From: Herbaspirillum sp.
Lineage (GTDB): Bacteria > Pseudomonadota > Gammaproteobacteria > Burkholderiales > Burkholderiaceae_D
Length of the DNA: 64,000 bases
Direction of reading: 5' to 3'
NCBI RefSeq assembly: GCF_017744395.1
Contig: NZ_JAGIBI010000001.1
Coordinates: forward strand, 248,001-312,000
A program made the position numbers and the translations under genes. Within the stretch, counting starts at the first letter, position 1, and each line of letters begins with the position of its first letter. The notes below the pieces were generated by a model, which saw only the letters and a program-made list of their open reading frames with translations, made no database searches and was not told the origin of the DNA. Shown one piece after another: positions 1 to 64,000 of this stretch.

Positions 1-4
1 GGCC

Positions 5-271
5 ATGGCGCTGCCGGCTGCCTGGTCTTCATCCGTGGTCGGGGAAGTAGGGCCGGCCCGCATCAAAGTGCTGCGCATGGACCGGCGCCCATACCCGGAA
101 GAATCCCATGCGTACAACGAGGCATTGATCGTCATTGACGGCAAGCTGGAGCTGGACCTCGAGGGTGAGGCGCTTACTATCGCCAGTGGGGAAATGTATG
201 TGGTTGCGGCAGGGACGCCGCATCGGGTCAGGGAGGGGAGCTACGGGACACTGGTTATTGTCGACCTCTAG
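5..271 (+). CDS. cupin-domain protein (small, single cupin; may extend 5' of the window)
   Basis: ORF translation with cupin-like G(X)nP...H pattern (IVIDGKLELDLEGEALTIASGEMYVVAAGTPHRVREG). Confidence 0.75.
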   Translation: MALPAAWSSSVVGEVGPARIKVLRMDRRPYPEESHAYNEALIVIDGKLELDLEGEALTIASGEMYVVAAGTPHRVREGSYGTLVIVDL

Positions 272-414
272 TGATGCGCAGCGGTTTTTGCATGAAAAAT
301 GCCCTCGTTTAACCCTCAATGCATTATTCCAGCGTTTACCCTAAGCCTGCCCCTTACTTTGCAGGAAAGGGGTGACTCCCGGTTAACGTGTGTAACTGAC
401 TTTCAGGAAATCTT

Positions 415-849
415 ATGCTTAAGAAAATGATATTGGCTGCAAGCTTGGCTATGTCGCTGGGCCAGGCCTTTGCCATGGAGTTGTATTTCACGGTCAGTTA
501 TCAAAGCTATCCACTGGATACGCCCAACAACGCCGGCCGCGACATCGTTTTTGAAAAAAAGCCGATCCATCTTTCCGTGAGCGAAAACAACGAAGCGCTT
601 GTGACAGAGGCCAAGAACCTCAAAAAGGCATACATCGACTACGTGAAGGCAACGTATCCGGCCTACATTGAGCGCGTGCTGAAATCCAAATATCACGACA
701 ACCTGGAGTCGCATTTGGATGCCAACGTCAATGTTGCCTACTTCGGGACGGCAGCCAAGGCGCAGGCCGACATCGCAGACAATATCGAGCACGCCAAGAA
801 ACTGGGATTTTCGATTGTCGAGTCCAGGGGATTTAGCTACAAGAAGTGA
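415..849 (+). CDS. small secreted hypothetical protein
   Basis: ORF with Sec signal peptide-like N-terminus MLKKMILAASLAMSLGQAFA; no family recognised. Confidence 0.7.
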   Translation: MLKKMILAASLAMSLGQAFAMELYFTVSYQSYPLDTPNNAGRDIVFEKKPIHLSVSENNEALVTEAKNLKKAYIDYVKATYPAYIERVLKSKYHDNLESHLDANVNVAYFGTAAKAQADIADNIEHAKKLGFSIVESRGFSYKK

Positions 850-930
850 TCATTTTTTTGGGGTGGCGGGCAAGCCCGCCACCGGAGGGGAGGCGGGGGG
901 AGAAATCTTTCTGCGTTGTCGCCTGCGCGC

Positions 931-1098
931 TCAGAGCGCCTCTTCTTTCCTTTGCCTGGCTTCTTCCCTCGCATCTTCCATTAGCCGCCGGGTATCCACT
1001 TTCTCCCGAAGATAGGCTGCATGCGCTTCCCGGCTGAGGGGCGCGGTCGTCATCAATTCCTTCAGATCTACCGTGCTTTCGTTGTATCGCTGATACAT
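931..1098 (-). CDS. small hypothetical protein, 55 aa, below the ORF-track cutoff
   Basis: Read by eye on minus strand: MYQRYNESTVDLKELMTTAPLSREAHAAYLREKVDTRRLMEDAREEARQRKEEAL*; AGGAG-like RBS just upstream of the ATG. Confidence 0.55.
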   Translation of the reverse strand: MYQRYNESTVDLKELMTTAPLSREAHAAYLREKVDTRRLMEDAREEARQRKEEAL

Positions 1099-1161
1099 GG
1101 CTGCTCCTGATTGAAAGGGATTCCCTGTCTTTTTACCACGGATTGAAGGAAGTGTTGTGTT

Positions 1162-1902
1162 TCAGGCCGCCTCCCTGCCTGGCGCCACCGAAGCCCCGAT
1201 GATGCCGTGCCGCTGCAATGCTCCGGCGACAAAGCCATTAGCCTTCATCTTTTCCACAAACGCCGACAGGAATGCGGCCGCCTCCGGACCGCGGCTCTTG
1301 GGTGTGCCCATTGCCTGCCGGATCACCATGAAGCGTTCATTGAGCAGGCGCAGGCCGCCAAGCTGGGCGGCGTCGTGTTCCAACTGCTGTTTGACGCCGG
1401 CCGCGACTTCCGCGCCTTCCTTGAGGAAGAAATCGACGACGGCAGGCGAGGTGGGGGCGCGCAGGATGGTTGCGTTTTGCAGGGTGCGGGTCAGGTAGAG
1501 GTCGTATGCGCTGCCTTTGCCGACCACTACCCGATGGCCGGCGACGTCGACTTCGTCGTTGCTGCGCAGCGGGGAATCGTTCTTGACCAGGTAGAAGCCC
1601 TCGATCAGCACATAGGCATCGGTGAAGGCGATCTGTTCGCCCCGCACCGGGTCGATGGCGAAGAAACCGAAATCGGCCTGCTCCGCCGCTACCGCTTCCA
1701 CCGACTTGCCGGCGGCATCGAACACGACCAGTTCCAGTTCGGCATCGAGTTCCTTCGCCAAGGCGCGAGCCAGGTCGACCGAAACGCCGCAGGGCGCGCC
1801 GGAGGCATCCTTGTTGGCGAGGATGGGGTTGCCCAGGTTGATCGAGGCGCGCAGCTTGCCGGTCGGGGTGAAGGCGGAGCGGATGTGGGGAGTCAGGTGC
1901 AT
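1162..1902 (-). CDS. family 3 solute-binding (type 2 periplasmic-binding fold) protein without an evident signal peptide
   Basis: ORF from MHLTPHIRSAFTPTGKLRASINLGNPILA...; SBP_bac_3-like motifs (GVSVDLARALAKELDAELELVVFDAAGKSVEAVAAEQADFGFFAIDPVRGEQIAFTDAY). Confidence 0.8.
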   Translation of the reverse strand: MHLTPHIRSAFTPTGKLRASINLGNPILANKDASGAPCGVSVDLARALAKELDAELELVVFDAAGKSVEAVAAEQADFGFFAIDPVRGEQIAFTDAYVLIEGFYLVKNDSPLRSNDEVDVAGHRVVVGKGSAYDLYLTRTLQNATILRAPTSPAVVDFFLKEGAEVAAGVKQQLEHDAAQLGGLRLLNERFMVIRQAMGTPKSRGPEAAAFLSAFVEKMKANGFVAGALQRHGIIGASVAPGREAA

Positions 1903-1919
1903 GGCCGGTTCGGTGGATG

Positions 1920-2825
1920 TCAGGGTTGAAGGATGTCTCCGATCTTGGCGATGGAAGACAGGGTGTATTGCAGGTGTTCTTTCATGAACGCCGAGGCTTC
2001 TTCGTTGCGCTCCCGTTCCAGCAGTTCCAGGATGTGCAGGTGCTGGCGGCAATGTTCGGGATAGCGGTCGCGCCGGCGCATCGAGCGGTACGACAAAAGG
2101 CGGCGCACCCGGTTCACGCGCTTGATGGTATCGATGAAAAAGGCGTTGCCGGAAGCTTCCACCAGGCTTTCATGGAAGCGTACGCCGCGGTTATGCAGCT
2201 CGTCCGCGGTGGCGGTTTCGATGCCGCCATCGAGCAGGTGGAGTTCGGTAGCGCGGCAGCGCTCCAGCACTTCGCGTTCGATCCTGAAACCGGGTTCCAG
2301 CAGGGCGGCAGGCTCCAGCGCCAGGCGCAGGCGGTACGATTGCAGCAGGCTATCGGGGGTGAGCAGCATGCTGGAGAAGATCCAGCCATAGCCCGGCTTG
2401 CGCTCGGCCCAGCCTTCCTTGGCGATTCGGCTTAGGACGGCGTTGAGCTGGGAAGCGGTCAGGTTGTACGTATTCTTGATCAGTTGTTCCGAAAATTCCT
2501 GGGGCAAATCGCCCTTGAGCAGGTCGTCGGCGATGCGGAAATAGACCGATGTCACGACATCGTTCTCTTCCAGGCCGAGCGCCTGGACGATGTCCGAGGT
2601 TTTTTCAGAAAAACCGTCGGCGACGAAATAGCCTTTGTTCTTTTCGCGGGTCAGCAGGCCGTTCTCGTGCAAGAGCGCGAGGGCGGTATTGATCGGCTGG
2701 CGCGACACCCGCAGGCGGTCGGCCAGCATCTGGGCCGGCAAATGGGTGCCGACTTCCCAGGACTGGCTTTTCACCAGTTCCACAATTTGTTTCGAAATAG
2801 AGGATTCCGCGTCCATCGTCGTCAT
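1920..2825 (-). CDS. GntR-family transcriptional regulator (FadR/FCD-like)
   Basis: N-terminal wHTH (IVELVKSQSWEVGTHLPAQMLADRLRVSRQPINTALALLHENGLL) and helical C-terminal domain. Confidence 0.85.
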   Translation of the reverse strand: MTTMDAESSISKQIVELVKSQSWEVGTHLPAQMLADRLRVSRQPINTALALLHENGLLTREKNKGYFVADGFSEKTSDIVQALGLEENDVVTSVYFRIADDLLKGDLPQEFSEQLIKNTYNLTASQLNAVLSRIAKEGWAERKPGYGWIFSSMLLTPDSLLQSYRLRLALEPAALLEPGFRIEREVLERCRATELHLLDGGIETATADELHNRGVRFHESLVEASGNAFFIDTIKRVNRVRRLLSYRSMRRRDRYPEHCRQHLHILELLERERNEEASAFMKEHLQYTLSSIAKIGDILQP

Positions 2826-2857
2826 GGCTGTTGGGGCCGGGCGGCCCGATTCTCCTA

Positions 2858-5485
2858 TTATGACTGACGCTGCGCCGCGATCGCGTTTCTCAGGATAAAC
2901 GGGATCACGCCGCCGCGTCGCAGAAGCTCTGTCTCAAGCTGCGTTTCCACGGCGGCGCGGGCGATGATGCTTTCCACTGTTCCGTCATTCCTGACCAGGC
3001 GCACCGCGATGTCGCAGCGCGGTTGCAGCTTGTCTGCATCGGCATCGATTTCGATCCGGTCGCCGGGCCGGATGTTCAGCGCGGCCGGCGTCATGCCCTG
3101 GGGCAGGCGCAGCGGCAGGATGCCCATGCCGATCAGGTTGGAGCGGTGGATGCGTTCGAAGCTCATCGCCAGCACCGTGCGGATGCCCAGCAGGCGTTGG
3201 CCCTTGGCGGCCCAGTCGCGTGAGGAACCGGTACCGTAGCGTTCGCCGGCCAGCAGCACCACCGATTCCCCTGCTTCGCGGTAGCGCGCCGCCACTTCGA
3301 AGATCGGCGCGATGTCGCCGCTTGGCACATGCAAGGTCTGCCCCACAGGCGCATCGGGCGCCAGCAGGTTGCGCAGGGTTTTGCTGTAGAACGCCGCGCG
3401 CATCATCACTTCCCAGTTGCCGCGGCGCGAGGCGAACACATTCAGGTCGTTGCGATCGTCGCCACGCCCGACCAGGAAATCCGCGACGAAGCTGTCCTTG
3501 GGGATGGCGCTGGCCGGGGAGATGTGATCGGTGGTGATGTCATCGCCCAGCACCAGCAGCGGATAGGCGCTGAAGCGGCCGAGCTGCGTGCCTTCCTCCA
3601 GCGAGGCGAACGGCGGGCGGCGCAATGCCGTCGAGGCGGGCGACCAGGGGAAGCGCGGGGCATCAGGCACTTGCAGGGCGTGCCAGAGCGGATTTGCGGC
3701 GGCGATGGCGAAGGCCTTGGGGAAATCTTCCGCGCGCACGCCGGCGCGCACGGCGGCATCGATGTCTTCGCGGCTCGGCCACAGGTCGGCCAGGAACACC
3801 GGCACGCCTTCGGCGGTGTGCTGTATCGGCATGCTGGCGACATCGACCATGGCGTCGCCGGCCAGCGCGTGAACGATCACCAGTGCCGGCGACATCAGGA
3901 AGCCGAGATCCAGGTCCGGATGCACGCGGCCGGGGAAATTGCGGTTGCCGGAGAGAACGGCGACCGGGTGGATATCGTCGGCGGCCAGGGCCTGCTGGAT
4001 CGGCGCGGTCAACGGGCCGGAGTTGCCGATGCAGGTGGTGCAACCATAGCCGACGATGTCGAAGCCGACGGCGGAGAGGTCATCGATCAGGCCAGCGCGC
4101 GCCAGGTAATCGGCCGCGGCGGGCGAGCCGGGACCAAGCGAGGTCTTGACCCAGCGGGGGACTTTCAGGCCCAGCGCGCGCGCCTTGCGGGCCACCAGTC
4201 CGGCGGCGGCCAGCAGGGCCGGATCCGAGGTATTGGTGCAACTGGTGATGGCGGCGATGGCGATGGGATGTTTCGGCAGCGGGCCGCCTTCATGTTTGGG
4301 CCGGAAGCCGAGCGCCGCCACCGTGGCGGCCAGCCGGTCGAACGGGAGCAGATCTTGCGGACGGCGCGGACCGGCGATGTGCATCCCGATCTGCTCCAGA
4401 TCCACTTCGATGGTCTTGGTGTAGCGAGGGGCGTTGTCCGGTTCGTACCAGAAGGCATTGCGCTTGGCATATGCCTGCACCAGGTCGAGCAACGCCGCGG
4501 GCCGGCCGGTTTCGCGCAAATATTGGATGGTGGCGTCGTCGATCGGGAAGTAGCCCGAGCTTGCGCCGTATTCGGGGGCCATGTTGGCAACCACCGAACG
4601 CTCTCCGGCCGACAGGGCGGCTACGCCCGGGCCATAGAATTCCACAAACTCTCCAGACACGCCGATGGCGCGCAGGCGCTGGGTCACGGTCAGGGCCAGG
4701 TCGGTGGCCTGGACGCCCGGCTGCAGATTCCCGGTGAGCCTGACGCCGATGACGTCCGGAATGCGCATCATGGTCGGCATGCCGAACATCACAGTCTGCG
4801 CCTCCAGCCCGCCGACGCCCCAGCCGAGCACGCCGATGCCGTTGATCATCGGCGTGTGGCTGTCGGTGCCGATCAACGTATCGGGCACTACCCAGGCCTG
4901 GCCGTCGCGCACTTCGGTGGTCACGACGGTGGCCAGTTGCTCCAGGTTGATGGTGTGCATGATGCCGGTGCCGGGCGGATGGATCCGCACGCCGCGCATC
5001 ACCTTCGAAGCCCAGCGCAGGAAGCTGTAGCGCTCGCCGTTGCGTTTGACTTCCAGCTTCAGGTTGCGCGCGATGGCATCTTTCTCCGCAAAAAATTCCA
5101 CCGCCAGTGAATGATCCACCGAGATGTCCACGGGCAGGCCCGGGTTCAGCGCGGTCGGATCCCAGCCCGCTTCGGCCAGCGCATCCCGCATGCCAGCGAT
5201 GTCCACCAGCGCCGGCGTGCTGGTCGTGTCGTGCATCAGCACGCGGCCGGGCTGGAAGGCGATTTCCGCTTCGCTGGTTCCCTCGTCGAGCCAGTCGAAA
5301 ACCGCCGCGACCGCGTCCTCACGCTCTTGTCCGCTCGTATTGCGGATGATGTTTTCAAGAAGGATGCGCAGCACGACCGGCAACTCGCGCAAGCGCGGGC
5401 CGAACTGGGCCGGCAGATCCACCAGGAGGTAAGTGTCGCCGGCATGCGCAAGAACGCCCGGCGCGGATGAGGATAAATTTCGCAT
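2858..5485 (-). CDS. acnA: aconitate hydratase, AcnA type
   Basis: 875 aa; SCTNTSDP, GYGCTTCIGNSGPL and DDITTDHISPA aconitase motifs. Confidence 0.93.
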   Translation of the reverse strand: MRNLSSSAPGVLAHAGDTYLLVDLPAQFGPRLRELPVVLRILLENIIRNTSGQEREDAVAAVFDWLDEGTSEAEIAFQPGRVLMHDTTSTPALVDIAGMRDALAEAGWDPTALNPGLPVDISVDHSLAVEFFAEKDAIARNLKLEVKRNGERYSFLRWASKVMRGVRIHPPGTGIMHTINLEQLATVVTTEVRDGQAWVVPDTLIGTDSHTPMINGIGVLGWGVGGLEAQTVMFGMPTMMRIPDVIGVRLTGNLQPGVQATDLALTVTQRLRAIGVSGEFVEFYGPGVAALSAGERSVVANMAPEYGASSGYFPIDDATIQYLRETGRPAALLDLVQAYAKRNAFWYEPDNAPRYTKTIEVDLEQIGMHIAGPRRPQDLLPFDRLAATVAALGFRPKHEGGPLPKHPIAIAAITSCTNTSDPALLAAAGLVARKARALGLKVPRWVKTSLGPGSPAAADYLARAGLIDDLSAVGFDIVGYGCTTCIGNSGPLTAPIQQALAADDIHPVAVLSGNRNFPGRVHPDLDLGFLMSPALVIVHALAGDAMVDVASMPIQHTAEGVPVFLADLWPSREDIDAAVRAGVRAEDFPKAFAIAAANPLWHALQVPDAPRFPWSPASTALRRPPFASLEEGTQLGRFSAYPLLVLGDDITTDHISPASAIPKDSFVADFLVGRGDDRNDLNVFASRRGNWEVMMRAAFYSKTLRNLLAPDAPVGQTLHVPSGDIAPIFEVAARYREAGESVVLLAGERYGTGSSRDWAAKGQRLLGIRTVLAMSFERIHRSNLIGMGILPLRLPQGMTPAALNIRPGDRIEIDADADKLQPRCDIAVRLVRNDGTVESIIARAAVETQLETELLRRGGVIPFILRNAIAAQRQS

Positions 5486-5494
5486 AAATCATTC

Positions 5495-5520
5495 TTGCAT
5501 ATTTTTATTGAAAAATGCAA
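5495..5520. promoter_or_regulatory. imperfect palindrome TTGCATATTTTTATTGAAAAATGCAA in the acnA/lactonase divergent region; candidate operator
   Basis: TTGCAT ... ATGCAA inverted repeat with A/T arms between divergent genes, beside a gntR gene. Confidence 0.5.
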
Positions 5521-5562
5521 TATAAAGAAAAGAACAAATCATCAACCGACGGAGACGACACG

Positions 5563-6786
5563 ATGCATCGAGGAAAAAACATGCCAGAACCCGCTCCGCA
5601 AGCCGCTGAGCCAGGGCGTCGACTGGTACTGCAAGCCTTGGGGGCGGCAGGTGGATTGGCCGCCTGGGGATTGACCGGCTGTGCCGCAGGAACAACAAAC
5701 CAGGGTGCCGCGGCACTCACCACTACGAAAGGAAATGCAATGTTTGCTTACGTTGGCTGCCGCACGACGCGGGAACGCAACGCGCGCGGAGATGGGATCA
5801 GCGTCTTCAAGGTCGATACCGCGACCGGGAACCTGGAGCTGGTGCAATTGGTGAAGGATCTGGTCAATCCATCGTTCCTGGCCTTGAGCAAGGACGGCCA
5901 ATATCTGTACACGGTGCACGGCGACCTGTCCGACATCAGCGCCTTCAAGGTCGACCGGGCCAGCGGCAAGCTGAGCTTCATCAACCGCAAGAGCACTCAT
6001 GGCAAGAACCCGGTGCACCTGGCAATCGACCCGAGCGGCAAGTATGTAGTGGTGTCGAATCACCTCGGCTCCAGCCTGGCGGTGCTGCCGATTGCGGTCG
6101 ACGGTTCGCTGCAGGAAATGACGCAACTGGTTACGCTGGAAGGGCCGACCGGGCCGCACCGGGTGGAGCAGAAGCTGTCCAAGCCGCACTTCAACCCGTT
6201 CGATCCGAGCGGCAAGTTCGTCGTGGTGCCGGACAAGGGGCTGGACCGTACCTTCACGTTCCGTTTCGCCGACGGCAAGCTCACGCCGGCCGGCAAGCCG
6301 TTTGTCGTATCGCGCGAAACCGCCGGCCCGCGCCACATTGCTTTCCACCAGCGCCTGCCGATGGCCTACGTCGTCAACGAACTGGATTCGACCGTGACGG
6401 CCTATGCGTATTCCGCGGAAGACGGCAGCCTGGCGCCGAAGCAGATCCTGAGCACCTTGCCGGAAAGCTTCACCGGGAATAGCCGGGCCTCGGAAATCGA
6501 GATCGACAAGACCGGACGCTTCCTGTACGCCTCCAACCGCGGTTACGACAGCATCGCGTCCTTCCACATCGACCAGCAAACCGGCCTGTTGAAGGCCGGC
6601 GCCGTGGTGCAGACGCAGGGCAAGACGCCGCGCTTCTTCGCCATTACCCCGGATAACCGTTTCCTGTACGCATTGAATGAAGACAGCGATTCCATCGTCG
6701 CCTTCTCCCTGCGGGTCGACGGCTCGCTCCATCCGACCGGCTTCTCCGTGGCATCGGGCAGTCCGGTCTGCATGGTGTTCTCGTAA
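5563..6786 (+). CDS. beta-propeller lactonase family protein (6-phosphogluconolactonase-like) with Tat/lipobox-like N-terminus
   Basis: Repeated blades (FKVDxATGNLELVQ, HLAIDPSGKYVVVSNH, RFFAITPDNRFLYALNEDSDSI); N-terminus GRRLVLQALGAAGGLAAWGLTGC. Start codon uncertain (5515, 5563 or 5581). Confidence 0.82.
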   Translation: MHRGKNMPEPAPQAAEPGRRLVLQALGAAGGLAAWGLTGCAAGTTNQGAAALTTTKGNAMFAYVGCRTTRERNARGDGISVFKVDTATGNLELVQLVKDLVNPSFLALSKDGQYLYTVHGDLSDISAFKVDRASGKLSFINRKSTHGKNPVHLAIDPSGKYVVVSNHLGSSLAVLPIAVDGSLQEMTQLVTLEGPTGPHRVEQKLSKPHFNPFDPSGKFVVVPDKGLDRTFTFRFADGKLTPAGKPFVVSRETAGPRHIAFHQRLPMAYVVNELDSTVTAYAYSAEDGSLAPKQILSTLPESFTGNSRASEIEIDKTGRFLYASNRGYDSIASFHIDQQTGLLKAGAVVQTQGKTPRFFAITPDNRFLYALNEDSDSIVAFSLRVDGSLHPTGFSVASGSPVCMVFS

Positions 6787-6847
6787 TCCAGGCCGCTGCC
6801 GTTTCATTCCCTTTTCAGGATGCCGGCGACCCGCCGGCAGTCACACC

Positions 6848-8146
6848 ATGCAAACAAATCAGACCATCAACGAACGCGCGCTGGTCCGGAAGATCACCTC
6901 CAAGATCATTCCTTTCGTCTTCATCCTGTACATCATCTCGTACCTGGACCGCGCCAACATCGGCTATGCGGCCCTGCAGATGAACAAGGAGCTGGCGCTG
7001 TCCGCGGAAGCGTTCGGTTTCATTTCCGGCATCTTCTTCATCGGCTACTTCCTGTTCGAAGTGCCGAGCAACGTCATGCTCAACAAGTTCGGCGCGCGCC
7101 GCTGGATCGCCCGCATCCTGTTGAGCTGGGGGCTGGTGTCGGTGGCGTGCGGCTTCGTGCAGAACGCGACACAGCTCTACGTGCTGCGCTTTCTGCTGGG
7201 CGTGGCCGAGGCAGGCTTCTTCCCCGGGATCATCGTCTACCTGACCTACTGGTTCCGGCAAAAGGAACTGGCGACGACGGTGGCGCTGTTCACTGCCGCT
7301 ATCCCCGTTTCCTACATCATCGGTGCGCCGCTCTCGACCTGGATCATGGATAACGTCCACTGGTTTGGCTGGAGCGGCTGGCGCTGGATGCTGGTGCTGG
7401 AGGGCGTGCCGGCAGTCATTGGCGGTTTGTTTTGCTATTTCTACCTGATCGATAGGCCTCAAGACGCCAAATGGCTGACCGACCAGGAAAAGGCGTGGAT
7501 CCTCGATGAACTGGAAAAGGATCGCCAGGCCAAGCCTGAGGCCAAGCACCTCAGTACCGTCAAGACCATGACCAATCCGAAGGTGCTGTACCTGTCCTTT
7601 ATCTACTTTGTGTACCAGTGCGGCAGCCTCGGCGTCGGTTACTGGATGCCGCAGATCATCAAGGGTTTCGCATCTTCGCTTACGCACACCCAGGTCGGCC
7701 TGATTGCGATGATTCCCTACCTGTTCGCCACCATCGTCATGGTGCTGTGGTCCAGGAGTTCGGACCGGCGTGTCGAGCGCCGCCTGCACTCGGCCATTCC
7801 CCTGGCAGTCGCGGCGGCAGCCATGGGCAGTATCGCGTATGTCGGCAATCCTTATGTGTCGATCTTGCTCATCAGCCTGAGCCTGGCGGGGCTGTATGCG
7901 TTCAAATCGCCGTTCTGGGCGCTGCCGACATTGTTCCTCTCGCGTGAGACCGCGGCGGTTTCGATTGCCGTCATCAATTCGCTGGGCAATCTCGGCGGTT
8001 TCGTAGGCCCGTCGCTCATCGGCTATGTGAAAGGCAAGGAAAACAGCGCGACCCTCGGCCTGCTGTTCCTGGCGGTGCTGCTTGTGATTTCCTTCTTGAT
8101 GACCTTTTTCATTCGCATCAAAGAGACGAGGGCCGGGCAGGTTTAG
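6848..8146 (+). CDS. MFS transporter, anion:cation symporter family
   Basis: Start at MQTNQTINERALVRKITSKIIPFVFILYIISYLDRANIGYAAL; DRANIGYA motif typical of ACS/phthalate permease-like MFS. Confidence 0.88.
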   Translation: MQTNQTINERALVRKITSKIIPFVFILYIISYLDRANIGYAALQMNKELALSAEAFGFISGIFFIGYFLFEVPSNVMLNKFGARRWIARILLSWGLVSVACGFVQNATQLYVLRFLLGVAEAGFFPGIIVYLTYWFRQKELATTVALFTAAIPVSYIIGAPLSTWIMDNVHWFGWSGWRWMLVLEGVPAVIGGLFCYFYLIDRPQDAKWLTDQEKAWILDELEKDRQAKPEAKHLSTVKTMTNPKVLYLSFIYFVYQCGSLGVGYWMPQIIKGFASSLTHTQVGLIAMIPYLFATIVMVLWSRSSDRRVERRLHSAIPLAVAAAAMGSIAYVGNPYVSILLISLSLAGLYAFKSPFWALPTLFLSRETAAVSIAVINSLGNLGGFVGPSLIGYVKGKENSATLGLLFLAVLLVISFLMTFFIRIKETRAGQV

Positions 8147-8427
8147 CCGAACTCCCGAAGAAATTGCCACGGGTAGATGCCACGCTCATGCCCGTCGCTA
8201 AATATCAGTTGAACGCCGTATTGCCCCACCGGCGCCAGCGTTTCCAGGCGCACGCCGGGATCGGGTTCCAGCGCTTGCCCGGTGCGTTGCGTATAGGCCT
8301 TGCAATCGGCGCAGCGGCAAGCCTGGCGCAGTGCGAAGTAGGAGAGCACCTGGTGGCGGTCGTCATCCCATTCGATGTGCAAGGCCGCGCTGCCGGTCTG
8401 GTTGGTGAGGTGGAGGGGATGCGGCAT
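8143..8427 (-). CDS. DUF971-domain protein (gamma-butyrobetaine hydroxylase-like N-terminal domain)
   Basis: IEWDDDRHQVLSYFALRQACRCADCKAYTQRTG ... LIFSDGHERGIYPWQFLREFG. Confidence 0.85.
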   Translation of the reverse strand: MPHPLHLTNQTGSAALHIEWDDDRHQVLSYFALRQACRCADCKAYTQRTGQALEPDPGVRLETLAPVGQYGVQLIFSDGHERGIYPWQFLREFG

Positions 8428-8438
8428 GGCGATGGCGT

Positions 8439-9407
8439 TCAGGCGGCTGCGCGGATCTGTTCCAGGGCCAGCCGCACCGACTTGCGCACTTCCGGATCGG
8501 CATCCTGTTCCGCCCGTTGCAAGGCGGGCAGGGCAGCGGCATCGCCGATCTCGCCCAGCGCCAGTGCCGCTTCCTTGCGCAGGTTGCTGATCTCGTGCGT
8601 CAGCGTCACCAGTAGCGGTTCCACTGCCGCGCGATCGCGCAGGCGGCCCAGGCTGCGCGCGGCGCGCAAGCGGACTTGCCAGTAGGGATCGTCCAGCGCG
8701 GCGATGAGCGGTTCCAGCGCGCTGGCCGGCTTCAGTTTTCCCAAGGTGGTCGCCGCTTCTTCCCGGACTTGCCAGGCGGCGTCGCGCAATGCTGCCAGCA
8801 GCGCCGGCAGGGCCTGGATGCCTTGCGAGAAGCCCAGGGCGCCGGTCGCGGCGCGGCGCACTTCGGCTTCGCGGTCTTTCGCGGCCAGATGCATCAAGGC
8901 GGCGATGGCGCGGTTGTCCTTCAGGTAGCCGAGGACGGCGACCGCTTCGCGCCGCACCAGCGGATCGCTGTGCGCCAGCGCGTCCAGGGCCGGATCGAAG
9001 CTGGCGGCTACCCGCAGTTCGCGCAAGCCGCGCAGGATCGAAACCAGGACGAAGGGATGCTCGTCGCGGGCATGAGGCAGCAGCAGTTGCGCCGATTCGG
9101 GGTGCTTCAGTTCGCTCAGTGCATGGGCGGCGGCTTCCCGCACTTCCAGGTCTTCGTCGCGCAGCAGCGGCACGATGCCGGCTACGCTGGCGGGGCTTTC
9201 GAAGGCTTCCAGGGCGCGCGCCGCTTCCAGGCGCACGGCGGGAGAGGTGTCAGCCAGCGCCGCCACCAACAGCGGCGCGTGCTCGTCGCCGGCCACATCG
9301 ATCAGGTCCAGCACGGCGATGCGGCGCACCGCCGCATCGGGATCGCGCAGGCGTTGGCGGAGCGCTTCGGTGTCATCGTCATACGTGGCGAAATCTGCTG
9401 CGTTCAC
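8439..9407 (-). CDS. HEAT-repeat (PBS-lyase-like) protein
   Basis: Consecutive HEAT units (DPDAAVRRIAVLDLIDVAGDEHAPLLVAALADTSPAVRLEAARAL..., DPYWQVRLRAARSLGRLRDRAAVEPL...). Confidence 0.9.
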   Translation of the reverse strand: MNAADFATYDDDTEALRQRLRDPDAAVRRIAVLDLIDVAGDEHAPLLVAALADTSPAVRLEAARALEAFESPASVAGIVPLLRDEDLEVREAAAHALSELKHPESAQLLLPHARDEHPFVLVSILRGLRELRVAASFDPALDALAHSDPLVRREAVAVLGYLKDNRAIAALMHLAAKDREAEVRRAATGALGFSQGIQALPALLAALRDAAWQVREEAATTLGKLKPASALEPLIAALDDPYWQVRLRAARSLGRLRDRAAVEPLLVTLTHEISNLRKEAALALGEIGDAAALPALQRAEQDADPEVRKSVRLALEQIRAAA

Positions 9408-9416
9408 TTCATTTCC

Positions 9417-10256
9417 TCAAATGGCAAATTGGACTTCGGAAAGCGTGGCCCCGAGCGGGCTCAGCCTTTCCAGCGGGATGGCCTTGGCCTGCGGATGCAG
9501 CAGGGCCAGGCAATGGCGCTTCAGTTCGATGAAGCGCGGCGAGGTGACCAGGCCGGCCTCGCGCGGCCGCGGAAAGTCGATGCGCAGTTCTTCGATGATG
9601 CGCCCGGGGCGCGGGCTCATCACCAGGATGCGGTCGGCCAGGAACAGCGCTTCGTCGATGTCGTGGGTGATGAACAGGATGGTGGTCGGGATCCGGGACC
9701 AGACATCCAGCAGCAGCTCCTGCATCTTCAGGCGGGTCTGCGCATCCAGCGCGCCGAACGGCTCATCCATGAGCATCAGGCGCGGATGGTTGATCAGCAC
9801 GCGGGCGATCTCCACCCGCTGCTGCATGCCACCCGACAGCTGGGCCGGATAGCTGTGTTCGAAGCCGGCCAGGCCGACCAGTTCCAGCAGCTCGCGCGCC
9901 TTCTCATGGCGTTGCGCGCGCGGGATGCCTTTCATCTTCAGGCCGAAGGCGACGTTGTCGATCACGCGTTGCCAGGGGAACAGCGTATGGTGCTGGAACA
10001 CCAGGCCGCGCTCGGGATGCGGGCCGGAGACGGCGGCGCCGTCGACCCTGACCTGTCCGGCGCCGGACGCCAGATGGCCGGCCAGCGCGCCCAGCAGGGT
10101 CGACTTGCCGCAGCCGGAAGGGCCCAGCACGCATACGAATTCGCCGGGGGCGATGTCGAGCGATACCTCTTGCAGCGCTGCGAAGCGGCGCCGGCCGGCG
10201 CCGAGTTCGATGGTCAGGCGGTCGATGGCGACGGCGCCGGGTTGTCTGGTGGCCAT
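9417..10256 (-). CDS. ABC transporter ATP-binding protein (nitrate/sulfonate/taurine type)
   Basis: Walker A GPSGCGKSTLL, signature LSGGMQQRVEIARVL, Walker B LMLMDEPFGALD. Confidence 0.93.
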   Translation of the reverse strand: MATRQPGAVAIDRLTIELGAGRRRFAALQEVSLDIAPGEFVCVLGPSGCGKSTLLGALAGHLASGAGQVRVDGAAVSGPHPERGLVFQHHTLFPWQRVIDNVAFGLKMKGIPRAQRHEKARELLELVGLAGFEHSYPAQLSGGMQQRVEIARVLINHPRLMLMDEPFGALDAQTRLKMQELLLDVWSRIPTTILFITHDIDEALFLADRILVMSPRPGRIIEELRIDFPRPREAGLVTSPRFIELKRHCLALLHPQAKAIPLERLSPLGATLSEVQFAI

Positions 10257-10259
10257 GTC

Positions 10260-11111
10260 TTACCTCTGCAGCAGATACCAGGGCATCAGCAGGTCGCCGA
10301 TCTTGCGGATCGCCATGCTGCTGACCATGCCCATGATGCCGATGAACATCATCCCGACCACGATGTCGCTGTAGTTCTGGATGGTGTAGGAAGCCCAGGT
10401 GTAATAGCCGATGCCGAACTGGCCGGCGATCATCTCGGCCGTCACCAGGCAGAACCAGGCCGTGCCCATGCCGATCGACAGGCCGGTGACGATGCTGGGC
10501 GCGGCCGCCGGCAGGATCACCTGGGAAAATACCGCGCGCCGGCCGCTGCCCAGGCTGCGGGCGGAAGCGACCAGGCGCGGGTCGACGCCTTCCACGCCGT
10601 GGATGGTATTGAGCAGGATGGGGAACAGGGCGCCGATGAAGGTGATGTAGATCATCGATAGCTCCGACGAGGGAAACATCAGGATCGCCAATGGAATCCA
10701 GGCTACCGCCGGAATCGGCCGCAGCAGCTCCAGCGGCGGCAGCAGCACGTCGGACAGCCAGCGCAACCGGCCGATCAGCATGCCCAGCAGGATGCCGGCT
10801 GCGGCGGCCGCGGCAAAGCCGGCAAGCACCCGCACCAGGCTGGCCCACAGGTGCGACAGCAGTTTGGGCGATTGCGCCAGCGTCCAGGCCGCCGCCAGCA
10901 CCTCGGCCGGCGCCGGGACGTTCTGGAACGTGACCAGGCCGAGATTGAGCCGGTGCTGCGACGCCCACTGCCAGAGCAGCAGGCAAACCGCGATCGATGC
11001 GATGCGCAAGGCATGCCGCCGCCATTGGCCGGGCTGGCCGGCGCCGGCCGGCGCGGGATCGGCGGCCACTCGCGCATCTTCCTGCACCGGCAACGATGAA
11101 CTCAGGGTCAT
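10260..11111 (-). CDS. ABC transporter permease (SsuC/TauC-like)
   Basis: BPD permease pattern (AWIPLAILMFPSSELSMIYITFIGALFPILLNTIHGVEGVDPRLVASARSLGS). Confidence 0.92.
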   Translation of the reverse strand: MTLSSSLPVQEDARVAADPAPAGAGQPGQWRRHALRIASIAVCLLLWQWASQHRLNLGLVTFQNVPAPAEVLAAAWTLAQSPKLLSHLWASLVRVLAGFAAAAAAGILLGMLIGRLRWLSDVLLPPLELLRPIPAVAWIPLAILMFPSSELSMIYITFIGALFPILLNTIHGVEGVDPRLVASARSLGSGRRAVFSQVILPAAAPSIVTGLSIGMGTAWFCLVTAEMIAGQFGIGYYTWASYTIQNYSDIVVGMMFIGIMGMVSSMAIRKIGDLLMPWYLLQR

Positions 11112-11136
11112 GGTCGGTTTCCTTGTGGCGGAAGCA

Positions 11137-12546
11137 TCAGACGGCGCCGGCCTTGGCCGCGTTGAAGTCGAGCACGGCGCCGCCGTTCTTCCTGGCCCAT
11201 GCCTCGGCCGCGTGCTTGAGCAGGAAGGCGCTGGTCTCGTTCTTACCCTGTACGTACCAGGCGTCCGCCGCCAGCAGCTTCAGGCCGGTGTCGCGGTCGT
11301 GCGCGTAGACGGTGCGGATCTTCCTGCCGGACTGTTCCAGCTTGCGGGCCTCGGCCAGCGCCGTTCCCAGCGTCGCGTAGTGGCGCACCAGCGGTTCGCC
11401 CTGCACCCAGATCTGGCCGACCCGCTTGGGATCGGCGATGGGCTTGCCGGTCAGCGCGTCCTTGCCGGTCAGCGGCAGCTTGGCGTAGTTCTTCAGTTGC
11501 GCTTCATAGTCCAGCCCGGATTGCTTGAAGGCGGCGCGGAGGTACTGGTCGTCGACGAAGGTGTTGGGATCGAGGTCGGTCTCGGTGCGCTTCATGGCCT
11601 TGAGCGTATCGACCGAAGTCTTGACCGCCTGCCGGTATTCCGGCTTCCAGGTGAAGTCGCGCGTCTGCAGGCCGAGCGGGCCGTGGAACAGGTAGTCGAT
11701 CTCGGCCTCGATGCCGGTCACCTTTTCGATCAGTTCGCTGTACTTCTCGGGCTCGGCGGCGATGAGGCGGTTGGCCTCGATGGCCGCGCGCAGGAAGGCC
11801 ACCACGACCTCGGGATACTTCTTCGCATAGTCGGCATCGACCAGGCTGCCGTGGAAGGTCGGCGTGTCGGCCTGCGAGCCGTCGAAGATCTTGCGCGCGT
11901 AACCGCGGTGCGGGAACAGTTCGGCGAACGGCACGAAATCGGCATGCGCCTCGATCTTGTTGCTTTGCAGGGCCGAGCCCGCCACCTCAGGCGCTTGGGT
12001 AATGATGTTGACGTCCTTCTCCGGATCCCAGCCCTGGTCCTTCACGGCGCGCAGCAGCATGCCGTGCGCGGTCGAGGCGAAGGGCACGGAGATGATCTTG
12101 CCCTTGAGCTCGGCCAGCGACTGCACCGGCGAACCCTTGGGAACCACGATGCCGTTGCCGCTGCCGGTGGTGCTGCCCGACAGCACGGTGATGAAGATGC
12201 TCTTCTTGCCGGCCTTCTGGAAGGCAGCGCCGTTGAACGAACCCGGGAAGTCGGCCATGGAGCCGATATCCAGCTTGCCGGCCACCATCTCATTGGTCAG
12301 CGGCGCGCCGGAGGTGAAGTTCTTCCACTGGATGTCGTATTGGGCATCCTTGTATTTGCCGTCATGCGGCAGGTATTTTTCCAGCAGCTTGAGTTCGCGG
12401 ATCAGCAGGCCGCCGGTGGCGCAGTTGATGGTGGTGTCCTGCGTGCCGATGGCGATGCGGATGGTCTCGGCGCCAGCCGAGGCCGAGCCCGCGGCCAGCA
12501 GGGACAGTCCTAACAATGTCGTTGTAATGGTGTGGCGCAATTGCAT
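11137..12546 (-). CDS. NitT/TauT-type ABC substrate-binding protein with apparent NosL-like C-terminal extension
   Basis: Signal peptide plus IRIAIGTQDTTINCATGG...; C-terminus GEPLVRHYATLGTALAEARKLEQSGRKIRTVYAHDRDTGLKLLAADAWYVQG...AEAWARKNGGAVLDFNAA resembles NosL. Confidence 0.85.
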   Translation of the reverse strand: MQLRHTITTTLLGLSLLAAGSASAGAETIRIAIGTQDTTINCATGGLLIRELKLLEKYLPHDGKYKDAQYDIQWKNFTSGAPLTNEMVAGKLDIGSMADFPGSFNGAAFQKAGKKSIFITVLSGSTTGSGNGIVVPKGSPVQSLAELKGKIISVPFASTAHGMLLRAVKDQGWDPEKDVNIITQAPEVAGSALQSNKIEAHADFVPFAELFPHRGYARKIFDGSQADTPTFHGSLVDADYAKKYPEVVVAFLRAAIEANRLIAAEPEKYSELIEKVTGIEAEIDYLFHGPLGLQTRDFTWKPEYRQAVKTSVDTLKAMKRTETDLDPNTFVDDQYLRAAFKQSGLDYEAQLKNYAKLPLTGKDALTGKPIADPKRVGQIWVQGEPLVRHYATLGTALAEARKLEQSGRKIRTVYAHDRDTGLKLLAADAWYVQGKNETSAFLLKHAAEAWARKNGGAVLDFNAAKAGAV

Positions 12547-12584
12547 GGTGGGTTCCCCAGGGTAATGGCCTGCCGGCCTCGTGG

Positions 12585-12818
12585 TCAGCGCAGCAGGTAA
12601 GGTATGTCGACATGGACCGCCCCGGTCGGGCAGTCCTTCTCACAGGGCATGCAGTACCAGCACTCGTCGAACTTCATGTAGGCCTTGCCCTTGTCGAAGT
12701 CGATGGCCAGCACATCGAGCGGGCAGACGTCGACGCAGACCGTGCAGCCTTTTTCGGCAATGCATTTGTCTTCGTCGATGGTGACGGGAACGTTGGTGAT
12801 GGAAAAGGCGGTTGGCAT
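12585..12818 (-). CDS. short 2x[4Fe-4S] ferredoxin (AprB-like), 77 aa
   Basis: CIAEKGCTVCVDVCPLD and CWYCMPCEKDCPTGAV cluster motifs; start MPTAFSITNVPVTIDEDKC. Confidence 0.9.
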   Translation of the reverse strand: MPTAFSITNVPVTIDEDKCIAEKGCTVCVDVCPLDVLAIDFDKGKAYMKFDECWYCMPCEKDCPTGAVHVDIPYLLR

Positions 12819-12838
12819 GGGAATGTCCTCGCGTGGGC

Positions 12839-14572
12839 TCAGGCGGCGGCCTGTTCGGGTTCTTTCTTGATGCGCAGATGCTGGTAGGCCGATTTCTCCC
12901 GGTCGTCCAGCGGCACGATGTAGGGATCGACGGCGCGCTTGAAGCTGACCATGCGGCCATCCTGTTTCTGCAACTGCGCATGCACCATCCATTCGGCATC
13001 GTTGCGCTGCGGATAATCGACGCGGTTGTGGTACAGCCCCCAGCGGCTCTCGGTGCGGTACAGCGAGGCGCGCGCCGCCATTTCGGCGCAGTCGCGGATG
13101 GCGTGGACTTCCATGGCGCGCATCAGCTCATGCGGGTTGCGCGCCTGCAGGCGTTCCAGGTCTTCATGGATGGCTTCGAAGCGCTGCAGGCCGATTTCCA
13201 TCTTGCGGGTGATCTTGGGCGGCTGCAGGTAGTCGTTGACCATGCGGCGCAGCTTGTATTCGACCTGGTTGGGCGGCAAGCCGTCCTGGCGCGCCAGCGG
13301 CGCCCAGACGCGGGCGCGCTCGGCGGCGACCTGCTGCTCGTCGACCTCGGCCAGCGGCTTGTCGGCGCAATAGCGGGCCGCGTTTTCCCCGGCCAGGCGG
13401 CCGTAGACGAAAGCGCCCAGCATGTAGTTGTGCGGCACGCAGGCCAGGTCGCCGGCGGCGTACAGGCCCGGCACGGTAGTCTCGGCATGCTCGTTGACCC
13501 ACACGCCCGAGGCCGAATGGCCGCTGCACAGGCCGATCTCGGAGATGTGCATCTCCACCATCTGCTGGCGGTAGTCGGTGCCGCGCCCGGCGTGGAAGCG
13601 GCCGCGGCTGGGGCGTTCATTGGTGTGCAGGATGGTTTCGATGGTGCTGATGGTTTCCTCGGCCAAATGGTTCAGCTTGAGGAACACCGGGCCGTTGCCG
13701 CCCTGCAGTTCGTTGTAGAACTCCTGCATCATCTGGCCGCTCCAGTAGTCGCACTCGATGAAGCGCTCGCCGTGACTGTTGGTGGTGAAGCCGCCGAAGG
13801 GGCCGGTGACGTAGGCGCAGGCCGGGCCGTTGTAGTCCTTGATCAGCGGGTTGATCTGGAAACATTCGATGCCCGACAACTCGGCTCCGGCGTGATAGGC
13901 CATGCTGTAGCCGTCGCCGGCGTTGGTCGGATTTTCATAAGTACCGAACAGGTAGCCGGAGGCGGGCAAGCCAAGTCGGCCGGCTGCGCCAGTGGACAGC
14001 ACCACGGTCTTGGCGCGCACCACGTGGAAGTCGCCGGTGCGGCAATCGAAAGCCATGGCGCCGGCGATGCTGCCGTCGCCGGCGGTCAGCAGGCGCGTGG
14101 CCACCAGCCGGTTGGTGATCTCCACCCGCGCGCGCTTCAGGCGCCGGTACAGCACTTTCTTGATGTCGTGGCCTTCCGGCATGGGCAGCACGTAGGTTCC
14201 CATGTGATGCACCTTGCGCATGGCGTAGTCGCCGGTCTCGTCCTTCTCGAACTTGACGCCCCAGCGGTCCAGCTCCTCGATCATCGAAAAGCTGTTCCGC
14301 GCATAGGCCATTACCGCCTTCTGGTTGACGATGCCGTCGTTGGCGATGGTGATTTCCTTGACGTACTGCTCGGGCGTGGCGAAGCCCGGCACGATGGCGT
14401 TGTTCAGGCCATCCATGCCCATCGAGATGGCGCCGCTGCGCTTGACGTTGGCTTTTTCCAGCAACAGCACGCGCAGCGCCGGATTGGCCTCCTTGGCCTT
14501 GGCCGCGGCCATCGGCCCGGCGGTGCCGCCGCCGATCACGAGGACGTCGACGGTCTGTACATGCGTTTGCAT
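12839..14572 (-). CDS. FAD-dependent oxidoreductase, fumarate reductase / adenylylsulfate reductase alpha-like flavoprotein
   Basis: N-terminal DVLVIGGGTAGPMAAAKAKE, LLLEKANVKRSGAISMGMDG, VVLSTGAAGRLG and GLYAAGDLACVPHNYMLGAFVYGRLAGENAA. Confidence 0.9.
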   Translation of the reverse strand: MQTHVQTVDVLVIGGGTAGPMAAAKAKEANPALRVLLLEKANVKRSGAISMGMDGLNNAIVPGFATPEQYVKEITIANDGIVNQKAVMAYARNSFSMIEELDRWGVKFEKDETGDYAMRKVHHMGTYVLPMPEGHDIKKVLYRRLKRARVEITNRLVATRLLTAGDGSIAGAMAFDCRTGDFHVVRAKTVVLSTGAAGRLGLPASGYLFGTYENPTNAGDGYSMAYHAGAELSGIECFQINPLIKDYNGPACAYVTGPFGGFTTNSHGERFIECDYWSGQMMQEFYNELQGGNGPVFLKLNHLAEETISTIETILHTNERPSRGRFHAGRGTDYRQQMVEMHISEIGLCSGHSASGVWVNEHAETTVPGLYAAGDLACVPHNYMLGAFVYGRLAGENAARYCADKPLAEVDEQQVAAERARVWAPLARQDGLPPNQVEYKLRRMVNDYLQPPKITRKMEIGLQRFEAIHEDLERLQARNPHELMRAMEVHAIRDCAEMAARASLYRTESRWGLYHNRVDYPQRNDAEWMVHAQLQKQDGRMVSFKRAVDPYIVPLDDREKSAYQHLRIKKEPEQAAA

Positions 14573-14606
14573 GGCGTTTCCTTTCAGGATTGCAGGAGTC
14601 TGGAGA

Positions 14607-15362
14607 TCAGGCCGAGGCTTCCGGCCGGCGCGCGATGCGCAGGTGGTACTGGAAGGCTTCGCTGCGGAAATAGAGGTATTCGAAGTCGAAGGGCTTGCCC
14701 TCGGCGGTACAGGTCAGGCGCTCGATGCGCAGCAGGGCAGAACCCTCGGCCACCTGGAGCGCCGCGGCCAGTTCGCTGTCGGCCGATACCGCGCCGATCT
14801 GCAGGTCGGCGTGGCCGAGCGGGATGCCAAAGTCGTTTTCGAAGATCAGGAAGATGTCGCGGTTGCTCAGGTCTTCGTGGCGCAAGCGTTCGCCCAGTTC
14901 TTCCGGCAGATAGGTGATTTCCAGCGACACCGGTTCCCGGTCGAGATGCCGGATGCGGCGGATCTCCGAGACCGCGGCGCCGGGTTCCACGCCCAGCCGT
15001 TCGGCCACTTCAGGCGTGGCCGGCACGCTGCGATGGCCGGTCACGCGGTTGTAGATGGCGTAGCCCTTGCGCGTCATGGCCTCGGCGAAGCCTTCCAGGC
15101 GCGTGAGTTCCTGGGCCGCCTTCTTCTTGGCGACGAAGGTGCCCTTGCCGGGAATCTTGAAGATCGCCCCTTCGCGCTGCAGGTCGGACAGGGCTTGGCG
15201 CACCGTGATGCGGCTCACGCCGAAGACGGCGCCCAGCTCGCTCTCCGGCGGCAGTTGCGCATGCGCGGCATAGGTGCCGTCGAAGATGCGTTCGCGCAGC
15301 CGGTCCTTGACCTGTACATACAGGGGCACAGGCGAGTGGGCGATAGCTTCGAAGGCGGACAT
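14607..15362 (-). CDS. GntR-family transcriptional regulator with UTRA domain (HutC type)
   Basis: wHTH LRERIFDGTYAAHAQLPPESELGAVFGVSRITVRQALSDLQREG followed by UTRA-like C-terminus. Confidence 0.9.
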   Translation of the reverse strand: MSAFEAIAHSPVPLYVQVKDRLRERIFDGTYAAHAQLPPESELGAVFGVSRITVRQALSDLQREGAIFKIPGKGTFVAKKKAAQELTRLEGFAEAMTRKGYAIYNRVTGHRSVPATPEVAERLGVEPGAAVSEIRRIRHLDREPVSLEITYLPEELGERLRHEDLSNRDIFLIFENDFGIPLGHADLQIGAVSADSELAAALQVAEGSALLRIERLTCTAEGKPFDFEYLYFRSEAFQYHLRIARRPEASA

Positions 15363-15396
15363 GGCGTTTCCCGTTGGGGCGGATCGGATTGGTTGA

Positions 15397-15412
15397 ACCT
15401 GTTATGACAGGT
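15397..15412. promoter_or_regulatory. candidate GntR/HutC-type operator ACCTGTTATGACAGGT
   Basis: Inverted repeat ACCTGT-N4-ACAGGT 35 bp upstream of the gntR start at 15362. Confidence 0.65.
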
Positions 15413-15585
15413 GATGACCATGCGATCTTAGGGAGAGGCGCGCGGGCTGGGAACGAATCTCTTTGCACATCCATATACGTAAAACGTGTTTGGCCCATGG
15501 CAGTTTTACGGGCGATTCAAGTCATGTTGCTCAACGGCCTTGCTTCCTGGAGGGCATTGCGCAAGGCCACTTACTTAATATATAG

Positions 15586-15600
15586 TGAGAATTATTCTCA
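15586..15600. promoter_or_regulatory. Fur box-like site TGAGAATTATTCTCA
   Basis: Near-perfect palindrome with Fur-type TGAGAAT half-sites, about 40 bp upstream of the fecI-like start. Confidence 0.85.
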
Positions 15601-15635
15601 TTTATTCGAGGCCGGGGCGGCCAACAAGACAAATC

Positions 15636-16133
15636 ATGTCCAATGCGGGCGTACATGAACAAATTGGCGCGTTATACAACCATCACCACGGTTGGCTGGC
15701 GGACTGGCTCAGCGGCAAGCTGAAGTGCCGGCACCTGGGGGCGGATCTGGCGCAAGACACCTTCCTGCGCCTGTTCTCAGGCCGCCTGCCGAGCCAATTG
15801 GACAATCCCAGGGCCTATCTGACGACGGTTGCCAAAGGCATCGTCAACACCTATTTCCGCAGGAAGAACCTGGAGCAAGCCTATCTGGACGCATTGGCGT
15901 TGTTGCCCGAACAGGTGCAGCCTGCGCCGGAAGAGCGCTTGCAGGTGCTCGAAGCCTTGAACGAGATCGACCGCATCCTGGATGGGCTGCCGGCGAAGGT
16001 GCGGCAAGTGTTCCTGCTGGCCCAATTGGATGGACTGCCTTACGCCGATATTTGCGGGATGCTGGATCTCTCGCTGGCCACAGTCAAACGGCATATGGTG
16101 AAGGCTTATGCCCATTGCCTGAGCGCTGTGTGA
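15636..16133 (+). CDS. FecI-like ECF sigma factor
   Basis: Sigma region 2 and 4 patterns (DLAQDTFLRLFSG..., LPAKVRQVFLLAQLDGLPYADICGMLDLSLATVKRHM). Confidence 0.92.
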   Translation: MSNAGVHEQIGALYNHHHGWLADWLSGKLKCRHLGADLAQDTFLRLFSGRLPSQLDNPRAYLTTVAKGIVNTYFRRKNLEQAYLDALALLPEQVQPAPEERLQVLEALNEIDRILDGLPAKVRQVFLLAQLDGLPYADICGMLDLSLATVKRHMVKAYAHCLSAV

Positions 16134-16146
16134 GACGGGGTTCATC

Positions 16147-17115
16147 TTGACCAAGCAATCACCGCACGCGCAGCCGTCCGCGCAGATCCTGCAAGAAGCC
16201 GCCACCTGGCTGATGGAAATGCACGATGGCCCGTTGTCGCCGACGGCGCGCATGCGCTTCAACCAATGGCGCGGGCGCAGTGCCGAGCATGAACTGGCGT
16301 GGCAAAAAGCCGCCATGCTGCGCAATAAATTCCAGGACATTTCCGCGCCGGGCGCGGCTGCCCTTAAAAATACCCTGGCATCGTCCCGGCGCACCGCAGT
16401 CAAAACGCTGGTGGTGTTGCTGGCCGCAGGGCCGGTAGCATGGGGTGCGTATCGCTTGTCGCCGCTGGCCGGGCGGGAAGGGCGGCTAGCGACGGCCACG
16501 GGAGAGCGTCGCAACCTGGTGCTGGAGGACGGTACCCGGATCACCATGAATACGGCAACCGAAATCCAGGTCAGGTTCGATGCCCGCTGGCGGCATATCC
16601 GCTTGCTTCAGGGCGAAATCCTGGTTGCCACGGCCCCGGACCAACAGCATCCGGCGCGCCCGTTCATTGTGCAAACCGATGAAGGCAACCTGCGCCCATT
16701 GGGCACGCGTTTCACGGCGCGGCAGTTGGATGGCCGTTCCCAGGTGGCGGTCTATGAGGGCGCGGTCGAGGTAACGCCGGCCGGGGCCGCCATGGAGCGC
16801 AAAGTGATCGAAGCAGGCCATCAGGCAGGTTTCTCATCGCAGGGTATCGAAGCGATAAACGCTTGCGACGAACTGGGCTTGTCCTGGATGAACGGCATGC
16901 TGGTGGCGGACCGGATGCCGCTTGCCATGTTCGCGGGCGAGCTGGGGCGATACCGCGCCGGCTTGCTCCAGGTCGATGCCGATGTCGCGGCGCTTCCGGT
17001 TTCCGGGGTGTTCCCATTGGGCGATACAGGCGCCAGCCTGACTTTGCTGGAACAGACGATGCCGGTGCGTATCCGGTATTTCACGCGCTACTTGGCGCGC
17101 ATCGTGCCGAAGTAA
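16147..17115 (+). CDS. FecR-like anti-sigma/sigma regulator
   Basis: TTG start; FecR domain (TATGERRNLVLEDGTRITMNTATEIQVRFDARWRHIRLLQGEILV). Confidence 0.9.
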   Translation: MTKQSPHAQPSAQILQEAATWLMEMHDGPLSPTARMRFNQWRGRSAEHELAWQKAAMLRNKFQDISAPGAAALKNTLASSRRTAVKTLVVLLAAGPVAWGAYRLSPLAGREGRLATATGERRNLVLEDGTRITMNTATEIQVRFDARWRHIRLLQGEILVATAPDQQHPARPFIVQTDEGNLRPLGTRFTARQLDGRSQVAVYEGAVEVTPAGAAMERKVIEAGHQAGFSSQGIEAINACDELGLSWMNGMLVADRMPLAMFAGELGRYRAGLLQVDADVAALPVSGVFPLGDTGASLTLLEQTMPVRIRYFTRYLARIVPK

Positions 17116-17206
17116 TCTTAAAAATATTTTAAAAAAACTGAGCCATTTCCGATTCTCGTTGGGCATACCAACGAAGACGCTCAATTCGGACATCGAAAGG
17201 TTCAGT

Positions 17207-19702
17207 ATGAAACAACAACATCTTGGGGAAGGCGGGCGGAAACGCCCTGTGGAAAAGGCATTCATGCGCAAGTCCGCGATGGCGGTCGCCATTCATTGCG
17301 CGGCAGCGGCAATGGCCATTTCCTCGCTGGCTTGCATGGCGCCTGCCATGGCTGCCGAAGCCGCGGGCGGCGCGCAAAGCTTCAGCATTCCGCCCGGGGC
17401 GCTGGCCCAGACCCTGCAGGCTTTCGCCGCCCGCGCAGGCGTGGCCCTGTCGTTCGACGCCAGGCTGCTGGAAGGCAAGAACAGCCCCGGCCTGACCGGA
17501 ACCTACCCGGTCGACGAAGGCTTTTCCCGCCTGTTGCAAGGAACCGGCCTGCAAGCCCAGCGCCTGCCGGGCGGCGGCTATACCGTGAAAGCACCGGTGG
17601 CGGCCGCAGCGGCCACCATCGGCGAGCTGCAGCCTATCGAAATCAGCGCGCAGCGCACCAGCAGCACCATCATCCGTCCGACGCGCCAGAGCAATGTCAT
17701 CGAGCGTGAAGAGTTGAACGAACTGCGCCAGTCGTCCGACAGCCTGGCCACCGTGCTGGGCAAGATCGTTCCCGGGATGGCCGATTCCAGCCACACGATC
17801 ACCGACTACGGACAGACGCTGCGCGGCCGCAATACGCTGGTGCTGGTCGACGGCATTCCGCTCAATACCAACCGTGACTCCTCGCGCAACATGGCTACCC
17901 TGAACCTGGCCAGCATCGACAAGGTGGAAGTATTGCGGGGCAGCAGCGCCATCTACGGCGCCGGCGCCGCGGGCGGGATCATCGCCGTCACGACGCGCCC
18001 GGCAGGCGGCGAGCCCTATGCGGAAACCAGTTTCACGCTCAAATCCCCGCTGTCGCACCTGAGTAGCGACGGCCTGGGCGGCGAGGTGAACCATTACATG
18101 TCCGGCGGCAATGGCGTGGTCGATTACGCGTTCAACATCGGCTACCAGCACGTGGGCGGCTCCTTCGAGGGCAAGGGCAATCGCATCGCGCCCGAGCCCA
18201 GCCAGGGCGACCTGTTCGACAGCAACAACTACACGCTGGGCGGCAAGCTGGGATTTCGCATCGACAAGAACCAGCGTTTGCAGTTATCCGTGAGCCGCTA
18301 TGTCGCCGAGCAGGACAGTTCCTACGGCTCCGATCCGGCAGTGGCGAAGCTGCCCGCCGGATCCGCCGTGGCGCGCCCGCTGGACGGTCTGCAATTGGCT
18401 GACCAGAACCAGATCAGGAACACGCTGCTGAGCCTGGACTACCAGAACCAGGACGTCTTCGGCAGCACGCTGTCGACCCAGTTGTACTACCGCGACTACT
18501 TCACGCGCTTCACGCCATTCGATGCGCGGGCGGTCTCCACCCGCGGCAACAACGTCGACCAGGTGATGCAGAACTCCCGCGTGCTGGGCGGCCGGGCCAC
18601 ATTGACTACGCCGCTGGCGGAGAACACCAAGCTGCTGTGGGGGCTGGATTTCAACCAGGAACGCAGCGACATGCCGGACGACATCTTCAATGCCGCCGCC
18701 TATGACGCCAGCGGCGGCCGCGTTTTCCAGCGCACCGGCACCTTGCTTTACATGCCCTTGCTCACGACCCGTTCGATCGGCGGCTTCGGGCAATTGCAGC
18801 ACAAGTTCAACGACCAATGGTCGGTCGAGGTGGGGCTGCGCTATGAGCGCGCCTATGCCAGCTACGACGACTTCATTCCGCTCTCGCAAAGCAAATCGGC
18901 CACGCCGCAAAAGGTGCGCGGCGGCTCGGTTTCCTTCAGCTCCTGGATGAGCAATGCCGGCGTCGTGTTCAAGCCGGTCGCAGGGCATGAGGTCTATGCC
19001 TCGTTCAGCCAGGGCTTCCAGCTGCCTGACATCGGCGTACAGGTTCGCAACGCCACGCCGGCATTCAACATTTCGTCATCGTCGCTGGAACCGGTGAAGA
19101 CCAACAGCTACGAGCTGGGCTGGCGCGGTGCGTCCGGCAATGTCCTGGGCAACCTGACCGTGTTTCACACGACCTCGAAGCTGGGGGATATCCAGAGCTT
19201 CAACAACGGCCTGATCCTGACGCGCACGGAAGAGAAGATCACCGGCATCGAGGCCGGCGCGGACTATCTGCCGGACGATTCGGCCTGGGGCGGCGGCGCC
19301 ACCTACACCATGATGTGGGGACGGGAAACGCCGCAAGGCAGCACCAGCGACCAGATCATGAGCGGCTACCGGATCCCGCCGATGAAGGTGACGGCTTATG
19401 TGCAGTACAAGCCGGGCAGCAAGTGGAGCAACCGCCTGCAGGCGACTTACTTCGCCGCGCGCGATTACCGCCTGAAAGGCCAGACCGCCTTTGGTCGCCA
19501 GAGCATCGGAAGCTATACGACGCTTGATCTGGTCAGCCGTTATCAACTGACCGATAAAGACAGCGTGTCGCTGGGGATCGAGAACCTGTTGAACCGCTAC
19601 TACATTCCTGCGTATAGCCAGTTGATGCGCAATAGCAATAACACCAGCCGGTTGCCGGGATCGGGGGCGGTGATGAGCCTGACTTACAGTCATCGCTGGT
19701 AA
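17207..19702 (+). CDS. TonB-dependent siderophore receptor with N-terminal STN signalling domain
   Basis: STN (FSIPPGALAQTLQAFAARAGVALSFDARLLEGK), plug domain and C-terminal beta-barrel ending in ...SLTYSHRW. Confidence 0.93.
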   Translation: MKQQHLGEGGRKRPVEKAFMRKSAMAVAIHCAAAAMAISSLACMAPAMAAEAAGGAQSFSIPPGALAQTLQAFAARAGVALSFDARLLEGKNSPGLTGTYPVDEGFSRLLQGTGLQAQRLPGGGYTVKAPVAAAAATIGELQPIEISAQRTSSTIIRPTRQSNVIEREELNELRQSSDSLATVLGKIVPGMADSSHTITDYGQTLRGRNTLVLVDGIPLNTNRDSSRNMATLNLASIDKVEVLRGSSAIYGAGAAGGIIAVTTRPAGGEPYAETSFTLKSPLSHLSSDGLGGEVNHYMSGGNGVVDYAFNIGYQHVGGSFEGKGNRIAPEPSQGDLFDSNNYTLGGKLGFRIDKNQRLQLSVSRYVAEQDSSYGSDPAVAKLPAGSAVARPLDGLQLADQNQIRNTLLSLDYQNQDVFGSTLSTQLYYRDYFTRFTPFDARAVSTRGNNVDQVMQNSRVLGGRATLTTPLAENTKLLWGLDFNQERSDMPDDIFNAAAYDASGGRVFQRTGTLLYMPLLTTRSIGGFGQLQHKFNDQWSVEVGLRYERAYASYDDFIPLSQSKSATPQKVRGGSVSFSSWMSNAGVVFKPVAGHEVYASFSQGFQLPDIGVQVRNATPAFNISSSSLEPVKTNSYELGWRGASGNVLGNLTVFHTTSKLGDIQSFNNGLILTRTEEKITGIEAGADYLPDDSAWGGGATYTMMWGRETPQGSTSDQIMSGYRIPPMKVTAYVQYKPGSKWSNRLQATYFAARDYRLKGQTAFGRQSIGSYTTLDLVSRYQLTDKDSVSLGIENLLNRYYIPAYSQLMRNSNNTSRLPGSGAVMSLTYSHRW

Positions 19703-19784
19703 GCGGCAAGGCCGGTCAGCCAGTCGCCATGGCAGGGCTGATAAAACCTCCGTCGCCCTGACGAAGGTCAGGGCCCAGTGTCGT

Positions 19785-20699
19785 TCAACGGCTGCCTGGA
19801 TTTATCATCGCCGGGATATGGGCGACGAGCGCATCGATGGCAACCCGGGTCTTGCAACGCAGATGGCGCACCTGCGGCCACACCGCATGGATTTCCTGGG
19901 AAACGGCACGGTAGCTCTCCAGGACGGGAACCAGTTCACCGCTTTGCACGTATTTGCTCAATAGCCAGCAAGGGAGCCAGGCCAGGCCGTAGCCTTTGAC
20001 GGCTGCGGCAGCGATTGCCTGAACGTCATCCATGCTGATCTGAGACCGTATCGCCAGCCGCCGTGCATGGCCGCTGCCCACTTGCGCACTCCACGGCGCG
20101 GGGACGCCGGTGCGGGACTGTACGATTGCCGTGTGCCCGTCCAGTTCTTCCAGGCTGCCTGGCGTGCCGTGTCGCGACAGATAGTCCGCAGACGCGCCGA
20201 TGCTGATGTGCTGGGTACCCAGGCGCCGGGCAGCCAGCGTACTGCTGTCCTGCAGTGGGCCGATGCGCACGGCGATATCAAAGCCTTCTTCGATCAGGTC
20301 GACGTAGCGGTCGCTGAACGACAGGTCGATATCCAGTTGCGGATAGCGGCGGGTCAGCTCCAGCAGGACCGGCGCGACGCATAGATGCCCGAAGGCCTCG
20401 GGCACGCTAACCCGCAGCCGGCCACTTGGCGCCATGAGGCCGTGCTCAAGGTCGGCTTCCGCAGCGTCCAGCTCCGTTAGCGCGCGCACGCAGCGCTCGT
20501 AGTATGCCTGCCCCTCCGCCGTCAGCATTTGGCTGCGCGTATTGCGCTGAAGCAGGCACACACCCAAGCGTGCTTCCAAACGCGCGATGGCTTTGCCGAC
20601 CGCCGAGCGCGTCAGGCCAAGTTGCTCTGCCGCGGGCGCAAATCCGCCGGCTTCGACGACCTGCACGAACGTTGTGATCCCATCCAGTCTGTCTTGCAT
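19785..20699 (-). CDS. LysR-family transcriptional regulator
   Basis: MQDRLDGITTFVQVVEAGGFAPAAEQLGLTRSAVGKAIARLEARLGV HTH. Confidence 0.93.
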   Translation of the reverse strand: MQDRLDGITTFVQVVEAGGFAPAAEQLGLTRSAVGKAIARLEARLGVCLLQRNTRSQMLTAEGQAYYERCVRALTELDAAEADLEHGLMAPSGRLRVSVPEAFGHLCVAPVLLELTRRYPQLDIDLSFSDRYVDLIEEGFDIAVRIGPLQDSSTLAARRLGTQHISIGASADYLSRHGTPGSLEELDGHTAIVQSRTGVPAPWSAQVGSGHARRLAIRSQISMDDVQAIAAAAVKGYGLAWLPCWLLSKYVQSGELVPVLESYRAVSQEIHAVWPQVRHLRCKTRVAIDALVAHIPAMINPGSR

Positions 20700-20753
20700 T
20701 GCTATCCCAATTGGTTCCTGTGTGGATTATTTTATCGGAATGTTTCTCTCCAA

Positions 20754-20774
20754 TATGGGAAATTTATTCCCATA
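20754..20774. promoter_or_regulatory. palindrome TATGGGAA-ATTTA-TTCCCATA; candidate LysR operator
   Basis: Perfect 8-bp inverted repeat, 5-bp spacer, in the lysR/MFS divergent region; contains T-N11-A. Confidence 0.7.
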
Positions 20775-20841
20775 AACTGTGCCGCAGTGTGGGCAGCCGC
20801 GCACACCTTATCTAGAACGCATCTCACGCCTATTGATGAAA

Positions 20842-22436
20842 TGAGTTCTACATCCTGGAGTGAAACAACCATGCAGGTACGTGACATCGAACAGCCGGCC
20901 CGGCCGCAAACAGACCATCCCTTTGCCATGCGCAACACCGTGGCGCTACTGGCCGTATGCCTGGCCGCCTTGATGTTCGGGTTGGAGATTTCCAGCGTGC
21001 CGGTGATCCTGCCCACGCTGGAAGTTGTTCTGCACAGCGACTTCAGCGGCATCCAATGGATCATGAATGCCTACACCATTGCCTGCACCGCCGTACTGAT
21101 GGCAACGGGAACGCTGGCGGACCGCTATGGCCGCAAGCGCGTATTCCTTTTCTCAATCGCACTGTTTGGAATCGCCTCGCTGCTGTGCGGCCTGGCATGG
21201 AGTACGCCGGTCCTGATCGCCGGTCGTTTCTTGCAGGGGGCGAGCGGCGGGGCGATGCTCATTTGCCTGGTGGCGGTACTCTCGCACCAGTTCCCCGAAG
21301 GAGCCGAACGCGGCAGGGCGTTCGGAATCTGGGGCATTGTCTTTGGCATCGGGCTGGGATTTGGGCCGCTGATCGGTGGCCTGATCGTCGCCGTGTCCAG
21401 TTGGAAGTGGGTCTTCTGGGCGCACGTCTTCATCGCGGCCCTGACGTTCGGCCTGGCCATCGCCGGCGTGCGCGAATCGCGCGATCCGCATGCAAGGAAA
21501 TTGGACCTGGCCGGCATCGTCACCCTGTCCCTCGCGGTGCTGGGACTTGCCTACTTCGTGACCCAGGGCGCCGACACCGGATTCGGCAGTGCTTCAGCCC
21601 TGTGCATCATCGCGGCAAGCGCCGCCAGTTTCGTGCTGTTCCTCGTCGTGGAGATGCGCGCAGCGCACCCGATGTTCGATTTTTCGGTATTCCGGGTGCG
21701 CAATTTCTCGGGGGCGCTGCTTGGCTCTGTGGGGATGAACTTCAGTTTCTGGCCGTTCATCATCTACCTGCCGATTTACTTCCAGAGTGCGCTGGGCCAA
21801 GGTCCCGCAGCCTCAGGCATGTCGCTGCTGGCCTACACCTTGCCCACGCTGATATTCCCGCCCATCGGCGAACGCCTGGCATTGCGCTACCGGCCCGGCA
21901 TCGTCATTCCCGCCGGCTTGTTCATCATCGGGCTGGGGTTCTTCCTGATGTTCATCGGCAGCGGCATCGAACAGGCGGGCTGGATGAGCGTGCTGCCTGG
22001 CTGCCTGTTGGCCGGCGCGGGTTTGGGCATGATCAATACTCCGGTGACCAACACCACCACGGGTTCGGTATCGAGCACGCGCGCCGGCATGGCATCAGGC
22101 ATCGACATGAGCGCCCGCATGATCTCCCTGGCCATCAATATCGCCTTGATGGGTTTTCTGCTGGTGCAAGGGGTATTGCAGTATCTGCAAACGGCGCTGT
22201 CCAAACCGTCCGATGATGCATCGTTGCGCGCACTGGCCAATAGCATCGCATCCGGGAGTATGCATTCCGCTAACGCCGGCGCATGGGCATCCATGCCTGC
22301 GGAGACGCTGGCGGAGATCGGCCGTGCGGCGCTGGTGCATGGTTTTGGCGGGATCATGCTCTATAGCGGCATTGCTGTCTGGGTGCTCGCCGGTATTAGT
22401 TTCCTGATCTTTGGGGAGAGGAGGGCGGTGTCATGA
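20842..22436 (+). CDS. MFS drug-resistance transporter, EmrB/QacA (14-TMS) family
   Basis: LDGR-class N-terminal pattern, TGTLADRYGRKRVFL; start MSSTSWSETTMQVRD (alternative 20872). Confidence 0.88.
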
Positions 22437-22798
22437 TTGGTCGCTGGCGGGCATTCGTGAATGGACGCGCGTGCGCCTTTTAAATTAAGGTTTGCGGCCT
22501 CATTGCCATTACAGTTTCAGTAGGAAAAAGAGTAGAAAGAGATATGTATTTGTGACCGTACCCCGGAATTAGTACCGGTCTAAAGTAGAAATTTCTGGCT
22601 TCTGACCGTATCCCGGAAGGAAAAAGACGCGGCGCCTAAGCCGCCGGAAAAAACGCACGGAACCAGGCAGCGTGCGGCAGCGGAAACCAAGGCCGGCAAA
22701 AAGACGGAAAACCAAGGTACTTAGGTAGCCGTGGCATCCTCTGGGGCGGGAGCATGCCACTCTCGCCCCCAACATTCAGAATTCAGGAGGGACTCGCT

Positions 22799-23200
22799 AT
22801 GCAGCAATCCCAAGGCCAACAGGAATTCGATTTCTACGTGAATATCGACAAGCCTACTCTCGGTCTCTATGTCCGCAAGGGAACCGGCTTGCCTGATCTG
22901 GCGGATGCCCTGTCATGGCTGTTTTCCGGGCATGTCTGGCAGAGCGAGTTATTGGGACTCATTTTCCGCCTGTGTAAACACCCATTTTCTTCTGAATGTC
23001 TCGAAGGTGATCGCAAAGGAAGATCGACTCCTCCTTCATCACGGGGTGGTTGTACATTGTCTCGTAATGCCAGTGTTCTTCACCGTCGAGTTTGTATCGG
23101 AAGTTTCCTGGATAATTGCTGGGATCTTTCCAGTAGCCCCAGCAATATTCGACAGCCATCTGGACTTCCCGAGTATGAGCCTCGTGGGTCTGGATGTTGA
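22799..23200 (+). pseudogene. short hypothetical ORF; only about the first 50 codons look like protein, the rest is antisense to the secreted-protein gene
   Basis: RBS AGGAGGG then MQQSQGQQEFDFYVNIDKPTLGLYVRKGTGLPDLADALSWLFSGHVWQSELL; downstream codons run through the 22959-23390 minus gene. Confidence 0.4.
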
Positions 23201-23390
23201 CTTCGCCGAAGGTCAGACCGATAACGGGAGTATGTTCTGAATTGTTAGCTCTGAAGGCTTGCCACGACTCTTTCTTCCCGAGAAGAACCCACGAATCAAC
23301 GCTTCGTTCCAAGGATACGAAATCCCTTGCATCAGGTTCCGCGAATGCGAGCATCGGAAGGAATGTTAGGAGGATAAGAAACCGTTTCAT
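22959..23390 (-). CDS. small secreted hypothetical protein, possible orphan immunity-like protein
   Basis: Start MKRFLILLTFLPMLAFAEPDARD... (signal peptide); ATGA overlap with an upstream gene fragment. Confidence 0.65.
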   Translation of the reverse strand: MKRFLILLTFLPMLAFAEPDARDFVSLERSVDSWVLLGKKESWQAFRANNSEHTPVIGLTFGEVNIQTHEAHTREVQMAVEYCWGYWKDPSNYPGNFRYKLDGEEHWHYETMYNHPVMKEESIFLCDHLRDIQKKMGVYTGGK

Positions 23391-23548
23391 TCGATGCTTT
23401 TGATATGAGCCTTGGTGATCGCACTGTCCAAGCAGCCCTTCAGATAGGCATAGAGCGTGTCGATGATTCGATGGCATAGGTTGCTCGACAGATAAGATGC
23501 GGGTGAAGTGCCGCCCAGCAAAAAATAGACGGGTGTCGGTGCTAAGGA
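23387..23548 (-). pseudogene. C-terminal fragment of an unidentified gene
   Basis: Open frame SLAPTPVYFLLGGTSPASYLSSNLCHRIIDTLYAYLKGCLDSAITKAHIKSIE*, no start codon, stop overlaps next ATG (ATGA). Confidence 0.45.
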
Positions 23549-23587
23549 TTATTTTCCCCTGGTTAGGGGAGGGTAGCAGCTTTTCCT

Positions 23588-23743
23588 TCACCTAGATCTT
23601 CTTCTAAACAAAGAAATATTTCTGTTTTGAAAATATAGAAACGGATTTATTTCTACGTAGAAAAGGAAAGCCGCAATCTCATTTTCCTTCGGCTTGGCAG
23701 TGCGCAGCTTGGCGTCATTGAGCGGGGTAACGATCTTAGGCAT
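23588..23743 (-). pseudogene. decayed N-terminus of a P4-type tyrosine integrase (DUF4102 arm-binding domain start)
   Basis: MPKIVTPLNDAKLRTAKPKE matches the typical integrase start (MP..LTD.KLR.AKPK.K), then diverges to NEIAAFLFYVEIN...* (51 aa). Confidence 0.65.
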
Positions 23744-24001
23744 AGGATCAATCCAGACGAATGATGACGCTGCTGCCGAATGCCGAGTCGATCAGGATGG
23801 CGCGGTCCTTCGTGGGGGGACTGAGTCGATAGATAAATGCGCTGCCGATATTTAGCTTTTCATCAGTGCGCCAGTCCGCGTTCAGGTAGTCGGGTAAGTC
23901 ATCCAACCCCAGCGGCTGAATTTTTGCGCCGCCGCTGACCCAATGGCGGGGGATATTGGTGATGGGGTTTGTGTGGCGGTGTTCATGCGGAACGCTATCT
24001 G

Positions 24002-24043
24002 TTTTAACGGTATTAGCTGATACCGCGAAACATACCGTTAAAA
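24002..24043. repeat. 12-bp perfect inverted repeat TTTTAACGGTAT ... ATACCGTTAAAA upstream of the integrase remnant
   Basis: Read directly; internal CGGTAT-TAGCTG-ATACCG adds a third half-site. Confidence 0.8.
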
Positions 24044-24075
24044 ATCTAGGATTTCAATGCACGTAAAAACACGTT

Positions 24076-24120
24076 AAAAAACAAAAAACCCGCGTCAGTA
24101 CTGAGCTTGAGGCGGGCTCT
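24076..24120 (-). terminator. Rho-independent terminator downstream of tRNA-Ser
   Basis: Minus strand CCCGCCTCA...TGACGCGGG stem followed by TTTTTTGTTTTTT. Confidence 0.8.
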
Positions 24121-24152
24121 TGGATTGAAAAACACTTTCTAACACAAACTTT

Positions 24153-24242
24153 TGGCGGAGGCTGTGAGATTCGAACTCACGGACGGGTCACCCCGTCGGC
24201 AGTTTTCAAGACTGCTGGTTTAAACCACTCACCCAAACCTCC
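24153..24242 (-). tRNA. tRNA-Ser, anticodon UGA, CCA encoded
   Basis: Minus strand GGAGGTTTGGGTGAGTGGTTTAAACCAGCAGTCTTGAAAACTGCCGACGGGGTGACCCGTCCGTGAGTTCGAATCTCACAGCCTCCGCCA; long variable arm and TTCGAAT loop. Confidence 0.95.
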
Positions 24243-24338
24243 TTGATCGGCGGATGCCTGCGCAGGGCAGGCATCGCGAGCGGCGCATTATACATCACTT
24301 GCGCCGCGTCCCAATCTTTCCGGATTGAAACCCGGCGC

Positions 24339-25127
24339 TCAGAACGTACCCGGATAGGCGCCGCCGTCCATCAGCAGGTTCTGGCCGGTGATGAAGCCGG
24401 CCTGGGCGCTGCACAGGTAGGCGCAGGCGTCGCCGAATTCGGCCGGGTCGCCGAAGCGGCCGGCCGGGTTTTGCTTGCTGCGTTCGGCCAGCACGTCGTC
24501 CACGCTCCGGCCGCTTTCCTGGGCGGCGCCGACGGCGGTGGCGCGCAGGCGGTCGGTTTGGAAGGGGCCGGGCAGCAGGTTGTTGATGGTGACGTTATGC
24601 GCCACGGTCTTGCGCGAGAGGCCGGCGACAAAGCCGGTCAGGCCCGAGCGGGCGCCGTTGGACAGGCCGAGGATGTCGATCGGCGCGCGCACCGCGCTGG
24701 AGGTGATGTTGACGATGCGGCCGAATTTGCGCGCGATCATGCCGTCGACGGTGGCCTTGATCAGTTCGATCGGGGTCAGCATATTGGCGTCGACCGCGGC
24801 GATCCAGTCGTCGCGCGACCAGTCGCGGAAGTCGCCCGGCTTGGGGCCGCCGGCGTTGGTCACCAGGATGTCCGGGGTGGGGCAGGCGGCCAGGGCCAGG
24901 GCGCGGCCTTCGGCGGTGGTGATGTCGCAGGCGACGGTGGTGATGGTGGCGCCGTTTCCGGCAACTTCGGCGCGGATTTCCGCGGCGGCGGCTTCCAGCG
25001 CTTCCTTGCCGCGCGCAAGCATGGTCACGGACACGCCTTCGCGCGCCAGCGAAAGCGCGCAGGCGCGTCCCAGGCCTTTGCTCGATGCGCATACCAGCGC
25101 GGTTTTACCTTTGAGTCCTAAATCCAT
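24339..25127 (-). CDS. SDR-family oxidoreductase
   Basis: MDLGLKGKTALVCASSKGLGRACALSLAREG Rossmann start and NAGG motif. Confidence 0.92.
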   Translation of the reverse strand: MDLGLKGKTALVCASSKGLGRACALSLAREGVSVTMLARGKEALEAAAAEIRAEVAGNGATITTVACDITTAEGRALALAACPTPDILVTNAGGPKPGDFRDWSRDDWIAAVDANMLTPIELIKATVDGMIARKFGRIVNITSSAVRAPIDILGLSNGARSGLTGFVAGLSRKTVAHNVTINNLLPGPFQTDRLRATAVGAAQESGRSVDDVLAERSKQNPAGRFGDPAEFGDACAYLCSAQAGFITGQNLLMDGGAYPGTF

Positions 25128-25324
25128 TTTGCTGCTTCCTTTGCATGAGGTAGGTTGACGGGCGGTCGTGCCGCTTATCGTCTAATTGTTGTGCCGATTG
25201 TTGTACATCATGCATGCCATTGCACTTCAGGAGATCTGGCCGGGCGGCGCGCGGGCATTGCCCCGGCTTATGACAGCTGGGGGCGGCTGCGCTACACTGG
25301 CGGGCTTCGCAGGCTCTGCTGAGC

Positions 25325-25408
25325 CTACTTCTTGACCACCATGTAGACAGCCAGCGCGATGATGGCAACCACGCCTATTTCCAACGCGAATACGATGGCG
25401 CCGCTCAT
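25325..25408 (-). CDS. 27-aa single-pass small membrane protein
   Basis: Below track cutoff: MSGAIVFALEIGVVAIIALAVYMVVKK*; AAGGAG RBS at proper spacing upstream. Confidence 0.55.
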   Translation of the reverse strand: MSGAIVFALEIGVVAIIALAVYMVVKK

Positions 25409-25500
25409 GACAGTCTCCTTGTCTTGTTTGAACGCCGAACCTGCATGGCAGGCAATGATGCCTGGCCCTGCACGCGCGGCAGAGGCATAACTTTACACCG

Positions 25501-26265
25501 ATGATGGATTCTTTGTTTTTGTCGAGCCTGCTCAACTTCCTGCTGGGCGGCGTGCTGGGAGCGACCGGCGGGTTGTTCGGGATCGGCGGCGGACTGATCG
25601 CCATTCCGGTGCTGGGTTATCTGTACGGCATGGACCAGCAATTGGCGCAGGGCACGTCGCTGGTGATGATCGTGCCCAATGTGGTGATCGCGTTCTGGCG
25701 CTACAAGCAGCGCAACAGGATCGAGTGGAGTTCGGCCCTGATGATGTGCGTGCCGGCGGTAGTGACGACGTATTTCTCGGCGCGCATGGCCACCAGCATC
25801 GATGCGCGCAGCCTGCATTTCTGTTTCGCCGCCTTCATGGGGCTGCTGGCGCTGTATTACCTGTGGACGCTGCTGCGCCGGCAGCGCAGCGTGCAATCTT
25901 CCATCGTGCTGCCGCGCAGGTATATCTTCGCGGTGGGCATGTCGGCCGGCGCTTCGGCGGGATTTTTCAGCGTGGGCGGGGCGATCGTGGCGGTGCCGAT
26001 GCTGACCGCCTTTTTCGGCGCTACGCAGACTGCGGCGCAAGGGCTGGGCCTGGCGATGGTCACGCCGGGGACACTGGTGGCGCTGTGGACCTATGCCCAT
26101 GCCGGCCATGTCGATTGGGCCGTGGGGATTCCGATGGCGCTGGGCGGCGTGCTCAGCATCTCATGGGGCGTGGCGCTGGCGCACCATCTGCCGGAGCGGC
26201 GCTTGCGCATCCTGTTTTGCGGTGCGTTGCTGCTGTTGTCGGTGTGGATGATGGCCGAAGGCTGA
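25501..26265 (+). CDS. sulfite exporter TauE/SafE family permease
   Basis: LLGGVLGATGGLFGIGGGLIAIPVLGYLYGMDQQLAQGTSLVMIVPN and a second GFFSVGGAIVAVPML repeat. Confidence 0.92.
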   Translation: MMDSLFLSSLLNFLLGGVLGATGGLFGIGGGLIAIPVLGYLYGMDQQLAQGTSLVMIVPNVVIAFWRYKQRNRIEWSSALMMCVPAVVTTYFSARMATSIDARSLHFCFAAFMGLLALYYLWTLLRRQRSVQSSIVLPRRYIFAVGMSAGASAGFFSVGGAIVAVPMLTAFFGATQTAAQGLGLAMVTPGTLVALWTYAHAGHVDWAVGIPMALGGVLSISWGVALAHHLPERRLRILFCGALLLLSVWMMAEG

Positions 26266-27240
26266 TTAGGCCCTTTTCTTTTCCCTCGCGTTTTTCTTCT
26301 TCGCCGCGTCGGCGATGGCGCTGACCTTGTCGTCGTCGGCCGCCTGCGGCTGCGCCATCTGTTCGCCGATGAAGTCGACCAGGTTGCGCGCGTGCGGCGA
26401 TAGCGTGTCGATGTCCTGGAACACCATGCTGCGCTCGCGCACGCTCCACGGGTCGGAGAGTTCGACGATGGCGAGCTGCATGGTCTGCTGGTGGCGCTGC
26501 GCGGCCGACAGCGGCACGATGCCGATGCCGACGTTGGTTTCGATCATGCGGCACATCGCCTCGAAGCTGCGTACCTGGATGCGCAGCTTCAGCCGCTGGC
26601 CGTTTTCGGAAACGATCTTGTTCAGGAAGTGGTGCAGGGTGCTGCCTTCGTGCAGGCCGATGTGCTCATACTCCAGCGTTTCCACGAACGGGAGGGGGCC
26701 GGCGCCGGCCAGCGGGTGTTCCAGCGCGGTGACCAGCACCAGGCGGTCGGTCGAGAAATTGAGGATTTCCAGGCCATCGCCCTGCACCGGGCCGGCCACG
26801 ATGCCGATGTCGGCCGTGCCTTCCTGGATGCCGCGCATGATGTCGTGGTTCAGCCGTTCTTCCAGCGCCACGTTGACTTGCGGATAGAGCGCCAGGAACT
26901 TGCCCAGGATCTCGGGCATGAATTCGGTCACGGCGGTGGTGTTGGCGAAGATGCGGATGTAGCCCTTGATGCCGTTGTTGTACTGCTGCATGTCGCTCTT
27001 GAGGTGTTCCACCTGCTGCATGAACTGTTGCGCATGATGCAGTAGCGTCTGCCCGGCCGGGGTCAGTTGCACGCCCTTGCTTTCGCGGTAGAGCAGGCGG
27101 GTGCCGAAGCGCGTCTCCAGTTCCTTGATGCGGTTGCTGGTGGCCGCCAGCGAGAGATTCATGCGCTCGGCGCTGCGCGTGAGACTGTTGAGTTCGGCAA
27201 TCAGGATGAAGAGGCGCAGGTCGGTCAGGTCGAAGAGCAT
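26266..27240 (-). CDS. LysR-family transcriptional regulator
   Basis: MLFDLTDLRLFILIAELNSLTRSAERMNLSLAATSNRIKELETRFGTRLLYR HTH. Confidence 0.92.
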   Translation of the reverse strand: MLFDLTDLRLFILIAELNSLTRSAERMNLSLAATSNRIKELETRFGTRLLYRESKGVQLTPAGQTLLHHAQQFMQQVEHLKSDMQQYNNGIKGYIRIFANTTAVTEFMPEILGKFLALYPQVNVALEERLNHDIMRGIQEGTADIGIVAGPVQGDGLEILNFSTDRLVLVTALEHPLAGAGPLPFVETLEYEHIGLHEGSTLHHFLNKIVSENGQRLKLRIQVRSFEAMCRMIETNVGIGIVPLSAAQRHQQTMQLAIVELSDPWSVRERSMVFQDIDTLSPHARNLVDFIGEQMAQPQAADDDKVSAIADAAKKKNAREKKRA

Positions 27241-27454
27241 GGTGTGATCCGCTGAAGGTGGCTGAAGGAATCGGTGCTGAGCCATGTTACGCCGATTTTC
27301 CGTTGTGCATGTGCGCTCTCCTTGCTGCGTTGCCGCATGCGCGAGGCTTCACTGCGACCAAAGCCCCCCTTCCAAAAATACAGATTGCCCGGGCGCTGGC
27401 GCCGGGACAGACTTGCCCGCATTCCAATGAAACGGTAAGGATGCGGAGAAGTAC

Positions 27455-28315
27455 ATGGCGAATTCGGAGCTAGACCTGGCGATGTTGCGGCAATGGGTAG
27501 ACAAGAGCGAACACCGCGAAGACTTCATCAATCCTGCCTTCGCCGCCGCGCTGGCGGCTACCATCGACGGCCCGCGCCAGCCGCAGGCGGGCGACGCCTT
27601 GCCGCCGCTGTGGCACTGGATCTATTTCTGGACCGTGTGCAAGGAATCCGAAATCGGCGCTGACGGCCATCCCCGGCGCGGTGGATTCCTGCCGCCGATA
27701 CCCTTGCCGCGCCGCATGTGGGCCGGCGGCCGCCTGCGTTTCGAGGCGCCGCTGCCGATCGGCGCGGTGGCGCAGAAGACTTCGCGCATCGCCAGCGTCG
27801 ACGTCAAGCAGGGCCGCACCGGCGCGCTGGCCTTCGTTACCGTCAAGCATGAGATTGGCCACGGCGGCCGGGTCTGCCTGCATGAAGAGCACGACATCGT
27901 CTACCGCGACCTGCCGCAGCCGGGCACGGCGGCGGTTGCGCCCAAGGCGGCGCCGACGGATGCGCAGTGGAAGCGCCGCGTCGATCCCGATCCGGTGCTG
28001 CTGTTCCGTTATTCGGCGTTGACTTTCAACGGCCATCGCATCCATTACGACCGCAGCTACGTTACCGGCGTCGAAGGCTATCCCGGCCTGATCGTGCACG
28101 GCCCGCTGATCGCTACCTTGCTGGCTGACCTGCTGGCGCGCGAGATGCCGCAGGCGGTGCTGCGCGAATTCAATTTCCGCGCGGTGGGCAGCCTGTTCGA
28201 CACCGAGGGCTTCGATCTGTGCGGAAAACTGGCCGCCGACGGCAAGTCGGCCTCGCTGTGGGCGCAGAACCTGCGCGGCGAGCTGGCGATGCAGGCTGAG
28301 GCTATTCTGGCCTGA
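27455..28315 (+). CDS. MaoC/FAS1-like hydratase (mesaconyl-/itaconyl-CoA hydratase-like)
   Basis: N-terminal FAS1-like dehydratase pattern and C-terminal hotdog motif (DPVLLFRYSALTFNGHRIHYDRSYVTGVEGYPGLIVHGPLIATLLADL). Confidence 0.85.
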   Translation: MANSELDLAMLRQWVDKSEHREDFINPAFAAALAATIDGPRQPQAGDALPPLWHWIYFWTVCKESEIGADGHPRRGGFLPPIPLPRRMWAGGRLRFEAPLPIGAVAQKTSRIASVDVKQGRTGALAFVTVKHEIGHGGRVCLHEEHDIVYRDLPQPGTAAVAPKAAPTDAQWKRRVDPDPVLLFRYSALTFNGHRIHYDRSYVTGVEGYPGLIVHGPLIATLLADLLAREMPQAVLREFNFRAVGSLFDTEGFDLCGKLAADGKSASLWAQNLRGELAMQAEAILA

Positions 28316-28357
28316 CTTGGCCTGATACACATTCATTTCCTATCTCGGAGATTCATC

Positions 28358-29524
28358 ATGTCTTACCAGGCGCCCAACGACGCGTATGGCGATCTGCGCG
28401 ATGCCGTGCGCGATCTGTGCAATACCTTTCCTCCCGAATACTGGCGCCGGGTGGATGAAGCGCGCGGCTATCCGGAAGAGTTCGTCGAGGCGCTGACCAG
28501 GGCCGGCTGGCTGGCGGCGCTAATCCCGCAGGAGTACGGCGGCTCCGGCCTGGGTCTGACCGAGGCTTCGGTGATCATGGAAGAGATTAATCGCACCGGC
28601 GGCAACTCCGGCGCCTGCCACGGCCAGATGTACAACATGGGCACGCTGCTGCGCCATGGTTCCGAGCAGCAGAAGCAACAGTACTTGCCCAGGATCGCCA
28701 GCGGCGAACTGCGCCTGCAGTCGATGGGCGTGACCGAACCCACCACCGGCACCGACACCACCAGGATCAAGACCGTGGCCGTGAAGAAGGGCGACCGCTA
28801 CGTGGTCAACGGCCAGAAGGTGTGGATCTCGCGCATCCAGCATTCCGACCTGATGATCCTGCTGGCGCGCACCACGCCGCTGGAACAGGTCAGGAAGAAA
28901 TCGGAGGGCATGTCGATTTTCATCGTCGATCTGAAGCAAGCGATCGGCCGCGGGATGGAGGTGCGGCCGATCCTGAACATGGTCAATCACGAGACCAATG
29001 AACTGTTCTTCGACAACCTGGAAATCCCGGCGGAAAACCTGATCGGCGAAGAGGGCCGTGGCTTCAAGTACATCCTCGACGGCTTGAACGCCGAGCGCAC
29101 GCTGATCGCCGCCGAGTGCATCGGCGACGGCTACTGGTTCATCGACAAGGCCGCGCAGTACGCCAAGGAGCGCGTGGTGTTCGACCGCCCGATCGGCATG
29201 AACCAGGGCGTGCAGTTCCCCATCGCCGACGCCTATATCGAGCTGGAGGCCGCCAACCTGATGCGCTACAAGGCCTGCGAGCTGTTCGATGCGCACCAGC
29301 CCTGCGGCGCCCAGGCCAACATGGCCAAGTTCCTGGCGGCCAAGGCTTCGTGGGAAGCGGCCAACGTCTGCCTGCAGACGCACGGCGGCTTCGGCTTCGC
29401 CTGCGAATACGACGTCGAGCGCAAGTTCCGCGAGACGCGCCTGTACCAGGTGGCGCCGATCTCGACCAACCTGATCTATTCCTACGTGGCCGAACACGTG
29501 CTGGGCTTGCCGCGCTCGTTCTGA
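28358..29524 (+). CDS. acyl-CoA dehydrogenase
   Basis: GVTEPTTGTDTTRIKT, GEEGRGFKYILDGLNAERTLIAAE, LQTHGGFGFACEYDVERKFRETRL. Confidence 0.94.
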   Translation: MSYQAPNDAYGDLRDAVRDLCNTFPPEYWRRVDEARGYPEEFVEALTRAGWLAALIPQEYGGSGLGLTEASVIMEEINRTGGNSGACHGQMYNMGTLLRHGSEQQKQQYLPRIASGELRLQSMGVTEPTTGTDTTRIKTVAVKKGDRYVVNGQKVWISRIQHSDLMILLARTTPLEQVRKKSEGMSIFIVDLKQAIGRGMEVRPILNMVNHETNELFFDNLEIPAENLIGEEGRGFKYILDGLNAERTLIAAECIGDGYWFIDKAAQYAKERVVFDRPIGMNQGVQFPIADAYIELEAANLMRYKACELFDAHQPCGAQANMAKFLAAKASWEAANVCLQTHGGFGFACEYDVERKFRETRLYQVAPISTNLIYSYVAEHVLGLPRSF

Positions 29525-29557
29525 CGAGCGGTGCGAAAACGTCAACAAGGAAACGCC

Positions 29558-30748
29558 ATGCTGCCATCGAACCGCCCGCTGGAGGGCATCACCGTCATCA
29601 GCCTCGAACACGCGATCGCCGCGCCGTTCTGCACGCGCCAGCTGGCCGACCTCGGCGCCCGCGTGATCAAGATCGAACGCCCCGGCGTGGGCGATTTCGC
29701 GCGCGGCTACGATACCCGCGTCAATGGCTTGTCGTCGCATTTCGTCTGGACCAACCGCTCCAAGGAAAGCCTGACGCTGAACTTGAAGGATGAGGACGGC
29801 AAGCAGGTCATCGGCAAGCTGCTGGAGCAGGCCGACGTGCTGGTGCAGAACCTGGCGCCGGGCGCCGCCGCCGGTTTGGGCTTGTCGGCCGAGGCGCTGC
29901 ACAAGAAGCATCCGCGCCTGATCGTGTGCGACATCTCCGGCTACGGCGAGGATGGCCCTTATCGCGACAAGAAAGCCTATGACCTGCTGATCCAGAGCGA
30001 GGCCGGCTTCCTGTCGGTGACCGGTTCACGCGACGAGATGGCCAAGGCCGGCTGCTCGATCGCCGACATCGCCGCCGGCATGTATGCCTATTCCAATATT
30101 CTCGCTGCACTGATCAAGCGCGGGCGCGATGGCCGTGGCAGCCATATCGACCTCTCCATGCTGGAGGCGCTGACCGAATGGATGAGCTTCCCGATGTATT
30201 ACGCCTACCAGGGCGCGTCGGCGCCGGTGCGCTCGGGCGCCGAGCACGCGACCATCTATCCCTACGGCCCGTTTGCCGCCGGCGACGGCAAGACCGTGAT
30301 GCTGGGCCTGCAGAACGAGCGCGAGTGGAAGGTGTTTTGCGAGGTGGTGCTGCAGGATCCGGCGCTGGCGACCGACGAACGCTTCTCCAACAACTCGCGC
30401 CGCCATGAGCATCGCGATGCACTACGCGCGCTGATCCTCAAGATGTTTGCCGGCATGAGCGCCGAGCAGGTCGTGGCGCGCCTGGACGAAGCGCAGATCG
30501 CCAACGCCGGCGTCAGCACCATGCAAGACCTGTGGCAGCACCCGCAACTGGCGGCGCGCCGGCGCTGGACCGAGGTCGCTTCGCCGGCCGGCATGCTGCC
30601 CGCGCTGCTGCCGCCGGGCGCCAACGACAGCTACGACTACCGCATGGATGCGGTGCCGTCGCTGGGCCAGCATACCGACAGCATCCTGGCCGGGCTGGGT
30701 TATGAGGCCGGGCAGATCGCGGCGATGCGCGAGCGGGGAGCGGTCTGA
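29558..30748 (+). CDS. CaiB/BaiF (class III) CoA-transferase
   Basis: LEGITVISLEHAIAAPFCTRQLADLGARVIKIERPGVGDFARGYD. Confidence 0.94.
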   Translation: MLPSNRPLEGITVISLEHAIAAPFCTRQLADLGARVIKIERPGVGDFARGYDTRVNGLSSHFVWTNRSKESLTLNLKDEDGKQVIGKLLEQADVLVQNLAPGAAAGLGLSAEALHKKHPRLIVCDISGYGEDGPYRDKKAYDLLIQSEAGFLSVTGSRDEMAKAGCSIADIAAGMYAYSNILAALIKRGRDGRGSHIDLSMLEALTEWMSFPMYYAYQGASAPVRSGAEHATIYPYGPFAAGDGKTVMLGLQNEREWKVFCEVVLQDPALATDERFSNNSRRHEHRDALRALILKMFAGMSAEQVVARLDEAQIANAGVSTMQDLWQHPQLAARRRWTEVASPAGMLPALLPPGANDSYDYRMDAVPSLGQHTDSILAGLGYEAGQIAAMRERGAV

Positions 30749-31575
30749 TGGCAGCGCTGCCGACCAGCTACTTGTTCGTGCCGGCCAACCGCAGGGAGCG
30801 CTATGCCAAGGCGCTGGACAGCGGCGCCGACGCGGTGATCGTCGACCTGGAAGATGCGGTTGGTCCGCAACTGAAGGTAGAGGCGCGTGCCGCACTGGAT
30901 GAATGGTTGCGGCAGCACGGCCCGCAGCCCAGGCTGTGGGTGCGCGTCAATGCCGCCGATACCGATTGGCACGAAGCGGATGTGGCCGCATTCACCGGCA
31001 TGCCGATCGCCGGCATCGTGCTGCCCAAGGCGGAGAGTCCGGCGGCGATTGCCGCCATCGCCAAACGCCTGGGCGGCAGCGGGCAAGGCGTGATCGCCTT
31101 GATCGAGACGGCAGCCGGCATCGCCGCCATGCGCGAGATTGCGCGCATGGCCGGCGTGGTGCGACTGGCGTTCGGTTCCATCGACCTGCAGGTCGACCTG
31201 GGCATGCAATGCGATGCCGTCGAGAGCGAACTGGCGCATTTGCGGGTGGAGATGGTGCTGGCTTCCCGCCTGGCCGGAATCGCACCGCCCATCGACGGTG
31301 TGACCGCCGCGTTCGACGACATGCCGTTCCTGGTGGCCGCTGTGCAGCGTTCACTGCACCTGGGTTTCGGCGCCAAGCTGTGCATCCATCCCAAACAGGT
31401 GGCGGCGGTCAACGCGGGTTTCCGTCCAACGGCGCAGGAACTGGCCTGGGCGCGCGCGGTGATGGCGGCGGTGGACAAGGGCGACGGCGGGGCCATTTCC
31501 CTGGACGGCAGGATGATCGACAAGCCGGTGATCCTGCAGGCGCAGCGTTTCCTGCAACGCGGCGGCCTCGTGTAA
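30748..31575 (+). CDS. HpcH/HpaI (CitE-like) CoA-ester lyase
   Basis: SYLFVPANRRERYAKALDSGADAVIVDLEDAVGPQLKVEAR and LIETAAGIAAM, KLCIHPKQVAAVNAGF. Confidence 0.94.
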   Translation: MAALPTSYLFVPANRRERYAKALDSGADAVIVDLEDAVGPQLKVEARAALDEWLRQHGPQPRLWVRVNAADTDWHEADVAAFTGMPIAGIVLPKAESPAAIAAIAKRLGGSGQGVIALIETAAGIAAMREIARMAGVVRLAFGSIDLQVDLGMQCDAVESELAHLRVEMVLASRLAGIAPPIDGVTAAFDDMPFLVAAVQRSLHLGFGAKLCIHPKQVAAVNAGFRPTAQELAWARAVMAAVDKGDGGAISLDGRMIDKPVILQAQRFLQRGGLV

Positions 31576-31613
31576 CCTGCCTGTTTCTTTCCAATTCAAC
31601 AGAGGAGCGAGAC

Positions 31614-32738
31614 ATGAAAATCCAGGCAGCCGTTTTGCGCGAGATGACCGACGTGCATCCGTTTGCGCAAAGCCAGCCGCTGAAAATAGAAGAACTGGAA
31701 CTGGATCCGCCCGGTCCCGGTGAAGTGCTGGTGAAGATGAAGGCCGCCGGCCTGTGCCATTCGGACTTGTCGGTGATCACCGGCGTGCGTCCGCGTCCGG
31801 TGCCGATGGCGCTGGGGCATGAGGCATCGGCCGAAGTGGTGCAGGTGGGCAGCGGCGTGACCGACCTGCGCGCCGGCGACCTGGTGGTGCTGGTGTTCGT
31901 GCCTAGCTGCGGCCATTGCATGCCGTGCATGGAAGGCCGCCCGGCGCTATGCGAGCCGGGCGCGGCGACCAATACCATGGGCGAGCTGCTGGCGGGCGGT
32001 CGTCGCCTGCACGCGAATGGCAACGCGATTCATCACCATCTGGGCGTTTCGGCCTTCGCCGACCATGCGGTGGTATCGCGCCGCTCCTGCGTCAAGATCG
32101 AGGCCGATATCGATCCGGTGGAAGCCGCGCTGTTCGGCTGTGCGGTGCTGACCGGCGTAGGCGCCGCGGTCAACACCGCCGAGGTCAAGGCCGGCACCAC
32201 GGCTGCCGTGCTGGGGCTGGGAGGCGTCGGCCTGTGCGCGATGTTGGGGGCGCTGGCTTCCGGCGCGCGCGAGGTGATCGCGGTCGACCTGCACGACAGC
32301 AAGCTGGAAGTGGCCAAGGCACTGGGCGCGACCGCGACGGTGAACGCGCGCGATCCGGATGCGGTGGAAAAGGTCAAGGCGCTGACCCGCGGCGGCGTCG
32401 ACTACGCCTTCGAGATGGCGGGTTCGGTGCAGGCGATGGAAGCGGCCTACCGCATGACGCGGCGCGGCGGCATGACTATCACCGCCGGCCTGCCGGCGCC
32501 GGACCAGAAGTGGAACCTGCAGCAGGTCAGCCTGGTGGCCGAGGAGCGTACCGTCAAGGGTAGCTACATCGGTTCCTGCGTGCCGCTGCGCGATATCCCG
32601 CGCTACATCGGGCTGTACCGGGCCGGCAAGCTGCCGGTGGACAAGCTGATGGGCGAGCGTCTGGCGCTGGCCGACATCAATCGCGGTTTCGATCGCCTGC
32701 ATACCGGGGAGGGCTTGCGGGACTTGATTGTGTTTTAA
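31614..32738 (+). CDS. zinc-dependent alcohol dehydrogenase
   Basis: GLCHSDLSVITG, GHEASAEVVQVG, SCGHCMPCMEGRPALCEPG, VLGLGGVGLCAMLGAL. Confidence 0.93.
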   Translation: MKIQAAVLREMTDVHPFAQSQPLKIEELELDPPGPGEVLVKMKAAGLCHSDLSVITGVRPRPVPMALGHEASAEVVQVGSGVTDLRAGDLVVLVFVPSCGHCMPCMEGRPALCEPGAATNTMGELLAGGRRLHANGNAIHHHLGVSAFADHAVVSRRSCVKIEADIDPVEAALFGCAVLTGVGAAVNTAEVKAGTTAAVLGLGGVGLCAMLGALASGAREVIAVDLHDSKLEVAKALGATATVNARDPDAVEKVKALTRGGVDYAFEMAGSVQAMEAAYRMTRRGGMTITAGLPAPDQKWNLQQVSLVAEERTVKGSYIGSCVPLRDIPRYIGLYRAGKLPVDKLMGERLALADINRGFDRLHTGEGLRDLIVF

Positions 32739-32775
32739 CGCCTTTGTTTGAAGGCATCACAGGAGGAGACACGGC

Positions 32776-33804
32776 ATGACCAAAACAACATTCAGCAGAT
32801 TCAGAAGAACCGCATTGGCCGCCATCGCCATTTCCGGGCTGGCGCCGCTGGCATCGGCGCAGCAGCCCATCGTCATCAAGTTCAGCCACGTGGTGGCCAA
32901 CGATACGCCCAAGGGCAAGGGCGCCGAGCGTTTCAAGGAACTGGCCGAGAAGGCCACCAAGGGCCGCGTGAAGGTCGAGGTCTACCCGAACAGCACGCTG
33001 TACAAGGACAAGGAAGAGCTGGAGGCGCTGCAACTGGGCGCGGTGCAGATGCTGGCGCCGTCGCTGGCCAAGTTCGGCCCGCTGGGTGTGAAGGAGTTCG
33101 AGGTGTTCGACCTGCCGTACATTTTCCCCAACCGCGCGGTGCTGCAGCGCGTGACCGAAGGGCCGGTCGGACAAGGGCTGTTCCAGAAGCTGGAAGGCAA
33201 GGGCATCAAGGGCCTGGCCTATTGGGACAACGGCATGAAGGTGATGACGGCCAACAAGCCCCTGCACAAGGTCACGGACTTCCGTGGCTTGAAGATGCGC
33301 ATCCAGTCCTCCAAGGTGCTGGACGAGCAGTTCCGCGCCCTGAAGGCCAATCCGCAGGTGCTGGCGTTCTCCGAGGTGTACCAGGCGTTGCAGACCGGCG
33401 TGGTGGACGGCAGCGAGAACACGCCTTCGAACGTCTTTACGCAGAAGATGCATGAGGTGCAATCCAACCTGACGGTGTCCGACCACGGCTACATCGGCTA
33501 TGCGGTGATCGTGAACAAGAAATTCTGGGATTCGCTGCCGGCTGACGTCCGCACCCAACTGGAAGGCGCGATGAAGGAGGCCACTGCCTACGCCAACACC
33601 ATCGCGCAGAAGGAGAACGACGATGCGCTGGCGGCTATCAAGGCTTCCGGCAAGACCAAGGTCTATTACCTGACCGACGAAGAGAAGGCCGAATGGCGCA
33701 AGGCCTTGATGCCCGTGCACAAGAGCATGACCTCGCGCGTCGGCAAGGACCTGATCGAGGCGATCTACAAGGAGAGTGAGGCGGCCGGCGTGAAGATGAA
33801 CTGA
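32776..33804 (+). CDS. TRAP transporter DctP-family substrate-binding protein (no DctQ/M genes in the window)
   Basis: IVIKFSHVVANDTPKGKGAERFKELAEKATKGRVKVEVYPNSTLYKDKEELEALQLGAVQMLAPSLAKF. Confidence 0.93.
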   Translation: MTKTTFSRFRRTALAAIAISGLAPLASAQQPIVIKFSHVVANDTPKGKGAERFKELAEKATKGRVKVEVYPNSTLYKDKEELEALQLGAVQMLAPSLAKFGPLGVKEFEVFDLPYIFPNRAVLQRVTEGPVGQGLFQKLEGKGIKGLAYWDNGMKVMTANKPLHKVTDFRGLKMRIQSSKVLDEQFRALKANPQVLAFSEVYQALQTGVVDGSENTPSNVFTQKMHEVQSNLTVSDHGYIGYAVIVNKKFWDSLPADVRTQLEGAMKEATAYANTIAQKENDDALAAIKASGKTKVYYLTDEEKAEWRKALMPVHKSMTSRVGKDLIEAIYKESEAAGVKMN

Positions 33805-33827
33805 GGCTGCGCCGGACACATTGTTTC

Positions 33828-33857
33828 AATACGGCCCGCAGTGATGCGGGCCGTATT
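33828..33857 (+). terminator. hairpin AATACGGCCCGCA-GTGA-TGCGGGCCGTATT
   Basis: Perfect 13-bp stem after dctP-like stop, followed by T-rich run. Confidence 0.8.
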
Positions 33858-33878
33858 CATTTTGGCCGGGGCAATGCG

Positions 33879-34811
33879 TCAGGCGCCATGCAGCATCAGG
33901 TCCAGGTTCTGCACCGCCGCGCCAGAGGCGCCCTTGCCCAGGTTGTCGAAGACCGCGCATAGCAGGAAGTGGCCTTCCTGGTCGCTGCCGAACACGCCCA
34001 GCGTCATGTCGTTGCTGTTGTTGTGAGCGGTGGGATCGAGACGTTCGGTGGTCGCGCTTTGCCCGGCCGTCAGCACCTTGACATGGCGCGCGCCCGCATA
34101 GTGGCTTTCCAGCGCCGCGCGCAGGCTTTCCTTGCTGGCATGCGCAGGCAGCAGGCGCGCCTGCAGGGCGATCGTCAGGACGATGCCCTGGCGGAAGGCG
34201 CCGTAGGACGGCACAAATACCGGGCGCTGGGTCAGGTCGGCGTGCAATTGCATTTCCGGCGGATGCTTGTGTTGCAGGCCCAGGCCGTAGGTGACGAAGG
34301 GGGCAGCGTTGGCGGCATGTTCGCCTTCATATTGTTCGACCTGGGTGCGGCCGCCGCCCGAATAACCCGATACCGCGTGGATCGCCAGCGGATAGTCCGG
34401 CGGCACCAGTCCCGCCTGTACCAGCGGGCGCAGCAGAGCGATGGCGCCGGTCGGGTAGCAGCCGGGATTGGTCACGCGCAGCGCCGTGGCGATGCGCGAG
34501 GGCTGGTCGGATGACATTTCGGGGAAACCGTAGGTCCAGCCGGGATCGGTGCGGTGCGCCGAACTGGCGTCGATGATGCGCACCTTGGGGTTGTCGACCA
34601 GCGCCACCGCTTCGCGCGCGGCGGCGTCCGGCAGGCACAGCAGGGCGATGTCAGCGGTGTTGATGGCTTCGGCGCGGCGCCGCACATCCTTGCGCTCGGC
34701 GGCGGGCAAGCTCAGCAGGCGCAGGTCGCTGCGCCCGCGCAGGCGTTCGTTGATTTGCAGGCCGGTAGTGCCCTGGTCGCCGTCGATGAAAATCAGGGGA
34801 AGATTGCTCAC
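33879..34811 (-). CDS. argC: N-acetyl-gamma-glutamyl-phosphate reductase (type 2)
   Basis: [53 protein letters not shown]. Confidence 0.93.
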
Positions 34812-34902
34812 GATGTGCTCCTGTCGGTACGTCGATACGGGTTCAGGCAGCCATCTTGCGGTAAACCCTATAATTGGAAAAGTTGAATATTTAAAAGAGA
34901 TG

Positions 34903-34919
34903 ATTCAGGTTTTCTGAAT
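34903..34919. promoter_or_regulatory. palindrome ATTCAG-GTTTT-CTGAAT; candidate LysR operator
   Basis: 6-bp perfect inverted repeat in the argC/lysR divergent region, T-N11-A compatible. Confidence 0.6.
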
Positions 34920-34954
34920 GATCGTTTCGATTTAATCCATTTCCATACGGCACC

Positions 34955-35854
34955 ATGCGCGAACTCAATCTCGACCGCCTGCGTACCCTGGTCGCCATCG
35001 TCGACCTCGGCTCCTTTGCCGCCGCCGCCCGCGCGCTGCACCTGGCGCCGCCCACGGTGAGCCTGCATATCAGCGAGCTGGAAAGCAGCGTCGGCGCGAC
35101 TTTGCTGCTGCGCCAGCGCAGCCGGGTGCGGCCTTCGGGCGTGGGCGAGACGCTGGTGGCGCGGGCGCGGCAATTGCTGGCCGATGCCGAGCAGGCGCTG
35201 GAAGAGGTCAAGCGCCAGGTGCAGGGGCTGGAAGGGCGGGTGCGCCTGGGTGCCTCGACCGGGGCCATCGCCTATCTGCTGCCGCAGGCGCTGGAGATGG
35301 TGGGGCAGCGCCATCCCGGCATCGATGTGCAGGTGATGGTGCTGACCTCGGAAGAGACCTTGGCGCGGCTGTCCGGCGGCACGCTCGATATCGGCCTGGT
35401 GGCGCTGCCGCAGGCGGCGGTGGACGGCTTGTCGGTCAAGCCGTGGCGGCGCGATCCGGTGATGGCATTCGTGCCGGCCGGCTGGAATGCGCCGCGCACG
35501 GTCACGCCGCAATGGCTGGCGGCGCAGCCGCTGATCCTGAATGCGCCCAATACGCGGTTGTCGCGCCTGACGACGGAGTGGTTCGCGGCGGCCGGCGAGC
35601 ACCCGGCGGCGCGCATCCAGCTCAATTTCAACGATGCGGTGAAAAGCCTGGTGGCGGCCGGTTATGGCGCGACCTTGCTGCCGCATGAAGTCGGCCAGCA
35701 GGACATGGGTGGGCCGCCCGCCGATCCGCGCATCGCCATGCGGCCGCTCAAGCCGAAGCTATGGCGGCCGCTGGGGATCGCGCACCGTACCGGCGAGCCC
35801 GAGCCGGCCACGCGGTACATGCTGGAGGCCTTATGGGCGCTCAAGCAGGCTTGA
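34955..35854 (+). CDS. LysR-family transcriptional regulator
   Basis: MRELNLDRLRTLVAIVDLGSFAAAARALHLAPPTVSLHISELESSVG HTH. Confidence 0.93.
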   Translation: MRELNLDRLRTLVAIVDLGSFAAAARALHLAPPTVSLHISELESSVGATLLLRQRSRVRPSGVGETLVARARQLLADAEQALEEVKRQVQGLEGRVRLGASTGAIAYLLPQALEMVGQRHPGIDVQVMVLTSEETLARLSGGTLDIGLVALPQAAVDGLSVKPWRRDPVMAFVPAGWNAPRTVTPQWLAAQPLILNAPNTRLSRLTTEWFAAAGEHPAARIQLNFNDAVKSLVAAGYGATLLPHEVGQQDMGGPPADPRIAMRPLKPKLWRPLGIAHRTGEPEPATRYMLEALWALKQA

Positions 35855-35870
35855 GCGCGAGGTCATCGCA

Positions 35871-36593
35871 TCATGCTCGCAAAGCTGACAGCGACTGGCG
35901 CTGTTGGCCCTGGCTGTCGAAATTGGTCGGGGACAGCCAGCGTTCGAAGGCGCCGCGCAGCGCCGGCCATTCGCCGTCGATGATGGAGAACCAGGCCGTG
36001 TCGCGGTTGCGGCCGCGATAGACGATGGCCTGGCGGAAGATCCCTTCGAAGCTGAAGCCGAGTCGCAGCGCCGCGTTGCGCGAGGGGGTGTTGAGGCTGT
36101 CGCATTTCCATTCATAGCGGCGGTAGCCCAGTTGCTCGAAGGCGTAGCGCATCAGCAGGAATTGCGCCTCGGTGGCCACGCGTGTGCGCTTGAGCTGGCG
36201 CGATAGCGCGACATGCCCGACCTCGATCACGCCATGCTTCGGCTCGATGCGCATCAGCGCCAGGGTGCCGACGGCGCGCCCGCTGGCCTTGTCGATGACG
36301 GCGTAGTGCAGCGGGTCTTCGCTCTTTTCCAGGGCTTGCGCATGGTTGCGGTAAGAGGCCTGATCGGGGAAGGGGCCGCCCGTCATGTAGGTCCAGTCGC
36401 TGCCGTCCGGCGCCTGGGCAAAGGCTTGGTAGAGGTCGGCGGCATGGCGCTCGGCATTGACCGGTTCCAGCCGGCAGTAGCTGCCTTCGAGCACGATGCG
36501 CTGCGGGAGCGGGCGGGCTTGCCAGTCGGGCAGGGGGAAGCCGATGGGCTGGTTCCAGGCGTTGGTGGCGGGGCTCTTGTTGTCTTGGCTCAT
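35871..36593 (-). CDS. GNAT-family N-acetyltransferase (RimJ/RimL-like)
   Basis: VGTLALMRIEPKHGVIEVGHVALSRQLKRTRVATEAQFLLMRYAFEQLGYRRYEWKCDSLNTPSRNAALRLGFSFEG. Confidence 0.9.
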   Translation of the reverse strand: MSQDNKSPATNAWNQPIGFPLPDWQARPLPQRIVLEGSYCRLEPVNAERHAADLYQAFAQAPDGSDWTYMTGGPFPDQASYRNHAQALEKSEDPLHYAVIDKASGRAVGTLALMRIEPKHGVIEVGHVALSRQLKRTRVATEAQFLLMRYAFEQLGYRRYEWKCDSLNTPSRNAALRLGFSFEGIFRQAIVYRGRNRDTAWFSIIDGEWPALRGAFERWLSPTNFDSQGQQRQSLSALRA

Positions 36594-36652
36594 GGCGTGG
36601 TTGGCGTCGGCGGGACGCTTGCGGTTGGAATGGTTCAAACGATAGCGCTTTC

Positions 36653-36674
36653 GTGGCATCATAAAAAGTGCCAC
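36653..36674. promoter_or_regulatory. inverted repeat GTGGCA-N10-TGCCAC between gnat and mocR-type gene
   Basis: Read directly; an additional GAGCCAC half-site lies just downstream. Confidence 0.5.
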
Positions 36675-36717
36675 TATGTCCTTATCTTATGGAGCCACGA
36701 TTTTTGCCGCCCGACCC

Positions 36718-38190
36718 ATGACGGATCCTCTCCTTTTTTCCGCGCTGGCCGATGGCCCCGGCGTGCCGTCGCGCCAGCGGCAGTTGCTGGCGCGTTTCAA
36801 GCAAGCCATCCTGGACGGACGCCTGGCCGCCGGGAGCAGGCTGCCTTCCTCGCGCGCGTTGTGCGAGGAGCTGCAGGTTTCCCGCAATACCGTGCTGGCG
36901 GTGTACGAGCAATTGAGCGCCGAGGGATATGCCCAGGCCGACCGCCAGGGCACGCGGGTGGCGCCGCTGTCGTCGCTGTCTTCCCTGCCGCGCAAGCCGG
37001 CGGTGGAGGTTCCCGCCAAGGCCGCTCCGGCTCCGCTACAGTCGCGGCGGGTGCAGACGCTGGCGCTTACGCGCGATGCCGGCGACCGCAGCCTGCCGCT
37101 GACGCCGGGCATGCCGGCCTTGAACCGGTTTCCCATCAACGCCTGGCTGCGGGCGCAGGAGCGCGCATTGCGGCGGGCGCCGCCGCAGGTGCTGGGATAT
37201 GGCGATCCCCTGGGCGAGCCGGCGTTGCGCAGCGCCATCGCGCAGTATTTGCGGGTGGCGCGCGGTGTGCGCTGCGAGGCAGCGCAGGTGGTGGTGACGG
37301 AGGGCGCGCAAGGCGCCTTGTCGCTGTGCGTGCGCCTGTTTTCCAATCCCGGCGACACAGCCTGGGTGGAGGATCCCGGCTATGGCGGGGCGCGTACGGC
37401 CTTCCACGCCGGCGACCTGAAGACGGTGGGCATGGCGGTGGATAGCGAGGGGATTGTGATTCCCGAACGCCTGTGGCGCACCAGGCCGGCGCGGCTGGTG
37501 CATGTCACGCCTTCGCACCAGTATCCGACCGGCGCCGTGCTGTCGCTGGCGCGCCGGCTGTCGTTGATAGAGCAGGCGCATCGGGCCGGCAGCTGGATCA
37601 TCGAAGACGACTACGACAGCGAGTTCCGTCATCGTGGCCATCCGGTGCCGGCCATGCAGGGGCTGTTGCCGCGGGCGCCTGTGCTGTATGTGGGGACGTT
37701 CAGCAAGACCATGTTCCCGGCCTTGCGCATCGGTTTCCTGGTATTGCCGAAGTCGGCGGGAGAGGGGGCTTACCCGGCGCTGGCCGAACTGTTGCGCGGC
37801 GGCCATCGGCTGGAGCAGCTGGCATTGGCGGAGTTCATCGCCAGCGGCCAGTTCTCGCGGCACTTGGGGCGCATGCGGCGTTTATACCGGGAGCGCCAGC
37901 GGGCGCTGCGGGAGGCGCTGGCCTCGCACCTGAAGATGGAACATGAGGTGCTGGGCGGCGACAGCGGGCTGCACCTGACGGTGCGGCTGCCCGAGGCTTA
38001 TGACGACGCCGCCATCAGCGCCGCGGCGCGCGCGGCGGGGATCAACGTCGGGGCGCTGTCGTCGTTTTCGGCAGCACGTCCGAAGGCGACCTGCAATGGC
38101 CTGGTGATCGGTTATGGCGATACGTCGGAAGACCAGTTCTTGCCGTTGATCGGGCGACTGGGAGGAATACTGCGCAAGCTTGCGCGCTGA
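36718..38190 (+). CDS. MocR/PdxR-type GntR-aminotransferase fusion regulator
   Basis: GntR wHTH (LARFKQAILDGRLAAGSRLPSSRALCEELQVSRNTVLAVYEQL) fused to PLP aminotransferase fold (EDDYDSEFRH, YVGTFSKTMFPALRIGFLVLP). Confidence 0.94.
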   Translation: MTDPLLFSALADGPGVPSRQRQLLARFKQAILDGRLAAGSRLPSSRALCEELQVSRNTVLAVYEQLSAEGYAQADRQGTRVAPLSSLSSLPRKPAVEVPAKAAPAPLQSRRVQTLALTRDAGDRSLPLTPGMPALNRFPINAWLRAQERALRRAPPQVLGYGDPLGEPALRSAIAQYLRVARGVRCEAAQVVVTEGAQGALSLCVRLFSNPGDTAWVEDPGYGGARTAFHAGDLKTVGMAVDSEGIVIPERLWRTRPARLVHVTPSHQYPTGAVLSLARRLSLIEQAHRAGSWIIEDDYDSEFRHRGHPVPAMQGLLPRAPVLYVGTFSKTMFPALRIGFLVLPKSAGEGAYPALAELLRGGHRLEQLALAEFIASGQFSRHLGRMRRLYRERQRALREALASHLKMEHEVLGGDSGLHLTVRLPEAYDDAAISAAARAAGINVGALSSFSAARPKATCNGLVIGYGDTSEDQFLPLIGRLGGILRKLAR

Positions 38191-38203
38191 AGGACGCTCG
38201 GCC

Positions 38204-38776
38204 CTAGCTTTCCACTATGGCATCGCCTTCGAACTGTTTGGCATATTCGGCGCGGCGCGCCTGGTCCGATTCGATCAGTAGCTGGTAGCGGGTCTCGGAG
38301 ACGCGTTGCTGCAGCACCGCGGCATAGCGCTCGCGCTGCAGCCATTCGATGATGATGGAGGCGGTCATCACGATCACGGTGTAGACGATGATCATGAAGA
38401 TGTCCTTGTCGTTGAGGCCGTCGATCATGTAGAACGGCTTGCGGAAGAAGAACATCGCGGTGGGAATGCTGACGGCTAGCAGTCCCAGCGCATAAAGGTA
38501 GCCGGCCAGGTAGCTGATGACGATGCAATTGACCGCGAAAAACAGCATCGACATGGATTCGTCGACAATGGGCGCCAAGGCATAGCGCAGGCCGAAGGCC
38601 ATGATGAAACCGGTCACGCTGAAGTAAAGCGGCCGCAGGCCCTGCGGGCGCCAGCTCTTCGCGTTCTTGAGTTTGATCAGCCTCATGAGGACTCTGGAAT
38701 GGGGGCGGGTTGAAGTCATCTTCTCTTGCATTGCGCCACGGCGCAATATCCTCATGTTAAGAAACGCATCTGTCAA
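38204..38776 (-). CDS. hypothetical membrane protein
   Basis: Several hydrophobic segments (LYFSVTGFIMAFGLRYALAPIVD, MLFFAVNCIVISYLAGYLYALGLLAVSI); start codon uncertain. Confidence 0.65.
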   Translation of the reverse strand: MTDAFLNMRILRRGAMQEKMTSTRPHSRVLMRLIKLKNAKSWRPQGLRPLYFSVTGFIMAFGLRYALAPIVDESMSMLFFAVNCIVISYLAGYLYALGLLAVSIPTAMFFFRKPFYMIDGLNDKDIFMIIVYTVIVMTASIIIEWLQRERYAAVLQQRVSETRYQLLIESDQARRAEYAKQFEGDAIVES

Positions 38777-38818
38777 AAAACTGACGGAATGGCTTTTTTT
38801 TGCGATGTCGTGTTTGCG

Positions 38819-39730
38819 TTACTGGCGGCGGTCCTTCAGCGGCGAGGAGTGCGCCAGGTACTTGCGCGACAGCTCGTTACCGTGCAGGTCGATGCCGCGC
38901 TTGATGAACATGACCGTTTCATTGGTCACGATCTCGCGCTCGTTGTCGACGGTGATGATGTGGTAGCAGTCTCCCAGCCAGATCACCTTGCGCACTTCCG
39001 ATGAAATGCCTTGCAGGATGAGTTCCGCGTTCTTCGGCGAGGCGGTTTCGTCGTCGATGGAATGGATGATGAGGATGTTGGCGCGCACCAGCGGCAGCGA
39101 TTCCCGCACATAAGCCATCATCCGCTGCGCCGCGCGCAGGTGGCGCGCCGGTATCGACGCCGCGCCGACTGCCGCCACGCCATCCTTTTCCAGGGCGCTG
39201 GCCACGCGCCGGCGCATGTCGAAATTCTTGATGCCGTAGGGTTCGCTCTCCTTGTACGACCAGTTGCGGATGCCCATGTCATAGAACACCCGCAGCAGGT
39301 TCTGGTACCAAGGCACCGACCAGCCGTCATATTGCAGCACCGGCGACAGCAGCACCACGCTCAGCAGTTCGCTGCTGCGCGAAGCGACTGCCAGCGCCAG
39401 CGTCGCGCCCATGCTGAGGCCGCAGATGGAAACCGTCTTGAACTCTTCCCGCAGGCGCGCCACCTTGCTTTCGACGGCGGCGCACCAGTCTTCCCAATTG
39501 GGCGTGACCTGCGAATTGGTCAGCGACGCGGAATAGTTGTCGATGACCATCGGAATGACGGTGCAGCCGACCTTCTTCAATTGCTTGGGGATCGAGCCCA
39601 GCTCGAGCTGGGAGCCGCACAGGCCGTGCAACAGGAGGACGGCATGCTCCTTGTGCGGGCCGCCATGGCGTTCTTCGGTCAGCAAGCCGGCAAAGGTTTC
39701 GGTGTTGTCAATGGATGACGGTGAGTCCAT
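38819..39730 (-). CDS. alpha/beta hydrolase (carboxylesterase-like)
   Basis: HAVLLLHGLCGSQLELG, nucleophile elbow ICGLSMGATLAL, ANILIIHSIDDETAS. Confidence 0.88.
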   Translation of the reverse strand: MDSPSSIDNTETFAGLLTEERHGGPHKEHAVLLLHGLCGSQLELGSIPKQLKKVGCTVIPMVIDNYSASLTNSQVTPNWEDWCAAVESKVARLREEFKTVSICGLSMGATLALAVASRSSELLSVVLLSPVLQYDGWSVPWYQNLLRVFYDMGIRNWSYKESEPYGIKNFDMRRRVASALEKDGVAAVGAASIPARHLRAAQRMMAYVRESLPLVRANILIIHSIDDETASPKNAELILQGISSEVRKVIWLGDCYHIITVDNEREIVTNETVMFIKRGIDLHGNELSRKYLAHSSPLKDRRQ

Positions 39731-40087
39731 AAATCTTCGTTTGCCGGCATTCAAGCCGGCGGTCTTTCTGGCGAACCGTTCGCCCCCGGACATACGGGAT
39801 GGCGCGGCGGTTTGGCGTGCGCTTTGTGTTTCCCGGATGCATTTCCCTGGCCGCCCGTAGCGTGGGCGTGTTTTTTTGCAAAAGTCTAACCGTCCGGGAT
39901 GAATGTTGCCAGCGTTAATCGTTCTCATCTGCCGGTTGAGGCCCTTTCTGGGAGCAGGATGTTTCAGCAGGCGGGAATTGGCCAGAATTATTTGCCGTTA
40001 ATGCAACAATGCCATGTTTGATTGTTTGATGGAAATAATGGTTTTTATGGGATGGCAGCCTGTGCCGGGAAATTCCGGCGCCAATGA

Positions 40088-40119
40088 AAAAAGCCCTCCG
40101 ATTTGCATCGAAGGGCTTT
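40088..40119 (-). terminator. Rho-independent terminator downstream of glycine-zipper gene
   Basis: AAAGCCCT..CGATTTGCATCG..AGGGCTTT stem, T-tract on minus strand. Confidence 0.8.
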
Positions 40120-40144
40120 CTCGACCGGGGATTGCCGAGGTCGC

Positions 40145-40792
40145 TTAGCCGCGGCCTTCCAGGTGGCCGTTGACTACGCGAACCTGGTCGCCGACGCGCC
40201 AGTTGTCGGCGGTTTGCGGGAAGCTGCGGGTCTTGCCGTTTTCCATCCGCACGTCGACTTCATAGGAGGTGGTGGTGCGGGCGCGCTTTTCCACTTCATT
40301 GCCGGCATAGCCGCCGCCTACTGCGCCGGCGACGGTTGCCAGCGTGCGGCCGGTGCCGCCGCCGATCTGGTTGCCCAGCAGGCCGCCGACGATGGCGCCG
40401 CCGGCAATGCCCACGCCGCTGGTGCTGGGGGTGTGCTGGATGGCGCGCACGGCGACCACTTCACCGCAGCTATTGCAAATGGCGGGAGCCGGTGCTGCCT
40501 GGCCGGGGGCAGCTGCTCTGACGGCTTGTCGGGCCGGGGCTGCTTGTTGCGCCTGTCGTGCTTGTTGTTGGGCGCTGGCTTGTGCTTGCTGCTGCTGTTG
40601 TTGCTCGGCTTGTTGAGCTTGCTGTGCCAGCGCTGCCTGTTGCTGCGGCGAGTTGGTGCTGTTCGAATTGGGGATCAGGCCGGTCATGGCGGCGACGCCG
40701 ATCAGGCTGACCAGGATGACGGCAACCGCAGCACCGGCGACCAGCGGGTGCAGACGATTCGAGGATGCTTGTTTGATAACAGGGGTGTCCAT
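40145..40792 (-). CDS. glycine-zipper 2TM (17 kDa antigen-like) protein with Q/A-rich linker
   Basis: GVGIAGGAIVGGLLGNQIGGGTGRTLATVAGAVGGGYAGNEVEKR and NWRVGDQVRVVNGHLE. Confidence 0.9.
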   Translation of the reverse strand: MDTPVIKQASSNRLHPLVAGAAVAVILVSLIGVAAMTGLIPNSNSTNSPQQQAALAQQAQQAEQQQQQQAQASAQQQARQAQQAAPARQAVRAAAPGQAAPAPAICNSCGEVVAVRAIQHTPSTSGVGIAGGAIVGGLLGNQIGGGTGRTLATVAGAVGGGYAGNEVEKRARTTTSYEVDVRMENGKTRSFPQTADNWRVGDQVRVVNGHLEGRG

Positions 40793-41039
40793 GATGGCCT
40801 CTCCATTTATTGTGTTGATGTGATTCGAATTATGGCGAGATGCGGGGACGAAAAAAATCCCGTTAGTGTGTCAGTTGTAAAAACTTGTAATGGATGGCAG
40901 TCCCATCAGGCGCGGCATCGCATGCCATGGGGGATTGGTGCGGATTGGCCGGGGTTCGTTGCCGCTACGGCAATGTTGCGCGGGAGGGACGATCGCAGGG
41001 AAAGCCGCACCCCGGAGCCGGGGTGCGGTGGGCAGGCGC

Positions 41040-41207
41040 TTAGAACCTGTTCACGATCTCGTCCGGGGCCGTTCAAATGCCCTTTCAGGCGATCTGCGGC
41101 GTTGCAAAGCCTCGCCGGGCCAACCGGCCCGGCTGCGTTTTGCGCCTTGCATCTCATCCTGAAATGACATTTGACCGACTCCCGGCGAGATCGTGAACAG
41201 GTTCTTA
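41040..41207. mobile_element. 168-bp MITE-like long hairpin flanked by TTA
   Basis: TTA-GAACCTGTTCACGATCTCG ... CGAGATCGTGAACAGGTTC-TTA; 19-bp perfect ends and a central GCCGGGCC-AACC-GGCCCGGC stem share the same centre (41123.5). Confidence 0.75.
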
Positions 41208-42752
41208 GTCTTCGCGGCGCAGGTGCGGGAACAGGATCACGTCGCGGATGTTGGGCGAGTCGGTGATCAGCATCATCAGGCGGTCGATGCCGATGCCGCA
41301 GCCGCCGGCCGGCGGCATGCCGTATTCCAGCGCGCGGATGTAGTCGGCGTCGTAGTACATCGCCTCTTCGTCGCCGGCGTCCTTGGCGGCCACCTGCGCC
41401 TGGAAGCGCGCGGCCTGGTCTTCGGCGTCGTTGAGCTCGGAGAAGCCGTTGGCGATCTCGCGGCCGGTGATGAACAGCTCGAAGCGTTCGGTGATGCCCG
41501 GCACGGTGTCGGAAGCGCGCGCCAGCGGCGAGACTTCGACCGGGTAGTCGATGATGTAGGTCGGGTTCCACAACTGCGATTCGGCGGTCTCTTCGAACAG
41601 CGCCAGTTGCAGCGAGCCGATGCCGGCGCCGGCCAGCGGAGCCTGGTCGGTCTTGACGCCGAACTTCTTCAGTTCGGTGCGCAGGAAGTCGATGTCGGCC
41701 AGTTGCGCTTCGGTGTACTGCGGCGCGTACTTCAGGATCGCGCCGGTGATGGTCAGGCGGTCGAACGGCTTGGACAGGTCCAGCTCGCGGCCCTGGTAGG
41801 TCAGCACGGCGGTGCCGTGGGCGTCGATCGCGGCCTGGCGGATCACCTGTTCGGTGAAGCCCATCAGCCACTGGTAATCCACGTAGGCGGCGTAGAACTC
41901 CATCATCGTGAATTCCGGATTGTGGCGCGGCGAGACGCCTTCATTGCGGAAGTTGCGGTTGACTTCGAACACGCGCTCGAAACCGCCCACCACCAGGCGC
42001 TTCAGGTACAGCTCGGGCGCGATGCGCATGAACATCTGCATGTCCAGCGCGTTGTGGTGGGTGATGAAGGGTTTGGCCGCGGCGCCGCCCGGGATCGGGT
42101 GCAGCATCGGGGTTTCCACTTCCATGAAACCATTGGTTTCCATGAAGCGGCGGATCGACGACATGGCGGCGGTGCGCGCCTTGAAGGTGCGGCGGGTTTC
42201 CTCGCTCATGATCAGGTCGACATAGCGCTGGCGGTACTTCATTTCCTGGTCTGCCAGGCCGTGGAACTTGTCCGGCAGCGGGCGCAGCGACTTGGTGATC
42301 AGCTTGAGCCTGGTCACCTTGACCGACAGCTCGCCGGTCTTGGTCTTGAACAGCGTGCCTTCGGCGCCCAGGATGTCGCCCAGGTCGTAGTGCTTGAAGG
42401 CGGCCATGGCTTCGTCGCCGGTCACGTCCTTGGTCACGTAGAGCTGGATGCGGCCGTCGGCGCGCGCGCCCGAGGCATCCTGCAGGGTGGCGAAGGCGGC
42501 CTTGCCCATGACCCGCTTCAACATCATGCGGCCGGCCACCGAGACGGTTACCGGGTTGGCTTCCAGCGCTTCGTTTTCCAGGCCGTCGTATTTGGCGTGC
42601 AGGTCGGAGGCCTTGTCGGCCGGGCGGAAATCGTTGGGGAAGGCGACGCCTTGTTCGCGGATCGCGGCCAGCTTGGCGCGGCGTTCGGCGATGATGCTGT
42701 TCTCGTCGGCTGCAGGTGCTGCTTGTGCAGCGTTGTTGTTTTGCGTGGTCAT
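41205..42752 (-). CDS. lysS: lysine--tRNA ligase (class II)
   Basis: Class II motifs ([66 protein letters not shown]). Confidence 0.96.
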
Positions 42753-42826
42753 GGTTGGAAATCGTGAATGTTGAACGGTCGGCCGGAGGTGGCGATGCCG
42801 CGGAGCGAACCCCGCGGCATGCGACG

Positions 42827-43931
42827 TCAGACGCCCTGTTTCAGCGAAGCGGCGATGAAGTCGTCGAGGTCGCCGTCGAGCACCGCCTTGGTGTTGCCGG
42901 TTTCATGGTTGGTGCGCAAGTCCTTGATGCGGGACTGGTCCAGCACGTAGGAGCGGATCTGGTGGCCCCAGCCGACATCGGTCTTGGAGTCTTCCAGTTT
43001 CTGCTGCTCGCTCATGCGCTTGCGCAGTTCCAGTTCGAACAGCTTGGCGCGCAGCATGTCCCAGGCTTCGGCGCGGTTGCGGTGCTGGCTGCGGTCGTTC
43101 TGGCACTGCACGACAATGCCGGACGGCGCGTGCGTCAGGCGCACCGCGGAGTCGGTCTTGTTGATGTGCTGGCCGCCGGCGCCGGAAGCGCGGTAGGTGT
43201 CCACGCGCACGTCGGCCGGGTTGATCTCGATCTCGAAGGATTCGTCGACTTCCGGGTAGACGAACAGGCTGGAGAACGAGGTATGGCGGCCGTTGCTGGA
43301 GTCGAATGGCGACTTGCGCACCAGGCGGTGCACGCCGGTCTCGGTGCGCAGGAAACCGTAGGCGTATTCGCCCTCGACCTTGATGGTGGCGGTCTTGATG
43401 CCGGCCACTTCGCCGTCGGACTGTTCCATGATCTCGGCCTTGAAGCCCTTGCGTTCGCAATAACGCAGGTACTGGCGCAGCAGCATGGACGCCCAGTCCT
43501 GCGCCTCGGTGCCGCCGGCGCCGGCCTGGATGTCGATGAAGCAGTTGTTGGCGTCCATCGGGCCGCTGAACATGCGGCGGAACTCCATTTCCTCGACCAG
43601 CTTCTTCAGGCCTTCGGCATCGCTTTCGATGGCGACGATGGTGTCCTCGTCCTTTTCCTCGCGCGCCATCTCGAAGAGATCACGGGCGTCGTTCAGGTCG
43701 GCGTCGATCTTGATGAGGGTGTGGACGATCGCTTCCAGCGATTTCTTTTCCTTGCCGAGGTCCTGGGCCCGTTTCTGGTCGTTCCAGACGTTCGGGTCTT
43801 CCAGTTCGGCGTTGACTTGTTCGAGTTTCTCCGACTTCACATCGAAGTCAAAGATACCTCCGTAGCTCGGTGGCGCGGGTGGCCAGGTCGTCGAGCAAGG
43901 ATTGGAGGGAATTGAGGCGTTCTGCTTCCAT
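42827..43931 (-). CDS. prfB: peptide chain release factor 2, expressed by programmed +1 frameshift
   Basis: RF2 body with GGQ ([19 protein letters not shown]); upstream frame [27 protein letters not shown] joins at CUU-UGA-C. Confidence 0.96.
43847..43862 (-). promoter_or_regulatory. prfB programmed +1 frameshift site (GGAGGTATCTTTGAC)
   Basis: SD-like GGAGG followed by TAT CTT TGA C on minus strand. Confidence 0.95.
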
Positions 43932-44101
43932 GACGGTTTCTTTTGCGATCAAACCGCACATTATACAAGAGGAGGGCGGCAATTCGCCCGTTGCCGGGTC
44001 ACAAGGCTGTCATTTTCGGCCGCTACCATCGCTGCGCCTGCATGGCTGACAAGATACTGACAGTGCATCGGGCCCCCTCAAGTTAATCCGGAGAAACATC
44101 G

Positions 44102-46054
44102 ATGAGACAGCCCGACCAGTACGCCATCCAATCCGACACCCAAGACGCCGGCCCGCAGGCCGGCCGCCGCAGCCTGCTCAAGGCGCTGTCCGCCGCGCCG
44201 CTGCTGCCGTTGGCCGGCGGCGTCGCCGCCGCGCTGTCGGCCTGCGCCACGCCGGGCGCGGGCAAGCCCTTCGTCTCGGCCCGCTTCACCGGCATGCCCG
44301 CGCCCACGCTGGCCGATCCGGCCGCGATGGCCGGCACCACCGTGGGCTCGGCGCTGGAAGTGGCGTTCGCCGACGGCAGCAAGCAGAGCTACAAGCTGGC
44401 CTACCAGCCTTTCTTCATGACCGGCGACATGGTGCCGGACGGCCGTGGCGGCACGGTGCTGGCCGGCGGCTATGTCGACATCAACAACCAGCCCATCATC
44501 GACCGCTCGGTGCCGGGCAAGGAGCGCCAGTTCTTCTCCGACTGTCCGGACGGCTCCTCGCTGCTGGTCATCGAGGGCGCCAGGGTGGCCGGCGTGAAGG
44601 GCAACACCGTCTTCGCCGTGGTGCAGTTCGAATACACCACGCGCGACCAGAAGCAGGCCGCCATGTACGGCCAGTTGCCGTCGCCGATCGCGGTGCTGAC
44701 GCTGGACCAGGATCCATCCTCGGGCAAGCTGTCGCTGGTCAAGTACCACAACGTCGATACCTCGCAGGTCAACGGCCTGTGGATCACCTGCGGCGCCAGC
44801 CTGTCGCCGTGGAATACCCACCTGTCCTCCGAAGAGTACGAGCCGGATGCCTCGGCGATCGCCTCCAACCCGCAATTCAAGGCTTTCAGCAAGAACCTGT
44901 ACGGCGATGAAACGCGCGCCAATCCCTACCACTACGGCCACTTGCCGGAAGTCACCGTCCATGCCGACGGCACCGGCTCGATCCGGAAGCACTATTGCCT
45001 GGGCCGCATCTCGCACGAGCTGGTGCAGGTCATGCCCGACCGGCGCACCGTGCTGATGGGCGACGACGCCACCAACGGCGGCCTGTTCATGTTCATCGCC
45101 GACCGCGCCGCCGACCTGTCGGCCGGTACCTTGTACGTGGCGCGCTGGGAGCAGGTCTCGGGTGTGGGTCCGGGCGCCGGCAAGCTGTCGTGGATCAGGC
45201 TGGGCAGCGCTTCCAGCGACGAAATCAAGGCCATGGCCGAGCGCTACAAGGCCGCCGGCATCATGGACATCCGCACCAGCGATCCGTCGGACGCCTCGTT
45301 CACCAAGATCCCGTTCGGCGGCAAGCCCAACTGGGTGCGCCTCAAGCCGGGTATGGAAAAGGCGGCGGCCTTCCTCGAAACCCACCGCTACGCCGCGCTG
45401 GCCGGCGGCAGCCTGGGCTTCACCAAGATGGAAGGCACCACCGTCAACGCGCGCGACAAGGTCGCCTATTCGGCCATGTCCTATGTGCAGACCTCGATGC
45501 TGGACGGCTCCGGCCACATCAAGGTGCAAGGCCCCAAGGCCGGCGCCGTGTACGCGCTGAACCTGCGCGGCGGCCAGCGCGACGCCACCGGCGCGGCGAT
45601 CGGCAGCGAATGGGTGCCGGTCGACATGGCGGCGCCGGCCGAGCTGGTCGGCGCGGACCTGAAGACGCCGGACGCGCTGGGCAACCTGGCGGCGCAGGAC
45701 CGCATCGCCAACCCGGACAACATCAAGTTCTCCGAAAAGCTGCGCACGCTGTTCATCGGCGAAGACAGCGGCATGCACGTCAACAACTTCCTGTGGGCCT
45801 ACAACGTCGACACCAAGGCCCTGACGCGAGTGCTGTCCTGCCCGGCCGGGGCCGAGTCGACCGGTTTGCACGCGGTCGACGAGATCAACGGCTGGACCTA
45901 TGTGATGAGCAATTTCCAGCATGCCGGCGATTGGGAGAAGGGCTTGCACGACAAGGTCAAGGACACGCTCGATCCGTTGGTACGCGCCAATTACAAGGAT
46001 CGTTTCGGCGCTACGGTGGGCTACCTGACCGGACTGCCTTACTCCAAGGCTTGA
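44102..46054 (+). CDS. PhoX-family (DUF839) phosphatase with Tat-like signal
   Basis: AGRRSLLKALSAAPLLPLAGG signal, LWITCGASLSPWNTHLSSEEYEPDA, LFIGEDSGMHVNNFLWAYN. Confidence 0.9.
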   Translation: MRQPDQYAIQSDTQDAGPQAGRRSLLKALSAAPLLPLAGGVAAALSACATPGAGKPFVSARFTGMPAPTLADPAAMAGTTVGSALEVAFADGSKQSYKLAYQPFFMTGDMVPDGRGGTVLAGGYVDINNQPIIDRSVPGKERQFFSDCPDGSSLLVIEGARVAGVKGNTVFAVVQFEYTTRDQKQAAMYGQLPSPIAVLTLDQDPSSGKLSLVKYHNVDTSQVNGLWITCGASLSPWNTHLSSEEYEPDASAIASNPQFKAFSKNLYGDETRANPYHYGHLPEVTVHADGTGSIRKHYCLGRISHELVQVMPDRRTVLMGDDATNGGLFMFIADRAADLSAGTLYVARWEQVSGVGPGAGKLSWIRLGSASSDEIKAMAERYKAAGIMDIRTSDPSDASFTKIPFGGKPNWVRLKPGMEKAAAFLETHRYAALAGGSLGFTKMEGTTVNARDKVAYSAMSYVQTSMLDGSGHIKVQGPKAGAVYALNLRGGQRDATGAAIGSEWVPVDMAAPAELVGADLKTPDALGNLAAQDRIANPDNIKFSEKLRTLFIGEDSGMHVNNFLWAYNVDTKALTRVLSCPAGAESTGLHAVDEINGWTYVMSNFQHAGDWEKGLHDKVKDTLDPLVRANYKDRFGATVGYLTGLPYSKA

Positions 46055-46076
46055 TGCGTTTGAACGCATGACTGGC

Positions 46077-46105
46077 GGCAGGCCTGCGGGCCTGCCGTTT
46101 TTTGT
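46077..46105 (+). terminator. Rho-independent terminator after phoX-like gene
   Basis: GGCAGGCC-TGCG-GGCCTGCC-GTTTTTTG. Confidence 0.85.
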
Positions 46106-46194
46106 TGTGTCCGGCCGATGTCTCCAATCGGCATACTTGCTGTGAACGCAATCTGCTAGGATCGGTCTCATCAGCTTGCTTCCTACGCCTGCCG

Positions 46195-46926
46195 ATGACA
46201 ACAACCAAAACGAGACCGCTGCTCCTTATGCTGTTATGCGCCGCCGCGCTGGCCGGTTGCGCCAGTTCACCGGCGCCGCACGGCGAGGTCAAGGGAGCCT
46301 CGGCCAGTTCGCGCGAGATGGGGCAGTCCGACACCAACCGCGTCGCCACGCTGGCCATGCGCGCCAATCTCGACGGGCTCTACCTGCTGATGGACAAGCT
46401 CTACCGGCGCAACCCGGCGGAATGGAAAAAGACCGCCGCCAGCCGCGAAGAGGCGCTCGCCAAGGTGCGCGATGCGGTGGAGAAGCGCCAGTCCTGGCCG
46501 GAATTGCAGGGCAAGCGCGATATCGCCGCCATGGCGCTGGCGCTGAGCCCGGACTTCAAGGGCGACCGCGTGGCTGCCTTCGTCTATGCCACCGCCGACA
46601 TGATCATCGTCGCGCACGGCAACAAGATCGAATTCTTCCTGATCGACAGCCTCGACGCCCAGCACCTGTACAACGCCGCCCGCAATGTCGAGATCGGCGC
46701 CTGGATCCTGGCCAGCCGCCGCAATCCGGCCGGCGGCCCCTTGCTGCTGTCCGACGAGATCAGCGCCGACATGCGCAACCTCAGCTTCGAGCGGGAATTC
46801 GGCAAGATCGTCGGCCGCCTCGACCTGCTCGCCACGTTCATCACTGAAAAATACCGCCGCGCCGGGATCAGCTATGTGCAGAACCTGCTGGGCGGTTCGT
46901 TCCTTCAGTTTCTGCCGGTGCGTTGA
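46195..46926 (+). CDS. hypothetical lipoprotein
   Basis: MTTTKTRPLLLMLLCAAALAGCASSP lipobox (LAGC); no family recognised. Confidence 0.75.
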   Translation: MTTTKTRPLLLMLLCAAALAGCASSPAPHGEVKGASASSREMGQSDTNRVATLAMRANLDGLYLLMDKLYRRNPAEWKKTAASREEALAKVRDAVEKRQSWPELQGKRDIAAMALALSPDFKGDRVAAFVYATADMIIVAHGNKIEFFLIDSLDAQHLYNAARNVEIGAWILASRRNPAGGPLLLSDEISADMRNLSFEREFGKIVGRLDLLATFITEKYRRAGISYVQNLLGGSFLQFLPVR

Positions 46927-48553
46927 TGACGACATGGCTGCAACCGATGCCGGCCGGCGCGATCACATAGCAGCCGCGGCCGCTGGCCTTGGCGCAATAC
47001 ATGGCCTGGTCGGCGGCTTGCAGCAGGCTGTCGGCATCGCAGCGGCCGTCGCAGATGGCAATCCCGATCGACACGCCCAGCCGGTATTCCCCTTGCGCCA
47101 GCAGCAGCGGCTCGGACACCGCCTTGATGCATTTCTCGGCCAGGGCGCGCGCGCCGTTTTGCAGCGGCGCCTCCAGGTCGGTCGCCAGCAGTACGAATTC
47201 GTCCCCGCCGACGCGCGCCAGGGTATCGCTGTGGCGCGCCACCTGGCGCAGGCGCCGGGTGATTTCCTGCAACACGAGGTCGCCGGCCTTGTGCCCGAGG
47301 CTATCGTTGATCGGCTTGAACCCGTCCAGGTCGAGGAACAGCAGCGCGATGCCGCTTTGTTCGCAGCAGACGTCGCCTATTGCTTGCCGCATGCGCTCGG
47401 CCAGCATCATGCGGTTGGGCAGGCCGGTCAGGACATCGTGGTGGGCCTGGTGCTGCAGCTCGGACTGGTGCAGTTTGAGACGCGCCAGCAAACCGTTGAA
47501 GGCCATGGTGAGATGGCCGACCTCATCGCGCGACGTCACCGGCAGCGGCGACAGGGGGATTTCCCCGCGTGTCATCTTGTCGGCCAGCTCGGCCGCCCGG
47601 CGCAGCGGGCGGAAGAACATGAAATAAGTCAGCATGATGAGCAGGACAATCACGCCAGCCTGGACCGTCCCGCCGCGCGCGACCAGGTGGCGCATGCGGT
47701 CTGCGCCCGGTATCGAGGATGCCAGCGGCAGGCAGGCAACGACAAACCAGTCGGTGCCGGGCACCGAGGCGAAACCCCTGACTTGTTCGATGCCCTTGGC
47801 GTTGTGGCCGACGCCGTTGCCGCGGAAACCTGTCAGTGCGCGGTCCAGCATCGGATCGGCGCCTGCGGCCGGCAGCGGGGTGACCGCCATGGACGGATCG
47901 TTGGAGGTGATGATCAGCCGCCGCGCCGGCGACACCAGCAGGAAAACGCCTTTCGGTTCCAGGTGCTTTTGCTGCAGCTGCTCCAGGAATCCGGTCGGAG
48001 TGAGCGTGTTGGTGCCGCCCAGCACGCCAGTGACTTTGCCGGCCGCATCCCTGATCGGGACCAGCATCCCAAGCAGCGGCGCGCCCGCTTCCCAGGCCGA
48101 AAGCGGGGCGTCGGTCACGGCGCTTCCTGCCAGGGCACGCTGGTAATCGGAATCGGCGGCCAGCGACGGGGTGCGTTGGTTCAGCAGGTCAGGATAGCCG
48201 GCGACGACCGTACCGGAGGTGTCGGCCACGAACAGGCGTTGCAGCAGCAATGGTTGTATCGCATGGCGTTCGCCCAGCCATTCGCGCAGGGCTGCCGGAT
48301 CGCGCGCCAGGCCGGGCGGCATTTGCGCGGCCAGCCGTTCCAGGAAAAGGCGTCGTTCGCCGATGCGGTAGCCGATGCTCTCGGCAAGATAGCCGGCCAC
48401 GACGCCTTGCCGTTCGGCCGCCACCGCGCTTTGCTCAGTCTCAAGGAAGTTGACCAGGAAGTAATAGCGCGCGACGGCGGAGCAGGCGATAAGCACGATC
48501 CCGAACAGAACGAGACGCGTGAGAAGGCTGTTGGTGAGGCGTTCTGTCTTCAT
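46868..48553 (-). CDS. membrane diguanylate cyclase (periplasmic sensor, HAMP, GGDEF)
   Basis: TM ... HAMP-like linker ... HDVLTGLPNRMMLAERM ... LARVGGDEFVLLATDL. Confidence 0.92.
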   Translation of the reverse strand: MKTERLTNSLLTRLVLFGIVLIACSAVARYYFLVNFLETEQSAVAAERQGVVAGYLAESIGYRIGERRLFLERLAAQMPPGLARDPAALREWLGERHAIQPLLLQRLFVADTSGTVVAGYPDLLNQRTPSLAADSDYQRALAGSAVTDAPLSAWEAGAPLLGMLVPIRDAAGKVTGVLGGTNTLTPTGFLEQLQQKHLEPKGVFLLVSPARRLIITSNDPSMAVTPLPAAGADPMLDRALTGFRGNGVGHNAKGIEQVRGFASVPGTDWFVVACLPLASSIPGADRMRHLVARGGTVQAGVIVLLIMLTYFMFFRPLRRAAELADKMTRGEIPLSPLPVTSRDEVGHLTMAFNGLLARLKLHQSELQHQAHHDVLTGLPNRMMLAERMRQAIGDVCCEQSGIALLFLDLDGFKPINDSLGHKAGDLVLQEITRRLRQVARHSDTLARVGGDEFVLLATDLEAPLQNGARALAEKCIKAVSEPLLLAQGEYRLGVSIGIAICDGRCDADSLLQAADQAMYCAKASGRGCYVIAPAGIGCSHVVINAPAETEGTNRPAGSAHS

Positions 48554-48675
48554 CGGCGAAGTGGGGGGCGTGTTTCCCAAGAGGCCGGTTTCGCGATGAA
48601 AGCGGCTTGTGCCGGGCCGGGACGTCGTGTGCTGCCGGACGTATGCGAAGCGTCATCGTACCACCCGGCTGCGCT

Positions 48676-48708
48676 TTAGAACCCGTTTCATTGCGAAACG
48701 GGTTCTTA
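48676..48708. repeat. short hairpin TTA-GAACCCGTTTC-ATTGC-GAAACGGGTTC-TTA
   Basis: Perfect 11-bp inverted repeat flanked by TTA on both sides, same architecture as the 41040 element. Confidence 0.8.
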
Positions 48709-48759
48709 GATGGAGTCCTGTTTCCACTTTGCCACAAAATCGGTGGCGTCAGGGCTTTT

Positions 48760-50454
48760 TCAGGCCGGTTCGGCGTGTTCCACCATCAGTTGCACGGTGG
48801 TCTTGCCGTTGTATTCGTTGGCGTCCAGGCGGAAGGCGACCGTGGCGTAGTCGGGCAGGGCGTCGGCGTGGCCGAACCAGATGGCGTCGTACTTCTGGCC
48901 GTTCTTTTCCAGCAGCAGCTTCAGGTGCTTTTCCTTCAGGATGCGTTGGTTCAGCACGCGGAAGGTGTCGCAGAACACCGGCGGCGCGAAGCCCTGGCCC
49001 CACACCTGCTGGTCCATCACCCCGATGAACTGCACCGAATAATAGGCGTCCTCCAGCACGCCGTCGGTCTCGATCACGCGTTCCAACTGGTTTTGCGTCA
49101 GCCAGTCGCGGCCGACCGCTTCGAACGCCTGGGCAAAGGCGTCGAAGGCTTCGGCATGGATGGTCAGCCCGGCCGCCATCGCATGGCCGCCGAACTTGGT
49201 GATCACCGAAGGCGCGTGCTTGGACACCAGGTCCAGCGCGTCGCGCAGGTGGAAGCCGGGGATCGAGCGGCCCGAGCCCTTGAGGAAACCGTCGTCGCCC
49301 GGTGCGAAGGTGATGGTGGGGCGGTAGAAGCGATCCTTCAGGCGCGAGGCCACGATGCCGATCACCCCCTGGTGCCAGGAGGCGTCGAACACGGCGATGG
49401 TGCGGCGGTCGGCCGGGTTGAAGTCGTCCAGCAGGTTCAGCGCGGTGTCTTGCATGCCGGCCTCGATGTCGCGCCGTTCGCGGTTGATGCTGTCGAGTTC
49501 CTGGGCGATGGCCCAGGCGCGGCCTTCGTCGTCGGTGGTCAGGCATTCGATGCCCAGCGCCATGTCGGCCAGGCGGCCGGCCGCGTTCAGGCGCGGCCCG
49601 ACCGCGAATCCCAGGTCGAACGGGGTGGCGCGGCGCGCCTCGCGGCCAGCGGCGCGGAACAGCGCGGCGATGCCGGGATGCATCTTGCCGCTGCGCATGC
49701 GCTTCAGGCCTTGCGCCACCAGGATGCGGTTGTTGGCGTCCAGCTTGACCACGTCGGCCACCGTGCCCAGCGCCACCAGGTCCAGCAGCGTGTCCAGCCG
49801 CGGCTGCGTCTGGGCATCGAAGATGCCGCGTTTGCGCATCTCGGCGCGCAGCGCCAGCAGCACATAGAACATCACGCCCACGCCGGCCAGGTTCTTGCTG
49901 GGGAAGCCGCATTGCGGCTGGTTCGGGTTGACGATCACGCGCGCCTCCGGCAGCGTGTCGCCCGGCAGGTGGTGGTCGGTCACCACCACGTCGATGCCGC
50001 GCCGCTTGGCCTCGGCCACGCCGTCGATGCTGGCGATGCCGTTGTCGACGGTGACGATCACATCCGGCGCCTTCTCGCGCACGGTCAGCTCGACGATCTC
50101 GGGCGTGAGGCCGTAGCCGTATTCGAAACGGTTGGGCACGATGTAGTCGACCTGCGCGCCCAGCAGGCGCAAGCCGCGCAGGCCCACGGCGCAGGCGGTG
50201 GCGCCGTCGCAGTCGTAGTCGGCCACGATCACCAGCTTCTTGCGCGCGGCGATGGCGTCGGCCAGGTAGCTGGCGGCGGCGTCGATATGCAACAGGCCGG
50301 ACGGCGCGATCAGGGCGTTGAGCTCGCTCGCCAGCTCGCTCGCGCTGGCCAGGCCGCGCGCCGCGTACACGCGCGCCAGCACCGGATGGACGCCCTCGGC
50401 GATCAGTTGCTCGGCTTGCTGGATGGAATAGGGGCGGGTGGCGATGCGGATCAT
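48760..50454 (-). CDS. recJ: single-stranded-DNA-specific exonuclease RecJ
   Basis: VIVADYDCDGATACAVG, VTVDNGIAS, VVTDHHLPGD and GFAVGPRLNAAGRLADM. Confidence 0.95.
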   Translation of the reverse strand: MIRIATRPYSIQQAEQLIAEGVHPVLARVYAARGLASASELASELNALIAPSGLLHIDAAASYLADAIAARKKLVIVADYDCDGATACAVGLRGLRLLGAQVDYIVPNRFEYGYGLTPEIVELTVREKAPDVIVTVDNGIASIDGVAEAKRRGIDVVVTDHHLPGDTLPEARVIVNPNQPQCGFPSKNLAGVGVMFYVLLALRAEMRKRGIFDAQTQPRLDTLLDLVALGTVADVVKLDANNRILVAQGLKRMRSGKMHPGIAALFRAAGREARRATPFDLGFAVGPRLNAAGRLADMALGIECLTTDDEGRAWAIAQELDSINRERRDIEAGMQDTALNLLDDFNPADRRTIAVFDASWHQGVIGIVASRLKDRFYRPTITFAPGDDGFLKGSGRSIPGFHLRDALDLVSKHAPSVITKFGGHAMAAGLTIHAEAFDAFAQAFEAVGRDWLTQNQLERVIETDGVLEDAYYSVQFIGVMDQQVWGQGFAPPVFCDTFRVLNQRILKEKHLKLLLEKNGQKYDAIWFGHADALPDYATVAFRLDANEYNGKTTVQLMVEHAEPA

Positions 50455-51488
50455 GCGGACAGCTTGGATAAGGAGGGTTTGAGCCAGAACTTGCGCAGCG
50501 CGCCGCGCGTGGTGGAAATCTGCACCAGCTTGTCGGCGCCGGTCAGGATCAGGTTGACGGCATCGAAGGCGCCGTCGCGCAGCGAGGCCAGCAGCGGCGC
50601 CAGCCATTCGCGGTCGATGCTTTCCATGCGCTGCAGCCACAGGCCCCATTCCTGGGCCAGGGCGACTTCGACCAACTGGTCCAGCAGCAGCAAGCGGTGG
50701 CCGTTGCCGGCGGCGATGTCGGCGGCGCCGGGCAAGCTTGCCGGCGCGCTGCCGAAAGCCTGGGTCCAGCCGTTCAGGCCATAGCCGGCGGCGTAGGCCG
50801 ATGCAGGGGCGGCCGAGGTATCGGCGCCGCCCCAGATCCACATCGAATTGACCGTTTTCAGGCCGCGCATCTCGCGCTCTTCATTCAGGCTTTCCGAGAA
50901 CCATTGCATCTGCACTTCGTTCTGCAGCTTGCGCCAGGCCAGCTCGCCCGGCCCCTCCGGCATCCAGATGTCGACATTGCGGCCGCTGGCGGCGGACGGG
51001 GTCGAGGTGCGCAGGCCGGCCCAGGCGTCGGCGCGGATGAACCAGGTGCCGGCGTCGCCATAGACGACTTCATGGCCGATCTCGGTGAACAGCGGAGCGG
51101 CGGATGCGAACAGTTTTTGCGATTGCGCCTCGTCCAATTGCAACTGGCTGATATCGGTCAGCACCAGGTGGTCGCGCGCAACGTGGATATGGGCCGGATG
51201 CAGTACGAACCAGTGGCCGGCGGCCGGGGTATGGCCGAGGCTGCGCATCAGCGCGGCGGCGGCGGCCGGGCTGCTGTCCTGGGCCGGCTGCGGCAAGCCG
51301 AAGCGCCGGGCCAGCCAGTGCTCATGCGGCAAGGCGCGCGAGAATGGATCGTGCGATTGCGTCGGCGCGGCGGGTTTGCCGCGCGCCAGCAGCATCGCCA
51401 GCGCCGGGGCCTGGCATTGGCGCAGCAGGTCGCGCGCCATTTCGGCCGGGGGCAGGGCGAAGGGGATGAGGATGTCGAGTTGGTTCAT
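50451..51488 (-). CDS. cofactor-independent phosphoglycerate mutase-like regulatory protein
   Basis: LKTVNSMWIWGGADTSAA and overall composition as in recJ-adjacent beta-proteobacterial proteins; 4-bp overlap with recJ. Confidence 0.65.
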   Translation of the reverse strand: MNQLDILIPFALPPAEMARDLLRQCQAPALAMLLARGKPAAPTQSHDPFSRALPHEHWLARRFGLPQPAQDSSPAAAAALMRSLGHTPAAGHWFVLHPAHIHVARDHLVLTDISQLQLDEAQSQKLFASAAPLFTEIGHEVVYGDAGTWFIRADAWAGLRTSTPSAASGRNVDIWMPEGPGELAWRKLQNEVQMQWFSESLNEEREMRGLKTVNSMWIWGGADTSAAPASAYAAGYGLNGWTQAFGSAPASLPGAADIAAGNGHRLLLLDQLVEVALAQEWGLWLQRMESIDREWLAPLLASLRDGAFDAVNLILTGADKLVQISTTRGALRKFWLKPSLSKLSA

Positions 51489-51540
51489 GGGGCGATATTT
51501 TAGCGGTTGCCAGGTTATTACTCCCGGCTTGCATCGAGGC

Positions 51541-53664
51541 TCAGCTTTTCTTCCAGGCGTTCTTGGCCCGCTGCCGCACCAGCATCTTCACGCTTTCGGG
51601 CATGGGCGTGCGGGCGCCGTTGGTTTCCGCCGAGAACCACAGACTGTCTTCGAAATGCGGCAGCATGCGCGGCGTGATGAAGCGGCTGCGGATGGCGTTG
51701 ACGTGGCGGTCGCCTTGCTGCGTTTGCTGGACGACGTAGAAGCGCTGCGGCACGATCAGGTGCAAATACTCCTTGGCGCGCGTCATGGCAACGTACAGCA
51801 GGCGGCGCTCTTCGGCGATCTCGGCTTCGCTGCCGGTGGTCAGGTCGGACGGGATGCAGCCGTCCACCACGTTGAGCACATGCACCGAGCGCCATTCCTG
51901 GCCCTTGGCGGAGTGGATAGTGGACAGCGTCAGGTAGTCCTCGTCGCGGTAGGGCGGCTCCGCATAGTCGCTGCTGGCTTCGGGCGGATCCAGCGTCAGC
52001 TCGGTCAGGAATTTCTCGCGCGAGGCATAGCCGCGGGCCAGCGCGGCCAGTTGTTCGATGTCGGCGCGGCGGGCGGAGGCATCGTCGTATCGGCGTTCCA
52101 GTTGCGGCAGGTACCAGTCGCGCGCGGCTTCGATGTCGGCCGGCCACGGCGCCCCGGCGCTTCGCATCAGCGCATAGGCGTCGGCGAAGGCTTGCCATTC
52201 CAGCGCGGCATTGGCGGGCGGCGCGAACTCGCGCAGGGCTGCTGCCGGGTCGTTGGCGGCGGCCATCCGGTCCAGTACCTTCCTGGCGGTGGCCGGGCCG
52301 ATGCCGGGGATCAGTTGCAGGGCGCGGAAACCCGCCATGCGGCCGCTGGGATTGTGGGCCAGGCGCAGCAGCGAGAGGATGTCCTTGATGTGGGTGCTTT
52401 CGAGGAACTTCAGGCCGCCGAACTTCAGGAAGGGGATGTTGCGCCGGGACAGTTCCAGTTCCAGCGCGGCGCTGTGGGTGACGGTGCGGAACAGTACCGC
52501 CTGCGATTTCAGCGTCAGGCCTTGTTCGCGGTGCGCCAGCACGCGGTTGGCGACCCAGCGCGCCTGCTCCACCTCGTCCGGGATCACGACCAGTTGCGGT
52601 TTCTGCGAGGACGGCTTCCCGCTCCACAGGTGCTTGTGGTGGCGTTCGGGGGCGTCGGTGATGACGGCGTTGGAGGCGGCCAGTATCGGTTCGGTCGAAC
52701 GGTAGTTGCGTTCCAGCGTGACGATATGCGCCGGGCGCGAGAACAGCGCCGGGAAGTCTAGGATGTTGCGCACCGTGGCGCCGCGGAAGGAATAGATCGA
52801 TTGGGCGTCGTCGCCCACCGCCGTGACGCCGGCGCCGTCGGGCTTCAGACGCTGCAGGATTTCGGCCTGCAGGCGGTTGGTGTCCTGGTATTCATCCACC
52901 AGCACGTGGTCGAAGCGTTCGCTCACGTGGCGCGCCAGTTCGGCGTCGGACAGCATGTCGGCCCAGAACAGCAGCAGGTCGTCGTAGTCCAGCACGTGCT
53001 GCTGTTCCTTGGCCTCGGCATAGCGTCCAAACAGCTCGGCCAGTTGCGCTTCCCATTCGCGGCACCAGGGGAATTGCGTTGGCAGCACCGTGCCGAGGTC
53101 TTCGCGGGTGTTGAGCGCGCGGGAATAGATGGCCAGGCAGGTGGCCTTGAGCGGGAAGCGTTTGTCGGTCGCGGTCAGTCCCATCTCGTGGCGCAGCAGT
53201 CCCATCAGGTCTTCCGAGTCGCCGCGGTCCTGGATGGTGAAGTCGGGCTCCAGGCCGATCGGGGCCGCATAGTCGCGCAGCAGGCGCGCGCCGATCGCAT
53301 GGAAGGTGCCCGACCATGCCAGCCCCGGCGGCGACGCCGATGGCGGCAGTTGCAGCACTTGGCCGATCACCTGGCTGACGCGCTTGCCCAGGTCGGCGGC
53401 GGCGCGCCGCGAAAACGTCAGCAGCAGGATGCGTTGCGGGTCCGCGCCGTCGAGGATCAGTTTCGCCACCCGGTGCGCCAGCGTATTGGTCTTGCCGGTG
53501 CCGGCGCCGGCCACGATCAGCAAGGGGAGGTGCTGGGCGGGCGGCAGCTTGCCGCCATGCTCCACTGCGGCGCGCTGTTCGTCGTTGAGTCTGGCGAAGG
53601 GATCCCCGGCGGCGGGCGCGATCCCGGATGTCGGGACATCGAAATCGGCGGGATCTGGCGGCAT
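51541..53664 (-). CDS. UvrD/Rep-family ATP-dependent DNA helicase
   Basis: LNDEQRAAVEHGG, VAGAGTGKTNTLAHRV, VDEYQDTNRLQAEIL, VGDDAQSIYSFRGA, TIHSAKGQEW. Confidence 0.94.
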   Translation of the reverse strand: MPPDPADFDVPTSGIAPAAGDPFARLNDEQRAAVEHGGKLPPAQHLPLLIVAGAGTGKTNTLAHRVAKLILDGADPQRILLLTFSRRAAADLGKRVSQVIGQVLQLPPSASPPGLAWSGTFHAIGARLLRDYAAPIGLEPDFTIQDRGDSEDLMGLLRHEMGLTATDKRFPLKATCLAIYSRALNTREDLGTVLPTQFPWCREWEAQLAELFGRYAEAKEQQHVLDYDDLLLFWADMLSDAELARHVSERFDHVLVDEYQDTNRLQAEILQRLKPDGAGVTAVGDDAQSIYSFRGATVRNILDFPALFSRPAHIVTLERNYRSTEPILAASNAVITDAPERHHKHLWSGKPSSQKPQLVVIPDEVEQARWVANRVLAHREQGLTLKSQAVLFRTVTHSAALELELSRRNIPFLKFGGLKFLESTHIKDILSLLRLAHNPSGRMAGFRALQLIPGIGPATARKVLDRMAAANDPAAALREFAPPANAALEWQAFADAYALMRSAGAPWPADIEAARDWYLPQLERRYDDASARRADIEQLAALARGYASREKFLTELTLDPPEASSDYAEPPYRDEDYLTLSTIHSAKGQEWRSVHVLNVVDGCIPSDLTTGSEAEIAEERRLLYVAMTRAKEYLHLIVPQRFYVVQQTQQGDRHVNAIRSRFITPRMLPHFEDSLWFSAETNGARTPMPESVKMLVRQRAKNAWKKS

Positions 53665-53953
53665 GGGCGTATCGGGGCGAAGTGTTGCGGAAAGCCTTGC
53701 ACTGTATATATAACCAGTTCCGTGCGCAACATCGGCCCGGATGTTGTTGCCTGGAAATGCTGGCCGCAAGGAGCGGATTTTGCGGCGCCGCGAACCTCCG
53801 CGCAAAGCCCGACTCTATTCCGGCACGGCGGCGAGCGGGGCGGCCGGGCTGGGCCGGACGGTCCATTCTGTGGCAAACTTCGCGCTTCGCCTGTCGAAAT
53901 GTGCTGCCGCCGGCGGCGTATTTCATCCAACACGGCCTTCTCTCGGAGCAATT

Positions 53954-55219
53954 TTGAGTCTAATAAAAAACCTGCCGTTCGAATGGCTGGTCGGCATCCG
54001 CTATACGCGCGCCGGCAAGCGCAGCGGCCGCAACAGCTTCATCTCCTTTATTTCCCTCATTTCCATGGCCGGCATCGCGCTCGGCGTGGCCGCGCTGATC
54101 GTGGTGCTGTCGGTCATGAACGGCTTCCAGAAGGAAGTGCGCGACCGCATGCTGTCGGTGCTGGCGCATATCGAGGTGTTTGACGCCTCCGGCTCCATGC
54201 GCGACTGGCAAGCGGTGGCCAAGCAGACCTTCCAGAACAAGGAAGTGCTGGGCGCTGCGCCCTACGTGGCGGCGCAGGCGATGGTGATGCGCGACGACAA
54301 CCTGCGCGGCGTGGTGGTGCGCGGCGTGCTGCCGGAAGAGGAGCCCAAGGTTTCCGATGTCGCCAAACAGATCAAGCAGGGCAGTTTCGACGCCCTGAAG
54401 CCGGGTGAATTCAATATCGTGCTGGGCGGCGAACTGGCACGCGGACTGCGGGTGGGCATCGGCGACAAGGTGACGCTGATCGCGCCGCAGGGGCAGGTGA
54501 CGCCGGCCGGCGTGCTGCCGCGCCTGAAACAGTTCACGGTGGGCGGCATCTTCGAGGCCGGGCATTATGAGTTCGACTCCTCGCTGGCCTTCCTCCATCT
54601 GCAGGATGCCGAAACCCTGTTCCGCCAGGATGCGCCGACCGGCGTGCGGCTGCGCATCCGCGACATGCTGCAGGCGCCGCAGGTGACCCGGGAGCTGGCT
54701 TCCACGCTGACCGGCGACCTCTACCTGCGCGACTGGTCGCAGCAGAACAGCAACTGGTTCGCGGCGGTCAAGACCGAGAAGCGCATGATGTTCATCATCC
54801 TGACCCTGATCATCGCGGTGGCCGCCTTCAACCTGGTGTCGACGCTGGTGATGACGGTCACCGACAAGCAGGCCGACATCGCCATCCTGCGCACGCTGGG
54901 CGCTTCGCCCGGCTCCATCATGAAGATCTTCGTGATCCAGGGCGCGCTGGTGGGCCTGGTCGGCACCGCCATCGGCGTCGGCCTGGGCGTGCTGGTGGCG
55001 CTCAATATCGATGTGGTGGTGCCGGCCATCGAGCGCCTGTTCCATGTGCAGTTCCTGCCCAAGAGCATCTATGTGATTTCCGAGCTGCCTTCGCAGTTGA
55101 TCTGGTCCGATGTCTACACCATCGGCGGCGTGGCGGTGGTGCTGGCTTTCCTGGCGACGCTGTATCCGAGCTGGGCCGCGGCCCGCGTCAAACCGGCGGA
55201 GGCGCTGCGCTATGAGTAA
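53954..55219 (+). CDS. lolC: lipoprotein-releasing ABC transporter permease LolC/E
   Basis: Apparent TTG start ([64 protein letters not shown]). Confidence 0.92.
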
Positions 55220-55922
55220 CACGACAGGTCAGGCAATGAACGACAAGCAAGTGGTGCTGGCCGCGCGCGGCCTGGGCAAGACATTCACGCAGGGCAAGTA
55301 TTCGGTCAAGGTGCTGGCCGGCATCGACATCGATGTGCGCCATGGAGAGCAGGTCGCCATCGTCGGCGCTTCCGGTTCCGGCAAGTCAACCCTGCTGCAT
55401 CTGCTGGGCGGGCTGGATACGCCGACGGCCGGTTCGGTCACGTTGCAGGGCCAGGACTTCGCCGGTCTGGGCGAGGCGGCGCGCGGCGAGCTGCGCAACA
55501 AGTCGCTGGGCTTCGTCTACCAGTTCCACCATCTGCTGCCGGAATTCTCGGCGTTGGACAACGTGGCCATGCCGCTGCTGATCCGCCGCGTCAGGCGCGA
55601 ACAGGCGCAGCAGCAGGCGCGCGAGATCCTGGCCCGGGTCGGCTTGGAACAGCGCGTCTCGCACGTGCCGGGCGAACTGTCCGGCGGCGAACGCCAGCGC
55701 GTGGCCCTGGCGCGCGCGCTGGTGACGCATCCGGCCTGCGTGCTGGCCGACGAGCCGACCGGCAACCTCGACCGCGGCACCGCCGACAAGACGTTTGAAT
55801 TGATGATCGAGCTGTCGCAGAAGCTGGGCACGGCCTTTGTGATCGTGACCCATGACAACGACCTGGCCGGGCGCTGTGGCAGGGTGCTGCGGCTGTCGGA
55901 ACAGGGCCTGCGACAGGACTGA
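55212..55922 (+). CDS. lolD: lipoprotein-releasing ABC transporter ATPase
   Basis: [45 protein letters not shown]; overlaps lolC stop. Confidence 0.94.
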
Positions 55923-55957
55923 AACATTTGACCAACCTGGATTGCGACTGGGGAGCA

Positions 55958-56542
55958 ATGAGCAAGAAGACAATCAAGTGTGCGCTGTTGGCAGCGATGC
56001 TGCTCAACGCATTGGAAACGCGAGCGGAGTCGCTGCGTGTGCAGGTACCGGCTCCGTACGCGGACAATGCTCCGGTGATGGATCGCATCCGCGAGGAATG
56101 CGCTGTGGAAGAGATGGTGGGCAACTACGTGTTTCGCCACGTGGCGCAGAAGTATCCGGATGCTTTGCAGGTTTCCGATCCTGCCGAGCTCGACAAGGGG
56201 CGTGTGCTCAAGCTCACCGTACTGTCGGTGCAGGGCGTGGGAGGCGGCGGCTGGAGCGGTTCCAAGGCGATTCTGGTGCGCGGCGACTTGATGCAGGATG
56301 GGAAGGTAGTACGTTCCGCCGTGCAGCGCGATCATTCGCGTGGCGGCATGTGGGGCGGCATGCGTGGCACATGCGGGATTCTCGAGATCGTCGCCGACTC
56401 GCTGGGCAAGCAATTCACCGCTTGGCTGGGACGCATGGAAGGGCTGCAGCCGACAGTAGTACCGGCCGCCGCTACGTTCCATGAGCCACCGGCCGTGGCT
56501 GAAACGCAGGGCGCGGGCGGCAATCCTCAATCAGCGCCATAA
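55958..56542 (+). CDS. exported hypothetical protein
   Basis: MSKKTIKCALLAAMLLNALETRAESLRVQVPAPY signal-like N-terminus; glycine-rich middle region. Confidence 0.7.
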   Translation: MSKKTIKCALLAAMLLNALETRAESLRVQVPAPYADNAPVMDRIREECAVEEMVGNYVFRHVAQKYPDALQVSDPAELDKGRVLKLTVLSVQGVGGGGWSGSKAILVRGDLMQDGKVVRSAVQRDHSRGGMWGGMRGTCGILEIVADSLGKQFTAWLGRMEGLQPTVVPAAATFHEPPAVAETQGAGGNPQSAP

Positions 56543-56600
56543 TGTAGTTTTGGTTCGTCTTCGGCGGGCCGGTCTTTTTTATTTGTTGAATGGCAAGAAC

Positions 56601-57776
56601 ATGATGAATACCCGTCAATGGCTGGAAACGCTGGTCGGCTTCGATACCACCAGCCGCAATTCCAACCTGGAGCTGATCGCCGCGCTGCGCGACAGCCTGG
56701 AGCAGCAGGGCATCAAGCCCTGGTTCGCCCATAACAAGGAAAAAACCAAGGCCAACCTGTTCGCCACGCTGCCGGCTACTACCGGCCCCAACGCGGGCGC
56801 GACCCAGGGCGGCATCGTCCTGTCCGGGCATACCGACGTGGTGCCGGTGGACGGCCAGAAGTGGGATACCGACCCGTTCAAGCTGGTCGAAAAGGATGGC
56901 GCACTGTATGGGCGCGGCACTTGCGACATGAAGGGCTTCATCGCCACCGCGATGGCCCTGACGCCGGAATTCCTGGCCATGCCGCGTACCAAGCCGATGC
57001 ACCTGGCGTTCTCGTTCGATGAGGAAATCGGCTGCATCGGCGCGCCGGTGATGCTGGAGGAAATCGTCAAGCGAGGCATCAAGGTCGACGGCTGCGTGGT
57101 GGGCGAACCCACCAGCATGAACGTGGTGGTGGCGCACAAGGGCATCAACGTGTTCGCCTGCAAGGTGCACGGCAAGTCGGCCCACTCCTCGCTTACGCCC
57201 CAGGGCTGCAACGCCATCGAATACGCCGCGCGCATGATCTGCGCCATCCGCGATTTCGCTGACGCCTACAAGGCCAACGGTCCGTACGACCAGTTCTTCG
57301 ACGTGCCGTTCACCACCATGACCACCAACCAGATCCGCGGCGGCATCGCGGTCAACACGATCCCCGAGCTGTGCGAATTCACCTATGAGTTCCGCAACCT
57401 GCCGGGCATGACCGTGGCCGACATCCAGGCACAGATTGATGTCTACGTGCGCGACGTGCTGCTGCCGAAGATGAAGGCAGAGTTCGCCGATGCCCGCATC
57501 GAGATCGATAATTTCGCCGGCAGCCCGGCGCTGGAAGCGGCCGAGCAGGCGGCGATCACCGAGCTGGTGCGGGCGCTGACCGGCGACCGCCAGACGCGCA
57601 AGGTGGCCTATGGCACCGAGGCCGGCCTGTTCCAGCAGATCGGTATCCCGACCATCGTGTGCGGCCCCGGCAGCATCGACAATGCGCACAAGCCCAACGA
57701 GTTCGTGACGCTGGCGCAACTGGACCACTGCGAACAGTTCCTGCGCAAGCTGGGCAAGTCGCTGGAAGCTGCTTAG
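56601..57776 (+). CDS. argE: acetylornithine deacetylase (M20)
   Basis: WLETLVGFDTTSRNSNLELI, LSGHTDVVPVDGQKW, YGRGTCDMKGFIA, FSFDEEIGCIGAP, YGTEAGLFQQIGIPTIVCGPGSIDNAHKPNE. Confidence 0.95.
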   Translation: MMNTRQWLETLVGFDTTSRNSNLELIAALRDSLEQQGIKPWFAHNKEKTKANLFATLPATTGPNAGATQGGIVLSGHTDVVPVDGQKWDTDPFKLVEKDGALYGRGTCDMKGFIATAMALTPEFLAMPRTKPMHLAFSFDEEIGCIGAPVMLEEIVKRGIKVDGCVVGEPTSMNVVVAHKGINVFACKVHGKSAHSSLTPQGCNAIEYAARMICAIRDFADAYKANGPYDQFFDVPFTTMTTNQIRGGIAVNTIPELCEFTYEFRNLPGMTVADIQAQIDVYVRDVLLPKMKAEFADARIEIDNFAGSPALEAAEQAAITELVRALTGDRQTRKVAYGTEAGLFQQIGIPTIVCGPGSIDNAHKPNEFVTLAQLDHCEQFLRKLGKSLEAA

Positions 57777-57790
57777 AACCTGTTTACAAG
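57773..57790. repeat. solo TTAGAACCTGTTTACAAG end resembling the 41040 element terminus
   Basis: TTA-GAACCTGTT sequence overlapping the argE TAG stop codon; no matching right end found nearby. Confidence 0.5.
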
Positions 57791-57800
57791 GCCCAAGTGG

Positions 57801-57833
57801 AAAAAGGACGCAAGCGATTGCGTCCTTTTTATT
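57801..57833. terminator. bidirectional terminator AAAAAGGACGCAA-GCGA-TTGCGTCCTTTTT
   Basis: Perfect 13-bp stem including A/T tracts downstream of argE. Confidence 0.9.
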
Positions 57834-58107
57834 TATCGTGCCTGCCTTTTCGAGGGCGATACAGGCCGGGGCTGATCCGGGTTAAATCGGGTTTGCCCGT
57901 CTCTTTACGCATGTTAAGGGTCGCAAGCGGCGGTTAAACGGTAAACTCCTGCTTCTGGATCCGGAGCGATTCCGGGTATGCTGCATTAAAAAAATACGCT
58001 TCGGGGGAAGCATGCCAGCGCGATAACGGCGGCCCGGCCCTCTTTGCGTGCGCCAGCCGGCGGCTTAACGTATTTTTATCGGGTCATCACGCCATACCAG
58101 TACGCAC

Positions 58108-58914
58108 ATGTGGGTCGACACGCACTGCCATCTCGACGCCGGGGAATTCGGCGGACATTCCGTTTCCATCGCCGGCGATGCGGCGCGGGCCGGCGTGCGG
58201 GCGATCGTGATACCGGCCATCGCGCGGGTCAATTTCGGCACAGTGGCGCAGTTGGCGCGCGAAGCGGGCAACGGCGTCTATGCGCTGGGCATCCATCCGA
58301 TGTATGTGCCGACAGCCAGGGAGTCCGACCTGCAGGCGTTGCGCGCCGCCATCGAAGCCGCCTTGGATGACCCCCTTTTCGTCGGCATCGGCGAGATCGG
58401 GCTGGATTTCTTCGTGCCTGAACTGAAGGAAACGCCGTTGCGCGAGAAGCAGGAATTCTTCTTTGCCGAGCAGTTGAAGCTGGCCCGTGATTTCGGGCTG
58501 CCGGTGCTGCTGCATGTGCGCCGTTCGCAGGACATCATCCTGAAATACCTGCGCCGCATCCGCGTGCCGGGCGGCATCGCGCATGCCTTCAACGGCAGCG
58601 AGCAGCAGGCGCGGGCGTTCATCGAACTGGGCTTGCGCCTGGGCTTCGGCGGCGCCATGACATTCCCGCGCTCGCTGCAGATCCGCCGGCTGGCGGCCGA
58701 ACTGCCGCTGTCGTCGATTGTGCTGGAGACCGACGCCCCCGATATCGCCCCCGCCTGGCGCCATCCCGGCGTCAATACGCCGGACCAGATCCCGCGCATC
58801 GGCGAAGTGCTGGCCGGGCTGCGCGGCATGCTGCCGGCGGAAGTCGCCGCCGCCACCTCCGCCAATGCACTGGCCGTCTTGCCGCGGCTGGCTTCTTCCG
58901 GATTGGGCTTCTGA
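58108..58914 (+). CDS. tatD: TatD-family metal-dependent hydrolase
   Basis: MWVDTHCHLDAGEF, GIGEIGLDFF, VLETDAPDIAPAWRHPGVNTP. Confidence 0.93.
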   Translation: MWVDTHCHLDAGEFGGHSVSIAGDAARAGVRAIVIPAIARVNFGTVAQLAREAGNGVYALGIHPMYVPTARESDLQALRAAIEAALDDPLFVGIGEIGLDFFVPELKETPLREKQEFFFAEQLKLARDFGLPVLLHVRRSQDIILKYLRRIRVPGGIAHAFNGSEQQARAFIELGLRLGFGGAMTFPRSLQIRRLAAELPLSSIVLETDAPDIAPAWRHPGVNTPDQIPRIGEVLAGLRGMLPAEVAAATSANALAVLPRLASSGLGF

Positions 58915-61400
58915 TGCGCAGTGTGATCATCGGCTTTGCCTTCGGCATCGGTTTGCTGCAGATGCAGGCGCGGCTGCCCGGCATCGAGTGGTACGCGGTC
59001 GGCCTGGTGCTGGCCGGACTGCTGGCGTTCACCGCGTGGAAATTCTGGCAACCCTATCTGCGCATCCCGTTGCTGCTCACCTGTGGCGCCTGGGTGGGTT
59101 TTTTGTGGGCCGCGGCTTTCGCGAACTATTACCTTGAGCAGGAGCTGCCGCCGGCATGGGAGGGCAGGGACGTGACCGTGATCGGCACCGTGGCCGACCT
59201 GCCGGACCGCAATGCGCAGGGCGTGCGCTTTCGTTTCGATGTCGAACAGGTGGTGCTGCAGGGGACGGTGAAGCCGCCGGTGCCGCCCAGACTGGCGCTG
59301 GCGTGGTACGGCAACCGCCGTTACCAGGCGCCGGTCGAGGATGGCGAGGGAACGTTGCCGGCGCCGCAGGCGACGGCCGAGATCCGGCCCGGCGAACGCT
59401 GGCGGCTGACGGTGCGCCTGAAGCGCCCGCACGGCAACGCCAATCCGGATGGATTCGATTACGAGCTGTGGCTGTTGCAGGACGACGTGCGCGCCACCGG
59501 TTATGTGGTGGGCGCGCCGGCTGCGGCCGGCGCCCCGGCGAGCGCGGCCAACCGGCGTCTCGACGCTTTCGTCTGGACCCCGTCCAACGCCGTCGAATAC
59601 GCGCGCGGCTGGCTGCGCGACCGCATCCTGGCGGCATTGCCGGGTGAACCGTACGCGCCGGTGGTGGCGGCGCTGGTCATGGGCGACCAGCGCGGCATCA
59701 GCCAATCCGACTGGAGCATCTTCAATCGCACCGGCATCGGCCACCTGATGGCCATTTCCGGCCTGCACATCACCATGTTGGCGGCCTTGTGCGGCGGCCT
59801 GGCGAGCTGGCTGTGGCGGCGTTCGTTCTTTACCGGCGCGCAGTTGCCGCTGCTGCTGCCGGCGCAGAAGGTGGCGGTCATCGCCGGCATGCTCACGGCG
59901 ATCCTGTATGTCTTGCTGGCCGGCTTCGGCGTGCCGGCGCAGCGCACGCTGTACATGCTGGTGGTGGTCGGCATCGCCTTCTGGAGCGGTCGCATCACGC
60001 GCGTGTCGGTAGTGCTGTGCCTGGCGCTGGGGCTGGTGCTGCTGCTCGATCCCTGGTCGCTGATGTGGCCGGGCTTCTGGCTGTCGTTCGGCGCCGTGGC
60101 CCTGCTGATGTACGGCACGGTCGGGCGCATGCAGCCGGGCCGCGCGATGGAGGCGGCCGCGCGTACCCAATGGTGGCAGAAGCTGTGGCTGGCGACCAAG
60201 GCCGGCGCCCAGGCCCAGTACATCATCACGCTCGGCCTGGTGCCGCTGACGGTGTTGCTGTTCGGCCAATATTCGTTGGTCAGCCCGATCGCCAACGCTG
60301 TCGCTATCCCGCTGGTGGGGCTGGTGGTCACGCCGCTGTCGCTCTTGGGCAGCGTGTTGCCGGCCTTCGCCGCCGGGTGGGTGCTGCAGATACCGCACCA
60401 GTTGCTGGCGTGGCTGGCCGAATTCCTGGGCTGGTTGAACGCGATGCCTTTCGCGGTATGGGAGACGCCGCTGCCGAGTTGGTGGATGTTCCTGCTGGCG
60501 TTGGGCGGTACGCTGCTGGTGCTGGCGCCGCGCGGCTGGCCGGCCCGCTGGCTGGGCGTGTTCGGCTGGCTGCCGCTGCTGTTGAACGGGCCCTCGGCGC
60601 CGCCCGACGGCAGCATGCGCGTCACCGCCTTCGACATCGGGCAAGGCATGGCGCTGCTGGTGGAGACGCCGGGCCACCGCCTGCTGTACGACACCGGCCC
60701 GTATTACACGCCACAATCCGACGGCGCTACCCGGGTGCTGCTGCCTTACTTGCGCGCGCGCGGCATCGACCGGCTCGACCGGGTGGTTATCTCGCATAGC
60801 GATATCGACCACTCCGGCGGCGCCTTGTCGCTGTTCAAGGGCGTGCGGGTCGACAGCGTCTATTCGTCGCTGGCCGCCGACAGCCCCATCGTCAAGGCGG
60901 CGCCGGCGCACCGGCGCTGCGTGGCGGGGCAGTCGTGGAACTGGGACGGCATCGGCTTCACCATGCTGCATCCGGCGCCGGCGATCTATGACAGCGACAA
61001 ATGGAAACCCAATGCGCTTAGCTGCGTGCTGAAGGTGCAGATCGGGCGCCAGTCGATCCTGCTAGCCGGCGATGCCGAGGCGATACAGGAAGACCAGATG
61101 CTCAACGGCGCCATGGCCGAGCAGTTGCCGTCGACGGTGCTGCTGGCGCCGCATCACGGCAGCAGGACTTCCTCGACCGAGCCGTTCCTGCGCGCCGTGC
61201 GGCCGGAGGCGGCGATCTTCCAGGTCGGTTACCGCAATCGCTTCAACCATCCCAATCCGGAAGTCTTTGAGCGCTACCAGCGCCTGGGCATCCGCCGTTT
61301 GCGCACCGATGAATCGGGGGCGGTGACCGTCACCTTCGGCGACCAGTTGGGCGTGGAGGAATACCGCAAGGCGCATCGGCGCTACTGGTACGGGCGTTAA
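58914..61400 (+). CDS. comEC: DNA internalization-related competence protein ComEC/Rec2
   Basis: Competence domain (GIGHLMAISGLHITMLAAL) plus MBL-like domain (AFDIGQGMALLVETPGHRLLYDTGP, ISHSDIDHSGG, LLAPHHGSRTSS). Confidence 0.94.
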   Translation: MRSVIIGFAFGIGLLQMQARLPGIEWYAVGLVLAGLLAFTAWKFWQPYLRIPLLLTCGAWVGFLWAAAFANYYLEQELPPAWEGRDVTVIGTVADLPDRNAQGVRFRFDVEQVVLQGTVKPPVPPRLALAWYGNRRYQAPVEDGEGTLPAPQATAEIRPGERWRLTVRLKRPHGNANPDGFDYELWLLQDDVRATGYVVGAPAAAGAPASAANRRLDAFVWTPSNAVEYARGWLRDRILAALPGEPYAPVVAALVMGDQRGISQSDWSIFNRTGIGHLMAISGLHITMLAALCGGLASWLWRRSFFTGAQLPLLLPAQKVAVIAGMLTAILYVLLAGFGVPAQRTLYMLVVVGIAFWSGRITRVSVVLCLALGLVLLLDPWSLMWPGFWLSFGAVALLMYGTVGRMQPGRAMEAAARTQWWQKLWLATKAGAQAQYIITLGLVPLTVLLFGQYSLVSPIANAVAIPLVGLVVTPLSLLGSVLPAFAAGWVLQIPHQLLAWLAEFLGWLNAMPFAVWETPLPSWWMFLLALGGTLLVLAPRGWPARWLGVFGWLPLLLNGPSAPPDGSMRVTAFDIGQGMALLVETPGHRLLYDTGPYYTPQSDGATRVLLPYLRARGIDRLDRVVISHSDIDHSGGALSLFKGVRVDSVYSSLAADSPIVKAAPAHRRCVAGQSWNWDGIGFTMLHPAPAIYDSDKWKPNALSCVLKVQIGRQSILLAGDAEAIQEDQMLNGAMAEQLPSTVLLAPHHGSRTSSTEPFLRAVRPEAAIFQVGYRNRFNHPNPEVFERYQRLGIRRLRTDESGAVTVTFGDQLGVEEYRKAHRRYWYGR

Positions 61401-61515
61401 AGCCCGTTAAGAATGCTGCCAGGGGCGCGCATTTCGCGATCCGGGAAAATAGCACGCTTGCGGTCGTCGCGGTTTTGCTATGCTGCCGCCAGAGCCTTTC
61501 TCCGATTCCGTTTCC

Positions 61516-62331
61516 ATGAGTTTGCCCATCCTGCATTTCGCCCATGCCAACAGCTACCCGGCGGGTACCTATGGCATGTTTTTCGAACAACTGCGCCAAC
61601 ACTATGACGTGCGGGCGCTGGCCATGCATGCCCACAATCCGCGCTACCCGGTCGATGACGGCTGGCGCAAGCTCACGCGCGAACTGATCGAGGAGCTGGA
61701 GCGCAATTATCGCGAACCGGTGATCCTGGTCGGCCATTCGATGGGCGGCATCCTGTCGCTGATGGCCGCGCGCAAGCGGCCCGACCTGGCGCGCTGCGTA
61801 GTGCTGCTGGATTCGCCGGTGGTGGCCGGCTGGCGCGCGCAGGCGTTGCGCGTGGTCAAGCTGCTCAAGTTCGAAACCAAACGCTCGCCGTCGGTGGCGT
61901 CGAGCAAGCGGCGCAACGCCTGGCCCGACATGGAGGCCGCCTATCAGCATTACGCCGCCAAGGCCATGTTCGCCGCCTGGCCGCAGCGGGTGCTGCGCGA
62001 CTACGTCGAACATGGCACCGCGCCCAACGAAGACGGCAGCGTGCGCCTGCGCTTCACGCGCGAGGCCGAGACCGCGGTCTACCGTACCATTCCGCATCAT
62101 CTGGGTTGCCTGACCCGGCGGCCTTATCCGGTACCCATCGGCTTCGTCGGCGGCACCGACTCGGTGGAGTGCCGCCTGGCCGGGCTGGACGCCACCAAAC
62201 GGCTGGTCGGCAAGCATTTCCGCCAGATTCCGGGCGGCCACCTGTTCCCGATGGAGTCGCCAACGCCGGCGGCGCAGGCCACCCACGAGATGATCCAGGA
62301 GCTCCTGCAGGCGGGAAGGGCGTCGAACTAG
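61516..62331 (+). CDS. alpha/beta hydrolase
   Basis: LPILHFAHANSYPAGTYGMFFEQL, VGHSMGGILSLMAA elbow. Confidence 0.9.
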   Translation: MSLPILHFAHANSYPAGTYGMFFEQLRQHYDVRALAMHAHNPRYPVDDGWRKLTRELIEELERNYREPVILVGHSMGGILSLMAARKRPDLARCVVLLDSPVVAGWRAQALRVVKLLKFETKRSPSVASSKRRNAWPDMEAAYQHYAAKAMFAAWPQRVLRDYVEHGTAPNEDGSVRLRFTREAETAVYRTIPHHLGCLTRRPYPVPIGFVGGTDSVECRLAGLDATKRLVGKHFRQIPGGHLFPMESPTPAAQATHEMIQELLQAGRASN

Positions 62332-62427
62332 ACGGGAAGCTCCGGGTGCGGTGTTTTCCCCATGCAAGTTTCGCTTCGGCGAGACAGATATCGGCAAGGG
62401 GGATTAAAAATACGTGCGCTTTTGGGG

Positions 62428-64000
<1,573 letters not shown>

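Follow-up and report, generated by a model that had tools for sequence, protein, structure and literature searches.

Remnant of a P4-type genomic island behind tRNA-Ser(UGA) in Herbaspirillum

What is the low-GC DNA that directly follows the 3' end of the minus-strand tRNA-Ser(UGA) gene in this Herbaspirillum genome? Tyrosine integrases insert islands at the 3' ends of tRNA genes, with the element restoring the tRNA (PMC4383910). The original prediction, made from the sequence alone, held that the interval studied here, from the stop codon of an MFS gene (22436) to the tRNA, contains a decayed genomic island. Its composition was described correctly: in the window, by which we mean the whole 64-kb stretch of DNA analyzed, positions 22451-24140 have 49.8% GC, against 64.1% +/- 3.1% for equal-size windows. 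This is the lowest value of the 64 kb and lies 4.6 SD under the window mean, a distance that is only a guide since the equal-size windows overlap.

The tRNA junction and other insertions at the same site

The tRNA-Ser(UGA) gene (24153-24242, minus strand), the integration target, is intact, with its CCA encoded (ARAGORN; Rfam tRNA, 56 bits). The tRNA region was used as a query against 40 relatives, and the flanks were then compared. Eighteen congeners retain the SDR gene and the tRNA at ~68-88% identity, and in these 18 the match ends at 24150-24153, which is the tRNA 3' end. Past this point the congeners lack the window's sequence and, in general, also each other's; nor is the stretch conserved as functional genes in congeners. 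The intact tRNA gene meets foreign DNA exactly at its 3' end. The congeners have other terminators behind tRNA-Ser(UGA), and several have one of these, GAACGGGCCTTTCAGGCCCGTT, in common.

On the other side, the border is less sharply drawn. A search of relatives for the ancestral left neighbor of the tRNA did not find it, and the window's genome has no clear match to a secretion-gene block that lies next to the tRNA in one congener. The window's left flank, on the MFS side, is syntenic with no congener examined, its genes mapping to scattered places in relatives, so that 22436 cannot be called an ancestral border. Left of the MFS gene lie genes for a FecR-like regulator, a TonB-dependent receptor and a LysR regulator (16147-20699); in one relative the receptor block and the tRNA sit on separate contigs. 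A 36- to 38-bp imperfect palindrome, AGAACGCATCTCACGCCTATTGATGAAATGAGTTCT (20813-20850), lies immediately upstream of the MFS gene. It is a single copy here, recurs many times elsewhere in this genome and throughout the genus, frequently in inverted pairs ~240 bp apart, and belongs to a REP/REPIN-like or MITE-like repeat family. Outside the window, two neighboring tyrosine recombinase genes occupy 219210-220875 of the same contig (C4), ~51 kb left of the tRNA.

In related species, tRNA-Ser(UGA) is an insertion hotspot with anti-phage defense cargo. In congeners L037 (where it is truncated), L039 and L047, a tyrosine-recombinase gene begins ~50-60 bp from the tRNA and reads away from it; the recombinase has a DUF6538 N-terminus, with GLRVREA and HSFRH motifs in L047, and is of another type than the window's integrase. 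The start of a DUF6538-type recombinase module is also found behind the same tRNA in L050. Directly behind the tRNA in L033 and L040 (120-3200 and 169-3201 bp past it, respectively) is an RT_UG5-nitrilase reverse transcriptase of the DRT defense group (~1045 bits), and L036 has a protein related to PDC-S49 behind the tRNA, with a relative of that protein in L038. The insertion in L034 (1680-5083) is complete: 3388 bp lie between the tRNA end and a further 17-bp copy of it, TCTCACAGCCTCCGCCA, beyond which there is a native-type terminator. It encodes a NACHT/STAND-like NTPase and a second ORF, has no integrase, and shows precise insertion at this site; it is possibly a defense islet moved in trans. 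A short palindrome-rich unit of ~115-150 bp lies behind the same tRNA in L048 (1652-1800) and L045 (1634-1740), and in L048 it ends in a 16-bp copy of the tRNA 3' end. With insertions present at this tRNA in L034, L037, L039 and L047, and congener homology ending at the tRNA 3' end, neither of the results that the original prediction had named as speaking against a decayed island turned up, and that interpretation is supported.

The integrase start and its leader

An integrase N-terminal remnant pointing away from the tRNA had been predicted, and it is there. The minus-strand frame that starts at 23743 encodes MPKIVTPLNDAKLRTAKPKENE (23678-23743), which reads away from the tRNA and most likely represents the opening 22 codons of a P4-type (Arm-DNA-bind_3) tyrosine integrase; the rest of the gene is gone, and unrelated AT-rich DNA follows. 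Among 1662 reading frames from the fetched loci, its best five matches (BLOSUM62 scores of 60-71) all fall on the N-termini of P4-type integrases from the genus, each adjoining a tRNA or tmRNA, whereas 20 shuffled queries run against the same frames reached a maximum of 42. A tblastn search with those five integrases returns 23678-23743 with E values of 5e-5 to 4e-3 and gives no convincing further integrase piece in the stretch. At this length the remnant has no Pfam or NCBIfam match, and its PHROG matches are weak, one being to an integrase family. A degenerate integrase-start pattern matched nothing in the genome collection; the pattern was probably too strict, because similar N-termini exist in the genus.

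The predicted P4-type arrangement has a second, independent support in the leader that separates the tRNA from the integrase. Eleven P4-type elements of the genus have their integrase start 164-187 bp past the tRNA CCA, and the space between holds a terminator hairpin, a site resembling TTGACATCC and short repeats. The window has the same layout on the minus strand. A hairpin scan identified the element-borne intrinsic terminator CCCGCCTCA-AGCTCAGTAC-TGACGCGGG (24089-24116), followed by its T-run (24083-24088); the hairpin is conserved in 24 leaders, with changes on both sides at 7 of 11 consensus pairs. A promoter-like TTGAAATCC (24049-24057) aligns with the TTGACATCC of intact elements (11 P4-type leaders), its position suggesting the function. 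Next, where intact elements have GACGGTA or GGGGTA repeats in the alignment, is the inverted repeat TTTTAACGGTAT / ATACCGTTAAAA (24002-24043), one of the AT-rich palindromes that had been noted in this stretch (the other is at 23602-23633); it probably represents regulatory or integrase arm sites. The tRNA-to-integrase leader shared by P4-type elements is present in the window. Departing from this layout are ~240 extra bp between leader and integrase start, with an open frame (upORF; 23748-24020, minus strand) whose first usual start is a TTG at 23906 and whose stop lies a few bases ahead of the integrase ATG. The upORF, possibly a frameshifted small gene, has no homologues in the genus, in 399 genomes of the order, in plasmids or in the genome collection.

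Could this leader instead be the tRNA's own downstream region, the 22 integrase-like codons being a chance or unrelated match? Five family loci (L104, L108, L109, L111 and L112) do have the leader behind a tRNA with no detectable integrase in the 1.5-1.9 kb examined, as such a reading would allow. However, the congeners differ behind this same tRNA: sequences there in 19 of them give z of 4 or less against the window leader, while the leaders of L077 and L072 give z = 34 and z = 24, the former against shuffles. Moreover, the leader accompanies P4-type integrases behind different tRNAs. A DNA search of 149 relatives with the whole stretch matched the leader and little else, and matches to 23992-24125 occur in genomes of the genus and family, including behind Met, Leu and other Ser tRNAs. 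When 13 of these loci were re-read, all 13 had a tRNA directly upstream on the correct side (Met, Leu and Ser isoacceptors), in a register agreeing within 2 bases in 11 and shifted by ~10 in two (L106 and L107). With the integrase match also far over its shuffled controls, we consider a native leader highly improbable.

P4-type islands (Arm-DNA-bind_3, PF13356) share with the window the position at a tRNA 3' end, the integrase reading away, its N-terminal sequence as far as the 22 codons show, and a leader whose terminator, promoter-like site and repeats keep the same register; they differ in that the window's integrase is cut after 22 codons, with the ~240 bp before its start, and that the window has neither a distal attachment site nor a recognizable cargo set. 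When an integrase is transcribed away from the tRNA, its promoter and the attachment region overlap; in the KplE1-type module it is attL that overlaps the integrase promoter (PMC2951348). In the window, too, the integrase points away from the tRNA and the DNA between them holds a promoter-like site and repeats, but the integrase is destroyed. The tDNA islands of Islander (PMC4383910) resemble the window in their intact target tRNA with foreign DNA directly downstream, and differ in having a displaced tRNA fragment and an intact integrase; lacking both, the window would not be listed by that approach.

We therefore hold with high confidence that the stretch represents a fossilized P4-type genomic island that had integrated site-specifically in the 3' end of tRNA-Ser(UGA). 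The integrase would have linked the target to a tRNA-end copy carried by the element, leaving the tRNA intact. The native terminator would have been pushed away by the insertion, as is indicated indirectly by the end of congener homology at the tRNA end and by the element-type terminator now found there. The element appears to have brought this terminator with it and, behind it, what by its anatomy would be the integrase promoter and regulatory repeats; the leader would now terminate the tRNA transcript. Later the integrase was presumably truncated to 22 codons, the element lost its distal attachment site and most of its cargo, and the IS and gene fragments now present accumulated, perhaps in that order. 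Junction, leader, integrase start and lack of a second attachment site are features of the window as it stands. Four points count against this account: the integrase remnant is only 22 codons long and without a Pfam or NCBIfam match; the leader is followed by the ~240 extra bases where intact elements need 164-187 bp in total from tRNA to integrase; the mosaic farther left may be of another origin; and the genome has no second copy of the tRNA end.

The missing distal end and the mosaic

As a check on this last point, the original prediction had proposed looking for a duplicate of the tRNA 3' end around 22.4 kb. Exact, mismatch and ungapped local searches found no displaced copy there, elsewhere in the window or in the rest of the genome; a search tolerating 2 mismatches gave just two matches to the tRNA end, both at chance level and on other contigs. 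With the distal attachment site gone, the extent of the element is not defined and its far border cannot be fixed, and the locus is filed as a remnant and not as an intact island. As judged from its sequence, the element is dead and would not move by itself, its integrase being truncated and the genome holding no second attachment site; these losses make excision or integration by it very unlikely. A small element still mobile in trans, driven by another integrase, has a precedent in the integrase-less 3.4-kb L034 insertion at the same tRNA. The absence of a distal att copy from window and genome argues against this, and we give it very little credence.

Left of the integrase remnant, 22437-23677 is a mosaic in which the gene fragments that had been predicted were recognized. 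At 22553-22602 lies an IS3-type insertion sequence end, 94-96% identical to a copy that in a congener lies just behind the 3' part of a transposase frame; we assign it to IS3 on the basis of our reading of that frame. A second, similar IS end begins at 22603. A conserved small protein gene (22799-22951, plus strand) is C-terminally truncated to 51 of ~64-70 codons, its homologues of ~64-70 residues being beta- and alphaproteobacterial (Paraburkholderia, Caballeronia and Shinella plasmids). On the minus strand, 23387-23464 encodes a C-terminal cytochrome c tail of ~25 codons, matching over 50-52 bp at 80-86% identity, and at 56-64% amino acid identity, cytochrome c genes beside PQQ dehydrogenase genes; its source is the kind of gene that accompanies PQQ-dependent alcohol dehydrogenases. 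The start of a 143-aa ORF (22959-23390, minus strand) overlaps the cytochrome c stop (ATGA). This ORF corresponds to the small secreted-protein gene of the original prediction, of which the signal-peptide-like N-terminus stands; the ORF is an orphan, with no homologues in 300 genomes of the order, plasmids, phages or viral contigs. Its AlphaFold single-sequence model (pLDDT 43) was uninformative and too poor for a structure search. Adjoining the integrase remnant is an AT-rich palindromic stretch (23476-23677, 42% GC) that contains the palindrome at 23602-23633. A DNA search with the stretch gave no match in phages.

The mosaic need not come from the same element as the leader. It may have arisen in separate events, with a P4-type element inserted and almost wholly lost, as proposed above for the island end, and 22437-23677 being independent debris, not island cargo, that IS activity and rearrangement brought together at a synteny breakpoint. 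The IS3-type ends at 22553 and 22603, the cytochrome c tail from a PQQ-dehydrogenase type cluster and the scattered places in relatives of the genes left of the tRNA all favor such an origin. On the other hand, GC is below average over most of 22437-24152, as expected of one foreign block, though this does not prove one origin. We regard independent debris as a serious contender, at slightly under even chances.

Fossil leaders and possible terminator retention

The fossil island end at tRNA-Ser(UGA) has counterparts among the 13 re-read leader loci. Besides the five in which no integrase was detectable, three (L106, L110 and L113) keep only the first 31-61 integrase residues, and one (L107) has only an internal integrase piece. 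The window falls in this fossil class, with a leader and no working integrase. In L108 and L109, similarity stops right after the terminator T-run, as a dependence of the tRNA on the element's terminator would predict. The front module might be kept after the death of an element if insertion removes the native terminator and the tRNA then depends on that of the element, an explanation we offer tentatively and think somewhat doubtful. The recurrence of the fossil state in related genomes suggests, short of proof, that the terminator may be kept for the need of the tRNA; because the leader itself was the query that retrieved these loci, the search biases the pattern, and we treat retention as a hypothesis.

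The decayed P4-type island end described here is ordinary in kind and well supported, with an undefined far border, and it records a dead island at a hotspot tRNA that has defense cargo in related species. Island finders that rely on an intact integrase and a second attachment site miss such dead insertions, for which the terminator-containing leader is a signature by which they could be counted when both are lacking. If terminator retention is true, fossil leaders would make up a class of domesticated tRNA terminators that has arisen repeatedly, and would mark ancient insertions.
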